From positions 62,001 to 126,000 of the forward strand of contig CAJWUI010000002.1 in assembly GCA_913047695.1 (NCBI GenBank): 64,000 nucleotides of DNA, read 5' to 3'. This DNA comes from an uncultured Bacteroidota bacterium (GTDB lineage Bacteria > Bacteroidota > Bacteroidia > Flavobacteriales > Flavobacteriaceae). Under the pieces are notes generated by a model, which was not told the origin of the DNA, ran no database searches, and saw only the letters and a program-made list of their open reading frames with translations. Positions 1 through 64,000 of this stretch are shown here, in pieces (position 1 is the stretch's first letter; every line of letters starts with the position of its first letter). The translations under genes and the position numbers were made by a program.

Positions 1-547
1 TCGAAAGAGGTATGTAACTTTCCTTTTCACCTAAGTGAATTAATGATTTATTTTTAGATATCCTATGACTATGGTTCGCTAAATTTCCACTTTTAGCACA
101 TATAGCGTGAACTTTAGTTACATATTCTGCTGTTGCCATTAGGTGAGGCATAGGTCCAAATGGATTACCTTTATAATCCATATCTAAACCAGCTACAATC
201 ACTCGAATACCTTCATTAGCTAAATCATTACAAACTTTAATTATTCCATTATCGAAAAATTGAGCTTCATCGATACCAACAACATCCGAGCCTTCAGCTT
301 TAATTTTGATATCAGATGATTTTGAAACGGATTTTGATTTAATTTGATTTTTATCATGCGATGAAACCAAATTAGTATTAAAACGAGAATCAACAATTGG
401 TTTAAAAACTTTAACTTTTTTTTTTGCATATTTTGCTCTTTTTAATCTTCTAATTAGCTCCTCCGTTTTACCAGAAAACATTGAGCCACAGATTATCTCA
501 ATCCAGCCAAATTGTTCATGGGTCTTTAAGGTATTTTCTAAAAACAT
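1..547 (-). CDS. tdk: Thymidine kinase (partial, C-terminus beyond left edge)
   Basis: Salvage kinase that phosphorylates thymidine with ATP in the cytoplasm. Reading the minus strand from the ATG at 547 gives a TK1-type protein: P-loop CGSMFSGKTEELIRR near residues 20-34, the Asp-containing VVGIDEAQFF near 100, and the lasso region VHAICAKSGNLANHSHR near 150. About 182 residues are present and only a short tail is missing. The zinc-knuckle is degenerate (a single Cys where many TK1 enzymes have CxxC), which matches what I recall of Bacteroidetes homologues. A perfect phylum-type promoter lies upstream, so the gene is probably expressed independently of its divergent neighbour. Family assignment is secure. 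Confidence 0.95.
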   Translation of the reverse strand, partial: MFLENTLKTHEQFGWIEIICGSMFSGKTEELIRRLKRAKYAKKKVKVFKPIVDSRFNTNLVSSHDKNQIKSKSVSKSSDIKIKAEGSDVVGIDEAQFFDNGIIKVCNDLANEGIRVIVAGLDMDYKGNPFGPMPHLMATAEYVTKVHAICAKSGNLANHSHRISKNKSLIHLGEKESYIPLS

Positions 548-594
548 TTTGTAATTTTCATTATTAATCTTGGACTTAATATAAATTGATTATC

Positions 595-622
595 CAAAGG
601 TATTAAATAAAGGTGGCTTCAA
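595..622 (-). promoter_or_regulatory. Promoter of tdk (TTG-N17-TACCTTTG)
   Basis: On the minus strand a TTG (-33) at 622-620 is followed after 17 nt by TACCTTTG (-7) at 602-595, an exact match to the Bacteroidetes sigma-A consensus TTG-N17-23-TAnnTTTG. It predicts a transcript start near 589 and a leader of about 40 nt before the tdk ATG. Confidence 0.7.
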
Positions 623-635
623 AATATTAAATCGG

Positions 636-1313
636 ATGACTGAAAAAATTAAAACAGCTTTAGTTCAGTGGGCAAGAAATATTATTAAAGATCAATCTAA
701 TTGGGATGAAGAGAAAACACATGACACAATTCAAAAAATTTATGAGCTTTCTATTTTTCAAAAAATGCTAATTGATCAAGAGGAGGTTGATCAAAACCTT
801 TGGGAAAGACATCAAAAAAACCTTGATGAGGTAATCAATTCTATTACCGTAGATACAAATAAAGAAAAGACAAAAGACGACAACATGGAGGTACCTCCAA
901 TGATGGAGACAATTAAAAATATGGTTACTGAAATGCCCGAACCTGAAACATATGAAAAGCTTTTTGAAACCGTTGAAACTCCGCCAACTTTTTTACCAAA
1001 AACTAACGAAAGCGTCAAGCATAAGTTAGATACTGAAAAAGATAATTCAAATGATAAGAAAAATATTAATGACCAATTCTCAAAAAAACTAAGCGTTGAC
1101 AATAATGAAAGATTAGCCTTTATTAAACATCTTTTTGATGGTGATAAAAATAATTACGAGAGAGTTCTAAATCAAACACTAACATTAGGTTCATGGTCAG
1201 AAGTATCCAATTTAATAATCTCTAAAGTGAAAATTGAATATAATAATTGGAAAGGAAAAGAAGATATTGCAGATCGTTTTTTAGCTGTTTTACAGAAAAG
1301 CTTTGAATCATGA
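636..1313 (+). CDS. Conserved flavobacterial protein of unknown function
   Basis: A 225-residue soluble protein without signal peptide or membrane segment. The N-terminal 75 residues are predicted helical (Trp at 12, 23 and 56), the middle (about 75-150) is acidic and low-complexity with many Asn, Lys and Asp and looks disordered, and the C-terminal 70 residues (from NNERLAFIKHLFDG to the end) form a second helical domain. That C-terminal domain resembles one I recall in conserved hypothetical proteins of Flavobacteriia found near tdk and rsmI. It lies divergent from tdk and 33 nt upstream of rsmI, so it is probably co-transcribed with rsmI-recJ. Start is the only ATG that covers the conserved N-terminus. 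Function unknown. Confidence 0.75.
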   Translation: MTEKIKTALVQWARNIIKDQSNWDEEKTHDTIQKIYELSIFQKMLIDQEEVDQNLWERHQKNLDEVINSITVDTNKEKTKDDNMEVPPMMETIKNMVTEMPEPETYEKLFETVETPPTFLPKTNESVKHKLDTEKDNSNDKKNINDQFSKKLSVDNNERLAFIKHLFDGDKNNYERVLNQTLTLGSWSEVSNLIISKVKIEYNNWKGKEDIADRFLAVLQKSFES

Positions 1314-1346
1314 AATATTCTAAATTAATATAATAATAATACCAAC

Positions 1347-2015
1347 TTGCTTTATTTAATACCAACTCCTATTGGTAATTTAGAGGATATTACATTAAGA
1401 GCTTTACGTTTGTTAAAGGAAGCAGATCTAATTTTAGTTGAAGACACTAGGGTCAGTTCAGTTCTCTTAAATTGTTATGATATATCCAAACGTGTTGAAA
1501 GTTATCATCTCAAAAACGAGCATTACAAAACTTCAAGAATTATAGAAAAACTCAAAACTGGAATAACCATTGCAATGATTTCTGATGCTGGCACACCGGC
1601 TGTATCAGACCCTGGGTATTTGTTAGTCCGCCATGCTTTAGAAGCAGGGATAAAAGTAAAATGCTTACCTGGTCCAACTGCATTAATTCCAGCAATAGTT
1701 CAAAGTGGACTTCCATGCGATCGTTTTATTTTTGAAGGATTTCTACCTCACAAAAAAGGTCGAATTAATAGGTTAAAAATTATGGCTAAAGAATCAAGAA
1801 CTCTTGTTTTTTATGAATCCCCTCATAAACTTTTAAAGCTATTTGAACAGATGATTCCTTTTTTTGGGAGTGAGCGAAGATTAGCTGTAATTAAAGAAAT
1901 TTCAAAAATATATGAAGAGACATTTAGAGGAACTTTAGAAGAAGTTAAATTATTTTTTGAAGCTAATCATCCTAAAGGTGAATTTGTAATTGTTGTTGAA
2001 GGAAAAAAAAAATAG
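1347..2015 (+). CDS. rsmI: 16S rRNA (cytidine1402-2'-O)-methyltransferase
   Basis: Tetrapyrrole-methylase-fold enzyme that uses SAM to 2'-O-methylate C1402 in the decoding centre of 16S rRNA. The sequence opens with LYLIPTPIGNLEDITLRALR, continues with VEDTR and ISDAGTPAVSDPG (about residues 77-90), and contains the CLPGPTALIPA SAM-pocket motif near 106. At 222 residues it is the short form; the C-terminal helical extension of some RsmI proteins is absent, as is usual in this phylum. The start is TTG; no ATG exists before the conserved LIPTPIGN. The stop is 4 nt before the recJ ATG, so the two are surely co-transcribed. Confidence 0.95.
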   Translation: MLYLIPTPIGNLEDITLRALRLLKEADLILVEDTRVSSVLLNCYDISKRVESYHLKNEHYKTSRIIEKLKTGITIAMISDAGTPAVSDPGYLLVRHALEAGIKVKCLPGPTALIPAIVQSGLPCDRFIFEGFLPHKKGRINRLKIMAKESRTLVFYESPHKLLKLFEQMIPFFGSERRLAVIKEISKIYEETFRGTLEEVKLFFEANHPKGEFVIVVEGKKK

Positions 2016-2019
2016 ATTT

Positions 2020-3711
2020 ATGAAATGGGGAAAAATTCTTGAACCACCAATTGAAAATGCTAAAAAACTTTCAGCTCTCTTAGGAGTTTCTGATATAGTT
2101 TCAAAACTTTTGATTCAAAGAGGTATAAATAATTATGAAAGCGCAAAGGGCTATTTTCGTCCTCTGTGGACACATCTTAATAATCCTTTTTTAATGAAAG
2201 ACATGCAAATAGCTGTTGACCGAATAAAAGAAGCTATTGAAAAAAATGAGAAAGTGATGATATTAGGTGATTATGATGTAGACGGAACAACTTCTGTATC
2301 ACTATTAATTTCATATTTAAGTGATAAAATAACTGATTTGAAACCATATATTCCAGATCGATATTCAGAGGGTTATGGAATTTCAGAAAGGGCTATTGAT
2401 TACGCTAATTCTGAAGATATTAACTTAATTATAGCCCTTGATTGTGGAATAAAAGCTATCGAAAAGGTAAGATATGCAAGTTCATTAGGGATTGATTTTA
2501 TAATATGTGATCATCATGTACCAGGACAAATATTACCTGATGCAGTTGCAATTTTAGATCCCAAACGAACAGATTGTAATTATCCATTCAAGGATCTTTG
2601 TGGGTGTGGAATTGGTTTTAAATTAATACAGGCAATTAATAATCACCTTGGACTTTCTGATAGTGATTTAATTATTTATCTTGACCTGGTAGCAGTTTCT
2701 ATTGCTGCAGATTTGGTACCGCTTGTTGGTGAAAATAGAACATTGATGTTTTTGGGGTTGAAACAATTAAGAGAGAATCCTCGTCTTGGATTTAAAATTT
2801 TAATTAAAGACTTACCAAGACCAATAAATGTATCTGATCTAGCTTTTGTTATCGCACCAAGAATTAATGCTGCTGGCAGAATGGATCATGGAATTAATGC
2901 TGTAAAATTAATGATTAGCAAAGATCAAAAAGTAGTTCTTTCGATAGCTAGGACTATAGAGTTTTTTAATACAGAACGTAAAAGCACTGAAGAAAGAATA
3001 ACAAAAGAGGCTTTACAACAAATAAAGTTGGAAGAGATTACAAAAAGTTTTTCTACAGTTGTTTACCACCCTTCTTGGCATAAGGGAGTTATTGGAATTG
3101 TGGCATCAAGATTAATTGAACACTACTACCGTCCTACGATTGTTTTAACTAAATCAGAAGATTTAATGGTTGGTTCTGTAAGATCTGTTTACGGATTTGA
3201 TATTTATGATGCACTCGAAGCATGTAAAAAAAATATATTCCAATTTGGAGGGCATAAATATGCAGCAGGGTTAACATTAAAAAGTGAACAACTTAAACAA
3301 TTTAAAGAGGCTTTTGAGACTTATGTTAGTAAAAATTTGTTACCTGAATTTAAAGAGCCAGAGATTAAATATGATTTAGAAGTCGAATTCAGAGATCTAA
3401 ATTCAAAATTATTACGAATTATAAATCAGATGAGACCATTTGGCCCTAAAAACATGAGACCTGTTTTTGCAACTCACAATTGCAAAGACACAGGTGCCAG
3501 TCGAATAGTAGGAAAGGATAAAACTCATTTGAAATTAGATGTTTTTGACTCTAATCAAGCGCATTTCCAAGGGATCGGATTTGGGTTGGGTCACATGCTT
3601 AAAAAAGTAAAAGAGACAGATACATTTTCAATACTTTATACACTTGATGAAAATCACTACAACGGCGAGGTGATTCTCCAGCTTAAACTAAGAGATATAA
3701 AATTTAATTAA
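2020..3711 (+). CDS. recJ: Single-stranded-DNA-specific 5'-3' exonuclease RecJ
   Basis: Manganese-dependent exonuclease that resects 5' ends during recombination and mismatch repair. DHH-superfamily motifs are all present: GDYDVDGTTS near residue 82, the namesake ICDHHVPG near 161, RINAAGRMDHG near 281, followed by the DHHA1 region with FGGHKYAAGLTL near 410 and a C-terminal OB domain. Length 563 residues is normal. An in-frame TTG at 1990 would extend it by ten residues into rsmI, but the ATG at 2020, directly after the rsmI stop, gives the family N-terminus and is preferred. The 3' end overlaps the convergent pgi by 8 bp. Confidence 0.95.
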   Translation: MKWGKILEPPIENAKKLSALLGVSDIVSKLLIQRGINNYESAKGYFRPLWTHLNNPFLMKDMQIAVDRIKEAIEKNEKVMILGDYDVDGTTSVSLLISYLSDKITDLKPYIPDRYSEGYGISERAIDYANSEDINLIIALDCGIKAIEKVRYASSLGIDFIICDHHVPGQILPDAVAILDPKRTDCNYPFKDLCGCGIGFKLIQAINNHLGLSDSDLIIYLDLVAVSIAADLVPLVGENRTLMFLGLKQLRENPRLGFKILIKDLPRPINVSDLAFVIAPRINAAGRMDHGINAVKLMISKDQKVVLSIARTIEFFNTERKSTEERITKEALQQIKLEEITKSFSTVVYHPSWHKGVIGIVASRLIEHYYRPTIVLTKSEDLMVGSVRSVYGFDIYDALEACKKNIFQFGGHKYAAGLTLKSEQLKQFKEAFETYVSKNLLPEFKEPEIKYDLEVEFRDLNSKLLRIINQMRPFGPKNMRPVFATHNCKDTGASRIVGKDKTHLKLDVFDSNQAHFQGIGFGLGHMLKKVKETDTFSILYTLDENHYNGEVILQLKLRDIKFN

Positions 3712-5359
3712 AAGGCCTTTTTTTTATTATTTCGATAAGTTTATTTGTTGAAGGATCATGAGAATTTTTGCTTTTATCCTCAATATCATCGAGTACTTTA
3801 CTTGCTAATTGTTTTCCTAATTCAACACCCCATTGATCATAACTAAAAATATTCCATATTATACCTTGAACATAAATTTTGTGCTCATACATAGCTATTA
3901 GAGAACCAAGAGATTCTGGAGTTAATTTGTCAATTAAAATTGTATTTGTGGGTTTATTTCCCTCAAATATTTTGAATGGAGCTATTTTTTTTTGTTCTAA
4001 GGGATTCATACCCAAACTACTGAGTTCATCTAGAACTTCAGTTTCGTTTTTTCCATTCATAAGTGCTTCCGTTTGGGCAATAAAATTTGATAGTAACTTG
4101 TTTTGGTGGTCTTCATTGCCATTAAGTGATTTTCTAAAACATATAAAGTCAGTTGGTATAAGCTTAGTTCCTTGATGAATTAGTTGAAAAAAAGCATGTT
4201 GAGCATTTGTTCCTGAGGCACCCCAAATGATAGACCCAGTTTGATAATTTACTGATCTTCCATTACGGCCTACTATTTTACCATTACTCTCCATAAAAGC
4301 CTGTTGAAGATATGTGGGTAAATTTCTGAGATATTGAGTATATGGAATGATAGCTTCACTTTCTGAACCCCAAAAATTATTATACCATACACTAATTAAA
4401 CCTAAAACTACTGGTATATTTTTTTCAAAAGGAGTATTTCTAAAATGAGAATCCATTTTACCAGCACCTTTAAGCAGTTCCTTAAATTGCTTAGGACCAA
4501 TAGCCAAACAAATAATTAAACCAACTGAGCTCCACAATGAAAATCGACCACCAACCCAATCTTTCATTGGGAAAATATTATCAGAAGAAATTCCAAAGGA
4601 AACTGTTTTTTCAATATTACTTGATACTGCAACAAAGTTTTTTTCGATAGAGCTATGAGGAACTTGCTTTAAAAACCAATCACGAATACTATTAGCATTA
4701 GTTATCGTTTCTTGTGTATTGAAACTTTTAGAAACAATTACAAAAAGGGTTGTCTCTGGATTTATCCCTTTCAATATCTCCTTGTGATGATCTCCTTCAA
4801 TATTCGAAATAAAACGAATATCAAGATGGTTTTTGTAGTTAGCTAACGCCTCAACAACTAATTTGGGACCTAGGTCAGAACCTCCAATACCAATATTAAT
4901 AACTTGAGTAATCTTTTTTCCTGAGTATCCTCTCCAATGACCATTTATTACTTTTTCACAAAAAACATACATTTTTTGTTGCATCGCTCTTAATTCAGGG
5001 ATTATATCTTTATCATCTAAAAAAATTGGACTGTTATCTAAATTTCTTAAGGCAGTATGTAAAACAGCTCTGTTTTCGGTAGTATTTATTTTCTCTCCTT
5101 TAAATTGAGCCTCAATTGCTTTATCAAGTCCAGCTTCTTTTGCCAATCTAATAAGTAGATTAAACCCTTTTTTGTCAATTCTATTTTTGGAAATATCAAC
5201 GATTATATTTTCCCAATCCAACCACGTATATTTTAGGCGATCGTGTTCTTTCTTAAAATGTTTTTTAATGCTTACTTCTGCAATTTGTTTTTGATAAGCT
5301 TTTAATAATTTATAAGAATCAAGTTTAGATAAAGACTTGTCAGGAAGAATTTTTGGCAT
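3704..5359 (-). CDS. pgi: Glucose-6-phosphate isomerase
   Basis: Glycolytic and gluconeogenic isomerase interconverting glucose-6-phosphate and fructose-6-phosphate. Signature segments are intact: GIGGSDLGP near residue 156, SKSFNTQET near 205, GGRFSLWSSVG near 268, the catalytic Glu in QQAFMESNGK near 355, the His in GTNAQHAFFQ near 387 and the Lys in DQWGVELGKQ near 512. The ATG at 5359 is chosen (551 residues); a GTG at 5389 would add ten residues and deepen the overlap with the upstream M23 gene, whose last 20 nt already overlap this start. Translational coupling to that gene is likely. Confidence 0.95.
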   Translation of the reverse strand: MPKILPDKSLSKLDSYKLLKAYQKQIAEVSIKKHFKKEHDRLKYTWLDWENIIVDISKNRIDKKGFNLLIRLAKEAGLDKAIEAQFKGEKINTTENRAVLHTALRNLDNSPIFLDDKDIIPELRAMQQKMYVFCEKVINGHWRGYSGKKITQVINIGIGGSDLGPKLVVEALANYKNHLDIRFISNIEGDHHKEILKGINPETTLFVIVSKSFNTQETITNANSIRDWFLKQVPHSSIEKNFVAVSSNIEKTVSFGISSDNIFPMKDWVGGRFSLWSSVGLIICLAIGPKQFKELLKGAGKMDSHFRNTPFEKNIPVVLGLISVWYNNFWGSESEAIIPYTQYLRNLPTYLQQAFMESNGKIVGRNGRSVNYQTGSIIWGASGTNAQHAFFQLIHQGTKLIPTDFICFRKSLNGNEDHQNKLLSNFIAQTEALMNGKNETEVLDELSSLGMNPLEQKKIAPFKIFEGNKPTNTILIDKLTPESLGSLIAMYEHKIYVQGIIWNIFSYDQWGVELGKQLASKVLDDIEDKSKNSHDPSTNKLIEIIKKRPFN

Positions 5360-6626
5360 ACGGTATAGATTTATTTTCTGCAATTTCACTCATAGAGTTG
5401 TCATCAAACTTTATACAGTCTAATTTTATTTTATAAGGAACAATATGTTTAGAATACTTTGCTATTAAGTCATTCGAAATAGGCTTCGCATCAGGTAGTT
5501 TTTGTTTAAACGGGTCTACTTGCCGTCCATTTTTCCAAAACCTGTAACAAACATGTGGGCCAGAAGTGTTACCTGTCATTCCAACCCAACCAATTATATC
5601 CCCCTGCTTAATAAATTGTCCAACTTTTACTTTTCTTCTTTTCATATGCAAATATTGCGTTGAGTAGATATTGTTATGTTTTATTGTAACGTAGTTGCCA
5701 TTTCCCCTTGAATATCTTGATTTTATAACAGTCCCATTTGCAGTAGCTAAAATCGGAGTACCAACTGAAGCCGCAAAATCAGTTCCCTTGTGAGGTCTAA
5801 TCCTATTTCCATAATAGGATATTTTTCTTCTCAGGTTGAATCGTGATGTAATCCTGTTAAATTTAAGAGGGCCTCTGAGAAAGGCTCTCCTTAAACTTTT
5901 TGCATTTTCATCAAAATAGTCTACTATTCCTTTTTTTGGATTTGTAACATATTCAAAAGCATATAGAGTTTTTCCTTTATGTTCAAAACAAGCAGCTTTT
6001 ACACGATCAACACCTATTGATATTGAATCGTCTACAAACTTTTCAGTATAAACCACCTTGAATCTATCCCCTTTTTGTAAGCGAAAAAAATCTATAGTCC
6101 AAGCATAAATATCGGATAAATGATATGTAATTTCTTCATTAACCCCAATATTTTTCATTGTTTCGTATAAAGAGCTTTTTATAGTTCCTGAAACTTCAAA
6201 TTCTATTTTTTTTATGGGTTTTTTAATTACATCTCCATACAAGCTGTCTTTTAGATGAACTAGGGTGTAGGCTTTTGGATCAGGGTGGTAAACGAAATAT
6301 TCAGGGATAGGGATACTATCATTTAAGAAAAATAGACTATATGGTTTACCTGTGGCTAGTTTTCTAATATTTACTCTTCCTTTGATTTCTTGAAGAATTT
6401 TGTAAACTTCCGGGTAGTCAATCCCGTTATCTTCTAAAATTTTTCCAAAAGTATCACCCCATTTGATTTTTTGCGTTTTAATAGTGTATTGATTTAAATC
6501 TATACCAAATAATAAGTTAGGTGTTTTTACCTCAGAAGGTATATTTATTTTAACGCTTTGATTTTGTGGAGATTCTTTACAGCCAAAAAAAACTAAAAAC
6601 AAGATAAGCTTTAAGAAACGATACAT
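5340..6626 (-). CDS. M23 (LytM-type) metallopeptidase lipoprotein
   Basis: Probable periplasmic, lipid-anchored peptidoglycan endopeptidase. The N-terminus is a lipoprotein signal with lipobox VFFGC (Cys16). Residues about 50-110 contain a LysM/OapA-like segment (WGDTFGKIL), and about 265-375 form the M23 domain: zinc ligands in PHKGTDFAA (His and Asp near 279-283), the catalytic His in QYLHM near 327 and a final motif GPHVCYRFWKNG near 357. The family normally reads HxH there; the second His, a zinc ligand in LytM, is Cys. Homologues in Flavobacteriia that I recall share the HVC form, so it may be functional rather than a lesion. It precedes pgi in the same direction. Confidence 0.85.
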   Translation of the reverse strand: MYRFLKLILFLVFFGCKESPQNQSVKINIPSEVKTPNLLFGIDLNQYTIKTQKIKWGDTFGKILEDNGIDYPEVYKILQEIKGRVNIRKLATGKPYSLFFLNDSIPIPEYFVYHPDPKAYTLVHLKDSLYGDVIKKPIKKIEFEVSGTIKSSLYETMKNIGVNEEITYHLSDIYAWTIDFFRLQKGDRFKVVYTEKFVDDSISIGVDRVKAACFEHKGKTLYAFEYVTNPKKGIVDYFDENAKSLRRAFLRGPLKFNRITSRFNLRRKISYYGNRIRPHKGTDFAASVGTPILATANGTVIKSRYSRGNGNYVTIKHNNIYSTQYLHMKRRKVKVGQFIKQGDIIGWVGMTGNTSGPHVCYRFWKNGRQVDPFKQKLPDAKPISNDLIAKYSKHIVPYKIKLDCIKFDDNSMSEIAENKSIPYAKNSS

Positions 6627-6706
6627 CTTATTTATTTTATGTAAATTTCTAAACTTTTTTTATTTCTTTTTCAGGAATTAAGAAAAGTTATCCGATTTTT
6701 TTTAAA

Positions 6707-7504
6707 CTATTTTACAATAATTTGGAACGGATGTTTTAAGTTTTTGAAGTTTTCTAAATCTGCTTTAATTGAACCGACCAAAATATCTGCTTTAATACGA
6801 ACAGGTATACGATTCTTATCATCAGAGACCCATAAGGTAACACTTTCTTGTTCCTCGAAAACCCTTCCTGATTGAACTATTGGTTTGAATTTTATGCATT
6901 TAATTTTCCCAAACTTTGTATTTATAATTTCTTTACCTAAATATTTCAACCTAAAAACATAATTTTCAAAATCAAAAAACATGTTTATATCAAAACTTTC
7001 ATTGAGTTTTATTTTATCTATCGGGTAAAAGTTTCTTAAATAATAAAAAGATGATATTAAATCTTGTACTCCATTTTTTATTTCAAGCTCACTAACCTCT
7101 CCTATTTTTTTGTTATTTACACGAGCAGTTTTTTCTTTATGATTAAAATCAATTTCTATATTCTTTGTATAACCTCCTTCATTAATATTTCTTATAAACT
7201 TATATGGTAATCCAGTTTCTTCATCAAAATAACTTTCATAATAATCTTCTACTTTAAAAAACCAGCGCGCTAAACCTGTTGTTTCTCCAAATCCTTTAGC
7301 ATGATAAACTGGGCGTTCATTAATTGTGTCTCGTTCCAAAGAGAGTGTTGCGTAGCTCGCATTAAATGGGCCATAGTGCAATCTTAATTGAAACCATTCT
7401 CCTTCATGGAATGATTGGTTTGTTCTTAATGTTTCACTATTATTCGCTTGACTAAATAGAATTTGAAAGTTTAAAAAAATGCATAAACACAAAAATTTTG
7501 TCAT
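6707..7504 (-). CDS. DUF3108 domain protein, exported
   Basis: A 265-residue protein with a signal peptide (hydrophobic core to about residue 18, then SQA) and a DUF3108-type body. Visible hallmarks are GEWFQLRLHYGPFNASYATL near residue 35, the VEDYYESYFDEETGLP segment near 85 and the YNLR-like SSFYYLRNFYP segment near 150. The family is thought to form a beta-rich periplasmic domain of unknown role. It sits between uvrC and the M23 lipoprotein gene on the same strand. An envelope function is inferred from the signal peptide only. A TATCTTTG -7-like box lies only 5 nt upstream of the ATG, so a very short leader is possible. Confidence 0.8.
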   Translation of the reverse strand: MTKFLCLCIFLNFQILFSQANNSETLRTNQSFHEGEWFQLRLHYGPFNASYATLSLERDTINERPVYHAKGFGETTGLARWFFKVEDYYESYFDEETGLPYKFIRNINEGGYTKNIEIDFNHKEKTARVNNKKIGEVSELEIKNGVQDLISSFYYLRNFYPIDKIKLNESFDINMFFDFENYVFRLKYLGKEIINTKFGKIKCIKFKPIVQSGRVFEEQESVTLWVSDDKNRIPVRIKADILVGSIKADLENFKNLKHPFQIIVK

Positions 7505-7560
7505 ATTTCAAAGATAATAAATCAATAATTTGAGATTTAATTGAAAGCAGCTGAAAATAT

Positions 7561-9300
7561 TTAAAACCTAATATTTTTAAGAGTCTCAAATAATTTTTTT
7601 CCTTTTTTATTTCCTAAAATATCAATAATTTCCTTTTCTGATGCTGATTTTATCCGAGTGAAAGTCTTTAGATTTCTTAAAAGCTTTATGCGTGAAGCTT
7701 CTCCTATACCTGGTATTTGATCTAATTTGGATTGTATACTTCTATTACTGCGCTTTTTTCTATGAAATGCAATTCCAAATCGGTGGGCCTCATCTCTTGC
7801 TCGCTGCAATATTTTTAGTGTTTCAGATTTTTTATCTAAATAAAGTGGAATTTTATCACCAGGGAAATATATTTCCTCTAGGCGCTTAGCAATTCCTAAA
7901 ATTGAAATCTTACCTCTTAAACCTAAAATATCCAGACTTTTTAATGCTGAAGAAAGTTGTCCCTTGCCACCATCAATTACTATCAGTTGCGGAAGTGGAG
8001 CTTTTTCATTCAATAGACGTTTATATCTTCTCAAAATTACTTCTTCCATAGAAGCAAAGTCATCAGGGCCTTTAACTGTTTTAATATTATAGTGACGATA
8101 TTCCTTTTTACTTGGCTTACCTTTTTTAAAAACAATACATGCGGCAACAGGATTTGACCCTTGGATATTTGAATTATCAAAGCATTCTATGTGTAAGGGC
8201 TCCTCAGGCAGCCTTAAATCAGTTTTCATTTGATTCATTATTCGCTTGTTATGACTTTCAGGATCCAACATTTTGATTTGTTTAAAGCGTTCAATCCGAA
8301 AGTATTTGGCATTTCTAAGTGATAAATCTACTAAGCTTTTTTTATCTCCTTGTTTAGGTACAATTAAATTTAATTCTTTTGTTAAACTAACTTTTTCTGA
8401 AAGCAATATAGTTTTTGCATTACAGGAAAACTTTTGTCTTATTTCAATTATTCCAAGCTGTAGCAGGGTTGAATTACTCTCATTAAGCTTTTTTCTTATT
8501 TCAAGGGTGTAGGATCTAACAATAGCCCCATATGATACTTGTAAAAAATTCACATATCCATAGTTATCATCTGAAATAATAGAAAATACATCTACATTCG
8601 TAATTTTAGGGTTTACTATTGTTGATTTGGCTTGAAATTTCTCTAAACTTAAAATTTTTTCTTTTACCAATTGAGCTTCTTCATATTTCAAATATCTGGA
8701 CATTGTTTTCATTTCTTTTTTGAAATGAGTTATACAGAAATTCAAATTTCCTTTTATTAACGCTTTTATTGAATTTTCATTCTTTTTAAACAGTAAAGCT
8801 GAAGATTCTTTGGAGTTAATTTTTAATAAATGATTCAATTCATGATTTAAAAAAGGATGTATTTCTTTAATCAATCGTAGTAGAATTTTTAAGTTTTTTA
8901 CACTAGTAAAAGGGCCAAAATATTCACCATTTTTATTTTTTAAATTTCTTGTTATATAAATATTTGGTTTGGGACTCTTTTCTAAGCAAATCCAAGGATA
9001 GGTTTTATCATCTTTGAGAAGAATATTATATCGAGGTTTATATTTTTTAATCAAATTATTTTCCAAAAGCAAAGCATCCATTTCAGATTCTACAACAATA
9101 TTTTCCACTCTTTTAATTTTTTTTACAAGGATATTTGTTTTATGATTTTCTAAATTTTTATTAAAGTAAGATGCAACCCGTTTTTTTAGGTTTTTTGCTT
9201 TACCTACATATATAATATTTTCCTTAGAATCGAAAAACTGATATACCCCTGCAACTTGAGGCAAGGTTTTGAGTTGGATTTCAATAGAATCTAATTTCAC
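7561..9300 (-). CDS. uvrC: Excinuclease ABC subunit C
   Basis: Nuclease subunit of nucleotide excision repair, making both incisions around a lesion marked by UvrA-UvrB. Domain order is canonical: GIY-YIG nuclease at about residues 12-95 (GVYQFFDSKENIIYVGKAKN), UVR motif near 195-230, the RNase H-like endonuclease with IECFDNSNIQG near 385 and VIDGGKGQLSSAL near 448, and tandem helix-hairpin-helix motifs at the end (IPGIGEASRIKLLR). The Cys cluster found in some UvrC proteins is not obvious. Length 579 is slightly short but complete. It is transcribed divergently from the cyclo-ligase gene. Confidence 0.95.
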   Translation of the reverse strand: MKLDSIEIQLKTLPQVAGVYQFFDSKENIIYVGKAKNLKKRVASYFNKNLENHKTNILVKKIKRVENIVVESEMDALLLENNLIKKYKPRYNILLKDDKTYPWICLEKSPKPNIYITRNLKNKNGEYFGPFTSVKNLKILLRLIKEIHPFLNHELNHLLKINSKESSALLFKKNENSIKALIKGNLNFCITHFKKEMKTMSRYLKYEEAQLVKEKILSLEKFQAKSTIVNPKITNVDVFSIISDDNYGYVNFLQVSYGAIVRSYTLEIRKKLNESNSTLLQLGIIEIRQKFSCNAKTILLSEKVSLTKELNLIVPKQGDKKSLVDLSLRNAKYFRIERFKQIKMLDPESHNKRIMNQMKTDLRLPEEPLHIECFDNSNIQGSNPVAACIVFKKGKPSKKEYRHYNIKTVKGPDDFASMEEVILRRYKRLLNEKAPLPQLIVIDGGKGQLSSALKSLDILGLRGKISILGIAKRLEEIYFPGDKIPLYLDKKSETLKILQRARDEAHRFGIAFHRKKRSNRSIQSKLDQIPGIGEASRIKLLRNLKTFTRIKSASEKEIIDILGNKKGKKLFETLKNIRF

Positions 9301-9353
9301 AAAACGAAAATATTGATTTTCTTTGGGTATATATATATATGTAATATTATTTC

Positions 9354-9929
9354 ATGAATTCTGATTTAACAAAATTAGCTCTTCGGAAATCTTTTTTAAA
9401 AAAGCGCTTTGCCCTTTCTGATCAAGAACATGAAGATAAGAGTTTTGCAATTGCGAATAATTGTTTAAAACTACCCATATGGCATTTAGAGTATTATCAT
9501 ATATATCTCCCAATAAAAGTAAAGGCAGAGATAGATACTACTTTAATTTTAACTTTATTACAAGGAAAGGACAAACAAGTAATTTTACCTAGAACTAAAG
9601 GTTCAGAATTGGAACATATCTTATTGACAGATATAACAAAACTTAAGATTAATGGATTAGGTATACCAGAACCCGAAAAAGGAATAAAAATTTCTCCAGA
9701 ACAAATTGATGTAATTTTTCTACCACTGTTAGCTTGGGATAAAAGCGGAAATCGTTTAGGTTATGGAAAAGGATTTTATGATAATTTTTTATCTCTGTGT
9801 AAAAAAAATACTATAAAAGTCGGACTTTCTTTTTTTGATCCTGTAGAAAAGATAATTGACATACGTTCTAAAGATATTCAAATGGATTTTTGTGTTAATC
9901 CCGAAGGAATAAAAAAGTTTACTTCTTGA
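9354..9929 (+). CDS. 5-formyltetrahydrofolate cyclo-ligase
   Basis: Converts 5-formyl-THF to 5,10-methenyl-THF with ATP, recycling a folate storage form in the cytoplasm. The 191-residue protein has an N-terminal basic helix (RKSFLKKRFALS), the HIYLPIKVKAEIDT segment near 48, LGIPEPEKG near 102 and the nucleotide/folate motif DKSGNRLGYGKGFYDNFL near 130-147. The gene is convergent with lspA (5 nt apart) and shares a 53-bp divergent spacer, containing an alternating TA run, with uvrC. Confidence 0.93.
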   Translation: MNSDLTKLALRKSFLKKRFALSDQEHEDKSFAIANNCLKLPIWHLEYYHIYLPIKVKAEIDTTLILTLLQGKDKQVILPRTKGSELEHILLTDITKLKINGLGIPEPEKGIKISPEQIDVIFLPLLAWDKSGNRLGYGKGFYDNFLSLCKKNTIKVGLSFFDPVEKIIDIRSKDIQMDFCVNPEGIKKFTS

Positions 9930-9934
9930 AAAAA

Positions 9935-10579
9935 TCAGGAAAAGATTTTTTTATTAAAAAAAATCAATATCCCAACCCCTGTGCTTATTGCAGTGTCCGC
10001 AATGTTGAATATATATTGAAAAAATAAATAGTCTTTACCTCCTATGTAAGGTAACCATGATGGCCATGTCCATTCAATTAATGGAAATTGTAACATATCA
10101 ACAACATGGCCGTAAAAAAGAGGAGCGTACCCCTGTTCAGGTAAAAATTGAGCAATTTGACCGTTACTATCTGAGAACAAAATACCATAGAAAATCGAAT
10201 CGATAATATTACCTAGTGCACCTGCAAATATTAATGATAAAGCACAACAAAGTAAAACCCCACTTTGTTTTTTTATGGAATCCAACAACCAGTAGCCTAA
10301 GCCAGAAATTGCGGCAACACGGAAAATAGTTAAAATCAACTTTCCAGTATTTTCGCTAATAAATGGAATGAAATCATTGATTTTAGTACCCATAGCCATC
10401 CCTTTGTTTTCAACAAAAATGATTTTAAAATATTCCCAGTCTAAAATAGGTGAAATACCGTACCCCGATAAAGGAAAGTTTAATTTGATATATATTTTTG
10501 TAGCTTGATCAAGTAACAGAATTAAAATTATAATTACTGCAGCCCATGATTTATTGAAATATGTTTTATATGTATTCAG
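9935..10579 (-). CDS. lspA: Lipoprotein signal peptidase, non-standard start codon
   Basis: Type II signal peptidase, the inner-membrane aspartyl protease that cleaves prolipoproteins at the lipobox. Conserved elements are all visible: membrane helix then LLDQATKIYIKL, FVENKGMAMG, FAGALGNIIDSIFYG (first catalytic Asp) and FNIADTAIS (second). The first ATG is inside ENKGMAMG, far too late; homology extends upstream to near 10560. Between there and the in-frame dksA stop (10597-10595) no ATG, GTG or TTG exists. The best candidate is a CTG at 10579-10577 giving 214 residues. The frame continues directly from the dksA stop, so re-initiation or coupling is likely. Third gene of ileS-dksA-lspA. Confidence 0.88.
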   Translation of the reverse strand: MNTYKTYFNKSWAAVIIILILLLDQATKIYIKLNFPLSGYGISPILDWEYFKIIFVENKGMAMGTKINDFIPFISENTGKLILTIFRVAAISGLGYWLLDSIKKQSGVLLCCALSLIFAGALGNIIDSIFYGILFSDSNGQIAQFLPEQGYAPLFYGHVVDMLQFPLIEWTWPSWLPYIGGKDYLFFQYIFNIADTAISTGVGILIFFNKKIFS

Positions 10580-10594
10580 GGCCTTTATTTGGAC

Positions 10595-10972
10595 TTATTT
10601 CTGCATATTTTTAGCCTCAATACTTAACGTAGCGTGTGGAACTAAAAATAAGCGTTTTTTATTAATTAAATTACCAGTTACGCGACATAAACCATAAGTT
10701 TTGTTTTCAATACGAATTAGGGCATTTTTAAGATCACGGATAAACTTTTCTTGCCGAAGAGCAAGTTGAGTGTTTGCTTCTTTTGACATGGTTTCGGACC
10801 CTTCTTCAAAAGCTTTAAAAGTTGGGGCAGTATCCTCAGTGCCATTGTTACCATCATTCATATAGGAGCTTTTCAAAAGATCTAGATCTGCTTTCGCTTT
10901 TTCAATCTTTTCTTCAATAAGGCTTTTAAACTCCTTAAGCTCACTGTCTGTAAATCTTGTTTTTTTACTCAT
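10595..10972 (-). CDS. TraR/DksA-family zinc-finger-like protein
   Basis: A 125-residue DksA/TraR-like protein: an N-terminal coiled coil (residues about 8-80) and a C-terminal finger region YGLCRVTGNLINKKRL followed by FLVPHATLSIEAK. Canonical DksA binds the RNA polymerase secondary channel. Here only one of the four zinc Cys residues remains, as I recall for the variant found next to ileS in Flavobacteriia. Its ATG overlaps the ileS stop by 4 nt, and its own stop is in frame with lspA 15 nt downstream, so the three genes form one transcript. A transcriptional role is inferred from family membership. Confidence 0.88.
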   Translation of the reverse strand: MSKKTRFTDSELKEFKSLIEEKIEKAKADLDLLKSSYMNDGNNGTEDTAPTFKAFEEGSETMSKEANTQLALRQEKFIRDLKNALIRIENKTYGLCRVTGNLINKKRLFLVPHATLSIEAKNMQK

Positions 10973-13900
10973 GGCTGTACCTTTTTAATAAGAATTTCAG
11001 TTTTAAAATTATCAAATTCTATAGGTGTTCCTTTTAAAATTGTTGATTCAAATTTAAGAGTATTAGCCAATGTTTCATTTAAAATATAATTTTTATTTTC
11101 ACTTAAAGCTTTATCCAGTCCAGATTCACTTTTTAGCAAAATATCAATTCTGTCAGTAACTTCCAGGCCTTTATCCTTTCTGTGGTTTTGAATTCTGTTA
11201 ACTAGTTCTCTTGCTACACCTTCATTTTTTAGTTTTTGGGTTATGGTCACATCGAGGGCAATTGTCATTTCTGAGTTTTTAGCTACCTCCCATCCTTCGA
11301 TGTCTTTATATAACACTTCAACATCAGTTATATCTAAAATAATATTTTTTTTATTTACTAAAATATTTAATTCTTTTTTTTCTTCTAGAAGATTTACCTG
11401 TTCAGAATTTAGATTTTTTATAACTTCTACAACGGATTTCATTTCATTTCCATACTTAGGACCAATAATTTTAAAATTTGGGCGAACCTCTTTCACTAAC
11501 AAATCATTGGCATCATCAAGTAGTTCAACTTCTTTTATATTGATTTCACTTTTTAAGTATTTAATTGTATTTTCTATGCGTTTTTTTTGCAATTCATTTT
11601 TTACAGGGATTATCATTTTCTCAAGTGGCTGACGTACTTTTATCTGTTGTTTTTTTCTTAAAGAAAGTGCTAAAGATGTGATTTCCCTCGCAATATTAGT
11701 TTGAGATTCCAATTCAAAATTTATAAGGTCTGGGTTTGGATTTGGGAATTCAGATAAGTGGACTGAGTTTTTTTTATTTCTCATTAGATCTTGGTATAAT
11801 CGATCCATAAAAAACGGAGCCACTGGTGCTCCTAGCTGGGATACTATTAATAAACATTCGTAAAGAGTTTGATATGCGGCAATTTTGTCTGGCCCATAAT
11901 TACCCTTCCAAAATCTGCGTCGGCTAAGGCGAACATACCAATTACTTAATTTTTCCTGTACAAAATCAGAAATTGCTCTACAAGCAATTGTCGCTTCATA
12001 ATCTTGGTAAGCATCATCAACAACTTTAATTAGACTGTTCAGTTCTGATAAAATCCACTGGTCTAATTCAGCTCGCTCAGTATTAGGGATGAAATTTTCG
12101 TTTTTAAAACCAAATTGATCAATATTAGCGTACAGGCTAAAAAAAGAATAAGTATTATATAGAGTTCCAAAAAATTTACGCTGAACTTCCGCGATTCCTT
12201 CAATATCAAATTTTAGATTATCCCAAGGATTTGCATTTGAAATCATATACCAGCGAGTTGCATCGGGGCCAAATTTATCTAATGTTTCAAACGGGTCTAT
12301 AGTATTATTTAATCTCTTTGACATTTTTTGTCCCTTCTTGTCAAGTACAAGACCATTTGAAACAACATTTTTGAAAGCTTTTTTGTCAAAAACTAAAGTA
12401 GCGATGGCATGAAGTGTATAAAACCATCCTCTTGTTTGATCAACACCTTCAGCAATATAATCTGCAGGAAAATATATTTCACTATCAATTAATTCTTTAT
12501 TTTCAAAAGGATAATGCCACTGTGCATAAGGCATAGCACCAGAGTCAAACCATACATCAATTAAGTCTAATTCTCTAAACATTGGTTCTCCTTTATCGCT
12601 TGCTAGGATAATCTTATCAACTATGTTTTTGTGAAGATCAATTTTTTCATAGTTGTTGTCTGAATAATCTCCGAGTATGAAATCATTGAAAGGATTTTCC
12701 TTCATAATACCAAGTCTTAAAGAGATTTCAATAGCCTTAAATAATTCTTCGAGTGATCCAATTACTTTTGTTTCTTTTCCGTCTGAACTTCTCCAGATTG
12801 GCAACGGAATACCCCAAAATCGGGACCGAGATAGATTCCAATCATTTGCATTAGTAAGCCAATTTCCAAACCTTCCTTCGCCTGTAGCCTTTGGCTTCCA
12901 GTTTATCTCATTATTTAAAGCAGTCATATTTTCTCTAACTTCACTTATTTTAATAAACCATGAGTCTAGAGGATAGTATAGAATAGGTTTGTCAGTTCTC
13001 CAACAATTTGGATATTGATGAACATATTTTTCTACTTTAAAGGCTTTATTTTCTTCCTTAAGTTGTATTGCAATTTCAACATCTACAGAACGTTCAGGTG
13101 CATTTCCATCCGGGTAGTATTCATTTTTAACGAAGCGATTTCCTAGACGTCCAACCTCTTTTCTAAATCTTCCTTGCATATCGACTAGTGGTACTTTATT
13201 ATCATTTTCGTCTAAGACTAAAAGGGGTGGCACTTCTGGATTTGCTTCCTTTGCTGCTTTGGCGTCGTCTGCACCAAAAGTAGGTGCTGTATGTACAATT
13301 CCTGTTCCTTCGTCAGTTGTTACAAAATCCCCTGAAATTACACGATATGCATTTTTGGAATTCTCAATTGGTACTGGGGATTCTGACCAAATTTTTTCAT
13401 ATCTAATTTCTAGGAGCTCAGACCCCTTATGTTGGCTTTCTATTTTATATGGTATTTTTTTGTCACTAGATTTATAGTTATCTGTACTTGGAGATTCAAT
13501 AAACTTTTCACCAAATTGTTTTTTTATAAGATCTTTAGCAATAAGAACTCGTATTGGCTTGAATGTGTATTGGTTAAAAGTTCTAATAATCAAATAATCT
13601 ATTTTTTCCCCGATCGTAAGAGCTGTATTTGAAGGTAATGTCCATGGAGTAGTTGTCCAAGCAAGAATATAAAGGTCTATTTCATTTTTTAGACCTTTAG
13701 GAAGGCTTTCTGGAATTGTCTTAAACTGTGCAGTAACAGTTGTATCAGTAGTTTCTTGATAAGTACCAGGTTGATTTAGTTCATGAGAACTTAAACCTGT
13801 TCCAGCCATTGGAGAAAATGGCTGAATAGAATAACCTTTATAAAGAAAGCCTTTTTCATGAATTTGTTTTATTAACCACCAAACACTTTCCATATATTTG

Positions 13901-14358
13901 GATTTATAAGTAATATAGGGTTCTTTCATATCAACCCAATAACCAATTCTTTCAGTAAGCTGATTCCAAATATCTGTATATTTCATTACTGCTTTTTTGC
14001 ATGCAACGTTGTAATCCTCTACCGAAATAGTTTTTCCAATGGATTCTTTTGTAATGCCTAGTTCTTTTTCAACTCCAAGCTCAACAGGAAGACCATGAGT
14101 GTCCCATCCCGCTTTTCTATTCACCTTAAATCCCTTTTGGGTTTTAAAGCGACAAAAAATATCCTTAATAGTACGGGCCATGACATGGTGAATACCAGGT
14201 AGGCCATTTGCCGATGGCGGGCCTTCATAAAATATAAACTCTGGTTTGCCCTCCTTACTTTTTATGCTCTTTAAAAAGGTTTCGTTATCCTTCCAGTCTG
14301 CAAGTATTTCCTGAGCTATTTTGGGTAAATCTAGTTTATCGTACTCATTGAATTTCAC
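10969..14358 (-). CDS. ileS: Isoleucyl-tRNA synthetase
   Basis: Class I aminoacyl-tRNA synthetase charging tRNA-Ile. The HIGH-type motif is PGIHHVMART near residue 54, the CP1 editing domain runs from about 200 to 420 with TTPWTLPSNTAL near 235 and an EGTGIVHTAP-type segment near 352, and KMSKR is near 675. The C-terminal anticodon-binding and accessory regions bring it to 1129 residues, the usual Bacteroidetes length. No Cys-rich zinc tail is evident. First gene of the ileS-dksA-lspA unit; a TAATTTTG -7-like box lies about 70 nt upstream but lacks a matching TTG. Confidence 0.96.
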   Translation of the reverse strand: MKFNEYDKLDLPKIAQEILADWKDNETFLKSIKSKEGKPEFIFYEGPPSANGLPGIHHVMARTIKDIFCRFKTQKGFKVNRKAGWDTHGLPVELGVEKELGITKESIGKTISVEDYNVACKKAVMKYTDIWNQLTERIGYWVDMKEPYITYKSKYMESVWWLIKQIHEKGFLYKGYSIQPFSPMAGTGLSSHELNQPGTYQETTDTTVTAQFKTIPESLPKGLKNEIDLYILAWTTTPWTLPSNTALTIGEKIDYLIIRTFNQYTFKPIRVLIAKDLIKKQFGEKFIESPSTDNYKSSDKKIPYKIESQHKGSELLEIRYEKIWSESPVPIENSKNAYRVISGDFVTTDEGTGIVHTAPTFGADDAKAAKEANPEVPPLLVLDENDNKVPLVDMQGRFRKEVGRLGNRFVKNEYYPDGNAPERSVDVEIAIQLKEENKAFKVEKYVHQYPNCWRTDKPILYYPLDSWFIKISEVRENMTALNNEINWKPKATGEGRFGNWLTNANDWNLSRSRFWGIPLPIWRSSDGKETKVIGSLEELFKAIEISLRLGIMKENPFNDFILGDYSDNNYEKIDLHKNIVDKIILASDKGEPMFRELDLIDVWFDSGAMPYAQWHYPFENKELIDSEIYFPADYIAEGVDQTRGWFYTLHAIATLVFDKKAFKNVVSNGLVLDKKGQKMSKRLNNTIDPFETLDKFGPDATRWYMISNANPWDNLKFDIEGIAEVQRKFFGTLYNTYSFFSLYANIDQFGFKNENFIPNTERAELDQWILSELNSLIKVVDDAYQDYEATIACRAISDFVQEKLSNWYVRLSRRRFWKGNYGPDKIAAYQTLYECLLIVSQLGAPVAPFFMDRLYQDLMRNKKNSVHLSEFPNPNPDLINFELESQTNIAREITSLALSLRKKQQIKVRQPLEKMIIPVKNELQKKRIENTIKYLKSEINIKEVELLDDANDLLVKEVRPNFKIIGPKYGNEMKSVVEVIKNLNSEQVNLLEEKKELNILVNKKNIILDITDVEVLYKDIEGWEVAKNSEMTIALDVTITQKLKNEGVARELVNRIQNHRKDKGLEVTDRIDILLKSESGLDKALSENKNYILNETLANTLKFESTILKGTPIEFDNFKTEILIKKVQP

Positions 14359-14491
14359 TTATTAAATAGTTTTAGTTCCTTTTCAAAACCAAAGAAAGAA
14401 AAGTAATTTTAATAAAATAATAATTTGCAAAATTAATTAATTTAACTCGAAAATATGTTGCTATTTTAAGAGCTTTTGTGTTACAGATAGT

Positions 14492-16969
14492 TCAGAATTT
14501 TAGATTTAACCCTACTCTTAAATTTCTACCTGGCGCAGATATGCCTGAAGCAAAACTTCTATAATGAATATCAAATATATTTTCTAATCCAATTGTTATT
14601 TTTCCATTTTCATTCCATCTAAATTGCCCTAAAAAAGATAGTTCAGACCATGCAGGCGCCCCAGCATAAATTCCTTCATCTTTTGATATCACGGGTGTTT
14701 CCTCTAAACCGTCTTCACCACCTAAGCTATATTTCTGTGGATTTTTGCTTCCGCTATGTTGGTATCTAAGACTGGCAAACCACTTGTCATTTTCGTAATT
14801 TAGAAAAAAATTAATAAATACTGGCGAAATTGATGGAAGAGGACCATATCGCTCACTTTCAAGTGCATCGATAACATTGAAGTCTCCTTTTAAAGAAATT
14901 TTCTCTGAAAAAGATATATTGCCGTCCAATGACGCTCCGAACAAATAACGATTTCCTAAATTATTGTTTGCAACGGTTATCAACTCTTCTTCGTTGTACA
15001 AAATAGTATTATTGCTAATAGTTGTTTCATCTGAAAAAATAGGGTAATTATTTCTTCCAATATGCCTTGAAATTAAAGTTGTGAAACCTTGAATCGAAAT
15101 ATAATTTTTTTCTTTTTTTAAGTATTTGGTAAGTCCTAATTCAAAATTATAAGCGTACTCAGGTAAAAGCCTGGGATTTGGAACAATCAGATAGCCTCTA
15201 TTTTCTCTTATTTTTCCTACATCATCAATATTAGGATTTCTAAATCCATTTGAAATTATTGCTTTCCATTTCGTTTTTATGCTTGGTCTGTAAACAAGAG
15301 CCAAAGTTTCTGTCAACGCATCAGAATTTAATTTTACCGAGGATAATAGTGCATTTATGTTATAGTACTCTTTCCACTCTCCTTCTAAAAAACTACTTGT
15401 TAGCCTGAGACCAGCATTTAAGGTCAGCTGATTATTAAGATCCCATACCCAGTTTAAATATAATGCATAGCTGCTGTATGAACTTCCCTTGCTAGGATAG
15501 CGAGAAGGAATTGGAAGCGCTGGGGTAAACCCTGTTATTAAATTCTCTTTTATTAATAAGTCTTTTTTGGAGGCAAATGAATTCACATCATTATAGACAC
15601 TTTCAAAACCATAAGCAAAAGCATGTTTTTTTTGAATTTTAAATTCAAAATCTCCGTTTATACTATAAGAGTTTAATTTTTCATTTTGAATATTTCGGGT
15701 CAAAGTATTAAATGATCTCGAGATTCTCGACTCTTCCAAATTTTGAATTGCAAAAGTGATCTTACCTGATTTTAGTAGTTTTTTTCTTGGGAATATTTTT
15801 AATTGAGGAGAAAAAAGAAATCTTTTTTGTGGTCCATAATACCATTCTGCATAACGCAAGGAACCATTTCGCTTCTCACTCAATTTGTCATATCTAGGGA
15901 TATCTGAAGAATTGGAGTATTGTAAATTAATAACTAGTTGGTTTTCATCATTGAGTTTAAACAAAAACTTTTGAAGAAAATCAATTTGATTATAATTAGT
16001 ATTTTTTTGAATCAAAGGGTTTTTGTTAATAATGGGATTTGACGAGTAAGTATCTCTTGAATTAGACGAATATAGAAAGTTTAATCCCCAATTTTCGTAT
16101 CCATGGGGTCTTTTTCTGCCCATTCGAATATCTCCAAAATCTGAAAAACTTAGACTCGTTAAGCTGGCCCATTTTTTAAAACTCAATTCTGTAGATATCG
16201 AGTTAATATATGATTTGGTCGCAGTAGAATAGTCACTAGACAATTGAGTGTTTATTTTTTTTTCATTATTGATCAATGGACTTTTGGTGTAATAATGAAT
16301 AACACCTCCCAAAGCGTCTGACCCATAACCTACAGATGAAGATCCATAAACGACCTCAACTCGCTCGATTATATTGGGATGAATTGTTATGGAATTTTGC
16401 AAATGACCACTTCTATAGATCGCATTATTGAGTCTCACTCCATCAACTACTAAGAGTAAACGATTTGCTTCAAAACCTCTAATAACAGGACTTCCTCCCC
16501 CACCTTGTGACTTTTGAATCCTAACTCCGGGACTAAGTCCTACAAGTTCCGCTCCTGAAGTAGGACGGCGAATGGAAATATCATTATCTGTAACAATAGT
16601 TACTTTTTCTGCTATTTTTGCACGCTTTGTTGCACTTCTTGCTATTGAAAGTATTACTTCATCTAAAGTCTCCTCTTCTGCTCGAATAGGAAAACGAAAA
16701 TTTCGGGATAATTCCCTCATGCTTATTTTTATACTTTCAATTTTAAAGCCATAAATTTGAATGTAAACTTGTTCACCGATTGGGAAAAAGGAAAGATCAG
16801 CAATTCCTTCAGAATTAGTTATCGTTGCTAAAGTTTGATCTTCATTGTAGATGGCGACTCCTTCTAGGGGTTCATTCGTGAACTCATCTACAATAGTAAT
16901 CTCTTGTCCAGCTATCCAAAAGGAAAGAAAGGCAAAACACAATAAATTAAGGCACCTTAAAGATTTCAT
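14492..16969 (-). CDS. TonB-dependent receptor, haemoglobin/transferrin type
   Basis: Outer-membrane active transporter. After a signal peptide (to about residue 21) comes a carboxypeptidase-regulatory-like domain (25-95), then a plug with SGAELVGLSPGVRIQKSQ, GSPVIRGFEANRLLLVVDG and YGSSSVGYGSDALGGVIHYY (about 140-230), and a 22-strand-type barrel ending in aromatic F (RVGLNLKF). The plug wording resembles haem/haemoglobin-lactoferrin receptor families, so iron or haem is a plausible substrate, not proven. The first 23 nt overlap the end of recO, an arrangement implying co-transcription with recO despite unrelated functions. Confidence 0.85.
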   Translation of the reverse strand: MKSLRCLNLLCFAFLSFWIAGQEITIVDEFTNEPLEGVAIYNEDQTLATITNSEGIADLSFFPIGEQVYIQIYGFKIESIKISMRELSRNFRFPIRAEEETLDEVILSIARSATKRAKIAEKVTIVTDNDISIRRPTSGAELVGLSPGVRIQKSQGGGGSPVIRGFEANRLLLVVDGVRLNNAIYRSGHLQNSITIHPNIIERVEVVYGSSSVGYGSDALGGVIHYYTKSPLINNEKKINTQLSSDYSTATKSYINSISTELSFKKWASLTSLSFSDFGDIRMGRKRPHGYENWGLNFLYSSNSRDTYSSNPIINKNPLIQKNTNYNQIDFLQKFLFKLNDENQLVINLQYSNSSDIPRYDKLSEKRNGSLRYAEWYYGPQKRFLFSPQLKIFPRKKLLKSGKITFAIQNLEESRISRSFNTLTRNIQNEKLNSYSINGDFEFKIQKKHAFAYGFESVYNDVNSFASKKDLLIKENLITGFTPALPIPSRYPSKGSSYSSYALYLNWVWDLNNQLTLNAGLRLTSSFLEGEWKEYYNINALLSSVKLNSDALTETLALVYRPSIKTKWKAIISNGFRNPNIDDVGKIRENRGYLIVPNPRLLPEYAYNFELGLTKYLKKEKNYISIQGFTTLISRHIGRNNYPIFSDETTISNNTILYNEEELITVANNNLGNRYLFGASLDGNISFSEKISLKGDFNVIDALESERYGPLPSISPVFINFFLNYENDKWFASLRYQHSGSKNPQKYSLGGEDGLEETPVISKDEGIYAGAPAWSELSFLGQFRWNENGKITIGLENIFDIHYRSFASGISAPGRNLRVGLNLKF

Positions 16970-17687
16970 TTAATATTTTAAGGGATTTGGGTGGCTTAAA
17001 TTGCTGTAAATGTAATTCGAAATAGGTTATAAGTTTGTCTAGAAGCATAATTTTATCTTCTTTCAAAATTCTAATTTCATATACCTTATCAAAATCCATA
17101 CCCAAAAGTTGAATGAAATGTTCTTTCAGAGGGGTTTTAATAAAATTTGTTTTTGGCTTAATTGATGTGAAACAGCCAGTTTCCATATCAAAATAAGGGG
17201 CATTTGAATTTGAAATATTTGGGGAAAAACCAATGAATTTTGTTATATCTAGCATAATTTTGAGATGGAATAAGCTGAATGAATGATTTTCGTCAAGCCA
17301 AACAAGTTTTCTTCGGATATAATTAAATAGTAATTTATTAGGTCCTTGTTCTTCGCGCACAACCTGATGAATGACTTCTGAAATAAAAAAAACCAAAGCT
17401 TTTTTATTTAAATCATAAGGTATTGAACTAAAAACGTATGCTATTTTTGCCTCAGTGATATATCCAATTTTATTCTCCTTGTTCGGAGGGGCCACAAGTT
17501 CTAACAGGTTTAAAGGTTCAAAAAGGGGGCGAAATTTTTTTTTCTTACTCCTAGACAAAGCACCTTTTAGCATATATGACTGTAAACCATATTCTAAAGT
17601 ATAGCAATTGGCAATTAAGCTTGTATCGCCATATTTAACAATACCTAAATTTACCGCATGAACAGTTTTTTTTATTTTGTTAGACAT
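16947..17687 (-). CDS. recO: DNA repair protein RecO
   Basis: RecFOR mediator that helps load RecA on SSB-coated gaps. The 246-residue protein begins with an OB-fold (VHAVNLGIVKYGDTSLIANCYTLE is spread over residues 9-32, then LQSYMLKGALSRSKKKK) and continues with the helical domain typical of the family (FFISEVIHQVVREEQ near 133). The zinc-binding Cys cluster of some RecO proteins is missing; one Cys occurs at the degenerate position (ETGCFTSIKP). It starts 3 nt after the gdhA stop and overlaps the TonB receptor gene at its 3' end, forming a gdhA-recO-receptor string. Confidence 0.9.
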   Translation of the reverse strand: MSNKIKKTVHAVNLGIVKYGDTSLIANCYTLEYGLQSYMLKGALSRSKKKKFRPLFEPLNLLELVAPPNKENKIGYITEAKIAYVFSSIPYDLNKKALVFFISEVIHQVVREEQGPNKLLFNYIRRKLVWLDENHSFSLFHLKIMLDITKFIGFSPNISNSNAPYFDMETGCFTSIKPKTNFIKTPLKEHFIQLLGMDFDKVYEIRILKEDKIMLLDKLITYFELHLQQFKPPKSLKILNEIFKVP

Positions 17688-17690
17688 GAG

Positions 17691-19031
17691 TCAAACAACT
17701 CCTTGGGCTAGCATTGCATCTGCAACTTTCACAAACCCTGCAATATTGGCTCCCTTAACATAATTAATAAACCCTTTTTCATTTCCAAAAGAAATACATG
17801 ATTGATGGATATCTTTCATAATTGTCTGCAAGCGTTTATCTACTTCATCCCTCGACCAGCTGTAACGTAACGAATTTTGAGCCATTTCTAATCCTGAAAC
17901 TGCTACGCCACCTGCATTTGAAGCCTTACCAGGCGCAAATAAAATTTTATTCTTTAAGAAAATTTCTATTGCTTCAGGAGAGCACGGCATGTTTGCACCC
18001 TCTCCTATACAGATACAGCCATTTTTAATAAGATTTTGTGCGTCATATTTCCCTAGTTCGTTTTGTGTAGCACAAGGTAAAGCAATTTGACAGGGAACAT
18101 CCCAAGGTTTTTTACCTTTAAAAAATTCAGAATTAGGGTATTTATTAGTATACTCAATAATTCTTCCTCTTTTCACATTTTTAAGATCCATAATGAATGC
18201 AAGTTTTTCCAAGTTAATACCTTCAGGATCATAGATATATCCGGATGAATCTGACATAGTGCAAATTTTAGCACCAAGATGTAAACATTTTTCAGCAGCG
18301 TATTGGGCAACATTTCCAGAGCCAGAAATGACAACTTTTTTATCTTTTAAGCTATTATCTTTATTAACAAGCATCTCCTGGGTAAAATATACGACACCAT
18401 AACCTGTAGCTTCAGGTCTTATAAGCGAGCCACCCCAACTTACACCTTTACCAGTCAAAACCCCTGTAAATTCATTTTTCAGTCGTTTGTATTGGCCAAA
18501 CATATAGCCTATTTCTCTACTCCCAACACCAATATCTCCAGCAGGAATGTCTCTATTTGGACCAATGTGACGAAATAATTCAGTCATAAAGCTCTGACAG
18601 AAACGCATTATTTCCGTATCAGATTTACCTTTTGGATCAAAGTCAGAACCTCCTTTTCCACCTCCCATGGGTAGAGTTGTCAAACTATTTTTAAAAGTCT
18701 GTTCAAATGCTAAGAATTTTAAAACACTTAGGTTAACACTTGGATGAAATCTTAATCCACCTTTGTAAGGACCGATGGCGGAATTCATCTCAACTCTATA
18801 ACCTCTGTTTACTTGAATTTCTTCTTTATCATCAATCCATGCAACTCGAAATGAAATTACTCGCTCAGGTTCAGCGATCCTAAGTAAAATGTTTTGTCCA
18901 TAATAAATATCATTTTGAACTATGTAAGGGATAACATTTTCAGCAACCTCAGTTACAGCTTGCATAAACTCAGGCTCATTCTTATTTCTAGCGTTTACTT
19001 CTGAAATAAATTGTGAAATGATTTCTTTCAT
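17691..19031 (-). CDS. gdhA: NADP-type glutamate dehydrogenase
   Basis: Hexameric enzyme assimilating ammonia into 2-oxoglutarate. The 446-residue length and wording are those of the NADP-dependent bacterial subgroup: GPYKGGLRFHPSVN near residue 88, PMGGGKGGSDFDPKGK near 121-136 with the catalytic Lys, GDIGVGSREIGYMFGQYKR near 165 and a Rossmann GSGNVAQYAAEK near 235. The C-terminus retains APGKASNAGGVAVSGLEMAQN. The gene likely begins the gdhA-recO-receptor transcript; no perfect promoter was seen in the 52-bp gap from radA. Confidence 0.96.
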   Translation of the reverse strand: MKEIISQFISEVNARNKNEPEFMQAVTEVAENVIPYIVQNDIYYGQNILLRIAEPERVISFRVAWIDDKEEIQVNRGYRVEMNSAIGPYKGGLRFHPSVNLSVLKFLAFEQTFKNSLTTLPMGGGKGGSDFDPKGKSDTEIMRFCQSFMTELFRHIGPNRDIPAGDIGVGSREIGYMFGQYKRLKNEFTGVLTGKGVSWGGSLIRPEATGYGVVYFTQEMLVNKDNSLKDKKVVISGSGNVAQYAAEKCLHLGAKICTMSDSSGYIYDPEGINLEKLAFIMDLKNVKRGRIIEYTNKYPNSEFFKGKKPWDVPCQIALPCATQNELGKYDAQNLIKNGCICIGEGANMPCSPEAIEIFLKNKILFAPGKASNAGGVAVSGLEMAQNSLRYSWSRDEVDKRLQTIMKDIHQSCISFGNEKGFINYVKGANIAGFVKVADAMLAQGVV

Positions 19032-19083
19032 TTAGCTCTTATTGTGTTTCTCGAAGATATGCTCTTTTTTCTAAAAATCTTGA

Positions 19084-20433
19084 TTAGAAAAGAAAATTAA
19101 CTAAGCTTTCGACCTTTGATAATTGATGTAACTTAATTTTATTTTGTTGGCTGCTGAATTTAGTATACGATGAAATGAAAATTCCTTCAAACCCGAGTTT
19201 TTCTGCTTCTTGAATTCGCTGGTTAGTTTTTGAAATTGGGCGTAGTTCTCCAGAAAGCCCAATTTCAGATGCAAAACATAGCTTTTGTGATATTGGAATA
19301 TCATGGCAGCTTGATAGAATTGCTGCTATAACAGCTAGATCCATTGCGGGATCAACCACACTTATACCACCAGTAATGTTTATGAATACATCTTTACTAA
19401 CCAAATTAAATCCTGCTCTTTTTTCCAAGACAGCTAGTAACATATTTAAGCGCTTTGAATTAAATCCTGTACAACTTCTTTGAGGGGTACCATAAACTGC
19501 TGTACTTACCAATGCTTGCACCTCAATCATTAAAGGTCGAATACCTTCAATAGTAGCTGCAATTGCATGTCCGCTTAAAGTTTCCTCTTTTTCAGAAATT
19601 AATACTTCTGAGGGATTTTTTACTTGACGTAATCCTTTTTGTATCATTTCATAAATTCCTATTTCAGAGGTAGCTCCAAAACGATTTTTTTGAACTCTTA
19701 AAATTCTATAAATATGATTTCGATCCCCTTCGAACTGAATCACAGTATCAACCATGTGTTCGAGTATTTTTGGACCAGCTATCGTACCGTCTTTAGTTAT
19801 ATGACCAATTAAAATGACTGGAATATTTGTACTTTTTGCAAAACTGATGAGTTCAGATGCTACTGATCTTATTTGTGTAATACTCCCTGCGGCATTATCA
19901 ACATCTGAGTCGTGAAGGGTTTGTATAGAGTCTACAATTATTATATCAGGTGTGAGACTTTGAATTTGTAAAAAAATTAATTGAATATTGGTTTCACATA
20001 GAACATAACAAGACTCCTCACTAAGCCCCATTCTTTTTGCTCTAGATTTAATCTGTTGTTGGCTTTCTTCTCCTGAAATATAGAGTACTTTATTATTAAT
20101 TTGGAGTGCTATTTGAAGTAATAAGGTCGACTTACCAATACCTGGTTCTCCACCCAAAAGTACAACCCCTCCTGGGACCACCCCGCCACCTAGAACTCGA
20201 TCAAATTCATCATCACCAGTTTTAATTCTAGAAGTTTCTTTAAGACCAATTTTATCCATTCTAATTGGTTTTATAGCCTTTGTTAAATTATCTGTTTTCC
20301 AATCTTTGGAAATATTTTTATGTATTAACTCTTCAGTAATGGTGTTCCACTCTTTACAAATCTTACATTGACCCTGCCATTGGTTATGCTCCGCCCCGCA
20401 ATTTTTACAAAAAAACCCTTTTTTGATTTTCAA
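19084..20433 (-). CDS. radA: DNA repair protein RadA
   Basis: RecA-related helicase that processes branched recombination intermediates. Domains in order: a four-Cys zinc finger at residues 9-30 (FCKNCGAEHNQWQGQCKIC), the RecA-like ATPase with Walker A GGEPGIGKSTLL near 92-103, the RadA-specific KNRFG near 250, and the C-terminal Lon-protease-like domain (GGISVVDPAMDLAVIAAIL). Length 449 is normal. It is 18 nt downstream of the UPF0104 membrane protein gene on the same strand. Confidence 0.95.
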   Translation of the reverse strand: MKIKKGFFCKNCGAEHNQWQGQCKICKEWNTITEELIHKNISKDWKTDNLTKAIKPIRMDKIGLKETSRIKTGDDEFDRVLGGGVVPGGVVLLGGEPGIGKSTLLLQIALQINNKVLYISGEESQQQIKSRAKRMGLSEESCYVLCETNIQLIFLQIQSLTPDIIIVDSIQTLHDSDVDNAAGSITQIRSVASELISFAKSTNIPVILIGHITKDGTIAGPKILEHMVDTVIQFEGDRNHIYRILRVQKNRFGATSEIGIYEMIQKGLRQVKNPSEVLISEKEETLSGHAIAATIEGIRPLMIEVQALVSTAVYGTPQRSCTGFNSKRLNMLLAVLEKRAGFNLVSKDVFINITGGISVVDPAMDLAVIAAILSSCHDIPISQKLCFASEIGLSGELRPISKTNQRIQEAEKLGFEGIFISSYTKFSSQQNKIKLHQLSKVESLVNFLF

Positions 20434-20451
20434 AATTCGCTATAAGTTTAA

Positions 20452-21414
20452 TTACTTTTTCCTATTTACTAAAGGTAGAATAAAAAAAGAAAGGCTTCCA
20501 AAAAATATAATCATCAGTGTTTGAGAAGTCCAGACTATCCAACCGAACGCCAATCCAGATTCATTCGAAATTCCGAAGGATGAAAGTGTCATAGCTACAG
20601 ATAAGGGGTAAATTCCAATACCACCATTAGTCGCTGTTAGAGTAAGCCCGCCAATTACAAAAGATGGTAACATTTGTATTATTTGTAAATTTTGCATTTC
20701 AGGGATGGTCCATTTTATGATGTAGAACATACTAAAATACATTGTCCATATAAATATAGTATGGGTAGCGAAAGCCAATTTGTAAGGCATATTTTTAATT
20801 GACATAATCCCCTCGATTAAACCTTCAATAAAAGCTTTTATTTTTGTCAATATTTTTGAATTATTTTTTCCTAAAAACTTTTTTAAACCGAAAAAAATTA
20901 AGGATAGAATAAAGATTACAGCTATAAGTTTTTGTAAATCAAAGGTTTTTTCACGAAGAATTTCCCATATGGATTCAAATTGTAAACTAAGTGTTAGAAA
21001 AATTAAACTTAAAAGTATTATGAAATCTATAAGTCTCTCAGCAATTATAGTACCAAATAATTTTTCAAAGGGAATCTTTTCATAATTGCTTAAAGTAGTA
21101 GCTCTTAAAATTTCACCTGATCTGGGTATTCCAAGATTAGCAATATAAGATACTAGTACGGCCAGAATAGAATTTATAAATCGAGGATAATATCCAAGTG
21201 GATTTAATAAAAATTTCCAACGAAAAGCTCTTGAAAGGTGGCTCAAAATGCCAAAAACAATTGCGCTAATAATGTATTTTAAGTCAGCATTTCTAATATA
21301 ACTAATTATAAGTTTTCTTTCCTCAGCAGAAGTCATTACAACAGACAAATAAATAAAGAAGATACCTAAAAATGGAGGGAAAATTATTTTGAGATTATGA
21401 TAAAGTTTTTTCAC
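20452..21414 (-). CDS. UPF0104 / lysylphosphatidylglycerol-synthase-like membrane protein
   Basis: A 320-residue polytopic protein with about eight hydrophobic helices. It shows family landmarks: SAIVFGILSHLSRAFRWKFLL near residue 50, the IANLGIPRSGEILRATTLS segment near 90-110, FGTIIAERLIDFIILL near 120 and TATNGGIGIYPLSVAM near 258. Family members are the membrane part of MprF-type aminoacyl-lipid synthases and stand-alone homologues proposed as lipid flippases; no synthase domain is fused here. In many Flavobacteriia it follows panC-panD; here panC precedes it directly. Substrate unknown. Confidence 0.82.
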   Translation of the reverse strand: MKKLYHNLKIIFPPFLGIFFIYLSVVMTSAEERKLIISYIRNADLKYIISAIVFGILSHLSRAFRWKFLLNPLGYYPRFINSILAVLVSYIANLGIPRSGEILRATTLSNYEKIPFEKLFGTIIAERLIDFIILLSLIFLTLSLQFESIWEILREKTFDLQKLIAVIFILSLIFFGLKKFLGKNNSKILTKIKAFIEGLIEGIMSIKNMPYKLAFATHTIFIWTMYFSMFYIIKWTIPEMQNLQIIQMLPSFVIGGLTLTATNGGIGIYPLSVAMTLSSFGISNESGLAFGWIVWTSQTLMIIFFGSLSFFILPLVNRKK

Positions 21415-21486
21415 AATTCTTATGATAAATTATTCGATAGTTTATTGAATGAAAGCTTTATTTCTTGTTGGTATAATTATTATAAG

Positions 21487-22329
21487 TTAATTAAATTTTA
21501 TTTCTTCGTTATCTATAAGTCTTGTATTGCCTGCAAGCACAGCAATAAAAATCCGGTATTTTTTTTGTTTTTGAAACTTTTCTACTGGTATTAAATTATC
21601 TGTTGATGCAATAAAAAAGTATTCAACTTTTAAATCTTTGCTATCTTCTACAGTATTTATAAAAAAACCTTTCATAACATCGAATTTTTTAGTCTTTTTA
21701 ACTTTTAGTTCTTTCAAAGCATAATAAATTTTTTTTGCAGCAGATCGTTGTCTTGAATTTAAAAACTTATTCCTTGTACTCATTGCAAGGCCGTCATCTT
21801 CTCTTTCTGTTGGACAAGATACTATTTTGACACCTAGCTTAAGACTCTTGTTAAGAGCTTTTATAATCTGTGTTTGCTGGTAATCTTTTTCTCCAAAATA
21901 TGCATTATTTGGTCTTATATCTTTAAAAAGCTTTTCTATAACAGTTGCAACACCATTGAAATGTCCTGGGCGAAATTTCCCTTCCATATGAAGAGCAATC
22001 GAGCCAAAGTCATAAGATTTGCTTTTTATTCCAGAAGGATACATATCGTCATGACCCGGATTATAAATAATCACATTTTTTGAAAATGGTGATAAGAAAG
22101 ATTTATCGCTAATTATATCGAATGGATATTTTTTTAGGTCATTCCAATCATTGAATTGAGTAGGATTTACGTATATGCTAACAACAACTATATCATTATC
22201 ACAGCAAGCCTTTTTAATAAGACTCGAATGGCCTCTATGTAATCCTCCCATAGTTGGAACAAGACCAATCCTTTGAGCCTTAGAATTTAAATGCATCTTG
22301 AGTTTTTCTGAGGCCTTAAATACCAACAT
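21487..22329 (-). CDS. panC: Pantothenate synthetase
   Basis: Joins pantoate and beta-alanine with ATP to give pantothenate for CoA synthesis. Motifs present: LVPTMGGLHRGHSSLI near residue 23 (HIGH-type nucleotide site), VSIYVNPTQFN near 52, HFNGVATVIEKLF near 138 and FGEKDYQQTQII near 159; PTEREDDGLAMSTRN near 194 supplies the KMSKS-like end. At 280 residues it is complete. It is divergent from the orphan glycogen-synthase-like gene. panD, often directly downstream in relatives, is not in the 72-bp gap before the next gene. Confidence 0.95.
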   Translation of the reverse strand: MLVFKASEKLKMHLNSKAQRIGLVPTMGGLHRGHSSLIKKACCDNDIVVVSIYVNPTQFNDWNDLKKYPFDIISDKSFLSPFSKNVIIYNPGHDDMYPSGIKSKSYDFGSIALHMEGKFRPGHFNGVATVIEKLFKDIRPNNAYFGEKDYQQTQIIKALNKSLKLGVKIVSCPTEREDDGLAMSTRNKFLNSRQRSAAKKIYYALKELKVKKTKKFDVMKGFFINTVEDSKDLKVEYFFIASTDNLIPVEKFQKQKKYRIFIAVLAGNTRLIDNEEIKFN

Positions 22330-22365
22330 TTAGCAATTTGTTAACGCTGCTAAAGTAGGCAGTTT

Positions 22366-22397
22366 TTGATAATATGTCTATTTATTTTGTATTTTTG
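22366..22397 (+). promoter_or_regulatory. Promoter of the GT5-like gene (TTG-N21-TATTTTTG)
   Basis: TTG at 22366-22368 and TATTTTTG at 22390-22397 are separated by 21 nt, an exact match to TTG-N17-23-TAnnTTTG. The predicted start near 22403 leaves about 23 nt before the ATG at 22426. This also argues against the longer reading frame that would begin at the TTG itself. Confidence 0.7.
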
Positions 22398-22425
22398 CGA
22401 GACTTTTCCCATAGGAAAATCAAAT

Positions 22426-23226
22426 ATGAAAGACAAGAGAGTATTAATTATTTCCTCTGAGGTTGTTCCTTATTTGCCTCAAACAGACCAAGCAATTAAA
22501 TCATTCCAGATTCCAAAAACAGTTAATGAAAATGGGGGACAGACTCGGATTTTTATGCCGCGCTATGGATTGATAAACGAAAGAAGACATCAACTACACG
22601 AGGTTATAAGGCTTTCTGGTATGAACTTAGTAATAAATGACATGGATATGCCTCTAATTATTAAGGTAGCTTCCATTCCAAAAGAAAGAATGCAGGTTTA
22701 TTTTATTGATAATGAGGAGTATTTTAAAAGAAGAGCAATACTTCACGATTCTGAAGGCAAGATATTCAAAGATAATGATGAAAGGATGATTTTTTTTACA
22801 AAAGGTGTTATTGAGACAGTTAAGAAGTTAAATTGGTCCCCAGATATAATTCATCTTCACGGTTGGTTTACCTCCCTTTTTCCTCTCTACTTAAAAACAT
22901 ATTATGCCGATGAACCACTTTTCTCAGATAGTAAAATAGTTTATTCAGTTTATGATCCTGATTTTAAGGGTGTTGTTTCTAAGAAAATTATCGATAAGGT
23001 TGCATTTGATAAAATCGATAAAGGTCAAATAAGTGAGCTTAGAAAAGCAGACTTTCATGCCTTAACTAACCTAGCTATAACTCATTGTGACGGAATAATA
23101 TCAGCCTCAGAAAATTTAGATGATGATATTCTGAGTAACTTAAAAAACAGTAAAAAACCTCTTTTAGAGTATCCTAAATCTCAAGAGGATAAATTATTAA
23201 TAAATTTTTACTCAAAGGAAATATAA
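22426..23226 (+). CDS. Glycogen/starch-synthase-like protein, N-terminal GT5 domain only
   Basis: A 266-residue protein matching the N-terminal Rossmann domain of GT5 glycogen synthases: VLIISSEVVPYLPQ at the start, GGQTRIFMPRYGLINERRHQ near 41, VYFIDNEEYFKRR near 98 and DIIHLHGWFTSLFPLYLK near 143. The C-terminal ADP-glucose-binding domain is absent; the protein stops after a short tail. I recall the same short form in Flavobacteriia beside panC and a DUF4270 gene, so it is a conserved half protein and not a local truncation. Whether it is catalytic is doubtful. DUF4270 follows 7 nt later, suggesting a shared transcript. Confidence 0.85.
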   Translation: MKDKRVLIISSEVVPYLPQTDQAIKSFQIPKTVNENGGQTRIFMPRYGLINERRHQLHEVIRLSGMNLVINDMDMPLIIKVASIPKERMQVYFIDNEEYFKRRAILHDSEGKIFKDNDERMIFFTKGVIETVKKLNWSPDIIHLHGWFTSLFPLYLKTYYADEPLFSDSKIVYSVYDPDFKGVVSKKIIDKVAFDKIDKGQISELRKADFHALTNLAITHCDGIISASENLDDDILSNLKNSKKPLLEYPKSQEDKLLINFYSKEI

Positions 23227-23233
23227 CCTTGAT

Positions 23234-25063
23234 GTGGTGAGGTATTTTGAACATTCTTTTCCGACTTGTTTTATATTGATTTTCATACTTATTTCATGTG
23301 ATAAGGAATATCATCCTGTAGGGGAATCCATTTTTTCAGATTTAACTCTAGAAACAAAAATTAAAAATATTCCTGTATTTACCTACCAACAAAGTGTAAA
23401 TGAAGTTCAATCAAATGTTCAACCACTAGCTCAATTAGGACGAATTAACCATCCTGTTTTTGGAGATGTTAGAGCGAGTATTTTCACACAAATATCAATT
23501 GGTTCAGATCCATTTTTTGGAAATATAAGGCAACCTTTAGAGGATTCTGGAGATGAGGACGACGTTAACATTATACCAGAAAATGAGACAATTAGAGAAG
23601 TTTTTTTAGAAATTCCCTTTTTTTCGAACACTGATGATTCTGACAATGACGGTGTAATTGATTCTCTAGATTCAGATCCAAACGATCCTGCAAGTAACTC
23701 AGATGATGATGATTTGTCTGATATAGTAGAGTTTCAATTAGGATTAAACCCCTTAAGCGCTGATAGTGATGGAGATGGCATTTTGGACCACAATGACGAC
23801 GATAATCAAAATTATGACAGTGAAAATAGGGTATACGCAATTGATTCTATTTATGGAAATCGTAACTCAGAATTTGACCTGCAAGTTTATGAGTTAACGT
23901 ACTATCTTAATAACCTGGATCCTAAAGACAACTTTGAATCAGCCCAAATATATTATTCTAATCGTGATTATTTTGATGAAGGATTTGTTGGAGAGAAACT
24001 TTTCAGCGGACAAATAAAGCTCAACTTTGAAGAGGTCAGGTTAAATTTCAAAGAGGATGATCTAGATACCGAAGATATTGACGAAACAACTTTAGTTGAA
24101 ACTAGATTAAGTCCTCGCATTAGGATTCCATTAAATAAAAACTTTTTTCAAGAAAATTTAATAGAACTTGAGGGGACAAATTCATTGCTTGATGACGCTA
24201 CTTATCAGAAAAGAATGAGGGGCCTTATCATAAGAGGAGATAATTTTTCAGAAAATCTTTACATGCTTTTGGATATCCAAAATGCTGTGATTAAGATTAA
24301 CTATGTTTTTGACGACTACAATACAAAAGGCACATTAGACGATTTATCAGACGACCTGATTGAAAAAAGAGAAAGAGATTTAGAATTGAATCTAGGAAAT
24401 ATTAGAATAAATTCTTTAAAAAATTCCGTGTTTGATTCAGCTATTCAAAATAGAATAGAATCTTCTTTAAATAATGAGCCTTCAGATAAATTATTTATTC
24501 AGAGTAGTCGTTTACACGGAAAAATTAGACTTTTTTCAGGTGAAAATCCTGAGTTCAATGAGATACTTAATGATATCAGGGAAGAAAAAATACTTGTCAA
24601 CCAGGCAAATTTAATTTTTCATGTTGATTCTGAGATGCAAACTGAAGAAATTACAGCTCAAAGAATTTATCTTTATAATTTCAAAAACGGTTTGCCAATT
24701 AGTGATTATGTAAGTGATTTTTCAACTTCAAATTTTGGAACTAATTCAAATAAGTCAAATTTTGGAGGTATTTTAGAACTTGGTGAAAATGGAAAACCTT
24801 TCAGATATAAATTTAATTTGACTAATCACATAACTAATATTATTAAAAATGATTCTTTGAATTACGACTTAGGACTAACCGTATCAGGAAATATTGAAAA
24901 TCCGTTACCTATAAAAGCTAAGACAGGTGACCAAGATTTAGATATAAATTTTCCTCTGTCTGCTACACTTAATCCACTAGGTACAATTCTCATAGGTTCT
25001 CACCCTGACAGTACTTCAACCGATAAAAAAGTTAAGCTGGAGCTAATTTATTCTTCATATTGA
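23234..25063 (+). CDS. DUF4270 lipoprotein with calcium-binding-type repeats
   Basis: A 609-residue surface or periplasmic lipoprotein: GTG start, hydrophobic segment and lipobox LISC near residue 22. The N-terminal part (FSDLTLETKIKNIPVFTYQQ) and LAQLGRINHPVFGDVRASIF are typical of DUF4270. Residues about 130-190 form an Asp-rich insert with DSDNDGVIDSLDSDP and DSDGDGILDHNDDD, the pattern of thrombospondin type 3 / EF-hand-like calcium repeats. Function of the family is unknown; exposure on the outer membrane is plausible. It lies 7 nt after the GT5-like gene and converges on a GntP permease gene with a 4-nt gap. Confidence 0.82.
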   Translation: MVRYFEHSFPTCFILIFILISCDKEYHPVGESIFSDLTLETKIKNIPVFTYQQSVNEVQSNVQPLAQLGRINHPVFGDVRASIFTQISIGSDPFFGNIRQPLEDSGDEDDVNIIPENETIREVFLEIPFFSNTDDSDNDGVIDSLDSDPNDPASNSDDDDLSDIVEFQLGLNPLSADSDGDGILDHNDDDNQNYDSENRVYAIDSIYGNRNSEFDLQVYELTYYLNNLDPKDNFESAQIYYSNRDYFDEGFVGEKLFSGQIKLNFEEVRLNFKEDDLDTEDIDETTLVETRLSPRIRIPLNKNFFQENLIELEGTNSLLDDATYQKRMRGLIIRGDNFSENLYMLLDIQNAVIKINYVFDDYNTKGTLDDLSDDLIEKRERDLELNLGNIRINSLKNSVFDSAIQNRIESSLNNEPSDKLFIQSSRLHGKIRLFSGENPEFNEILNDIREEKILVNQANLIFHVDSEMQTEEITAQRIYLYNFKNGLPISDYVSDFSTSNFGTNSNKSNFGGILELGENGKPFRYKFNLTNHITNIIKNDSLNYDLGLTVSGNIENPLPIKAKTGDQDLDINFPLSATLNPLGTILIGSHPDSTSTDKKVKLELIYSSY

Positions 25064-25067
25064 AAAA

Positions 25068-26399
25068 CTATATATTAATCCAAACTGTATAGCAAACAAA
25101 TAATATTATAAATCCTACCAAGCCTTGAATTAAAGTTCCCAGTGTGTGGCTTCTCAGTGCAGTTTTAGTGTCCATTTTGCTCATTTGTGAAACAACCCAG
25201 AAATAAGAATCGTTTACGTGAGAGATTGTCATAGATCCAACTCCTATTGCCATTATGATCCAGACTTTGCCTAATTCTGTATCTAATCCAATTATTGGAA
25301 CTAAAGGGAAGCAAATTGATGATGAGGTAATAATTGCCACTGTAGATGATCCTTGGGCAGTTTTCAAGAATGCTGCGATTAAAAAAGGTACTAATAGCCC
25401 AAATGAGCCATATAATGATTGATTCGTCAAATACTCTTGAAAGGGAATAGTTTGAATTACTTTACCTAAACCTCCTCCAATGCCTGTGATTAGTAGTATC
25501 GGGAAAACCTGTTTAATGGCTTGTATAAAACTCGAGGTAATAATTTTTTTTCGATTTATTTTAATCAATTGAAGGGAAAAAAGCATTCCAATTCCTAGAG
25601 CAAATACAGGACGCGATATAATATTGGCAACTTCGATTAGAATTTGATTATTTGAAATAAAATTTGAAATTGGCCTAATGCTAAGAAGAAAAACAGGTAC
25701 TATAATTGGTAAGATAGCTTGGCTAAAACTTGGAGAATTTTTGACTTCTTGTTTTAAGACAATTATATCATTACTATAATTATTTACACCCTTTTTTTTA
25801 ATAATAAAATTAGCGTAAACAGCTCCAATAAGAGCCAATATAAAGGCAAAAAATGAACCGAAAATAACAAGTAAAAAAAGATTATCTAATTTTAGGTTAA
25901 ATGCTGCAGCAAGTGGACCTGGAGTAGGAGGTACTAAGACGTGAGGCGCAAATAATCCCGTAGATAAAGCAACCGATAGGCCAGTTAAAGAAATTTTAGC
26001 GTGTTTTGAAAATGTTTTATTTAAATTAAATAGAATTGCAAAAGCTGCATCACAAAAAATAGGAATAGAGACTAGGTAGCCTATAAAACTAATGGCATAT
26101 GGTAAAGGAATTTTTTTTAGATATTTCAATATGCCCCTAGCTATGGAATAGGTTCCTCCAGATTTTTCAAGCAAAACCCCTATAATGATTCCGAAAAAAA
26201 TTAATAACCCTAGATTTTTTATTACTCCAATGAGTCCGTCAAATATTAAGGAAAAGCTTTTATAAATTGGAATTTGAAGCAAAAATCCTAAAGTCAGTGA
26301 AGCTACAAACAATACTAAAGATGGATGTAGTTTGATTTTTGAAATGCATAGTATTATAAAAACTAAAACTAGGAAGACACTTGCTATTGGGAACAACAT
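25068..26399 (-). CDS. GntP-family permease (gluconate/organic acid:H+ symporter)
   Basis: A 443-residue inner-membrane transporter with about 12 hydrophobic segments. Landmarks of the family include LLIFFGIIIGVLLEKSGGT near residue 66, FAPHVLVPPTPGPLAAA near 150-167, LITGIGGGLGKVIQ near 300, and FLKTAQGSSTVAIITSSS near 342 followed by SMTISHVNDSYFWVV near 397. GntP relatives carry gluconate, fructuronate, glycerate or similar hydroxy acids; no kinase or dehydrogenase neighbour narrows this. Gene stands alone on the minus strand. Confidence 0.87.
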   Translation of the reverse strand: MLFPIASVFLVLVFIILCISKIKLHPSLVLFVASLTLGFLLQIPIYKSFSLIFDGLIGVIKNLGLLIFFGIIIGVLLEKSGGTYSIARGILKYLKKIPLPYAISFIGYLVSIPIFCDAAFAILFNLNKTFSKHAKISLTGLSVALSTGLFAPHVLVPPTPGPLAAAFNLKLDNLFLLVIFGSFFAFILALIGAVYANFIIKKKGVNNYSNDIIVLKQEVKNSPSFSQAILPIIVPVFLLSIRPISNFISNNQILIEVANIISRPVFALGIGMLFSLQLIKINRKKIITSSFIQAIKQVFPILLITGIGGGLGKVIQTIPFQEYLTNQSLYGSFGLLVPFLIAAFLKTAQGSSTVAIITSSSICFPLVPIIGLDTELGKVWIIMAIGVGSMTISHVNDSYFWVVSQMSKMDTKTALRSHTLGTLIQGLVGFIILFVCYTVWINI

Positions 26400-26444
26400 A
26401 GTATCTAAATATAAATAATAAATATGAACAAAAACTTACTTATA

Positions 26445-27404
26445 TCATTCAGCTAATATAGCGTTCATAATTGTTGGTGCATGTACACGAGAGTTTTCTA
26501 TGAACCATTTGTTTGTTTTGTATCCCCCACAAACAACTCCTGCTAGAAATACTCTTTTTGAATTAGATTCCATAGTCTCATTATTATATACAGGTGTTTT
26601 GTAGTCATCTTTTTGGAATCTTACACCAACACTCTCGAGCATTTCAAAGTTTGGCTCATAACCTGTCATAGCTAAAACAAAATCATTTGCAATTTTATAA
26701 GAGTTTTTTGTATCCTTGAAATGAACAAAATCTTTTTCAATACTGGTGATTGAAGCATTAAAATAGGCTTTTATACTTCCTTCCTCGATTCTATTTATTA
26801 TATCAGGTCGGGCCCAATACTTCACATTACTCCCAATTTCTTTTTCACGAATAATCATGGTTACGCTTTTAGCACCCTTTCTGTAGGTTTCTAGAGCTAC
26901 ATCAACAGCCGAGTTTGCAGAACCAACAACTACTATATCCATCCCGAAATAAGGATGGGGTTCGGTATAATAATGTTTCACTTTGGGAAGATTTTCACCA
27001 GGGACATCAAGTAAAAAAGGGCGGTCATAAAATCCTGTAGCAAATACAATATTATTAGAATTGTAAATTCCTTTGCTAGTTTCAATCCTAAATTCCTGCG
27101 CTTCATTTTTTATGGTTTCTACAGGTTCGTAAAGATTAAGTTTGAGCTTCCAGTGGGTAGCAACCCTTCTGTAGTACTCTAAAGCTTCTGCTCTTGTGGG
27201 TTTTGAATTATGAGAGATAAAAGGAATATCCCCAATTTCTAACTTATCAGAAGTTGAAAAAAAAGTCATATTTAGGGGATAATTGTAAAGCGAGTTCACC
27301 ATTACACCCTTATCAAAAATCATATATTTTAAGCCTCTTTTTTTTGCTTCAATACCGCAAGCAAGTCCTATCGGGCCAGCGCCAATAATAATTACATCAA
27401 CCAT
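26445..27404 (-). CDS. YpdA-type FAD-dependent (bacillithiol) disulfide reductase
   Basis: A 319-residue flavoprotein of the YpdA group. The FAD-binding GAGPIGLACGIEAKKRG is at residues 8-24 and the NAD(P)H-binding VVGSANSAVDVALETYRKG near 160-178; LNMTFFSTSDKLEIGDIPF near 44 is characteristic of YpdA. The thioredoxin-reductase CxxC is missing, as expected. Family members reduce oxidised bacillithiol; whether this organism makes bacillithiol cannot be judged from the window. It is 40 nt upstream of the GntP gene on the same strand, possibly co-transcribed. Confidence 0.85.
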   Translation of the reverse strand: MVDVIIIGAGPIGLACGIEAKKRGLKYMIFDKGVMVNSLYNYPLNMTFFSTSDKLEIGDIPFISHNSKPTRAEALEYYRRVATHWKLKLNLYEPVETIKNEAQEFRIETSKGIYNSNNIVFATGFYDRPFLLDVPGENLPKVKHYYTEPHPYFGMDIVVVGSANSAVDVALETYRKGAKSVTMIIREKEIGSNVKYWARPDIINRIEEGSIKAYFNASITSIEKDFVHFKDTKNSYKIANDFVLAMTGYEPNFEMLESVGVRFQKDDYKTPVYNNETMESNSKRVFLAGVVCGGYKTNKWFIENSRVHAPTIMNAILAE

Positions 27405-27573
27405 TGCTCTAAAGTATGAATCTTTTTAAGAATATTTAAAAATTATAATAATAAACTATCAATATAATTTATTTAATAGTTTTATCAAATATTTATAATA
27501 ATAATATGACAAAATTTGATGTTATTGATAATAATTTTTTACTAATTATAGTTTTTTTCTATAATTTAATAAT

Positions 27574-28608
27574 TTATGATAGTAATATCTTTTGCCTTAT
27601 TAAAATTGAAACGATGCAAAGGGTTAGATATGTTGTCATTGTTGCATTTCCAAAATAAAAAGCTACCAGGACAGAAGTTGATAACCACCAAATGGGAAAC
27701 AAAAATGCTCCTAATGCATATTTCATTGAACTAACAAAAACTTTATCATCAAATTGATTTATTATCTTTCTTGATATCCATAGTGGAATAAAATTTGGAA
27801 GTCCTAAAATTGATGAAAAAACATTTCTGAATCTATTTATATTGCGTCTTTTCGGCAAATCATTAGATGAATATTTGAGAGCTTTTTTTAAATCATAAAA
27901 ACTCATTTTTGTTGTTATTCTATTTATACACTCTTTTTGAATAGGATATTTTTCGGTCTCCAATGGAAGCCAGAGACATTGCTGCATTCTTGTCTGTAGC
28001 TCTTCTCTAATTAAATTTATATTTTCAGCTTCATTAAGTTTAGTATTTATAAAATCTGATACTAATAATGGTTTTCCGTAAACAAGATGGAGAGTAGTGC
28101 AAGTTTGCTTGTGGTGCCCATAATTAATTCCAACTGGGAGAATATAGATTTTTTTACCCCTATTATAATTTTGGGCTTGTAATGCAAGCCTACTACTCCC
28201 TTTAGAAAGCTTTTTTAGATAATACTCATCATGATGACCGCCTTCTGAAAACATCATCAAAAATTTGCCATTTCCCAATAGCTCATAACATTTTTTGAAA
28301 GTAATATCATTTTTTTTCAAATTACTATAACCGTTTCTTATCCTATATACAGGAAGCATCTGCAGTGCGTCTAAAAACCATTGAAGAGGACCACCAAAAA
28401 CGTCACTTCTTGTTAAGGATGTAATTTTTTTTGGTGTCATAGAGCCAATAAGCAGGGGATCTAAAAAGGCACCTTGATGATTCGGAGAAAATAATACCCC
28501 ACCGTCCTTAGGAATGTTTTCATACCCATATTGCTTTATATCTCTAAAAAAAATTTGGTTATAATACCTTAGGAAATATTTTAGTGAAAAATAAAAGATG
28601 TTTTTCAA
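27574..28608 (-). CDS. Lysophospholipid/glycerol-3-phosphate acyltransferase family protein
   Basis: A 344-residue PlsC-superfamily acyltransferase. The acyl-acceptor motif is SPNHQGAFLDPLLIGS near residue 41, with His and Asp separated by five residues, the Bacteroidetes variant of NHx4D. FSEGGHHDEYYLKKL near 120 stands in for FPEG and VGINYGHHK near 161 for the third block. Two or three hydrophobic helices follow near the C-terminus (about 270-340). It probably acylates lysophospholipid or an aminoacyl lipid at the inner membrane; substrate uncertain. A 169-bp, very AT-rich spacer without recognisable signals separates it from ypdA. Confidence 0.8.
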   Translation of the reverse strand: MKNIFYFSLKYFLRYYNQIFFRDIKQYGYENIPKDGGVLFSPNHQGAFLDPLLIGSMTPKKITSLTRSDVFGGPLQWFLDALQMLPVYRIRNGYSNLKKNDITFKKCYELLGNGKFLMMFSEGGHHDEYYLKKLSKGSSRLALQAQNYNRGKKIYILPVGINYGHHKQTCTTLHLVYGKPLLVSDFINTKLNEAENINLIREELQTRMQQCLWLPLETEKYPIQKECINRITTKMSFYDLKKALKYSSNDLPKRRNINRFRNVFSSILGLPNFIPLWISRKIINQFDDKVFVSSMKYALGAFLFPIWWLSTSVLVAFYFGNATMTTYLTLCIVSILIRQKILLS

Positions 28609-28856
28609 AGGATTATCAGGTTACTTGTCAATTTAAGTTTAATGTAGCGAGTAAACCTAGGAATTTTTTTTAAAGATTGATAACTAAATTTTAAAATAAA
28701 ATAATTTACAAGTAATGTCTTTGAATAAATTATACTCAATTAGACAAAAATATATTAACTTGGCAATGAATAATAGACAAGATAAAGGCTTTCAGATTAT
28801 TTTCAAATATAACTTTTACTTGTTCGGTTGTTCGAAACAAATGAAAATAAAATAAT

Positions 28857-31800
28857 ATGAAAACAAAGAATATATTAAAAAGGGTATTTTCTGCCCTATT
28901 TTTTTTAGCCATCCAACTTACTCTTGCACAAAATATCATTTCAGGAAAAGTAGTTGATTCTGAGAATCAAGAGGCCATTCCTGGAGCTAATGTTATTGTT
29001 GTAGGATCAAATACTGGAGCAGTAGCTGATTTCGATGGGAACTTTACATTAAATACCTCTGCTGAACTTCCTTTAACTATCGAGGTAAGTTATGTTGGTT
29101 ATAGCTCCCAAAGTTTGGAAGTTACGAGTCTAGACCAAGAAATTGTTGTTTCCCTAAGTTTTGGGCAGAATCTGAATGAAGTTGTTATTTCAGCGTCGAG
29201 AAGATCAGAAAAGATTTTAGATGCACCTGCTTCTGTTTCTATTCTATCAACACAGGATATTGAGAATACAGCCAATGTTAATGATCCAGTAAGAAACTTG
29301 ATTAACATACCTGGATTGCAATTTCAACAGCAATCTGCTAATTCAATAAATTTTGAAATGAGAGCTGGCTCTGGCGTTTTTGGTACAAGCGTATTTCCTT
29401 TACTAGATTACCGATTTCTACAGTCACCTGCGTCTGGATCTTTTTTCGCTTTCCAATCAGGATTATCTAATTTAGATATAGAGAGAATTGAAATCGTTCG
29501 CGGTGCTGCGTCTGCCCTCTATGGCCCTAGTGTTGAATCGGGTGTAGTTCACTTTTTCTCTAAAAAAGCTATTGATAAACCAGGCACATCAGTTGAACTT
29601 ATAGGTGGAAACTTAAGTACTCTGCAAGGAGCAATTAGACATGCCTATGCAAATGATAAGAAAACGTTTGGATTCAAAATTAATGCTCAATACAAAAAAG
29701 GTGATGAATTTAGCTTAGATCCTGTAGAGGATGCAGGTTTTTTAGCTCAAATTAACGGAGCCACCGCAAATGGTATTTTCCAACCAATAGTTTCAGGAAA
29801 TAGAATTGACCCTGCCCAAGTACCTACTTCTCCAATACTTACAAGATCTGAAATAGATCCTGATGGAGATGGGAACGCATACTTGAATGAATATGAAACC
29901 TTTATGGCAAACGCTCATTTGGAGTTTAGACCTAATGATAAAACTGATGCTGTAATTTCAGGTGGAATTAATTCAGGAAATGGACTAATAAACCAGGCAC
30001 AAGGACCTGGATATGCAGCTGGAAACGACTATTGGGGTCAGGCTAGGATTAGATCTGGAGGATTTTTCGGACAATTATCCTACACAGCTAATGATGGAGG
30101 TAGTGAAAATGCACCATTTTACCTTTACTTATCAGCACAAAGAATTATAACTAAAAGATCTGCTCTTGATATTCAATTGCAATATAGCTTTGATACTGAA
30201 AACTTCCTTGATTCTAACTTCACTTTTGGTGCAGACTATAGAGATATTGGCGCGGATTCAGAAAATACGCTTTTTGGGATTAATGATGGAAGCAATGATT
30301 ACATAAATTATGGTGTCTATGGACAAGGGACTTCACGTTTTAGTGACAAGTTAGACCTTACTTATGCACTTAGGTACGATAAACTAAATTTTATTGACAA
30401 AGGTAAAATAGCACCAAGGATAGCACTTGTATTTAAACCAAATGCAAAAAATAGTTTTAGGTTAACATACAACGAAGCTGTTTTTGGACCAAGTGCGCTA
30501 GAGACCTATGTTGACTTTCCAGTGCAAATCCAATCTCCTGGTGTTTTAGACGTATGGTTATCAGGGCAAACATCTGCTCAAAATTTTAATCCAAATGCAC
30601 CAATCGAAGTTGTTGGGGGCAATGGATTAGTACTTCCTGCGGATACTACTGATTGGCCGCTTGCAATTCCATACGGAGCTGTTGCAGGCCAGGTTCTACC
30701 CGCACTTTATCAAGGAGTTGGAGCTAATCCTAGTTATGCTCCTCTTTTACCTTTAGTTCAGAACTTTTTTAGTACGTATCAACCTAGTGGGACTTCTGGA
30801 ACAATACAAGGATATAATGCATTTAACGGAACTCCAATGCCACAAGCTGTTGGTACACCTTCAGCATTACTTGGAACTACAACTTCTTGGGAAGTTGGAT
30901 ACAAAGGTTTACTTGGAGACAAATTTGCAATAGGATTAGACGTATACACTTTTGCTAGAACTGGCTCAACTCAGTTTACTGCTATTGGTCCTACATTTAG
31001 GTTAAACGGATATCAAGGGATACCTAATGCATTAGGTGCTCAAGTTGCTGCTGATTTTGCTGCTGATCCTCTTATTAGTGGAGCAATTACTCAAGCTGTA
31101 ACTGCTTTAACACAAGCTGCTGTAGAAGCCCAATATACAGCATTAGGCATACCTGAAGCAATATGGGCAACTGGTGCTCCGGCAGGAGCATTAGGTCCAG
31201 GAACACCAGCAGTAGCTCCAGTTTCAGCAGCTGTTGCCGCAGCAGCACCTGGCCAGATTGCGGCTGCAAATGCTGAAGTTGCCACCCTAGTGGGCGGAGC
31301 TTTTATCCAAGGTGGACAAGCTTATGTTGATGTCATTAAGCCAGTAGCAGAAGGGGGTCAAGGAGCAGGAGCTGCAGTAGGCGCCATAGAATCCCAAAGA
31401 GTTCCACAAGGAGATAACATTACTCATATTTCTGCAGGATACAGAATTTTCGATAATGTAACACGTTCACATTGGGGAAGTGATCTTTCAATGGAATATT
31501 TCGCAACTGAAAAATTAACTTTCTGGGGAAATGCTTCTTGGTTAAGTCAAAATGAGTGGAACCCAGGGGAGGAAAATGACGACGACCTTCCTTTCCAAGA
31601 TTTTCTTAATGCACCAAGATTTAAATTCCGTTTAGGGATGGATTACCTTGATAGAAACGGATTTCAGTTCTCTCTTGCATTCCAGCATGATGATGAGTTT
31701 AATTCCAACCAAGGGTTTTATGCAGGAACTGTTCAAGAAAAAAATTTAGTGGATGCCAGTATCGGATACAGGTTATCTGATAGTGTAAAGTTAGATCTTT

Positions 31801-31895
31801 CATCGACTAATTTATTTAATCAACAGTACAGAGCATTTCCAAATATGCCTGTCATCGGTAGAAGGCTAAACCTTAGATTGGTTTTTGACTTCTAA
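28857..31895 (+). CDS. Large TonB-dependent receptor with Ala-rich loop
   Basis: A 1012-residue outer-membrane receptor. After a signal peptide (cut near LTLAQN, residue 25) comes a CarboxypepD_reg-like domain (27-105, SGKVVDSENQEAIPGANVIV), a plug (about 110-235; RSEKILDAPASVSILS, IERIEIVRGAASALYGP) and a barrel ending RLNLRLVFDF. Residues about 717-845 form an Ala/Gly/Pro-rich segment within the barrel region, read as an extracellular loop. No SusD partner lies next to it. The base composition is visibly less AT-rich than the neighbours, consistent with high expression. It is isolated by 248 bp upstream and a strong terminator downstream. Substrate unknown. Confidence 0.88.
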   Translation: MKTKNILKRVFSALFFLAIQLTLAQNIISGKVVDSENQEAIPGANVIVVGSNTGAVADFDGNFTLNTSAELPLTIEVSYVGYSSQSLEVTSLDQEIVVSLSFGQNLNEVVISASRRSEKILDAPASVSILSTQDIENTANVNDPVRNLINIPGLQFQQQSANSINFEMRAGSGVFGTSVFPLLDYRFLQSPASGSFFAFQSGLSNLDIERIEIVRGAASALYGPSVESGVVHFFSKKAIDKPGTSVELIGGNLSTLQGAIRHAYANDKKTFGFKINAQYKKGDEFSLDPVEDAGFLAQINGATANGIFQPIVSGNRIDPAQVPTSPILTRSEIDPDGDGNAYLNEYETFMANAHLEFRPNDKTDAVISGGINSGNGLINQAQGPGYAAGNDYWGQARIRSGGFFGQLSYTANDGGSENAPFYLYLSAQRIITKRSALDIQLQYSFDTENFLDSNFTFGADYRDIGADSENTLFGINDGSNDYINYGVYGQGTSRFSDKLDLTYALRYDKLNFIDKGKIAPRIALVFKPNAKNSFRLTYNEAVFGPSALETYVDFPVQIQSPGVLDVWLSGQTSAQNFNPNAPIEVVGGNGLVLPADTTDWPLAIPYGAVAGQVLPALYQGVGANPSYAPLLPLVQNFFSTYQPSGTSGTIQGYNAFNGTPMPQAVGTPSALLGTTTSWEVGYKGLLGDKFAIGLDVYTFARTGSTQFTAIGPTFRLNGYQGIPNALGAQVAADFAADPLISGAITQAVTALTQAAVEAQYTALGIPEAIWATGAPAGALGPGTPAVAPVSAAVAAAAPGQIAAANAEVATLVGGAFIQGGQAYVDVIKPVAEGGQGAGAAVGAIESQRVPQGDNITHISAGYRIFDNVTRSHWGSDLSMEYFATEKLTFWGNASWLSQNEWNPGEENDDDLPFQDFLNAPRFKFRLGMDYLDRNGFQFSLAFQHDDEFNSNQGFYAGTVQEKNLVDASIGYRLSDSVKLDLSSTNLFNQQYRAFPNMPVIGRRLNLRLVFDF

Positions 31896-31918
31896 AATCG
31901 AGACTTCAAATAATTTAG

Positions 31919-31946
31919 AGGCAGCAATTATTGCTGCCTTTTTTTT
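31919..31946 (+). terminator. Rho-independent terminator of the large TonB receptor
   Basis: The arms AGGCAGCAA and TTGCTGCCT form a perfect 9-bp stem around the 3-nt loop TTA, followed immediately by a run of T residues. It starts 24 nt after the receptor stop and separates it from atpD. Confidence 0.9.
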
Positions 31947-31956
31947 GTTAAAATTT

Positions 31957-31990
31957 TTGTCAAAAAAAAAGGAGGTATTACATAAATTTA
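31957..31990 (+). promoter_or_regulatory. Possible promoter of atpDC
   Basis: TTG at 31957-31959, 23 nt of spacer, then TAAATTTA at 31983-31990, one mismatch from TAnnTTTG. A GGAGG string falls in the spacer and is not a ribosome site for atpD. It is the best candidate between the terminator and the atpD ATG. Confidence 0.35.
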
Positions 31991-32032
31991 CCTGCAACTC
32001 TCTTATCTTTACCAATCTAAAAATTGCAGTAA

Positions 32033-33565
<1,533 letters not shown>

Positions 33566-33566
33566 C

Positions 33567-33842
33567 ATGAATCTTTCGATTGTTTCACCTGAGGCTGTAC
33601 TTTTTAATGGTGAAGTGGAGAGTGTCACTTTACCAGGGACCTCTGGATATTTTCAGATATTGAACAACCACACCTCTTTAGTATCAACACTAGTGGAAGG
33701 TAGAATCAAAATTCAAGGGAAAATAAACTTAGAGGAATCAAACAAAAAGAAGTTTGAATATAAAGAGGGCTTTACGTATTTAGATATTATTTCAGGCGTG
33801 GTAGAGGTTTTAAGTAATAAAGTCACAATCCTGACTGATTAA
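33567..33842 (+). CDS. atpC: F1Fo ATP synthase subunit epsilon
   Basis: Central-stalk subunit that couples rotation and can inhibit ATPase activity. The 91 residues match only the N-terminal beta-sandwich: LSIVSPEAVLFNGEVESVTL then PGTSGYFQILNNHTSLVSTL. The C-terminal helical hairpin that mediates inhibition in E. coli is absent, which is common in Bacteroidetes epsilon. It converges on recX with 2 nt between stops. Confidence 0.95.
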   Translation: MNLSIVSPEAVLFNGEVESVTLPGTSGYFQILNNHTSLVSTLVEGRIKIQGKINLEESNKKKFEYKEGFTYLDIISGVVEVLSNKVTILTD

Positions 33843-33844
33843 AT

Positions 33845-34312
33845 TTAAATTTTTCTTAAAGCATCGAAAACTTTTTCTGTCTCCCAACCTTTGTAAGAGA
33901 AATAGCGAAGTAACTTTTTTTTTTGATCGTATTTTGTAAGATGCGAAAATTCTTCTAATTTTTTTTCTAAAAGTTCACGAAATTTTTCTTCATAATCAGA
34001 GTCTAATATTTCCTTCATGCCTACGTTTATATTATATTCAGAAATTCCTCTTTTTTTTAATTCTCTTAAAATTCTGCCTTTACCCCATTTCTTAATGTTA
34101 AATTTCCCTCTTGCATAACATTGGGCAAAACGTGTCTCATTTAAATAATTATTTTGTATCAAGTCTGCGACTATAAGATCAATTGCACTTGGGATAATTC
34201 CCAATTCTTTTAATTTGTTAATTACCTCTTTGTGACAACGTTCTTGATAAACACAATAGTATTCAAGTTTTTTTTTTGCGTCCGAAATTGTTAAAGATTT
34301 TTTACTTCGCAT
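33845..34312 (-). CDS. recX: RecX-like regulatory protein
   Basis: Small helical modulator of RecA filaments. From the ATG at 34312 the protein has 155 residues made of three-helix repeats: ISDAKKKLEYYCVYQERCHKEV, DLIVADLIQNNYLNETRFAQCYARGK near 45-70 and WGKGRILRELKKRGIS near 75. An in-frame ATG at 34378 would add 22 residues, but that stretch translates the rng terminator hairpin and is rejected. Its own promoter would lie between the terminator and 34312. RecA is not in the window. Confidence 0.85.
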   Translation of the reverse strand: MRSKKSLTISDAKKKLEYYCVYQERCHKEVINKLKELGIIPSAIDLIVADLIQNNYLNETRFAQCYARGKFNIKKWGKGRILRELKKRGISEYNINVGMKEILDSDYEEKFRELLEKKLEEFSHLTKYDQKKKLLRYFSYKGWETEKVFDALRKI

Positions 34313-34348
34313 ATAGCGAAGATAAAAATTCTTTATTCTTTTTGGATC

Positions 34349-34375
34349 AAAAAAAAACCGCCTGTAAAGGCGGTT
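34349..34375 (-). terminator. Rho-independent terminator downstream of rng
   Basis: On the minus strand AACCGCC and GGCGGTT form a perfect 7-bp stem (34375-34356) around a 6-nt loop and are followed by a run of nine T residues. It begins 5 nt after the rng stop and marks the end of the HU-bS22-rng block. Confidence 0.88.
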
Positions 34376-34379
34376 CATT

Positions 34380-35933
34380 TTAATTTCGGAGTCTTCTTCT
34401 ATCTTTATTCAAAAATCGGAACTCCAAATATGGGTAAGCGTGGCGTGGAACAATTCTAATCCACTTTTTGTATTCAAAATACCATTTTAAGCGTAATGAT
34501 GGATTTCCACTTAAAATGAATGCAGCTACAAAAGGATGAGTATGTAAAAATATCTTTTCTTTTGTATTGCTCTTGTTCTTAGTAATTTTACTAAGCTCTG
34601 TGTTGATTTTGTCAATTAGTACAATAGGAGCCTCGACTTCACCATTAACATTAGGATTAGGCTCATTGGTTTTGATACTCATTTCTGGCCTTACTCGCTG
34701 ACGAGTAATTTGAATGAGACCAAATCTACTTGGCGGAAGAATTTTATGTTTAGTTCTGTCCGCACTCATTTCGTTAATCAAATGTTCAAATAACTTTTTA
34801 CGGTTAGCGTTAGAATTCAAGTCTATAAAGTCCACAACAATTATTCCACCCATATCACGGAGTCTTAATTGTCTTGCGATTTCAGATGCTGCGATTAGAT
34901 TTACTTCCATCGCAGTCTCTTCTTGATTTTTAGAACGATTAGATCGATTTCCACTATTTACATCAATTACGTGCAAGGCCTCAGTATGTTCTATAACTAA
35001 GTATGCTCCTTTTTGCATTGATACCGTTTTACCAAAAGATGTTTTAATTTGACGTTCAATTCCAAATTTCTCAAAAATTGGAAGATGATTTTCATATAGC
35101 TTTACAATTGATTTTTTGTTAGGGGCTATTGTTTCTAAATAATCTCTAATTTCATTTTGCATTTCAGCATCATCAACATGAATACCCGTAAAACTGTCAT
35201 CAAAAATATCTCTAAGTATACTAGACGATCGATTGATTTCACTCAAGACTTTTGTTGGATATCTGTCAATTTGTTTCAATTTAGATGACAAGTTTTTCCA
35301 TCTAGTCAACAATTGTTGGATATCAGCGTCTAAAGCCGCAACTTTTTGGCCTTCAGCAACCGTACGTATAATTAAACCAAATCCTTTGGGCTTAATACTT
35401 TGTACTAGTTTTTTTAAACGGCTTTTTTCTGTTTTATCTTCAATTTTTTGAGAAATTGAGACACGATCAGAAAAAGGCATCAAAACCATATAGCGTCCAG
35501 CTAGAGAAATTTCAGAACTTAATCGGGGTCCTTTTGTCGAGATAGGTTCTTTAACAATTTGAACTAAAACTATTTGTTTGGAAGACAAAGTGTCTCCAAT
35601 ATTACCGTCTTTATCAATATCACTTTCGTAACGAAATTGTTTTAAAAGATAATCTTTGTTTTTACCTGTGCTTACCTGTTTAATATATTTTACCAGAGAA
35701 GGGAGTTTTGGACCTAGATCATGATAATGAAGGAAACCGTCTTTCTCAAAGCCTACATTTACAAATGCGGCATTCAAACCAGGAACAGATTTTCTAATTT
35801 TACCGACAAAAATGTCTCCAACAGAAAATTTGTTGTCTTCAATCTCTTGGTTTAGCTCAATTAATTTTCCATCCTTGAGCAACGCAAAATCAACAGCAGA
35901 GGAATTCGAACGTATAATTAATTCTTTATTCAC
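34380..35933 (-). CDS. rng: Ribonuclease E/G family endoribonuclease
   Basis: Single-strand-specific endoribonuclease of rRNA maturation and mRNA decay. The 517-residue protein starts with the RNase H-like half and an S1 domain (VGDIFVGKIRKSVPGLNAAF near 38-57), the 5' sensor and the catalytic DNase I-like domain with ALHVIDVNSGN near 310 and GGIIVVDFIDL near 340, whose two Asp residues bind Mg. The zinc-link CPxCxG of RNase E and the long scaffold tail are absent, so it is RNase G-like in size. A hairpin lies in the leader. It follows HU and the tiny bS22-like gene on the same strand. Confidence 0.93.
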   Translation of the reverse strand: MNKELIIRSNSSAVDFALLKDGKLIELNQEIEDNKFSVGDIFVGKIRKSVPGLNAAFVNVGFEKDGFLHYHDLGPKLPSLVKYIKQVSTGKNKDYLLKQFRYESDIDKDGNIGDTLSSKQIVLVQIVKEPISTKGPRLSSEISLAGRYMVLMPFSDRVSISQKIEDKTEKSRLKKLVQSIKPKGFGLIIRTVAEGQKVAALDADIQQLLTRWKNLSSKLKQIDRYPTKVLSEINRSSSILRDIFDDSFTGIHVDDAEMQNEIRDYLETIAPNKKSIVKLYENHLPIFEKFGIERQIKTSFGKTVSMQKGAYLVIEHTEALHVIDVNSGNRSNRSKNQEETAMEVNLIAASEIARQLRLRDMGGIIVVDFIDLNSNANRKKLFEHLINEMSADRTKHKILPPSRFGLIQITRQRVRPEMSIKTNEPNPNVNGEVEAPIVLIDKINTELSKITKNKSNTKEKIFLHTHPFVAAFILSGNPSLRLKWYFEYKKWIRIVPRHAYPYLEFRFLNKDRRRLRN

Positions 35934-36006
35934 TCTGTCACATTTTGTGTCATCACTTTATCTTAAGCGATGACTGATTAAACAATAATTTCAGGATTTA
36001 CCTGTA

Positions 36007-36030
36007 GCAGCTTTCAACTATTGAAGCTGC
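36007..36030 (-). other. Hairpin in the rng leader
   Basis: The arms GCAGCTT and AAGCTGC pair over seven bases, with a further CAA/TTG inner helix across one bulged base. It lies 74-97 nt upstream of the rng start and has no T run on either strand, so it is not a simple terminator. A structured leader is notable because RNase E in E. coli autoregulates through its 5' UTR; the parallel is inference. Confidence 0.45.
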
Positions 36031-36074
36031 ATTTCAATGAACTTTTGTAAAAGTTTTAAGTGATTTACCCAGCA

Positions 36075-36164
36075 CTATTTTTTCTTGTGGCGATTGGCTC
36101 TAAGTCTTTTTTTTCTTTTGTGAGTCGCTACCTTATGTCTTTTTCTTTTTTTACCACTTGGCAT
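36075..36164 (-). CDS. bS22/mS38-like small ribosomal protein (AURKAIP1/COX24 domain)
   Basis: A 29-residue, extremely basic reading frame beginning MPSGKKRKRHKVATHKRKKR and ending RANRHKKK. This is the wording of the tiny protein annotated in Bacteroidetes as AURKAIP1/COX24 domain protein, related to mitoribosomal mS38 and mycobacterial bS22, which bind 16S rRNA in the small subunit. 18 of 29 residues are Lys, Arg or His. It lies 19 nt after HU and about 140 nt before rng on the same strand. Too short for ordinary gene finders. Recognition is from memory of the family; ribosomal location is therefore established for relatives, inferred here. Confidence 0.85.
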   Translation of the reverse strand: MPSGKKRKRHKVATHKRKKRLRANRHKKK

Positions 36165-36183
36165 ATTTTGTTGTTAGATTATT

Positions 36184-36480
36184 TTAACTTTTAGGGACAG
36201 CTACTTTTGATTTGATTCCCTGCACAAAAATCTTCGCTGGTTTGAAAGCTGGGATATTATGTGCGGGAATTTTTATAGCTACGTTTTTAGAAATATTACG
36301 ACCTGTTTTTTCAGCACGGGTTTTAATTATAAAGCTTCCAAATCCTCTTAGATATACATTTTCTCCTTTTTCTAAAGAAGTTTTAATTTCTTTCATAAAA
36401 TTTTCAACGGTAGCCTGAACATCTGCCCTATCAATCCCTAATTCATTTGATATATTTGAAACAATTTCTGCTTTTGTCAT
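36184..36480 (-). CDS. HU/IHF-family nucleoid protein
   Basis: Dimeric histone-like DNA-bending protein. The 98 residues contain KAEIVSNISNELGIDRADVQ, the beta-arm entrance VYLRGFGSFIIKTRAEKTGRN near 43-63 and an arm with AIKIPAHNIPAFKPAK; the last residue of the usual PGxGxP-type saddle is changed as in other Bacteroidetes. A short C-terminal tail follows. First gene of the HU-bS22-rng block and preceded by a TATATTTG box. Confidence 0.94.
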   Translation of the reverse strand: MTKAEIVSNISNELGIDRADVQATVENFMKEIKTSLEKGENVYLRGFGSFIIKTRAEKTGRNISKNVAIKIPAHNIPAFKPAKIFVQGIKSKVAVPKS

Positions 36481-36515
36481 AGTTTTTGTATTATTTGCTT
36501 AAAAATCCAGGCTCG

Positions 36516-36523
36516 CAAATATA
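36516..36523 (-). promoter_or_regulatory. -7 box for the HU gene (TATATTTG)
   Basis: Exact TAnnTTTG on the minus strand, 36 nt upstream of the HU ATG. The nearest TTG is 14 nt further upstream (36540-36538), shorter than the usual 17-23, so the -33 element is uncertain. Confidence 0.45.
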
Positions 36524-36600
36524 TCATTTTTTAATTACAAAACTCTCTGTCTAAAGTTTTTATATTATAATTGCTCATCAATAAAAATTAAAAAGTTAAG

Positions 36601-37647
36601 TTGAACTGGACTCAAACATTAATGGAGTGGTTCTACACAAATAAGAGAGATTTTATTTGGCGTAGCACCAAAGATCCTTATAGGATTTGGATATCCGAAA
36701 TAATGTTACAACAAACAAGAGCTTCTCAAGGGCAAACTTATTATAAAAAGTTTATAGGTATTTTTCCAGATCTTCAAACACTAGCTTTAGCTAATCAAGA
36801 TAAAGTTTTAAAATTATGGCAAGGGCTTGGATATTATTCTAGAGCTATAAATTTACATTCGACAGCCCGGTATCTCTACAATGAATATGACGGAAAATTT
36901 CCTAAGACTTTCAATGAAATAATCAATTTAAAAGGTATTGGCGATTATACTGCTAGTGCTATAGCTTCAATATGTTTTGATATTCCTGAAGCTGTAGTTG
37001 ATGGAAATGTCTATCGATTTTTATCACGTTTTTTTGGTATTTCAATACCAATAAATACAAGTAATGCTCATCGTGAATTTAAAAAAAGGGCAACAGAATT
37101 AATGGATTTTAATAATCCTGGTGATTTCAATCAAGCTATTATGGAATTTGGTTCTATACAATGCAAGCCAAAAAACCCTTTATGTCTAAAATGTCCATTT
37201 ATTGAAAATTGTATAGCATACAAAAATCAAAAAATTAATCTTTTTCCTGTAAAAAAGAAGAATTTCAAGTTAAAAAACCGGTACTTCAATTATTTCGTAT
37301 TTCAGGATAGGGAAAAAAAAACAATAGTTGAAAAAAGAAATGAAAACGATATTTGGAAAAATTTATTTCAATTTCCATTATTAGAGCTTCCAAAGCTTAA
37401 TTATAAAAAAGATGAATTATTAAAACAGATAAGATTAAAATACAATCATAAAATTGAATTTGAAAATCTTCATTTGTGGAATTCTAAACCAGTCATTCAA
37501 AAGCTTTCCCATCAAAAACTGCATATTTTTTTCTGGATTATCAATTTAAAAAAATGGAATTCTCAAAATTGGACCACAGTTGACGATTTAAAAAAATTAC
37601 CTGTTCCAATTGCATTACAAAATTTTATCGATAATTTTTATAATTGA
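36601..37647 (+). CDS. mutY: A/G-specific adenine glycosylase
   Basis: Removes adenine mispaired with 8-oxoguanine. The N-terminal HhH-GPD domain shows EIMLQQTRASQGQTYYKKF (catalytic Glu, about residue 35-53), LKGIGDYTASAIASI near 116-130 (helix-hairpin-helix) and VVDGNVYRFLSR with the catalytic Asp near 140. Four Cys in CKPKNPLCLKCPFIENC near 195 hold the 4Fe-4S cluster. A NUDIX-like C-terminal domain recognises the 8-oxoG. The start is TTG, giving NWTQTLMEWF; the next ATG would remove the first helix. Begins the mutY-ssb-gldE-gldD series. Confidence 0.95.
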   Translation: MNWTQTLMEWFYTNKRDFIWRSTKDPYRIWISEIMLQQTRASQGQTYYKKFIGIFPDLQTLALANQDKVLKLWQGLGYYSRAINLHSTARYLYNEYDGKFPKTFNEIINLKGIGDYTASAIASICFDIPEAVVDGNVYRFLSRFFGISIPINTSNAHREFKKRATELMDFNNPGDFNQAIMEFGSIQCKPKNPLCLKCPFIENCIAYKNQKINLFPVKKKNFKLKNRYFNYFVFQDREKKTIVEKRNENDIWKNLFQFPLLELPKLNYKKDELLKQIRLKYNHKIEFENLHLWNSKPVIQKLSHQKLHIFFWIINLKKWNSQNWTTVDDLKKLPVPIALQNFIDNFYN

Positions 37648-37701
37648 TTCATGATGTTTAAATTTACTTATAATCCATTTGAACTTTTAAAAAAAAAAAT
37701 T

Positions 37702-38127
37702 ATGAGTGGAACTCTAAATAAAGTAATGCTTATTGGACACCTTGGCGATGACATTAAAATCCATCATTTTGAGGGTGGTGGTTCAATAGGAAGATTTCCC
37801 CTCGCAACCAATGAAAATTACACAAATAAAAATACCGGTGAAAAAATTACTAATACAGAATGGCACAATATTGTGGTTAGAAATAAAGCTGCTGAAATAT
37901 GTGAAAAATATTTAAGCAAAGGTGATAAAATATACATTGAAGGAAGAATTAATACTCGCAAATGGAAAGCAGAGGACGGTGCTGATCGATATTCTACTGA
38001 GATAAATGTTAATGAATTTACTTTTTTAAATATAAAAAAAGACAGCACAAAATTATCCTCACCTGGAATAGATCAAAGCTCTAATTTTGATAATAAGTTG
38101 GTTGAACCAGATGACTTATCTACTTAA
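37702..38127 (+). CDS. ssb: Single-stranded DNA-binding protein
   Basis: OB-fold protein coating ssDNA. Starting at the ATG at 37702 gives 141 residues beginning SGTLNKVMLIGHLGDDIKI, with EWHNIVVRNKAAEICEKYLS near 54 and IYIEGRINTRKWKAEDGADR near 79-98. The C-terminal tail is short and acidic (VEPDDLST) but lacks the canonical DDDIPF; loss of the terminal Phe might weaken partner binding. An upstream in-frame ATG would add 17 unconserved residues. Located 55 nt after mutY and 11 nt before gldE. Confidence 0.92.
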   Translation: MSGTLNKVMLIGHLGDDIKIHHFEGGGSIGRFPLATNENYTNKNTGEKITNTEWHNIVVRNKAAEICEKYLSKGDKIYIEGRINTRKWKAEDGADRYSTEINVNEFTFLNIKKDSTKLSSPGIDQSSNFDNKLVEPDDLST

Positions 38128-38137
38128 ATTTTAAATA

Positions 38138-39469
38138 TTGGATTATTCCCAATTATTTTTTTTTATAAGTTTTGTAGAAAACCTTCAATCAATTTGGTTT
38201 CAACTTCTAATTATATTTTTATTACTAACATGCTCAGCATTAATTTCTGCCTCAGAAGTTGCTTTTTTTTCTCTCCAACTAAAATCCTTAGAAGACCTTG
38301 ATGAAGATGATATCACAACTGGAACTTCACATGTGATATCATTATTAAAGAATCCAAAGCGTCTTTTAGCGACAATTTTAGTTGCCAATAATTTTATCAA
38401 TATTGCTATTGTCCTTTTATTTACAATTCTAAGTAAAAAAATTTTTGTCGGTATAAATAATACATTTCTACTACTATTCATTGACATAGGCATTGTAACA
38501 ACTTTAATTTTAATTTTTGGTGAGATATTACCAAAGGTATACGCGAACCGAAATGCGTATGCTTTTTCATTATTTATGGCTCCTATTATTCAATTCTTAG
38601 ACCGTTTTATTTTATTTTGGATAACCTCACCTATGAGCAGGGCTACAGCTTTTTTTGAAAAGAAACTTGGTGACAAAAAAAATAAGATTTCAGTAGATCA
38701 ACTTTCCCAAGCACTTGAACTTACTGATGATCATGAAACAACATCTGATGAACAAAGAATGCTTGAAGGAATAGTGAATTTTGGTAATACTGATACTCGA
38801 GAGGTAATGTGTCCAAGAATTGATATTTTTGCTCTTTCAGATCAAATGAGCTTAGAGGAAATCATTCCTTTGATATTGAGCAAAGGCTTTTCTCGGATAC
38901 CAGTTTACAGCAAAAAAAAAGATAATATTAAAGGAATTTTGTACACCAAAGACTTACTTCCGCACCTAAATAAGTCAGACTATCAATGGCAAAAACTTTT
39001 AAAAACCCCATTGTATGTTCCAGAAAACAAAAAACTTGATGACTTACTTAAAGAATTTCAGCAGAAGAAAAATCATCTAGCAATAGTAGTTGACGAATAT
39101 GGAGGAACTTCGGGATTAATTACTCTTGAAGATATTATAGAAGAAATCATTGGAGATATAAGTGATGAGTTTGATGAAATAGATTTAAATTATTCTAAAA
39201 TTGACGAATTAACTTACGTTTTTGATGCAAAAATAAGCCTCAAAGACTTTTTTAAGATAATAAATATTGAAGATTTAGGATTTTTTGATAACATTAAAGG
39301 CGACGCAGAAACTTTAGCAGGTCTTGTTCTTGAAATTACAAAGAAGTTTCCTAGGCGTGGACAAAAAGTTGCTTTTAAGGGCTACAAATTTATTGTTGAG
39401 GATGTTGATCAGTTTAGAGTTAAGCAGATAAAAGTATGTTTACCTAATAATATGAATAAATCAAATTAA
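38138..39469 (+). CDS. gldE: Gliding-motility-associated protein GldE (CNNM/CBS)
   Basis: Integral membrane protein of the CNNM/CorC family linked to gliding in Flavobacterium. Four hydrophobic segments between about residues 5 and 165 (CNNM, with SALISASEVAFFSLQ near 33 and FGEILPKVYANRN near 130), two CBS domains (about 210-335; VMCPRIDIFALSD, VDEYGGTSGLITLEDIIEEIIGDI) and a C-terminal CorC/HlyC transporter-associated domain. The start is TTG at 38138. Position after mutY and ssb and overlapping gldD is the conserved flavobacterial arrangement, which is the main reason for naming it GldE rather than a generic hemolysin-like protein. Confidence 0.9.
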   Translation: MDYSQLFFFISFVENLQSIWFQLLIIFLLLTCSALISASEVAFFSLQLKSLEDLDEDDITTGTSHVISLLKNPKRLLATILVANNFINIAIVLLFTILSKKIFVGINNTFLLLFIDIGIVTTLILIFGEILPKVYANRNAYAFSLFMAPIIQFLDRFILFWITSPMSRATAFFEKKLGDKKNKISVDQLSQALELTDDHETTSDEQRMLEGIVNFGNTDTREVMCPRIDIFALSDQMSLEEIIPLILSKGFSRIPVYSKKKDNIKGILYTKDLLPHLNKSDYQWQKLLKTPLYVPENKKLDDLLKEFQQKKNHLAIVVDEYGGTSGLITLEDIIEEIIGDISDEFDEIDLNYSKIDELTYVFDAKISLKDFFKIINIEDLGFFDNIKGDAETLAGLVLEITKKFPRRGQKVAFKGYKFIVEDVDQFRVKQIKVCLPNNMNKSN

Positions 39470-40023
39470 TGTTAATCAAAAATTTTTCCTTTTGTTTAAT
39501 ACTTTTATTTTTATGGACTTGTAATTCAGATTCGCAACCTAAACCCGAAGCTTACTTAAGATTGAAATATGACAAACCAAGTTATATGGCTGTTAAGAAG
39601 CATCCTAACTTTTCATTTGAGTATAATACCCATGCAGAATTAAAAATAAATAAAAATAAATCACCACAATTGATTTATCCAAAAATGAAAGCTACGCTCT
39701 ACATGAATTATAATTCAGTTAAGAAAAATATAGATTCACTATTAAACGATGCATACCAACTTCCTTTTAAACATATTTCAAAAGCGGAATCAATTCCTGA
39801 AAAAATTTTCATCAATAATGAAAAAAAAGTTTACGGGACACTTTTTTCAGTAATAGGTGACGCTGCATCTCAATTTCAATTTTTTTTGACAGACAGTACA
39901 AATCATTTTTTGGTAGGTTCGGTCTATTTTTATGCAAGGCCAAATTATGATTCCTTATTTCCAGCAATTAAATTTCTCGAAAAGGATTTAATTTATCTTA
40001 TAGAAACATTTGAATGGAAATAA
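39469..40023 (+). CDS. gldD: Gliding motility lipoprotein GldD
   Basis: Lipoprotein required for gliding and, in model flavobacteria, for type IX secretion-dependent surface adhesin function. The 184 residues start with a lipoprotein signal whose lipobox is LWTC (Cys18), followed by PKPEAYLRLKYDKPSYMAVK, MKATLYMNYNSVKKNIDSLL near 64 and GDAASQFQFFLTDSTNHFLVG near 129, all GldD wording. The ATG overlaps the gldE stop (TAATG), so the pair is translationally coupled. Other gld/spr genes are not in the window. Confidence 0.93.
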   Translation: MLIKNFSFCLILLFLWTCNSDSQPKPEAYLRLKYDKPSYMAVKKHPNFSFEYNTHAELKINKNKSPQLIYPKMKATLYMNYNSVKKNIDSLLNDAYQLPFKHISKAESIPEKIFINNEKKVYGTLFSVIGDAASQFQFFLTDSTNHFLVGSVYFYARPNYDSLFPAIKFLEKDLIYLIETFEWK

Positions 40024-40097
40024 AAAAATATATGTGTTAACATTGGGCATTAATTAGATATGGTTACTTATAAAAAAAGATGCATTTTTGCATCGCT

Positions 40098-41000
40098 GTG
40101 AACTTATCAATTAAAAAATGGTTTTATCTAATTATACTTTCCATTATTTGGGGAAGTTCTTACATCTTAATCAAAAAAGGGCTTGTAGGCCTTGATCCCT
40201 TACAATTAGGATCCTTACGAATAATTATTACAACAATAATCTTATCTATCTTTGGGTGGAGTAAATTAAGTAAAATACCCAAAGACTCCTGGAAATGGAT
40301 CGCTTTAACTGGCTACTTTGGTACTTTTTTTCCTACTTTCTTATTCGCATACGCTGAGACAGTTATTGATTCTTCTGTTGCTGCTGTTCTAAATGGAATG
40401 ACTCCCCTATTTACGCTATTAATCGGTCTTTTATTTTTTAGAAGTGAATTAAAAATAAAAAAATTACTCGGTATAATGCTTGGTTTTGTTGGAACATTAG
40501 TTTTGGTATCTAATGAACTTACAATCAATACTGGTCCAAAAAGTTGGTATTCTTATTTGGTAGTTTTAGCAGCCTTTTGCTACGCTATAAATGTAAACCT
40601 AATAAAATACAAACTAGAGGGTATATCTGCACTTGCTATAGCTTTAGGAAACTTTGTAGCCATATTATTTCCAGCTACGCTAGTATTAATTTTTTCAAAT
40701 TTTCCTATACAAGAAGTCTTAAAGGGAACTAAAGTGTCAATTTCGATTACGTATGTTTTTATTTTGGCTTTTTTTGGTACAGCTTTGGCAAAAGTCATGT
40801 TTAATGATTTAGTTGCAATTTCGTCCCCCGTGTTTTCAATTTCTATTACTTATTTACTTCCAATTGTTGCAATTTTGTGGGGTGTTTTAGATAATGAAAT
40901 TTTTACATTAATACAGTGGATTGGATGTGCTTTCATCCTCCTAGGAGTCTATTTGGTGACAGAAAGTAAAAGACTTAGTAATAAAAAAATTGTTAAATGA
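40098..41000 (+). CDS. EamA/DMT-family transporter
   Basis: Ten-helix drug/metabolite-superfamily inner-membrane permease of 300 residues. Two EamA repeats are visible: IILSIIWGSSYILIKKGLVG near 11 with AAVLNGMTPLFTLLIGLLFF near 93, and a second repeat from about 145 ending GCAFILLGVYLVTESKRL. Substrate unknown. The GTG at 40098 gives the family N-terminus (VNLSIKKWFY); an ATG at 40080 would add six residues but sits in a GATGCA-TTTT-GCATC-like promoter-region sequence and is less likely. Not obviously linked to its neighbours. Confidence 0.82.
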   Translation: MNLSIKKWFYLIILSIIWGSSYILIKKGLVGLDPLQLGSLRIIITTIILSIFGWSKLSKIPKDSWKWIALTGYFGTFFPTFLFAYAETVIDSSVAAVLNGMTPLFTLLIGLLFFRSELKIKKLLGIMLGFVGTLVLVSNELTINTGPKSWYSYLVVLAAFCYAINVNLIKYKLEGISALAIALGNFVAILFPATLVLIFSNFPIQEVLKGTKVSISITYVFILAFFGTALAKVMFNDLVAISSPVFSISITYLLPIVAILWGVLDNEIFTLIQWIGCAFILLGVYLVTESKRLSNKKIVK

Positions 41001-41028
41001 ATATTTAATAAATTTACGCTAAAATGAT

Positions 41029-42447
41029 ATGAAATTCTTAATTAATCTTGTTTTCACTTTACAAATTTCGCTTTCTCTCGCTCAAAAAAAATATGATATT
41101 ATTTTGAAATCCATTGAAAACAATGCTTCAAAATATGAAAACGTAGCAAATCAAATATGGTCTTTCGCAGAAGTTGGTTATCAAGAAGAAAAAAGTAGCA
41201 TTTTGCTTCAAAAAATACTTTCGGAGGAAGATTTTTCAATAGAAACTGAAGTAGCAAATATTCCAACTGCTTTTGTTGCATCATATGGTTCGGGTAGTCC
41301 AGTTATAGGTATTTTAGGAGAATATGATGCGCTACCAGGTCTTTCACAACAAGCGGTACCTTATAAACTTTCCGGGAATGACAAGGCGGGACATGCTTGT
41401 GGGCATCATCTTTTCGGTACAGCTTCAGCCGCAGCGGCAATCGCAATAAAGAATCATATCAAAAATCAGAAAATATCGGGGACCATAAAATATTATGGGT
41501 GTCCTGCTGAAGAGGGAGGATCTGGAAAAGTTTATATGGTAAGAGAAGGACTGTTTGATGATTTAGATGTTGCTCTTCACTGGCATGCTGCAGACGAAAA
41601 TTCAGCTAGTGCTGGAAAAGCTCTAGCAAACAAAACTGCAAAATTTAGATTTTATGGTGTTTCTTCTCATGCTTCTGGCTCACCTCAAAATGGACGTTCA
41701 GCATTGGACGGTGTTGAAGCAATGAATAATATGGTAAATATGCTAAGAGAACATACAACTGAAAGCACAAGGATTCACTACGTTATAACTAGGGGAGGCA
41801 ATGCCCCAAATGTTGTACCTGATTTTGCTGAGGTATACTATTACGCTAGACATGAAAAAAGAGATGAAGTTCAAAATATTTTTAATAGAATTGTTAGTGC
41901 GGCAGAAGGGGCAGCTATCGGAACTGAAACAACAATGGACTACGAGGTAATTAGCGGTGTTCATGAACTTTTACATATAGAAAGTTTACAAAAAAGGATG
42001 CACAAAAATTTAGAAAAAATCGGAGGATATTTCTATGACGAAAAAGAAAAAGCTTTTGCAGAAGAAATTTCAAAAACATTAGGTTTAAAATTAAACACAA
42101 AATATGTTAGAGGTGTTGTACCCTATAATCCTATTGGTAAAGCAGGTGGTTCTACTGATGTTGGAGATGTAAGTTTTACTGTTCCCACTGTTGGTTTAAG
42201 AGCTGCAACATGGGTACCAGGAACTTCTGCACATAGCTGGCAAGCGGTTGCAGCAGGAGGTACAAGCATCGGTATAAAAGGGATGATGGTTGCAGCAAAG
42301 ACATTAGCTTTAACTGGGATGCAGTTGATTGATGAACCGAAAGCAATTTCACTAGCCAAAAAAGAATTTTTAAACCAGAGAGGACTTGATTTTAAATATA
42401 AACCACTTTTAGGCAATAGAAAACCTGCTTTAGATTACAGAAATTAA
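41029..42447 (+). CDS. Secreted M20-family amidohydrolase
   Basis: Zinc-dependent amidohydrolase related to aminobenzoyl-glutamate hydrolase (AbgB) and hippurate hydrolases. A signal peptide (MKFLINLVFTLQISLSLAQ) is followed by WSFAEVGYQEEKS near 44, GEYDALPGLSQQ near 98, the metal motif GHACGHHLFGTASAAA near 119 and PAEEGGSGKVYMVREGLFDD near 160; the dimerisation lid spans about 205-320. Length 472. A periplasmic location is inferred from the signal peptide and is unlike the cytoplasmic AbgB. Likely clips amino acids from N-acylated or peptide-like substrates. Confidence 0.86.
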   Translation: MKFLINLVFTLQISLSLAQKKYDIILKSIENNASKYENVANQIWSFAEVGYQEEKSSILLQKILSEEDFSIETEVANIPTAFVASYGSGSPVIGILGEYDALPGLSQQAVPYKLSGNDKAGHACGHHLFGTASAAAAIAIKNHIKNQKISGTIKYYGCPAEEGGSGKVYMVREGLFDDLDVALHWHAADENSASAGKALANKTAKFRFYGVSSHASGSPQNGRSALDGVEAMNNMVNMLREHTTESTRIHYVITRGGNAPNVVPDFAEVYYYARHEKRDEVQNIFNRIVSAAEGAAIGTETTMDYEVISGVHELLHIESLQKRMHKNLEKIGGYFYDEKEKAFAEEISKTLGLKLNTKYVRGVVPYNPIGKAGGSTDVGDVSFTVPTVGLRAATWVPGTSAHSWQAVAAGGTSIGIKGMMVAAKTLALTGMQLIDEPKAISLAKKEFLNQRGLDFKYKPLLGNRKPALDYRN

Positions 42448-42456
42448 ATTTTGGTT

Positions 42457-43116
42457 ATGAATAAAAATTTTTTTAAAGTTCTTTTTCTTTTTGGTTCAAT
42501 TTCATTTTCTCAAGTATATAATTTTAATTCTGTTAGTAACGGAAAAAGCATAATTCATAAAATAATGTTAGATGAAAATTATTTTGTTGAAACTCAATAC
42601 CTAACAAAAACATCAGAATTCGTATTAACTCGAGGTGGATATTACAATAAAACGGAGACAAAAATTATTAAAGTTAATTTAGAATTCAACTCAAATTTTT
42701 TTAAAGACAGTCTTAAGTTCGTCGAATTTGAAAAAAAAGATTCTTGGGTAAAACTATCGCAAAAGCCTATTGAATTGAATGGGATATGGTTGATGGCAGG
42801 GAGAATTACAGATGAGGGAGAAAAAAGAAGAGACATTTCAAAACCAAGAAAAACAATGAAATTTTTGAAAGATGGAAATTTTCAATGGATCGCATTTAAT
42901 ATTGACACCTTTCAATTCTTTGGTTCAGGAGGTGGAACCTATTCTGCTAAAAATGGAATTTATACTGAAAATATTGAATTCTTTTCGCGAAACAATAATA
43001 GTGTTGGAAAAATTTTACCATTTAATTACAGTCTTAAAGGCGTTGATTGGCATCATTCAGGTAAGAGTAGCAAGGGAGATCCTATTTATGAAATTTGGAC
43101 AAAAAGAATCGATTAA
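42457..43116 (+). CDS. Secreted protein, DUF4488/lipocalin-like
   Basis: A 219-residue exported protein: signal peptide MNKNFFKVLFLFGSISFSQV, then a long beta-rich body. The second half (ELNGIWLMAGRITDEGEK, RKTMKFLKDGNFQWIAFN, GGGTYSAKNGIYTENIEFF, PIYEIWTKR) resembles the DUF4488-type or lipocalin-like beta-barrel proteins of Bacteroidetes. I do not recognise a specific function. The ATG at 42457 is preferred to the TTG at 42451. It starts 9 nt after the amidohydrolase stop, so the two are probably co-transcribed. Confidence 0.7.
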   Translation: MNKNFFKVLFLFGSISFSQVYNFNSVSNGKSIIHKIMLDENYFVETQYLTKTSEFVLTRGGYYNKTETKIIKVNLEFNSNFFKDSLKFVEFEKKDSWVKLSQKPIELNGIWLMAGRITDEGEKRRDISKPRKTMKFLKDGNFQWIAFNIDTFQFFGSGGGTYSAKNGIYTENIEFFSRNNNSVGKILPFNYSLKGVDWHHSGKSSKGDPIYEIWTKRID

Positions 43117-43132
43117 TTACTTCACAAAAATT

Positions 43133-43140
43133 TACCTTTG
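43133..43140 (+). promoter_or_regulatory. -7 box (TACCTTTG) upstream of the thioesterase gene
   Basis: Exact TAnnTTTG 37 nt before the ATG. A TTA 17 nt upstream (43113-43115) is a one-mismatch -33 candidate. Confidence 0.5.
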
Positions 43141-43177
43141 AAGAGATATTTAAACCAGAATACATTTTAAAACGACT

Positions 43178-44038
43178 ATGATATCCAGTCAAGAATTAAT
43201 AGATCTTTTAACAATTGATAGGAGAGAAAAGTACCACTTTGTAGGTCAAAATTATAAAACCGCCTGGGGCCGAGTCTTCGGGGGTCAGGTTCTTGGGCAA
43301 TCACTTCATGCAGCCTACCAAACAGTTCCAAATAATCGAATAGCCCATTCTATGCATGGATACTTTATTCTTGGAGGAGATGTTAATATACCGATCGATT
43401 ATCATGTTGATGATATTCGAGATGGAAGGAGCTTTACAACAAGACGTGTAGTAGCGTTTCAAGAAGGTAAAGCCATTTTTAATATGGCTGCATCATTCCA
43501 TATTAAAGAAGAAGGTGAAAATCATCAAATACAAATGCCTAATGTACTTACGCCTGACTTACTATTAACAGATATTCAGCAAGCAGAAGCATTACAAAAA
43601 AAAGATCCAATACGTTTTCAAAGATTAATGAAAGCACATCCACAAATTTTCGAATTCAAACCCGTCAATAAAGCCATTTATCTACAAACTAGAAATTCAT
43701 TACCATTGGCTCATATTTGGTTTAGAATAAAAGATAAAATCACTGCAGATATTGCTCTTCAACAACAGATTTTAGCTTTCGCTTCTGATTATAGTCTTTT
43801 ATTAACAGCAACTTTACCACATAGACAGAAAATTGTGGATTCAAAAATGTATTATGCAAGTTTGGACCACGCATTGTGGTTTCACCGCGATTTTAAGATT
43901 GATGATTGGTTACTTTATGCAATAGAGAGTCCAAGTGCCTCTAATGCTAGAGGTTTTTCAAAAGGAAGTATTTTTGACCAAAAAGGGAAAATGATTGCTT
44001 CTGTAACTCAAGAAGGACTAATGCGTGAATTTAAATGA
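43178..44038 (+). CDS. tesB: Acyl-CoA thioesterase II
   Basis: Cytoplasmic double-hotdog thioesterase hydrolysing acyl-CoA to fatty acid and CoA. TesB wording is clear: YKTAWGRVFGGQVLGQSLHA near 24-43, HSMHGYFILGGDVNIPI near 57, RDGRSFTTRRVVAFQEGKAIF near 84 and the second hotdog with YASLDHALWFHRDFKIDDW near 226 and GRSKGxxF-like ARGFSKGSIFDQKG near 260. Catalytic Asp lies near residue 211 (AFASDYSLLL). Length 286 is standard. It overlaps the following DUF2490 gene by 4 nt. Confidence 0.94.
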   Translation: MISSQELIDLLTIDRREKYHFVGQNYKTAWGRVFGGQVLGQSLHAAYQTVPNNRIAHSMHGYFILGGDVNIPIDYHVDDIRDGRSFTTRRVVAFQEGKAIFNMAASFHIKEEGENHQIQMPNVLTPDLLLTDIQQAEALQKKDPIRFQRLMKAHPQIFEFKPVNKAIYLQTRNSLPLAHIWFRIKDKITADIALQQQILAFASDYSLLLTATLPHRQKIVDSKMYYASLDHALWFHRDFKIDDWLLYAIESPSASNARGFSKGSIFDQKGKMIASVTQEGLMREFK

Positions 44039-44766
44039 AGATGAGGTTAGTTAGTTTTTTAATTTTTTCTCTTAGCATATGCTTTATTAATAAATCCATT
44101 TCACAGGAATATGAAAAGGTCAACGGCTTATGGAATGCAGCTTTTATAGATTTACCAATTTCAAAAAAAATGAGTTTTAGAACTGAATTTCATTCACGAA
44201 CCATATCTTATTTTGGTATTTGGGATCAACAGCTTTTAAGACCTCAATTTTCTTATAAATCGTCAAAAAATTTATCATGGAGAGCAGGATATACATTTAT
44301 TAAAAATTTCGATCAAGATAATACTGCTGATGCAAGGTTAAGGAGGGAGCACAATATTTGGGAGCAGGTTGAATTTTCTGCTCCACTAAGTAAATCTTCA
44401 TTTAGGACTTGGATTCGCCTTGAGCACAGATTTCAAGAGAATTTACCACTTCAAAAAAATAGAAATTTAAAAAGCTTTAACTTTTCTAGTAGACTAAGAT
44501 TTAGATTGACTTATTCAAAAAACCTATCCAAAGAAGACGCTAAAACTGTTTGGGATCTTGTTATTTATGATGAAATCTTCTCATTGTTAAACACTCAGGG
44601 CATTCCTTATAAGTTCAATCAAAACTGGACTTTCCTTGGTTTAAACATAAAATTTAATAAAAAATTGAATATTCTTACCGGCTTTCAAAAAAATACTATT
44701 CTTAAGCCATCTAGTGATTATCTAATTAATAGATTATGGAATACCATAATATTCTACAAAATTTAG
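44035..44766 (+). CDS. DUF2490 outer-membrane-like protein
   Basis: A 243-residue exported beta-barrel-like protein. A signal peptide to about residue 23 (NKSISQ) precedes LWNAAFIDLPISKKMSFRTE, ISYFGIWDQQLLRPQFSYK and RLRREHNIWEQVEF, typical of DUF2490. Alternating hydrophobic and polar residues and Arg/aromatic pairs indicate antiparallel strands, and the protein ends with I-F-Y-K-I. Function of the family is unknown. Its ATG overlaps the tesB stop, implying coupling. Confidence 0.8.
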   Translation: MKMRLVSFLIFSLSICFINKSISQEYEKVNGLWNAAFIDLPISKKMSFRTEFHSRTISYFGIWDQQLLRPQFSYKSSKNLSWRAGYTFIKNFDQDNTADARLRREHNIWEQVEFSAPLSKSSFRTWIRLEHRFQENLPLQKNRNLKSFNFSSRLRFRLTYSKNLSKEDAKTVWDLVIYDEIFSLLNTQGIPYKFNQNWTFLGLNIKFNKKLNILTGFQKNTILKPSSDYLINRLWNTIIFYKI

Positions 44767-44884
44767 GGCAAATTAATTTTATAGATAAATTTTTAAGTGA
44801 ACTTTTCCAGATTAATTGGGTTTGTAATTAGAATTTAATTAAATACAGAAAGATTTTTTTATTTTTAAGAGAAATACGAAAATT

Positions 44885-45253
44885 ATGATAAAAGACAGTG
44901 CATGGAGACCATTACCCGATTTTTTAACAATTGGTAACAGCAAAATTGAGGGATTAGGACTTTTTGCATTAAAAGACCTGCCTGAGGGAAAAGATTTAGG
45001 AATGACACATATTTTTGATAAAAGATTTAAAGACCAATATATAAGATTACCTCTTGGAGCATTTATCAATCACCATGAAATACCAAATTGTGATGCGATT
45101 TTTGCAGATTTTGATCCGGAAATAGGGGAGATCAAGCACATACGAATAATAACTTCCAAAAAAATAAACAAGGGAGAGGAAATTACAGTCAAGTACATAA
45201 TAAACAAACTTAAAAACCCAAATTGGGAGCATGAATACGAAGCTACCCAATGA
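44885..45253 (+). CDS. Stand-alone SET-domain protein
   Basis: A 122-residue protein comprising little but a SET domain: IEGLGLFALKDLPEGKDL near residues 20-37, the SAM/pseudoknot motif GAFINHHEIPNCDA near 58-71 and GEEITVKYIINK near 98-109 with the conserved Tyr. SET proteins methylate lysine with SAM; in bacteria the substrates are mostly undefined. A Cys-rich post-SET zinc region is missing. There is no obvious partner; the DUF2490 gene is 118 bp upstream. Confidence 0.8.
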   Translation: MIKDSAWRPLPDFLTIGNSKIEGLGLFALKDLPEGKDLGMTHIFDKRFKDQYIRLPLGAFINHHEIPNCDAIFADFDPEIGEIKHIRIITSKKINKGEEITVKYIINKLKNPNWEHEYEATQ

Positions 45254-45520
45254 TATATTCTAATATTGTCTAGAAAAATTATTACTTAAATCTAAATCTG
45301 TTTTCAATAATTGTAATTTCTAAATAAAAATAATATTTATAATTAAAATCGTTTTTTGCTACAAAATTTAATTATAATTTTTCATTATTAAATAAAGGTA
45401 TTGAAAGTATGGTCTCAAAAATTAGTGTTTAAATACTGGATTATTAACAATCTGTTAATTATTTATACTATTTTTTGCTAAAAACATAATTAAAAACTTA
45501 AATTCTTACAGAGATTTTAT
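45254..45520. other. AT-rich gap without a gene
   Basis: No plausible reading frame on either strand. The stretch holds two copies of the 10-mer TTTTTTGCTA (45352-45361 and 45471-45480) and a perfect 7-bp inverted repeat ATTAACA-ATC-TGTTAAT at 45443-45459. The promoter and small RNA described next occupy the right-hand end of the gap. Confidence 0.5.
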
Positions 45521-45528
45521 TACTTTTG
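45521..45528 (+). promoter_or_regulatory. -7 box for the small RNA (TACTTTTG)
   Basis: Exact TAnnTTTG about 41 nt upstream of the terminator hairpin. No TTG occurs at the usual distance; TTA and TTC at 45497-45506 are the closest. The predicted start is near 45534. Confidence 0.5.
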
Positions 45529-45533
45529 CAATA

Positions 45534-45600
45534 TCAATTCTTCGAGAAATGAATTGGTTTATGGTTATAGCCTTTGGGAATAATTCCCAAAGGCTTTTTT
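45534..45600 (+). ncRNA. Candidate small non-coding RNA, about 67 nt
   Basis: A -7 box, a first hairpin (CAATTC and GAATTG, 45535-45540 with 45551-45556, 10-nt loop TTCGAGAAAT), a 12-nt linker and a strong terminator hairpin form a compact transcription unit with no reading frame. It lies in a 410-bp intergenic region, 64 nt before the next gene, which lies beyond the terminator. The two-hairpin layout recalls small conserved RNAs described in Flavobacteria (for example the Flavo-1 motif), but I cannot verify a match. It could alternatively be a leader attenuator. Confidence 0.55.
45569..45600 (+). terminator. Strong rho-independent terminator of the small RNA
   Basis: AGCCTTTGGGAA and TTCCCAAAGGCT form a perfect 12-bp stem with the 3-nt loop TAA, followed by TTTTT. 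It does not follow any coding sequence on the plus strand within 300 nt, which is why a short RNA is proposed. Confidence 0.88.
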
Positions 45601-45663
45601 AATAGATCTGTTTATTTAAGTAGGTCCTAAATTTATCACAATTAAAAGAATCTATATTTAAAT

Positions 45664-46485
45664 TTGAGAATGTATCAATTTTTTTTAGCTACTATGATCT
45701 GTTTTGTTGGATTTACTCAGATTTCCTATAGATCATTTAAATTACCTAAATCAGTCTCAGAAACATCTGGACTTGAATCCTTTGGCAACTATCTGATAAC
45801 ACACAACGACTCGGGTGATAAACCAAAACTTTATGTAATTTCTAGTAGTGGGGAAAAAATAATTGAGATAAAAATTAATAATATAGAAAATAATGATTGG
45901 GAGGATATTTCGTCAGATTCAGACCACTTTTATATTGCTGATACTGGAAACAAATATGGAACAAGAGAAAATTTAAAAATATACATTCTGAATAAAAATT
46001 TTATACTTAAAGGGTCCATAGGAATTAAATACTCTAGACAGTCAAATTATATAAAGAACAAAAAAAGTGAATTTGATGCTGAAAGTTTAGCTGTTGTTGG
46101 AGATGAATTGGTCTTGTTTTCTAAAAATAGGAGAACATTGAAATCAGAAATATATGTTTTTCCAAAAAAAAAGGGAAACTATATCCTAGAACCAAAGGCA
46201 ACAATTAATTCGAAAGCCCTTATTACAGGTGCCGATTATGATGATATCAATGACCTTATGGTTTTAACAGGATATAGTTTGAAGGGCGATCAATTTATTT
46301 TTAAAATAAATAATTTTAAAGGGAATAGTTATAAAAACTTAAAGCTTGACCGATATAAAATACCAGTTCGAAATTCACAGATTGAAGCTATTAAAATAAT
46401 TAATCAACAAGAGTTTTGGGTTAGTTCTGAAAGTGAAGAACAAAACACACCCAGCTTATTTCGTATCAAAATAGAATCAGAATAA
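45664..46485 (+). CDS. Secreted protein, probable beta-propeller
   Basis: A 273-residue exported protein not assigned to a named family. A signal-peptide-like segment (to about residue 19) is followed by repeated strand-turn units: SETSGLESFGNYLITHNDSG, NNDWEDISSDSDHFYIADTGN, SEFDAESLAVVGDELVLFSKN and SKALITGADYDDINDLMVLTG. The spacing of D/E-rich turns suggests a propeller like SdiA-regulated or NHL proteins. Start is either TTG at 45664 or ATG at 45670; TTG is kept because it gives the signal peptide a basic residue. Confidence 0.65.
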   Translation: MRMYQFFLATMICFVGFTQISYRSFKLPKSVSETSGLESFGNYLITHNDSGDKPKLYVISSSGEKIIEIKINNIENNDWEDISSDSDHFYIADTGNKYGTRENLKIYILNKNFILKGSIGIKYSRQSNYIKNKKSEFDAESLAVVGDELVLFSKNRRTLKSEIYVFPKKKGNYILEPKATINSKALITGADYDDINDLMVLTGYSLKGDQFIFKINNFKGNSYKNLKLDRYKIPVRNSQIEAIKIINQQEFWVSSESEEQNTPSLFRIKIESE

Positions 46486-46558
46486 TTTCCTTTTAGACAT
46501 TTGCATCAAACAAAATTTTTATAATAAATTGTTACCTATAAAAAATTAATAAAATTGA

Positions 46559-47263
46559 ATGGTTGCAAAGCGTATAGTTAGTTTAAAAATCAGAAAAACA
46601 CACCGTTATTTAGGGGTATTCATTGGATTGCAGTTTTTAGCATGGACGGTGTCAGGACTCTATTTTAGTTGGACAGATATAGATGAAATTCATGGAGATC
46701 AGTTTCGAGTTGAGTCTCCACTTAAAAAAGGATTATTTTCTAACCTGATTTCTTTCGATAGTATACCTGTACAAGTTGAAAAGCTTAGTTTGGTATCAAT
46801 TGATAATCAACCATATTATTGGATTAACGATCAATTACTTTATCAAGCCCAGACAGGGATTTTAAAAAAAAATATTTCAGAAAAAGAAGCTATAGGTATT
46901 GCGAAACAAAACCTGATTGAGGGCCTTAAAGTAGATCATGTTGAATTATTAAAAACTACTGATTCTCATCATGAGTATAGGGGTCAAAAATTACCAGTCT
47001 ATGCTATACATTATGAACACCCTGATTTGTTAGTTGCATATGTAGATGCAAAGAGTGGGATTTTTAAAAAAATACGTCACGAAAGTTGGCGTTGGTTTGA
47101 TTTCTTGTGGATGGGGCATACAATGGACTACGTAGGAAGAGATAATTTTAACAATCTATTACTACGCATTTTTTCACTTTTTGGATTGTTTACCGTTATT
47201 AGTGGATTTTTACTTTGGGGTACTAGTTCTCCAACTCTAAGGAAAATATTAAACTGGCAATAG
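46559..47263 (+). CDS. PepSY-domain membrane protein
   Basis: A 234-residue protein with an N-terminal membrane helix (HRYLGVFIGLQFLAWTVSGL near 16-35), a periplasmic PepSY domain at about 100-180 (ISEKEAIGIAKQNL, VYAIHYEHPDLLVAYVDAKSG) and a second helix near the C-terminus (LLLRIFSLFGLFTVISGFLLW). This is the PepSY-TM layout of proteins associated with siderophore-iron reduction or envelope proteostasis. The WFDFLWMGHTMDYVGRDNF segment recalls these flavobacterial homologues. The broken PhoD gene starts 1 nt after its stop. Confidence 0.8.
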   Translation: MVAKRIVSLKIRKTHRYLGVFIGLQFLAWTVSGLYFSWTDIDEIHGDQFRVESPLKKGLFSNLISFDSIPVQVEKLSLVSIDNQPYYWINDQLLYQAQTGILKKNISEKEAIGIAKQNLIEGLKVDHVELLKTTDSHHEYRGQKLPVYAIHYEHPDLLVAYVDAKSGIFKKIRHESWRWFDFLWMGHTMDYVGRDNFNNLLLRIFSLFGLFTVISGFLLWGTSSPTLRKILNWQ

Positions 47264-47264
47264 T

Positions 47265-48266
47265 GTGAGAATTTTTTGGGTCCTCTTATTTATTAGTTCA
47301 CTAAACCTTAAATGTCAGGATATTTACTTTCCAAATAATATTGATGCTATTGGATTTGGATATTGTAATCGAACAGATTTAGACCAGAAAATTTGGGATG
47401 TTATAGTAAATAAGTCAATAAATGCTTGGGTTTGGTTGGGTGATATAGTCTATACTGAAGGGGAAAGTATGGATAATTTTGCTTTAAAATATTCAATTCA
47501 AAAATCACTACCATCTTACAGAAAATTATCTTCCCACACAAATATATTTGGAGTTTGGGATGATCACTATTTTGGGAAAAATGTTGGAGGAGTCGGATTT
47601 AGAAAAAAACAGCAGAGTAGAGATTTATTATTTGATTTTCTTGATCTTCCTACTAATCATCCTGCAAAGGAGAGAACTGGTGCATATCAAAGTTATTGTT
47701 TTGGAGATAATCGACAAAAAATATGCCTATACCTTTTAGATTTAAGATATTTTAAGGAGGAATATGAAAAAGATTTTAGTTCAAAACAATACTACAAAAA
47801 AAATAATGGGAGTTTATTGTGAGAAAAACAATTGAAGTGATTGGATAAAGAATTATTGAAAAATGGTGCAGAAGTAAATTTGCTGGCAGGAGGGATATAA
47901 TTAATTTCTTCTGAACACCCCTATGAGAAATGGGCAAATTTTCCTAAGGCCAGGCAGTGCTTATTTAATTTCCTAAAAGAAAATAAGATAAAAAACCCAA
48001 TATACTTGAGTGGTGATCCTCATTTTGCTGAGATTTCTATTATTGAACTTCTCCCAAACTATAGACTTTACGATATAACTTCAAGTGGTTTAACTCATTC
48101 ATATGAATATTTGGAAGAAGAATTTAATCCTAAAAGAGCAAGTCCATTAATTACAGCTAAAAATTTTGGAATCATTAAGTTGAATTGGGTTATTAGAAAA
48201 ATTGCTTTGCAAATTTACAATATTGATGGCAGGGTTTTGTTTGAAAAAACCATCAAAATTCAATAA
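47265..48266 (+). pseudogene. PhoD-like alkaline phosphatase, disrupted by three in-frame stops
   Basis: A single 333-codon frame reads as a PhoD-family phosphatase/phosphodiesterase from the GTG at 47265 through the final IQ. Metal-site blocks survive: WLGDIVYTEG near residue 57, FGVWDDHYFG near 95 and YLSGDPHFAEI near 246, as well as SSEHPYEKWANFPKARQ near 213. The frame is cut by TGA at 47820, TGA at 47838 and TAA at 47898, all in phase with no indel. The surrounding wording predicts Gly, Trp and Gln/hydrophobic at those codons. The first TGA replacing a Gly argues against UGA read as Trp. Recent decay is most likely; sequencing error is possible. Confidence 0.85.
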
Positions 48267-48308
48267 CCTATTTTTAATTTCTTCAATTTTTAACATTAAT
48301 TTTAGCTA

Positions 48309-49577
48309 ATGGAAAACATATATTTTATCCCTTTCTTAATTATTCTTGTCTTTGCAGCTTTTTTTCTATACAAGAGCAAAAATTCTTTAAGTAAATATGT
48401 ACTTGAAGAACTAAGAGCTCAACTTCAAAAGGAGTTTCTTTTTAATAGAGAAGAGCTTTCGAAAAATTTGCATGAAAACAGAATTGAGCTTACTCAAAGC
48501 CTTCAAAGATTGAATGATACAATTCTAAAAAAAGCAAAAGATGATCGTTATGAATTGAGAAATACGTTGAAAGAATTTGAATCAAGTTTTGTAAAAAATG
48601 TTGAGACATTTAATACAACCCAAAAAGAGAAATTCGATCAAATGAAAGTGAAACAAGATGAAATGATAAAAACAACTGAAATTCGTTTGGAGAGAATGCG
48701 AGAAACTGTTGATGAAAAGCTTCATAAAACACTTGAAGAGCGCCTTGGGAAATCATTTGAAATGGTAACTAAACAATTATTAGTTGTCCAAAAAGGATTA
48801 GGAGAGATGCAAAATATAGCTTCTGGGGTTGGAGATCTAAAAAAAGTGTTAAGTAATGTTAAAACCCGAGGAGTTTTGGGAGAAATTCAATTAGGAAATA
48901 TTTTGGAAGAAATTATGACTCCTGATCAGTATGATAAAAATGTTAAAACAAAGAAGGAGTCTGATTTTCAAGTTGAATATGCAATTAAATTGCCTGGTCG
49001 AAATAAAACTGACAAGCCAGTTTATTTACCTATTGATGCCAAGTTCCCACAGGAAGACTATATTCGGCTTCAAAATGCTTACGAAACAGGTGATGCTGTT
49101 GCAGTAGAATTATCCTTGAAAGCTATTCTCCAGTCAGTAAAAAAATTTGCTAAAGATATTTCAACAAAATATATTGATCCTCCAAACACTACCGATTTTG
49201 GAATAATGTTTTTACCGATTGAAGGTTTGTTTGCTGAAGTAGTTAGACAACCAGATATGATTTCTATGCTTCAAAGAGAATATAAGATTGTTGTTACTGG
49301 ACCCACAACTCTTGCTGCTATGCTAAATAGCCTCCAAATGGGATTCAAAACTTTAGCAATTCAAAAAAGAAGCAGTGAAGTTTGGAATGTACTTGCAGCA
49401 GTAAAAAAAGAATTTAGTTCTTTTGGAGGAGTTTTAGAGAAGGCACAAAAGAAAATCAATGAAGCTAATCAGGAAATTGAAACTTTAGTTGGTACAAGAA
49501 CAAGAATTATGCAATCCAAGCTTAAAAATGTAGAGCAGCTGAAAGAAAATACTTCGGAAAAAGAGTCTACTCAATAA
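48309..49577 (+). CDS. rmuC: DNA recombination protein RmuC
   Basis: RmuC-family protein that limits recombination at short inverted repeats. It has an N-terminal membrane helix (residues 3-22), a long coiled coil (about 30-165) and the nuclease-like RmuC domain (170-395): GVLGEIQLGNILEEIMTPDQY, YLPIDAKFPQEDYIRL near 239, and FGIMFLPIEGLFAEVVRQPD near 297. The Asp-Lys in IDAKFP fits a restriction-endonuclease-like fold. Length 422 is typical. Stands alone between the PhoD pseudogene and tRNA-Phe. Confidence 0.92.
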   Translation: MENIYFIPFLIILVFAAFFLYKSKNSLSKYVLEELRAQLQKEFLFNREELSKNLHENRIELTQSLQRLNDTILKKAKDDRYELRNTLKEFESSFVKNVETFNTTQKEKFDQMKVKQDEMIKTTEIRLERMRETVDEKLHKTLEERLGKSFEMVTKQLLVVQKGLGEMQNIASGVGDLKKVLSNVKTRGVLGEIQLGNILEEIMTPDQYDKNVKTKKESDFQVEYAIKLPGRNKTDKPVYLPIDAKFPQEDYIRLQNAYETGDAVAVELSLKAILQSVKKFAKDISTKYIDPPNTTDFGIMFLPIEGLFAEVVRQPDMISMLQREYKIVVTGPTTLAAMLNSLQMGFKTLAIQKRSSEVWNVLAAVKKEFSSFGGVLEKAQKKINEANQEIETLVGTRTRIMQSKLKNVEQLKENTSEKESTQ

Positions 49578-49645
49578 TTATATTGATTAAAAGAAAAAAT
49601 AGTTTTCTATACATTTAAAAAACAATAACATATTTCTAAATATGA

Positions 49646-49668
49646 AACCCCAAAAAAAATTTGGGGTT
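49646..49668 (-). terminator. Hairpin downstream of tRNA-Phe, possible terminator
   Basis: AACCCCAAA and TTTGGGGTT form a 9-bp stem around a 5-nt loop. The T residues are in the loop and right arm and only a short T stretch follows on the minus strand, so termination would be weak. It begins 6 nt after the tRNA. Confidence 0.4.
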
Positions 49669-49673
49669 AAATG

Positions 49674-49746
49674 TGGTACCTCCAGGAATCGAACCAGGGA
49701 CACAAGGATTTTCAGTCCTTTGCTCTACCAACTGAGCTAAGGTACC
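49674..49746 (-). tRNA. tRNA-Phe (anticodon GAA)
   Basis: The minus strand folds into a full cloverleaf: acceptor GGTACCT/AGGTACC, D arm GCTC-AGTTGGTA-GAGC, anticodon arm AAGGA-CTGAAAA-TCCTT with anticodon GAA, variable loop GTGTC and T arm CCTGG-TTCGATT-CCAGG, discriminator A. The CCA end is not encoded. A perfect promoter lies just upstream. Confidence 0.96.
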
Positions 49747-49762
49747 TGCAATAGAATTGAAA

Positions 49763-49792
49763 CAAATATAAAGGGGTTTTGAATTCTCACAA
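49763..49792 (-). promoter_or_regulatory. Promoter of tRNA-Phe (TTG-N19-TATATTTG)
   Basis: On the minus strand TTG at 49792-49790 and TATATTTG at 49770-49763 are 19 nt apart, an exact Bacteroidetes consensus. The predicted start is about 10 nt before the mature tRNA end. Confidence 0.75.
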
Positions 49793-49807
49793 AAACATTT
49801 CACTAAT

Positions 49808-49833
49808 TTTCTTTGTAATTTTATACAAAGAAA
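49808..49833. repeat. 10-bp perfect inverted repeat upstream of coaX
   Basis: TTTCTTTGTA and TACAAAGAAA pair over ten bases with a 6-nt loop. The right arm ends 9 nt before the coaX ATG. It has no following T run on the plus strand, so an operator or start-masking hairpin is more likely than a terminator. Confidence 0.6.
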
Positions 49834-49842
49834 TTGCTAAAA

Positions 49843-50571
49843 ATGCATTTAGTTATAGACATTGGTAATACTAGAATAAAGTTTTTTGTATTTCATGAAA
49901 ATAGGATTTTACATAGAACATTTGAGTCTATTCCAGCATGGAAAAATACACTAAAAAAAATACAAAAAAAATATCCTACTATTTCAAAATGTATTATTTC
50001 TGATGTTAACGGCTCAATTACAAATGACCTCAAAGTAAGTCTAGATTTAACTTCAGTGTTTTTTTGTTCTTCTAAATTAAAGCTTCCATTTAAAACCTTG
50101 TATAAATCCAAAAAACAATTAGGTGCGGATCGAATCGCATTATTGTCAGCTTGTATTTTGGATTATCCTAATAAAAATGTTTTTGTAATAGATTTAGGAA
50201 CTTGTATTACTTATGATTTTATTGATAAAAAAAGTTTGCATCATGGAGGTGCAATTAGTCCTGGACTCCAAATGCGTTACAAAGCTTTAAATTTTTTCAC
50301 AGGAGGTTTACCACTGTTGAATCCAGAAATTAGTGATAAATTTTTAGGAGATTCCACTGAAAGCTCAATTCATACCGGTATTACAAATGGAATAATTACT
50401 GAGATCAATGAGCACATTTGTTATCATAAAAAAAACTGTAAGGACCTTATTGTTATATTTTCAGGAGGAGATGCTCAAAGGTTGTCTAAACCATTTAAAA
50501 ATAAGATATTTGCAGACACAAATTTTCTAGCTAAGGGATTGAATTTCATTTTACTAAATAATTTAAGTTGA
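49843..50571 (+). CDS. coaX: Type III pantothenate kinase
   Basis: Phosphorylates pantothenate in the first step of CoA synthesis from the vitamin. ASKHA-fold motifs: VIDIGNTRIKFFVF at residues 3-16 (phosphate 1), GADRIALLSA near 95, VIDLGTCITYDFID near 116 and GGAISPGLQMRYKALN near 137. The ATG at 49843 is preferred to a TTG at 49834, because it gives the usual MxLVIDIGNT start. With panC also in the window, two CoA-route steps are seen. The stop TGA overlaps the next ATG, starting an envelope-gene run. Confidence 0.94.
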   Translation: MHLVIDIGNTRIKFFVFHENRILHRTFESIPAWKNTLKKIQKKYPTISKCIISDVNGSITNDLKVSLDLTSVFFCSSKLKLPFKTLYKSKKQLGADRIALLSACILDYPNKNVFVIDLGTCITYDFIDKKSLHHGGAISPGLQMRYKALNFFTGGLPLLNPEISDKFLGDSTESSIHTGITNGIITEINEHICYHKKNCKDLIVIFSGGDAQRLSKPFKNKIFADTNFLAKGLNFILLNNLS

Positions 50572-51824
50572 TGATTAGAATAACATTATTATTATTTATT
50601 TTGATTTCAACCAGCATAATAGGTCAGAACAATACCGCATCACCGTATTCTTCAACTGGATTAGGTGAAAGGAGTTTTAATGGTACACAAGCTACAAGAC
50701 ACATGGGAGGGCTTGATGTTTTTACTGACTCAATTCATGCTAATCTTGTAAACCCTGCAAGCTATGCATTTTTAAAATTTACCACCTACTCTGTTGGGGT
50801 AAATTATACAAATAACAATCTCTCCACTATGTCAGAATCAACAAACGTTGATTTAGCTGCTTTAGACTATTTATCAGTAAGCATTCCTACCAAAAAATTT
50901 AGTTTCGGTTTCGGCATTGTTCCTTATTCGTCTTTAGGATATCGTATACAAGCTATTAGCGAAAATCAAAATCAAAATATTTTCAATAGATATGAAGGTT
51001 CTGGGGGACTGAATAAGGCATACTTTTCAATAGGAATACCAATTACAAAATTTTTCGCCTTGGGATCAACAGTTAATTACAATTTTGGAAATTTATTCTA
51101 CAGAACTGGTCAATTCATAGAAGGGGTAGAAAATGGAACATTTCTCACACATGATTCAAGTATATCAGGATTCAGTTATCAATTTTCTGCCCAAGCAATA
51201 ATCCCTTTTGGGAAAAAATACAGTACTCAATTAATGATTTCTCATCAACTATTGGGATCTTTAGATTCTCAAAACAGTAAAATATACTACACCCAGTCTT
51301 TGTCTAGGGAGACTATTATAGAATTTACGGAAATTGATTTAGCTTCCTCTAGCCTTGAAAATACCAATTTGGATGTTTCCCCAATTACTAGTATAGGCAT
51401 TGGCTTTGGCAGAAATAAAAAATGGTTTTTGGGAGCACAATATGATTATACAAAGTCTTCAAATTTTAAAAACCAATTTTTTGAAAGACAAAATATCTCT
51501 TATAAAGATGGACAAAAATGGGTTATTGGTGGATATTTTATTCCAAATTATTCATCATTTACCAGTTTCTGGAAGAGGGTCGTATATCGTTTTGGCTTTA
51601 GAACTCAACACATGAGTATAATAGTGAATAATTCAGAAATAAAAGAAACTGGTATAACTTTTGGTCTTGGTTTGCCACTAGCGGGATTATCCAACGCTAA
51701 TGTTGGTTTTGAATTAAGCCAACGGGGTAAAAAAGATTCTGGAATGGTTCAAGAAACAATTGCTTCATTGAGAATAGGACTTTCACTAAATGATATATGG
51801 TTCATAAAAAGAAGGTATAATTAA
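50571..51824 (+). CDS. Outer-membrane beta-barrel protein of unknown role
   Basis: A 417-residue exported protein: signal peptide MIRITLLLFILISTSIIGQ, then NNTASPYSSTGLGERSFNG, ANLVNPASYAFLKFTTYSVG and many amphipathic strands (FGFGIVPYSSLGYRI, AYFSIGIPITKFFALGSTVN). The pattern of NPASY plus Gly/aromatic strands is that of OmpP1/FadL-like barrels, but it lacks a clear family name. It overlaps coaX by 1 nt and leads an OM-biogenesis cluster, where I recall relatives in Flavobacteriia. Ligand unknown. Confidence 0.78.
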   Translation: MIRITLLLFILISTSIIGQNNTASPYSSTGLGERSFNGTQATRHMGGLDVFTDSIHANLVNPASYAFLKFTTYSVGVNYTNNNLSTMSESTNVDLAALDYLSVSIPTKKFSFGFGIVPYSSLGYRIQAISENQNQNIFNRYEGSGGLNKAYFSIGIPITKFFALGSTVNYNFGNLFYRTGQFIEGVENGTFLTHDSSISGFSYQFSAQAIIPFGKKYSTQLMISHQLLGSLDSQNSKIYYTQSLSRETIIEFTEIDLASSSLENTNLDVSPITSIGIGFGRNKKWFLGAQYDYTKSSNFKNQFFERQNISYKDGQKWVIGGYFIPNYSSFTSFWKRVVYRFGFRTQHMSIIVNNSEIKETGITFGLGLPLAGLSNANVGFELSQRGKKDSGMVQETIASLRIGLSLNDIWFIKRRYN

Positions 51825-51906
51825 AATGATTAATAATTTTTAATTTTTTGTATTTAATTTGATAATTTCATATGAAGTCAGTAAATATTATTAAGATTTA
51901 AATAGA

Positions 51907-51940
51907 TTGCATATAATTTTTTAAAGAGATTTTATATTTG
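51907..51940 (+). promoter_or_regulatory. Promoter of the TPR gene (TTG-N23-TATATTTG)
   Basis: TTG at 51907-51909 and TATATTTG at 51933-51940, 23 nt apart. The predicted start near 51946 leaves fewer than ten nt before the ATG at 51954, so the message is nearly leaderless. Confidence 0.65.
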
Positions 51941-51953
51941 TGAAAACTTTATT

Positions 51954-53348
51954 ATGATGAATAAACTATTACTTATCACCACATTACTTGTCGGGACCTC
52001 TGTATTTCAGTTATCATACTGTCAAGACAATTCAGCTTGTATGCAAGATTTATCAATCTTTGCCGAATATGTTAAAGTAAAAAATTATGATGCAGCAATT
52101 GAGCCCTGGATGAAAGTAAGAGAAAACTGTCCAGATCTTAATGCCGCAATTTATACTTATGGCGAACGCATCATAAAAAATAACATAAAGAATGGAAATT
52201 CTGATCTAGTTGAATCTTCCAAAAAAGAATTAATAAAGCTCTATGATGAATGGATCCAATATTTTCCAAAAAACAAAAATAAAAGTATTATCGGTGATGT
52301 AATTGGAAAAAAAGCTCAAGCCTTACTTGATTATAAAATGGCTGATTTAAATAAAATCTACTCTACATTTGATGAAGCTTTCACTAAAGATGCAACTAGT
52401 TTTACAAATCCAAAGTTTTTATACAATTATTTTAAAACACTATACGATTTATATAAATCTGGCGATAATCAAGTTAGCATGGAGATGCTGATAAACAAAT
52501 ATGAAGAAGTTTCAGAAAAATTTGATTTAGAAACAGTTGCATTAGCAAAAAAACTTGATGTTATATTAAAAAAAGAAGATGATGGTAAACCTCTAACAAG
52601 TAGGGAGCAAAGAAGAAAACGAATTTATAATATAAATTCTAAGGCAATTGGAACCTATTTATCCAACTTAGATGCAATCATCGCTAAGGAAGCAACTTGC
52701 GAAAATTTAATACCTCTATATAAAAGAAATTTTGAAGAGTTTAGAGAAGATTCGGTGTGGTTAAAGCGTGCAGCAAGCCGAATGGATAGCAAAGAATGTT
52801 CAGATGATCCTTTTTTTGTTACTCTAGTGGAGGCATTACATTCGCTAGATCCATCTGCAGATTCAGCATATTATCTTGGTTTACTTAATGATAAAAGAGG
52901 AAACACTAACGAGGCTCTTAAATATTATGAAGAATCAATTTCTTTAGAAACAGATAATTATAAAAAAGCAAAAATCTTACTTAAGATTGCCAATAAATTT
53001 AAGTTAGCTGGAAGAAAATCCTCCGCACGAAACTATGCGAATAAAGCTCTTAGCTTTCAGCCCTCTCTAGGCAGAGCTTACCTATTAATTGCTAATATGT
53101 ATGCAGACAGTGCGAATGACTGTGGAGATTCTCAATTTAATAAAAGAGCAGTTTATTGGTTGGCTGCAGATATCGCAAAAAAAGCTGCAAGTGTAGATAA
53201 TTCCCTTTCTAAGATTGCAAAAAAAACAGCTGACAGTTATCGAGGTAGAGCTCCTAGCAAAACTGATATTTTTACAGAGGGTAATGAAGGGACTACAATT
53301 AAATTTGATTGTTGGATTAAAAGGTCAATTAAGGTTCCAAAGCTTTAA
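51954..53348 (+). CDS. Tetratricopeptide-repeat periplasmic protein
   Basis: A 464-residue exported protein with signal peptide (cut near LSYCQ) and helical repeats. N-terminal Cys pair (NSACMQD, VRENCPDLNAA) may form a disulfide. TPR units are clearest in the C-terminal half: DSAYYLGLLNDKRGNTNEAL, AKILLKIANKFKLAGRKSSA and LGRAYLLIANMYADSANDCG. A comparable TPR protein sits at this place in other flavobacteria as I recall. It has its own promoter and is followed by lptC 6 nt later. Probably a scaffold or envelope assembly factor. Confidence 0.8.
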   Translation: MMNKLLLITTLLVGTSVFQLSYCQDNSACMQDLSIFAEYVKVKNYDAAIEPWMKVRENCPDLNAAIYTYGERIIKNNIKNGNSDLVESSKKELIKLYDEWIQYFPKNKNKSIIGDVIGKKAQALLDYKMADLNKIYSTFDEAFTKDATSFTNPKFLYNYFKTLYDLYKSGDNQVSMEMLINKYEEVSEKFDLETVALAKKLDVILKKEDDGKPLTSREQRRKRIYNINSKAIGTYLSNLDAIIAKEATCENLIPLYKRNFEEFREDSVWLKRAASRMDSKECSDDPFFVTLVEALHSLDPSADSAYYLGLLNDKRGNTNEALKYYEESISLETDNYKKAKILLKIANKFKLAGRKSSARNYANKALSFQPSLGRAYLLIANMYADSANDCGDSQFNKRAVYWLAADIAKKAASVDNSLSKIAKKTADSYRGRAPSKTDIFTEGNEGTTIKFDCWIKRSIKVPKL

Positions 53349-53354
53349 ATTAAG

Positions 53355-53921
53355 TTGAAAATTAAATTTTTTTTAAGGTTAGTTTTTTCCATATTTATTG
53401 TGCTGGTCTCTTGCGAAGACAACTCACAGGCTTTAAAAGAGATTAACACCAATAGACAGGATCCCTTGGGTATAGCCAAAAATATAAGAATGGTTTATAG
53501 TGACTCTTTAAAAATACAAGCTATTTTGACAGCTCCCAAGCATGTAGATTATTCAAATCTAGAATTTAAATTCGCAGAATTCCCAGAAGGTCTAGAGGTA
53601 TTATTTTTCGATAAATCAGGAAATAAAAACAAAGTGATTGCTGATTATGGAATTTTATACACAGAAACTAAACTAATAGATCTAAAGGGCAATGTGGAGC
53701 TGAAATCTTATGATGGATCATTATTAAAGACAAATCAACTTTTCTGGGATTCTGAAAATGAATGGTTATTTACCGAGCAGAAATTTACATTTCAGGATGA
53801 AAAATATGATTTTTATGCAGAGAGATTGGATGGAAACAAAGATTTTACTAAATTTTTGACAGGAAACCTTATTGGAACGGTTGCTGTTTCTGAAGAGCAA
53901 GACACATTGAATAAAAATTAA
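53355..53921 (+). CDS. lptC: LptC-like LPS export lipoprotein
   Basis: Bitopic or lipid-anchored member of the Lpt bridge that passes LPS from inner membrane to LptA. The 188 residues start with a TTG and a lipoprotein signal with lipobox LVSC near residue 20, then the beta-jellyroll: MVYSDSLKIQAILTAPKHVDY, KVIADYGILYTETKLIDLKGNVELKSYDG and KTNQLFWDSENEWLFTEQKF are broken in this list only for length; all occur between about 48 and 155. Anchoring through a lipid instead of the E. coli membrane helix is a Bacteroidetes trait. Confidence 0.88.
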   Translation: MKIKFFLRLVFSIFIVLVSCEDNSQALKEINTNRQDPLGIAKNIRMVYSDSLKIQAILTAPKHVDYSNLEFKFAEFPEGLEVLFFDKSGNKNKVIADYGILYTETKLIDLKGNVELKSYDGSLLKTNQLFWDSENEWLFTEQKFTFQDEKYDFYAERLDGNKDFTKFLTGNLIGTVAVSEEQDTLNKN

Positions 53922-54118
53922 TGAGGACATATAAAATTTCTGAAATATTATATTTGGTTATAGCAGGAATATCAATTTTCAAAACAATTTCGCTATGGCA
54001 GATAGACAACACTCGAGCATACTACTTCTTTGGATTTGCAATTTTGTCAGTTTTAATGGCTCTTTTTCGGAGACATTACAGGAAAAAATTTAATCGAAGA
54101 GATAATACCTCTAAATGA
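53921..54118 (+). CDS. Small membrane protein between lptC and a CNNM gene
   Basis: A 65-residue protein with two hydrophobic helices (ILYLVIAGISIFKTISLW near 8-25 and YYFFGFAILSVLMALFRR near 34-51) and a basic tail. Its ATG overlaps the lptC stop by 1 nt and its stop overlaps the next start by 4 nt, so it is certainly translated in the run. Similar short proteins occur at this locus in other flavobacteria, from memory. No known function. Confidence 0.78.
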   Translation: MRTYKISEILYLVIAGISIFKTISLWQIDNTRAYYFFGFAILSVLMALFRRHYRKKFNRRDNTSK

Positions 54119-55392
54119 TCTTATCTGACCTAGTGATTTTAATATGTTTAGTATTTTCAGCTTTTTTTTCTGGGATGGAAATCGCATTCGTCTCTTCAAA
54201 TAGAATTTATTTAGAAATTGAAAAATCACAAAGCAGTAAAACTTCTAGAGTTTTAAAAAAAATAACTCAAAACCCCTCTAGATTCATAGCTACGATGCTT
54301 TTAGGGAACAATATTGCACTTGTTGTTTATGGAATTTTTGCAGGAGATAGAATTTTACAATTATTTTTTTCACAAAGTATTTTAATCGGACAAGACCCCA
54401 ACATACTAATAGTTTTTTATCAAACATTGATATCTACTATTGTAATACTTCTTACAGCAGAGTTTATACCAAAAGTTTTTTTTCAAATTTATTCCAATTT
54501 AAGCATAAAGATATTTGCTATACCTGTAGCTTTCTTTTTCTATTTATTCTACCCAATTACTTATTTAATTATTCGGTTTACTGATGTTATATTAAGAAGA
54601 TTTTTAAAAACTGAATCAGATCAAATTCAGCTTTCGTTTTCAAAAGTAGAACTAGGGAATTATATAGAGGAGCAAATTGAATCAACAGATGATAAAGAAA
54701 GTTTAGATTCTGAAATTCAAATTTTTCAAAACGCCCTAGATTTTTCTGAAGTCAGAGCCAAGGAAGCTATGGTTCCAAGGGCTGAGCTTGTCGCAGTTGA
54801 AGAAAATACTCCGATTAAAGAGATAAAGAATCTTTTTATAGAAACTGGCTTTTCCAAATTACCGATTTATAAAAATACAATTGATAAAATTATGGGATAC
54901 GTACATGTTTTTGATATGATGAAAAACCCTTTATCAATCCAAAATATACTTTTACCTCTTGCTTATGTTCCCGAAACTATGCTAATTAATGATGTGTTGA
55001 AGATTCTGACACGTCAACAAAAGAGCATATCTGTTGTAATTGACGAATATGGTGGCATTTCTGGGATAATTACAGTAGAAGATATCGTAGAGGAACTTTT
55101 TGGTGAAATTGAAGATGAGTATGATTCTACAAATCACGTAGAAAAAAAATTAAATACTACAACTTTTAACTTTTCGGCGCGCCTAGAGGTTGATTATATA
55201 AACCAGAAATATGGCTTGTCCCTCCCAGAGACAGAATTCTATGAGACTATAGGTGGTTTAGTTGCTTATAATACAGGCGAGATTCCAAAAAAAGGAGAGC
55301 AAATTGAAATTTCCAATTACGTACTAACAATAAAAAAAGTTTCTGCAACAAAAATCGAAGAAGTGGTTATTAACGAAATCAACGAAATTTAA
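54115..55392 (+). CDS. CNNM/CBS-domain membrane protein (CorC/HlyC family)
   Basis: A 425-residue paralogue of gldE with the same layout: CNNM membrane domain (FFSGMEIAFVSSNRIYLEIE near 19, LLTAEFIPKVFFQIYSN near 110), two CBS domains (about 215-335; MVPRAELVAVEENTP, VIDEYGGISGIITVEDIVEELF) and a C-terminal CorC/HlyC domain. Family members are proposed Mg2+/Co2+ transporters or regulators; the hemolysin name is historical. Its location in the coaX-to-ppiD run, not beside mutY-ssb-gldD, is why it is not called GldE. Confidence 0.86.
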   Translation: MILSDLVILICLVFSAFFSGMEIAFVSSNRIYLEIEKSQSSKTSRVLKKITQNPSRFIATMLLGNNIALVVYGIFAGDRILQLFFSQSILIGQDPNILIVFYQTLISTIVILLTAEFIPKVFFQIYSNLSIKIFAIPVAFFFYLFYPITYLIIRFTDVILRRFLKTESDQIQLSFSKVELGNYIEEQIESTDDKESLDSEIQIFQNALDFSEVRAKEAMVPRAELVAVEENTPIKEIKNLFIETGFSKLPIYKNTIDKIMGYVHVFDMMKNPLSIQNILLPLAYVPETMLINDVLKILTRQQKSISVVIDEYGGISGIITVEDIVEELFGEIEDEYDSTNHVEKKLNTTTFNFSARLEVDYINQKYGLSLPETEFYETIGGLVAYNTGEIPKKGEQIEISNYVLTIKKVSATKIEEVVINEINEI

Positions 55393-55486
55393 AAAAATTG
55401 AATTTTTAATGATTTTAAAATTACATTAATAGACTTTCTTAATTCGATGGAAAAGACTAATTTCGCTCACCAACAAACTTTAGAAT

Positions 55487-57601
55487 ATGGCCATTTTAGG
55501 GAAAATTAGAGAACGTTCTATTTTTTTGATCCTAGTTATTGGTATGGCATTATTTGCATTTGTGATTTCTGGAGTAATTGACGGCAATTCTCAAAATACT
55601 GCGTCATCTGATCCGATTGGCATAATCAATGAAGAAAAGATTGAATCAGAATTTTTTCGCCAAATGGTAGATCAAACCGAAAGGACATATAATTTTTCTA
55701 CTATAAAGTCTTTAAATCTAGTCTGGAATCAAACATTAAGAAACACAATTTTTGAACAGGAATTTAAAAAACTTGGAATAGACGCAGGGAAGGACCAATT
55801 GGAGCAAATTATTTCCTCAGATGATAACCTAATTAATAACCCAAATTTTCAAAATGAAACAGGTTTTTTTGACTTCGAAATATTCTCAAATTATATTGCT
55901 CAATTAAAAACACAAAATCCGCAAGCATATGAGAATTGGAAGTTTCAGGAAAAAAGTATTATTGGCGTTGCAAAACAGAGAATTTATTTAGATCTAATCA
56001 AGTCAAGTAACTCAATGACCGATGTTGAAGCTAAAAAGCAATATCATCTTCAAAATGATAACGTAAACATCAAGTATGCTTTGATTCCATATGAAATTAT
56101 TGAAGACAGTCTCGTAGATATTAATGATAATGAGATAAAAAAATACATTAGGAATAACAAGAAGAATTATGAAAAAGATAAAACTACAAGCATCCAATAT
56201 GTAATTTTTGAAGAAAAACCTACTGAAGCTGATTTGATTGAAATAAGGTCAAAATTAGAGGTTTTGAAAAAAAGACAAGTAGTATACAATGATGTTTCAA
56301 AATTAACTGATACTATAGGAGGTTTTAAAGAAATATTAAACAATAGAGAGTTTATAGAACAGTATTCGGAAGTCCCTTTTGATTCAATATATAAATCACG
56401 AGGGAGATTCAATAATGAATATGCTGACATCTTATTTGGCTTAAAGGAGGGAGAAATATTTGGACCCTATCGAGACAATAATAATTTTAAATTATCAAAA
56501 GTTATTGATATCAAAAAAAATGCTTCAATAAGAGCCAGTCACATATTAATATCTTATAAAGGTGCAACCAGATCAAACTCAGATATTTCCAGAACGGAAA
56601 AAGAGGCTAAAAGTTTGGCTAATGATGTTTACAGAGAGGCAAGAAGGTCTTCATCCGATTTTGCAGCACTTGCACTTAAATATTCTGACGGTCCCACAAA
56701 AAATAGAGGTGGTGATTTGGGATTTTTTCAAGAAGGAGAAATGGCTGACGAGTTCTTCGCTTTTGCCAGTAAAAATAGAGTTGGTAAGATAGGGATTGTG
56801 AAAACTGAATTCGGATATCACATCGTAAAAATTACTGACAAAGATGATTTAGCGTTAATCGCAGATATTGTTCTTAAGGCAGTAGCCTCTGAGAAAACAT
56901 CAAATGACGTATTTAGAAAAGCTACACAATTTGAAATGGACTCTAAAAAGGGGAAAGATTTTTCTAAAATTGCTGAAAATGAAAAATACAAGGTTCGTCA
57001 AGTCACTCAAATTGCTCAATTAGAGGAAAACTTACCAGGACTTCCAAAACAAAGGAATATAGTTCGTTGGACTTTTGAAAACGATTCAAAGGAAGGCGAT
57101 GTGAAAAGGTTTGCATTAAATGGAGGTGGTTATGTTATAGTTCAGCTTACTGGAAAAATTGATAAGGGTCTCGCTTCTATTCAAGATGTAGGTGAAGAAG
57201 TTAGAAAAACTATTTTGAAATTAAAGAAAGAGGCTTTAATAAAAAAACGTTTTCAAAAAAATCAAAGTTTTGATTCTTTGGCTAAAAATAAAAATATAAT
57301 TATTGAAACAGCATCTGCTATCAATCAAATAAATCCAACATTACCAGCCTCTGGCAACGAACCTACAATCATAGGAACTGCCTTTGCTCTAAATGAAGGC
57401 GAAACTTCTGAACTTATTGCTGGTGAAAAAGGAGTTTATAAAATTATCTTAATAAAAAAGAATGTAGTGGCTGACTTGGATGATTATTCTAATTATTCAA
57501 AATTAATCCTACAAAAATCTAGTCAGAATCTTGCTGAAAATATTTTTAAAGCCCTTGAATCAGTTTCTAATATAAAAGACAACAGAGCCTTATATTATTA
57601 G
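55487..57601 (+). CDS. PpiD/SurA-type peptidyl-prolyl isomerase
   Basis: A 704-residue membrane-anchored periplasmic foldase. An N-terminal helix (SIFLILVIGMALFAFVISGV, residues 11-30) anchors it; a SurA_N-type chaperone domain follows (about 40-215). The parvulin domain lies at 343-450: ASHILISYKGATRSN, ALKYSDGPTKNRGGDLGFFQ and IVKTEFGYHIVKITD. A second, more diverged C-terminal half (about 450-700) completes the PpiD plan. It folds exported and outer-membrane proteins. It ends the envelope run and its stop overlaps the convergent GHMP-kinase gene by 4 nt. Confidence 0.92.
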   Translation: MAILGKIRERSIFLILVIGMALFAFVISGVIDGNSQNTASSDPIGIINEEKIESEFFRQMVDQTERTYNFSTIKSLNLVWNQTLRNTIFEQEFKKLGIDAGKDQLEQIISSDDNLINNPNFQNETGFFDFEIFSNYIAQLKTQNPQAYENWKFQEKSIIGVAKQRIYLDLIKSSNSMTDVEAKKQYHLQNDNVNIKYALIPYEIIEDSLVDINDNEIKKYIRNNKKNYEKDKTTSIQYVIFEEKPTEADLIEIRSKLEVLKKRQVVYNDVSKLTDTIGGFKEILNNREFIEQYSEVPFDSIYKSRGRFNNEYADILFGLKEGEIFGPYRDNNNFKLSKVIDIKKNASIRASHILISYKGATRSNSDISRTEKEAKSLANDVYREARRSSSDFAALALKYSDGPTKNRGGDLGFFQEGEMADEFFAFASKNRVGKIGIVKTEFGYHIVKITDKDDLALIADIVLKAVASEKTSNDVFRKATQFEMDSKKGKDFSKIAENEKYKVRQVTQIAQLEENLPGLPKQRNIVRWTFENDSKEGDVKRFALNGGGYVIVQLTGKIDKGLASIQDVGEEVRKTILKLKKEALIKKRFQKNQSFDSLAKNKNIIIETASAINQINPTLPASGNEPTIIGTAFALNEGETSELIAGEKGVYKIILIKKNVVADLDDYSNYSKLILQKSSQNLAENIFKALESVSNIKDNRALYY

Positions 57602-58497
57602 AGACACATTTTACTGTACGGTATAATTGTTGAAAACCCTTTTTTAGAAAAATATTTCATTTCACGCCTTTCCCCTGTGGCTAAGAAAAAATCTCCACCC
57701 CAAGCTCCTAGACTTTTTACACCTCCATTGAAGTCGGAGAAAAGAGAACTCTTTATGGGTCTTTGATTAATTAATTCTCCTATTAAAAATTCATGTTTTT
57801 CAATTAATTCCTCAAATTCATTAAGTTTTTTTGTTTGTGCAATTTTATCAGTTAGAGTATTTAATTTAGAAATGATAGAATGGGTAACTAATTTTAAATC
57901 AAAATTTTTAACAGCATTCTGGCTATTCATTTTCCTATTAAGATTTACAAAAAATAATTTATCGGTGAAAGGTGGTGAAAAATTAACTTTTTCAATTATA
58001 GGTTTGTCAGAATTGCGTGTGAAAAAAATTGGGCCTTTAGCCAAGCTACAGGCAATATCGTATCCACTTCCACCAAATGAAGACTCACCCAAAATATAAG
58101 GATTTATTTTAGACCATAACGCTATGTTAGAAATAAGTGTTGAGGAACTCCCTAGGCCCCACTTAAAATCAAATTCAAGAGAAGTTTTTACTTCACCTCC
58201 AAAATTCAAAAATGACTTATTTAGACTTTTTGCAATATTCAGAATATTTTCAAGACGTTTAGCAATTATAGAGTCTGAAGTTTCTTTTATTTTTATTTCA
58301 GGAACGATAAAAGTCGCTTCAAACCATAAAGAATTTTGATTATCATAACTTTTCCAAGATAAAATTCTTGTACTATTTTTTTTAAATTCAAGATTTTGCC
58401 CTTTTCTGCATGGCAATGCTAAAGCCTTTGCTCCACCCAAAACAGCGTATTCAGCTGTAAGTAATAATTTACCATTACTAAAATATGAATTCATCAA
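57598..58497 (-). CDS. GYDIA-family GHMP kinase
   Basis: Small-molecule kinase of the GHMP superfamily; the GYDIA subgroup is named for the sequence seen here as GGSGYDIACSLAKGPIF near residue 138-154. The ATP loop is WGLGSSSTLISNIALW near 112. Other features are GKLLLTAEYAVLGGAKALALP near 9 and GGVKSLGAWGGDFFLATG near 258. It overlaps the HMG-CoA reductase gene by 4 nt, so a mevalonate-pathway kinase role is likely, as the literature infers for the group. The exact substrate (mevalonate, phosphomevalonate or other) cannot be read from the sequence. Confidence 0.88.
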   Translation of the reverse strand: MMNSYFSNGKLLLTAEYAVLGGAKALALPCRKGQNLEFKKNSTRILSWKSYDNQNSLWFEATFIVPEIKIKETSDSIIAKRLENILNIAKSLNKSFLNFGGEVKTSLEFDFKWGLGSSSTLISNIALWSKINPYILGESSFGGSGYDIACSLAKGPIFFTRNSDKPIIEKVNFSPPFTDKLFFVNLNRKMNSQNAVKNFDLKLVTHSIISKLNTLTDKIAQTKKLNEFEELIEKHEFLIGELINQRPIKSSLFSDFNGGVKSLGAWGGDFFLATGERREMKYFSKKGFSTIIPYSKMCL

Positions 58498-59813
58498 GAG
58501 ACATTCTTATCTAAAAATTTTTCAACTGCATCTATAGATATTGGCCTTTTTTCAAAATATTTTAAAGCAGCCAATTTTTGATTTTCACTAGCTTGAAGCT
58601 GATTTAATATGTTGGTTAAATGCATTTTCATATGACCTTGTTGTATGCCAGAAGTAATAAGAGAACGAAGAGCAGCAAAATTTTGAGCTAAACCTGCTAC
58701 AGCGACTATTTCCATTAATTCTTCTGCACTAGGATTACCTAACAACTCTAGACACCAATTAGCCATTGGATGAAGTTTTGTAAGCCCACCGACAGTACCT
58801 AATGAAATTGGTAGGGTAAGTTCCATGCAAAATTTTTCATCCTTTATGTAAGCATTACTTAATGATTTATATCCGCCTGAGCGAGCAGCATATGCGTGTA
58901 CTCCTGCTTCAATAGCTCTAAAATCGTTCCCAGTAGCAATTATCAATGCATCAACTCCATTCATTATACCCTTGTTGTGAGTAACAGCCCTATATGGTTC
59001 AATATTCGCAATTTCAACAGCATTAATAAAACGTTTTGCATAATCAATTCCCTTACTACCATTTTTCTGAAGTATAAAATTTTCAACACTACAATTTATT
59101 GAGGCGCGCACGATACATTCAGGAGTATAATTTGAAAGTATACTCATGATTATCTCCAATCTTTTACTTGTTTTTTCAGAAAGATTCTCTTTTTCAGAAA
59201 GGTCAAGAAATTTTTTAGCAATGTGTTCAAGACAAGAATTAATAAAATTAGCACCCATTGCATTATCGGTTTTAAAACGCAAATGGAGCTGAAAATAGTG
59301 ATTCATTCTATTGGTTTTATCAATAAGTTCGATGCTCTGAATTCCTCCACCACGCCTGTCCATATTTTTTGTTATACTCTCAGTACTTCTTAATAATTCT
59401 TCTTTTTTATCAATAAAAAAATCATATAGCTTGTTTGAGTCACCGTAAAATAAGAAATGCACTTGGCCTACTTTCACAGTTTCAATGATTTCTGTTTTAA
59501 ATCCTCCACGTGTACTCCAAAATTTTGCTGAATTACTAGCTGCTGCGACTACTGAACTTTCTTCAATTGCCATTGGCAAGGAGTAAAGTTTTTTGTTTAT
59601 TAAAAAATTTGGAGCAATACCAAGAGGTATATAGAAATTAGAAATGGTATTTTCTATAAATTCATCGTGGCTTTTTTGTAATTCTGAGTTGTTATTCCAA
59701 TATTGCTTAAGTCTTTTTTTGGCCAGTTTTGGATCTTTAAAATGAGTTTTAGTAATCCAATCTATTTTTTCAGATTTTGATAATTTAGAAAAGCTTTTGA
59801 TAACTTTGCCCAT
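58494..59813 (-). CDS. mvaA: Class II hydroxymethylglutaryl-CoA reductase
   Basis: Reduces (or, in the degradative direction, oxidises) HMG-CoA/mevalonate; the key step of the mevalonate isoprenoid route, which Flavobacteriia use. The 439-residue protein carries ENTISNFYIPLGIAPNFLI near 51 (catalytic Glu), DAMGANFINSCLEHIAKK near 189, THNKGIMNGVDALIIATGND near 275 with Lys and Asp, and SGIQQGHMKMHL near 385 with the catalytic His; LGTVGGLTKLHP marks class II. It and the GYDIA kinase overlap (ATGA) and form an operon on the minus strand. Confidence 0.94.
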   Translation of the reverse strand: MGKVIKSFSKLSKSEKIDWITKTHFKDPKLAKKRLKQYWNNNSELQKSHDEFIENTISNFYIPLGIAPNFLINKKLYSLPMAIEESSVVAAASNSAKFWSTRGGFKTEIIETVKVGQVHFLFYGDSNKLYDFFIDKKEELLRSTESITKNMDRRGGGIQSIELIDKTNRMNHYFQLHLRFKTDNAMGANFINSCLEHIAKKFLDLSEKENLSEKTSKRLEIIMSILSNYTPECIVRASINCSVENFILQKNGSKGIDYAKRFINAVEIANIEPYRAVTHNKGIMNGVDALIIATGNDFRAIEAGVHAYAARSGGYKSLSNAYIKDEKFCMELTLPISLGTVGGLTKLHPMANWCLELLGNPSAEELMEIVAVAGLAQNFAALRSLITSGIQQGHMKMHLTNILNQLQASENQKLAALKYFEKRPISIDAVEKFLDKNVS

Positions 59814-59897
59814 TAAAACTTTTTAATAAAGATACTGAATTTCAATCCCTTCTAAGATTAAGGTTATACCATTTTTCATAAATTGCTTAAAAAAATT

Positions 59898-62114
59898 ATG
59901 AGAACTAATCATTCCTTATTAAAATTATCTTTTGAAAAAGTTTCTGAATATTTTATCATTTGTATACCTCAATATTTGCTAATTTTTTCTATTAACTTTT
60001 TTTTTGTAAATGCACAAAATTCGAATCTAGATTTTGGGGAATTGTGGCAAGGAAAGTTCGAACCAGAAAGATTAGAAATGATTAGATCTATGAATGATGG
60101 AGAGCATTACACTTTGATAGAACAGGATAAAAATTCAAAAAAAATAGTTTCATACTCTTATGAAAAAGAGAAAGAAAAAAATATAGTTTTTGATTCAAAT
60201 GAGTTTTCAGAGATATTAGAAATTTCAGATTATTCCTTTTCTAAGGATGAAAATAAAGTTTTACTTGAAACAAATAAAGATCAGATATACAGAAGGTCAA
60301 AACAAGCATTTTATTGGGTTTATAACCTAAAAACTAAAAAATTAGATAAAGTATTCAAAGAGAAAATTCAAGAGCCACTTCTCTCTCCTGATGGAGTTAA
60401 AGTTGCTTTTGTGTATAAAAGAAATCTTTTTGTAAAAAATTTAAATACTCAAAAAATTTCGCAAATAACCTTTGATGGTGACTATCAAACATTAAATGGC
60501 ATAACTGATTGGGTGTATGAGGAGGAGTTTGGTTTTGTAAGAGCATTTGATTGGAGTAAGGATTCAAATCATATTGCGTATATGCGATTTGATGAATCAA
60601 GGGTTCCACTATTTTCAATGGATGTTTACGGAAGAGAAACTTATCCTTTTCCATACATGTTCAGATATCCAAAAGCTGGAGAAGAAAATTCAACTATAAC
60701 ACTTTATACCTTTAACTTGCAGAGTGGCTCAAAAGAAACTATTCTTTTTCAAGATAAGCCATACTATATACCCAGAATTAAATTTGAAGGTGGAGAAAAA
60801 AGTTTAATTATACAAACATTAAATAGGCATCAAAATGATCTAAAACTATGGCGATGGGATATAGAAAAAAAAGAATTTCAACTTTTATTAAGGGAGCAGG
60901 ACAAAGCCTATGTAAGTATTTATGACGACTTAATTTTTTTGGAAGACAACAGCTTTCTATGGACAAGTGAGCGGGATGGCTACAAACACATTTACCATTA
61001 CGATAAAAATGGAAAATTAATAAAACAACTTACCAGAGGCAATTGGGAGGTAACAACATTATATACATTTAATCCAAATACTAAAGAAGTTTACTATCAG
61101 TCAGTCGAAGGAAGTTCAATTGAAAGGGGGATTTATGCTATTAAGCTCTCAGGAGAAGGAAAAAGAAAACTGCAACCAACTAAAGGGACTAATGGAGCTA
61201 CGTTCAGTAAACAAGGCACCTATTACATACATTCATATTCCGATGAAAAGACACCTCCTTTGTATTCTTTGTATAAGACAAAAAACAACAAAATTGTTAG
61301 AGAATTACTTGAAAATTCTCAACTTCTAAACACTTTGAAACCTTTTAATTTTTCAAATAAAGAATTTTCAAAAATTGAAATTAATGGAAATGAATTAAAT
61401 ACTTGGATTATTAAACCCAGGAATTTCAATCCAAAAAAGAAATACCCGTTGCTCATGTTCCAATATTCTGGACCAGGTGACCAAGAGGTAGCAAACAGAT
61501 GGGGAGGCCCCAGAACACTTTGGCATAAATATCTTGCAAATCAGGGATATATAATAGCATGTGTAGATGGGAGAGGAACAGGATATAAAGGGGCTAAATT
61601 TAAAAAATCTACCTATTTAAATTTGGCTAAGTTTGAGACAATGGATCAAATATTTGTTGCCAAAAACCTGGGATCTTTACCTTACATTGACGAAAAAAGA
61701 ATAGGGATATGGGGATCAAGTTTTGGAGGACTTATGGCAGCACATTGTTTGTTAACAGGAAAAGAAATCTTTTCACTAGCCATAGCGATAGCTCCTGTTA
61801 CAAACTGGCGTTTTTATGATACTATATATACGGAAAGATTTTTAAGGACACCACAAGAAAACCCAGAAGGCTATGATTTGAATTCACCCCTAAATTATGC
61901 TGATCAATTAGAGGGTAAATTTTTGATTATTCATGGATCGGCAGATGATAATGTTCATGTTCAAAATACTATGCGTATGGTTGAGGAATTAATACAATCA
62001 GATAAACAGTTTGAATGGATGATTTATCCAGATAAAAATCACGGTATATATGGTGGGAATACTAGAAAGCACCTTTACAAGAAGATGACAAAATTTATTC
62101 TTCAAAACCTATAA
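59898..62114 (+). CDS. Dipeptidyl peptidase IV-type S9 peptidase
   Basis: Exported serine peptidase removing X-Pro/Ala dipeptides. A signal-anchor-like hydrophobic region (about residues 24-42, ending VNAQ) leads to a beta-propeller (about 45-480; WVYEEEFGFVRAFDWSKDSN, with the Glu-Glu of DPP-IV) and the alpha/beta-hydrolase domain. The triad is Ser in GSSFGGLMAAH near 606, Asp in GSADDNVH near 680 and His in DKNHGIYGG near 714. TTG at 59883 is an alternative start; ATG at 59898 is preferred. It precedes a peptide transporter, so the pair likely feeds on peptides. Confidence 0.93.
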   Translation: MRTNHSLLKLSFEKVSEYFIICIPQYLLIFSINFFFVNAQNSNLDFGELWQGKFEPERLEMIRSMNDGEHYTLIEQDKNSKKIVSYSYEKEKEKNIVFDSNEFSEILEISDYSFSKDENKVLLETNKDQIYRRSKQAFYWVYNLKTKKLDKVFKEKIQEPLLSPDGVKVAFVYKRNLFVKNLNTQKISQITFDGDYQTLNGITDWVYEEEFGFVRAFDWSKDSNHIAYMRFDESRVPLFSMDVYGRETYPFPYMFRYPKAGEENSTITLYTFNLQSGSKETILFQDKPYYIPRIKFEGGEKSLIIQTLNRHQNDLKLWRWDIEKKEFQLLLREQDKAYVSIYDDLIFLEDNSFLWTSERDGYKHIYHYDKNGKLIKQLTRGNWEVTTLYTFNPNTKEVYYQSVEGSSIERGIYAIKLSGEGKRKLQPTKGTNGATFSKQGTYYIHSYSDEKTPPLYSLYKTKNNKIVRELLENSQLLNTLKPFNFSNKEFSKIEINGNELNTWIIKPRNFNPKKKYPLLMFQYSGPGDQEVANRWGGPRTLWHKYLANQGYIIACVDGRGTGYKGAKFKKSTYLNLAKFETMDQIFVAKNLGSLPYIDEKRIGIWGSSFGGLMAAHCLLTGKEIFSLAIAIAPVTNWRFYDTIYTERFLRTPQENPEGYDLNSPLNYADQLEGKFLIIHGSADDNVHVQNTMRMVEELIQSDKQFEWMIYPDKNHGIYGGNTRKHLYKKMTKFILQNL

Positions 62115-62124
62115 TATAATACTT

Positions 62125-63480
62125 ATGCCAATTATGGGTGAAAATAAAAAGTTAATTGAACGTAAATCAACGTTTGGACATCCTCCAGGACTTTATGTTT
62201 TATTTTTTACTGAATTGTGGGAGCGATTTTCTTATTATGGTATGAGAGCTTTGTTTACTCTCTTTCTTGTAGCTAAAACAGATTCTGAAAATCCAGGATT
62301 TGGATGGACCAATTCAGAGGCTATTACTCTTTATGGATGGTATACTATGTTGGTTTATCTAGCATCTTTGCCTGGTGGATGGATTGCGGATAAAATATTA
62401 GGTCAAAAGAAAACGGTAATGTTAGGTGGTATTTTACTTTGTATTGGACATACAATTTTGGCTTTTGATAATGAGCTTAGTTTTTATTTAGGATGTTTTT
62501 TTGTCATTTTAGGTGTAGGAGGTCTCAAACCAAATATTTCTAGTATGGTGGGAGGTCTATACCAAAAAGGAGATGAGAGAAGGGATCTAGGATTTTACAT
62601 TTTTTACATGGGGATTAATATTGGTGGATTTGCGGCGCCAATTTTATGTGGATGGATTGGAGAGACATACAATTGGCATTATGGTTTTGGTTTGGCTGCA
62701 ATTGGAATGTTTTTTGGACAATTAACTTATTTTTATGGGCAGAGATATTTAGTAGGAGTAGGAGATTTTATTGGTGAAAGTTCTCATCCGGATAATAAAT
62801 TAATAAAGCACAAACTCACTCAAGTTGAGAAGGACAGAATAAAAGTTTTACTAATCTCTTTTTTATTAATAATTATTTTTTGGGGTGCTTTTGAACAAGC
62901 CGGTGGTTTAATGAATCTTTATGCTAAACAAAAAACAGATCGGATGCTTTTAGGGATCGAAATTCCAGCTTCATGGTTTCAATCTCTAAATTCATTTTTT
63001 ATAATTACTCTTGCTGTTTCTGTGGGAGGATTTTGGATGCGATTGAAATTTAAAGGTAAAGAAGCATCATCATTGTATAAAATTGCAGTTGGAATTTTGA
63101 TTATGGGATTGGGTTTTATGTTCATGCGTTTTGCTTCTTCAGATTATGAAGTTTATGGTAAATCTGCTATGTACTGGCTTGTATTAGCCTATTTGTTTCA
63201 TACCATCGGAGAATTGTGTGCCTCACCTGTATCCTTGTCATTTATAACCAAATTAGCTCCATTGAAGTATTCTTCATCAATAATGGGTATATATTGGGCT
63301 GCTACTGGCTTAGGCAATAAACTTGCTGCTGCAATTGGAGGTTTTGCTGAAAAAGCAGGAGAAAAGCAAATTTTCACAGGGATATTTATTTTTTGTACGC
63401 TTATTTCTTTATTAGTTATTTTACTTCTTAAACAGTTGAAAAAACTTACACATGGCGCTGAAGAACTTCAAAAAATTTAA
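62125..63480 (+). CDS. POT-family peptide:H+ symporter
   Basis: Proton-coupled di-/tripeptide importer in the inner membrane. The PTR2/POT signature is FFTELWERFSYYGMRALFTL (residues about 28-47, containing ExxER), followed by GGLKPNISSMVGGLY near 131 and FYIFYMGINIGGFAAPILCG near 154. About 12-14 hydrophobic segments are visible. Length 451 is short relative to many Bacteroidetes members but includes the final helices. It is 10 nt after the dipeptidyl peptidase, indicating one peptide-uptake transcript. Confidence 0.93.
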   Translation: MPIMGENKKLIERKSTFGHPPGLYVLFFTELWERFSYYGMRALFTLFLVAKTDSENPGFGWTNSEAITLYGWYTMLVYLASLPGGWIADKILGQKKTVMLGGILLCIGHTILAFDNELSFYLGCFFVILGVGGLKPNISSMVGGLYQKGDERRDLGFYIFYMGINIGGFAAPILCGWIGETYNWHYGFGLAAIGMFFGQLTYFYGQRYLVGVGDFIGESSHPDNKLIKHKLTQVEKDRIKVLLISFLLIIIFWGAFEQAGGLMNLYAKQKTDRMLLGIEIPASWFQSLNSFFIITLAVSVGGFWMRLKFKGKEASSLYKIAVGILIMGLGFMFMRFASSDYEVYGKSAMYWLVLAYLFHTIGELCASPVSLSFITKLAPLKYSSSIMGIYWAATGLGNKLAAAIGGFAEKAGEKQIFTGIFIFCTLISLLVILLLKQLKKLTHGAEELQKI

Positions 63481-63520
63481 TTGTTTTGTAACTTTACAGT
63501 GATTTAATAAGTTTTTAATT

Positions 63521-64000
63521 TTGGTTCGTAAAATATTCACATTAATTTTCTTGATTCATTCAATAAATATCTGTGCTCAAAAGATTAATTGGATGACTTT
63601 AGATGAGGCAAGGGCAGCTCAAAAAAAAGAGCCAAAAAAAATTTTCATGGATGTTTACACTAACTGGTGCGGACCTTGTAAACTATTAGATAAAAATACT
63701 TTCCAAAATCCAGATGTGTCTCGTTATATTAGTGAGCATTTTTATGCAGTAAAATTTAATGCTGAAGGAACAGAAGAAATAACTTTTTATAATAAAAAAT
63801 TTACAAACCCAAACTACGACCCTAACAGAAATGGAAGAAATGCAACTCATCAGTTTACACAATTTCTCGGAGTAAGGGGATATCCAACAATGGTTTTTTT
63901 AAGTGAAGAGGGAGATCCAATTATGCCATTAGTTGGTTATTATAAACCAAAACAAATTGAACTTTATTTGAAAATGATAAAACAAGGCGACTACCAAGTT
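63521..64000 (+). CDS. Exported thioredoxin-fold protein (partial at right edge)
   Basis: The first 160 residues of a gene that runs past the window. The start is a TTG giving a signal peptide (VRKIFTLIFLIHSINICAQ), followed by DEARAAQKKEPKKIFMDVYT and the redox motif NWCGPCKLLDKNTF near 47-60, cis-Pro in VRGYPTMVFLSEEG near 127. WCGPCK with this layout is the DsbD-gamma/thioredoxin-like group of Bacteroidetes that keeps periplasmic thiols reduced. Full length unknown. It may be co-transcribed with the peptide transporter 40 nt upstream. Confidence 0.87.
   Translation, partial: MVRKIFTLIFLIHSINICAQKINWMTLDEARAAQKKEPKKIFMDVYTNWCGPCKLLDKNTFQNPDVSRYISEHFYAVKFNAEGTEEITFYNKKFTNPNYDPNRNGRNATHQFTQFLGVRGYPTMVFLSEEGDPIMPLVGYYKPKQIELYLKMIKQGDYQV

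Follow-up and report, generated by a model that had tools for sequence, protein, structure and literature searches.

The question raised by the 410-nt spacer at 45254-45663 is whether it carries an RNA gene of its own and, if so, on what such an RNA would act. The spacer lies in the analysed window, a 64,000-nt stretch of a 1.96 Mb genome (G000; 18 contigs, 89% complete) from a Flavobacteriaceae genus, and an initial annotation had placed a small RNA gene at 45521-45601. The elements on which that proposal was built (the gap, an exact TAnnTTTG box, a hairpin with a 10-nt loop, and a 12-bp terminator stem with a T run) are all present, and the spacer is found to hold a predicted sRNA gene on the plus strand, as do all the features given below. 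The -7 promoter box TACTTTTG (45521..45528) matches the consensus TAnnTTTG (PMC9723704), and, with its ends placed from this box and the T run, the predicted sRNA of ~69 nt would span 45533..45601. The fold and its conservation define the 5′ arm of hairpin 1, AUCAAUUC (45533..45540), and the fold gives the 3′ arm (45551..45558); the CAATTC/GAATTG pairing around the 10-nt loop is lengthened by folding to 8 pairs, including one U.G. Hairpin 1 is followed by a single-stranded linker and by an intrinsic terminator (45569..45600) made of a perfect 12-bp stem (45569-45595) with a 3-nt loop and the T run. For the 70 nt of 45533-45602, the folding energy is -24.3 kcal/mol (z = -4.2), a value that none of 200 shuffles equalled, and a terminator search of 45200-45700 returned the sRNA terminator as its single hit, with 0.1 expected.

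The locus is conserved throughout most of the genus. The spacer is matched in 32 of 37 genus genomes (G000 included; the G016 match lies outside the core) and weakly in one of 23 others, while R1, a covariance model built from 27 loci, yields matches at E <= 0.01 in 34 of the 38 genomes of the genus. The four genomes where R1 finds nothing (G005, G015, G018, G028) are 57-85% complete, and a broader model gives a candidate in G028. When R1 was applied order-wide, two of 246 genomes were matched, G000 and G116, the latter by a bare terminator behind a gene end. Exact matches to the core pattern in named genomes comprise 28 stretches titled Flavobacteriaceae, Flavobacteriales, Flavobacteria or Bacteroidetes, mostly uncultured, with MS024-2A among them. 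Among 29 orthologous loci, 17 carry an exact -7 box and all carry one with at most one mismatch, the one-mismatch test being a lenient one. All nine modelled pairs of the terminator show changes on both sides in a 38-sequence alignment with a mean column identity of 60%. For hairpin 1, the initial annotation had suggested looking for compensatory changes: it is conserved in the genus, by near-invariance and with no compensatory change there, its 3′ arm belonging to the seed described below, and in some other genera it is weak or re-arranged. Taken together, the conserved box, the terminator and the syntenic conservation support the identification of 45521-45601 as a small RNA gene which, at the sequence level, has its own promoter and intrinsic terminator, as a trans-acting sRNA should.

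The linker is conserved at least as well as the hairpins. The 16-mer AAUUGGUUUAUGGUUA between them (45552..45567), hereafter the seed, is exact in 28 of the 29 orthologous loci, and GGUUUAUGGUUA is identical in all 29; the 3′ arm of hairpin 1 takes up the first 7 nt of the seed, so that UUAUGGUUA stays free. Other copies in the genus, recovered with a whole-RNA model, have differing terminators and promoters and a shorter or altered first hairpin, and most of those printed retain the 16-mer, either unaltered or with a single change (L073 is seedless). Several model matches per genome occur in relatives such as G001, G030, G447, G591 and G614; G000 itself gives a single clear copy besides a 35-bit candidate and a 29.7-bit match (G000:C7:103422-103501). 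The 35-bit candidate (C2:5094-5168; L089, L400), with the seed AGTTGGTTTATGGTTT before a terminator, is possibly a second sRNA of the family in G000, and the G028 candidate (L388) resembles it. G030 holds an additional copy (L137:4352-4426 on the minus strand, that is, G030:C16:204352-204426), which lies ~1.2 kb from a different one.

Across the family, 19 of 397 genomes and 13 of 237 genera contain the exact 16-mer. In seven genera (g1, g144, g160, g213, g247, g253, g255), a terminator follows it and a hairpin usually precedes it, the constancy of the seed in the members from other genera being partly built in, as these were first found via the seed; in the other six genera with the exact 16-mer, there is no terminator behind it. 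Several candidates were discarded in this survey: L224-L228 and L234, with an exact seed outside the seven genera, were dropped as lacking a terminator; L237, L244 and L245 proved to be target-like leaders instead of sRNAs, and L248 is neither. A phage origin was also rejected: the 16-mer is common in viral contigs, yet none of the 120 matches listed precedes a terminator. On the best reading of these comparisons, the sRNA appears to be one member of a paralogous family with a common seed.

What the seed could recognize became apparent from a near-match search of G000, where the opposite strand bears a repeat directly before start codons, UAA(C/U)(C/U)AUAAAUCAAUU-AAA-AUG. This mRNA leader block, UAAYYAUAAAUCAAUU across the genus and UAAYYAUAAAYCAAUU in its wider form, is complementary to the seed and can pair with all of its 16 nt if G.U pairs are allowed. 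There are 18 perfect wobble sites in G000, the sRNA itself included, against 7 for a control pattern, and 12 of the 17 non-sRNA sites sit 3-5 nt before an ATG; within the 64-kb window, the real seed has no perfect-wobble target. Over the 38 genus genomes, the wobble complement followed by NNNATG was counted 292 times versus 3 for the reversed control (36 of 38 genomes positive), with 24 sites in the richest genome (G030). With 1000 shuffled seeds, the mean on the G000 target stretches was 0.003 versus 9 for the real seed, in stretches that had been chosen for their sites and with identical leaders merged, the genome-wide 292 versus 3 being the fair control. The conserved seed is, in other words, complementary to several mRNAs encoded elsewhere, the other property expected of a trans-acting sRNA. 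Among 124 leaders with at most 4 mismatches from the consensus, a sample biased because a pairing site was the reason for retrieving most stretches, the block ends exactly 3 nt before the ATG in 108; 90 pair fully and 34 do not. The most variable positions, -16 and -15, face a G of the sRNA, and 86 of their 94 changes are C to U. The block was also met in two viral contigs before a 10-codon frame, which was taken as chance.

The calculated energies agree with pairing at these sites. Seed-only duplexes at 17 G000 sites range from -9.7 to -17.7, with 15 of the 17 at -13.7 or below, against a median of -6.0 and a best value of -13.6 for 50 ORF starts of the window. Co-folding of the whole sRNA was printed for 12 examples, most of which show the duplex with an intact terminator and an open hairpin 1; this calculation separates targets from controls less sharply, the weakest sites having -0.2, -4.8 and -5.4, and the best control -9.6. 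The 5′ arm of hairpin 1 contains AUCAAUU, identical to the 3′ end of the target block, which suggests strand exchange: the free part of the seed would dock first on the target, which would then displace the 5′ arm. The resulting duplex would cover the translation start and block initiation, and the tagged gene set would be silenced together. We consider it likely that this RNA belongs to a family of paralogous sRNAs acting in trans, and that it pairs with leader-tagged mRNAs across their translation starts and represses the regulon that these form.

The sign of this regulation cannot be read from sequence, and the sRNA might instead activate or stabilize the tagged mRNAs on pairing, or the leaders might mainly act as a sponge for it, in line with the report that two predicted targets had less mRNA after Rfp18 was deleted in Flavobacterium psychrophilum (PMC9723704). 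We nevertheless regard this as unlikely and prefer repression, because a duplex that ends 3 nt before the AUG, as in the 108 leaders counted above, should hinder initiation, and GibS and FopS are described as repressing from such sites (PMC11697453, PMC7366714).

It is less probable still that the leader block is selected as a promoter-proximal or translation element, its complementarity to the sRNA being secondary. Several features of the block would suit such an origin: its conserved zone extends from about -22 to +8, beyond the 16 nt (in leaders chosen within 4 mismatches); U is nearly fixed at -9 (116 of 124 leaders), giving a G.U pair where C would pair better; and at the 14 positions other than -16 and -15, the same 124 leaders show 51 changes that break pairing versus 16 that keep it. 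In addition, G378 (genus g178) has three strict or near-strict sites (C4:122879, C5:111359, C6:40006), and no sRNA was detected in it or in its congener G567. Against this stand the reverse complementarity of two conserved sequences, the sRNA 16-mer and the leader block, the position of the 16-mer before a terminator in seven genera, the retention of the block by genes with differing upstream sequence, and the correlated occurrence of sRNA and block. Outside the genus, the wobble complement with NNNATG was found 41 times versus 24 for the control (197 family genomes, counted by hand), and some of these matches, in small genomes, represent this very leader block. Block and sRNA occur together in G360, G344, G447 and G455, the block of G455 having one more change. 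Among 199 family genomes, a strict block is present in five of the eight with an inspected exact-seed sRNA and in four of the 191 others (Fisher p = 2.7e-6), and any pattern match in six of eight versus 33 of 191 (p = 8e-4); the classes behind these values were set by eye and post hoc, and the genera are related, so that sampling is not independent. The four strict-block genomes among the 191 are G331, G378, G380 and G385; no seed-bearing sRNA was found in G331 or G385, and there was no model match in G380.

The neighbourhood of the gene bears on a further reading, namely that the element acts in cis, as an orphan terminator of the upstream gene or as a leader or attenuator of the downstream one. 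In every orthologous locus but L012 (28 of 29), a SET-domain protein gene (here 44885..45253, plus strand; PF00856, 41.6 bits) precedes the sRNA on its strand, and this gene serves as a synteny marker. The initial annotation had seen no nearby upstream plus-strand gene for the terminator to serve; this gene ends at 45253, ~280 nt before the predicted RNA start, so that read-through into the sRNA terminator is possible. The downstream gene at 45670..46485 (the "45664 gene", plus strand), for which Pfam and NCBIfam gave no match, adjoins the sRNA in G000, L003, L004 and L005, and the locus resembles, below threshold, the histidine operon leader (His_leader, RF00514; 26.3 bits versus a threshold of 49), with no histidine-gene match in five neighbouring ORFs of the window. 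Nonetheless, the cis reading is very improbable and was discarded on synteny: the locus has a -7 box of its own, the SET gene stands anywhere from 78 to 428 nt ahead of the seed across orthologous loci, same-seed copies elsewhere have different flanks, and a kynureninase gene in convergent orientation comes next in 24 of the 29 loci, 51-102 nt behind the start of the seed (identified from one copy at 228.5 bits, below the NCBIfam cut-off of 246.4). With such a neighbour, a promoter of the 45664 gene reading through the locus, which the initial annotation had named as grounds for rejecting an sRNA gene, is unlikely as a general explanation. In L027, neither the 45664 gene nor kynureninase was seen within the stretch examined.

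A coding role, with a 17-residue peptide as product and possibly a dual function for the RNA, is hardly credible and was dismissed on frame breaks: a 17-codon ATG ORF (45549-45602), missed by the initial annotation, which reported no reading frame, does overlap the seed and the terminator and keeps its ATG in all 29 orthologs, but the frame is shifted by indels in L013, L014 and L023, family members L063, L064, L190 and L232 have no ATG, and the frame enters the terminator stem.

If the locus is, as we favour, a repressing sRNA with a leader-tagged regulon, the tagged genes would be what it controls. Some of the 114 ORFs found behind sites are partial or duplicate, and a few of the sites, T001 and T004 among them, probably arose by chance; BLAST (E 1e-3) groups the ORFs into 27 clusters, 12 with at least two members (the largest with 41, 27 and 6) and 15 singletons. 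By eye, most of them start like signal peptides, as secreted or envelope proteins would, and the largest clusters consist of secreted-looking proteins and weakly SnoaL-like proteins; an "ABM-like" label for the largest cluster had no supporting match and was given up. Pfam had no match for nine of the ten G000 targets, the tenth being weakly SnoaL-like and under the cut-off, and a search for target function in PDB gave one weak match (E = 0.87). Other tagged genes encode a zinc alcohol dehydrogenase, a protein with DUF1059, membrane proteins of DsrE-like and YgaP-like type, and a protein resembling metallo-hydrolases, for which the matches listed fall short of their cut-offs. The target search also returned an ORF 25 nt from a one-mismatch site, which we take to be SusC-like, and the L137 locus has a secreted-looking gene behind a one-mismatch block.

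The sequences upstream of tagged genes are of several types, the leader block being the constant part. In many targets, a -7-like box can be seen by eye ~10 nt before the block, and the block therefore probably makes up most of the leader. Many tagged genes (L219 and L220 from G000:C8 and C2, also L204, L209 and L210) share an element like CATCGGCATATCCTCTTCATTAAGTTTAG before a TTTGTATATTG box; others have different common upstream elements, and these are possibly transcription factor sites.

The sRNA copies differ upstream as well. A palindrome TGTnAC-N4-GTnACA, presumably of the CRP/FNR type, occurs with at most 2 mismatches in 11 of 20 rows of other genus copies (10 of 19 without the repeated row, L137 repeating the L063 copy; 0.17 expected), in one of 29 copies of the window type and in none of the 15 that come from other genera. 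Among the genus paralogs L063-L076 and L081, about half carry it ~50-60 nt before the seed. Judging from these sequences, the paralogs may answer to different signals that feed one regulon. A broader proposal, whose chances we see as evenly balanced, is that the 16-nt block, making up most of a short mRNA leader, is a portable address acquired by many gene families in bacteria without Shine-Dalgarno sequences; that sRNA paralogs with different promoters, some apparently CRP/FNR-type, would all read this address; and that the whole would form a translational regulon with many inputs and one switch in small-genome marine flavobacteria.

Among described systems, the nearest in style are GibS and the FopS family of Bacteroides thetaiotaomicron; the 14 FopS paralogs of ~65-70 nt are reported to have canonical promoters, a seed in the 5′ part and mainly susC homologs of polysaccharide loci as targets (PMC11697453, PMC7366714). 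Like FopS and GibS, as these sources describe them, the present RNA is a Bacteroidota sRNA whose seed would pair at translation starts; unlike FopS, its seed lies between two hairpins, and its predicted targets are mostly genes other than susC homologs, with a standard leader block. Binding by RbpB, an RRM protein, is a further criterion of the FopS/GibS family. The RNA probably works like FopS/GibS; homology was not found among the 14 class-wide matches inspected. These matches come from a search of 395 class genomes with the model R2, which gave a match in 53, G000 included; none of the 14 loci inspected outside G000 bears the seed (12 differ at 4-6 of 16 positions, and two have nothing within 6), and they were read as chance terminators.

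Rfp18 of F. psychrophilum is, by its description, likewise a conserved flavobacterial sRNA with several predicted mRNA targets, metalloproteases and an adhesin, that share one pairing region, and differs in pairing through its third stem-loop and in lowering two target mRNAs when deleted (PMC9723704). The Infernal/Rfam check proposed along with the initial annotation yielded no family at gathering thresholds, either in the window or in 20 member loci, save one tRNA each. Besides His_leader, the best sub-threshold family for the locus is rteR (RF04181; 22.2 bits versus a threshold of 72, E = 0.42), which has the same order of hairpin, short linker and terminator, with a linker that aligns weakly. 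Flavo-1 (RF01705; PMC2864571), also a Bacteroidetes RNA motif and one that the initial annotation had mentioned without claiming identity, has no match up to E = 10 in 45254-45670. The open-licence literature contained no description of this RNA or, apparently, of a flavobacterial sRNA regulon of such a kind. A trans-acting sRNA with a conserved seed is a known kind of regulator, whereas a near-identical leader block used as an address across many gene families seems unusual.

From sequence alone, the analysis yields a predicted sRNA with its seed and as many as 24 sites in one genome, for a lineage represented mainly by uncultured genomes, and adds to the sRNA gene proposed initially a predicted regulon with a standard leader tag. 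With this set of sRNAs and leaders, one could test cleanly how sRNAs locate translation starts where Shine-Dalgarno sequences are missing, and gain an initial entry point to large families of proteins that look secreted and have no match in databases. Finally, further along the window, two neighbouring plus-strand ORFs at 47265-47822 and 48006-48266 give the impression of being two pieces of one gene, which we presume to be phosphodiesterase/PhoD-like.
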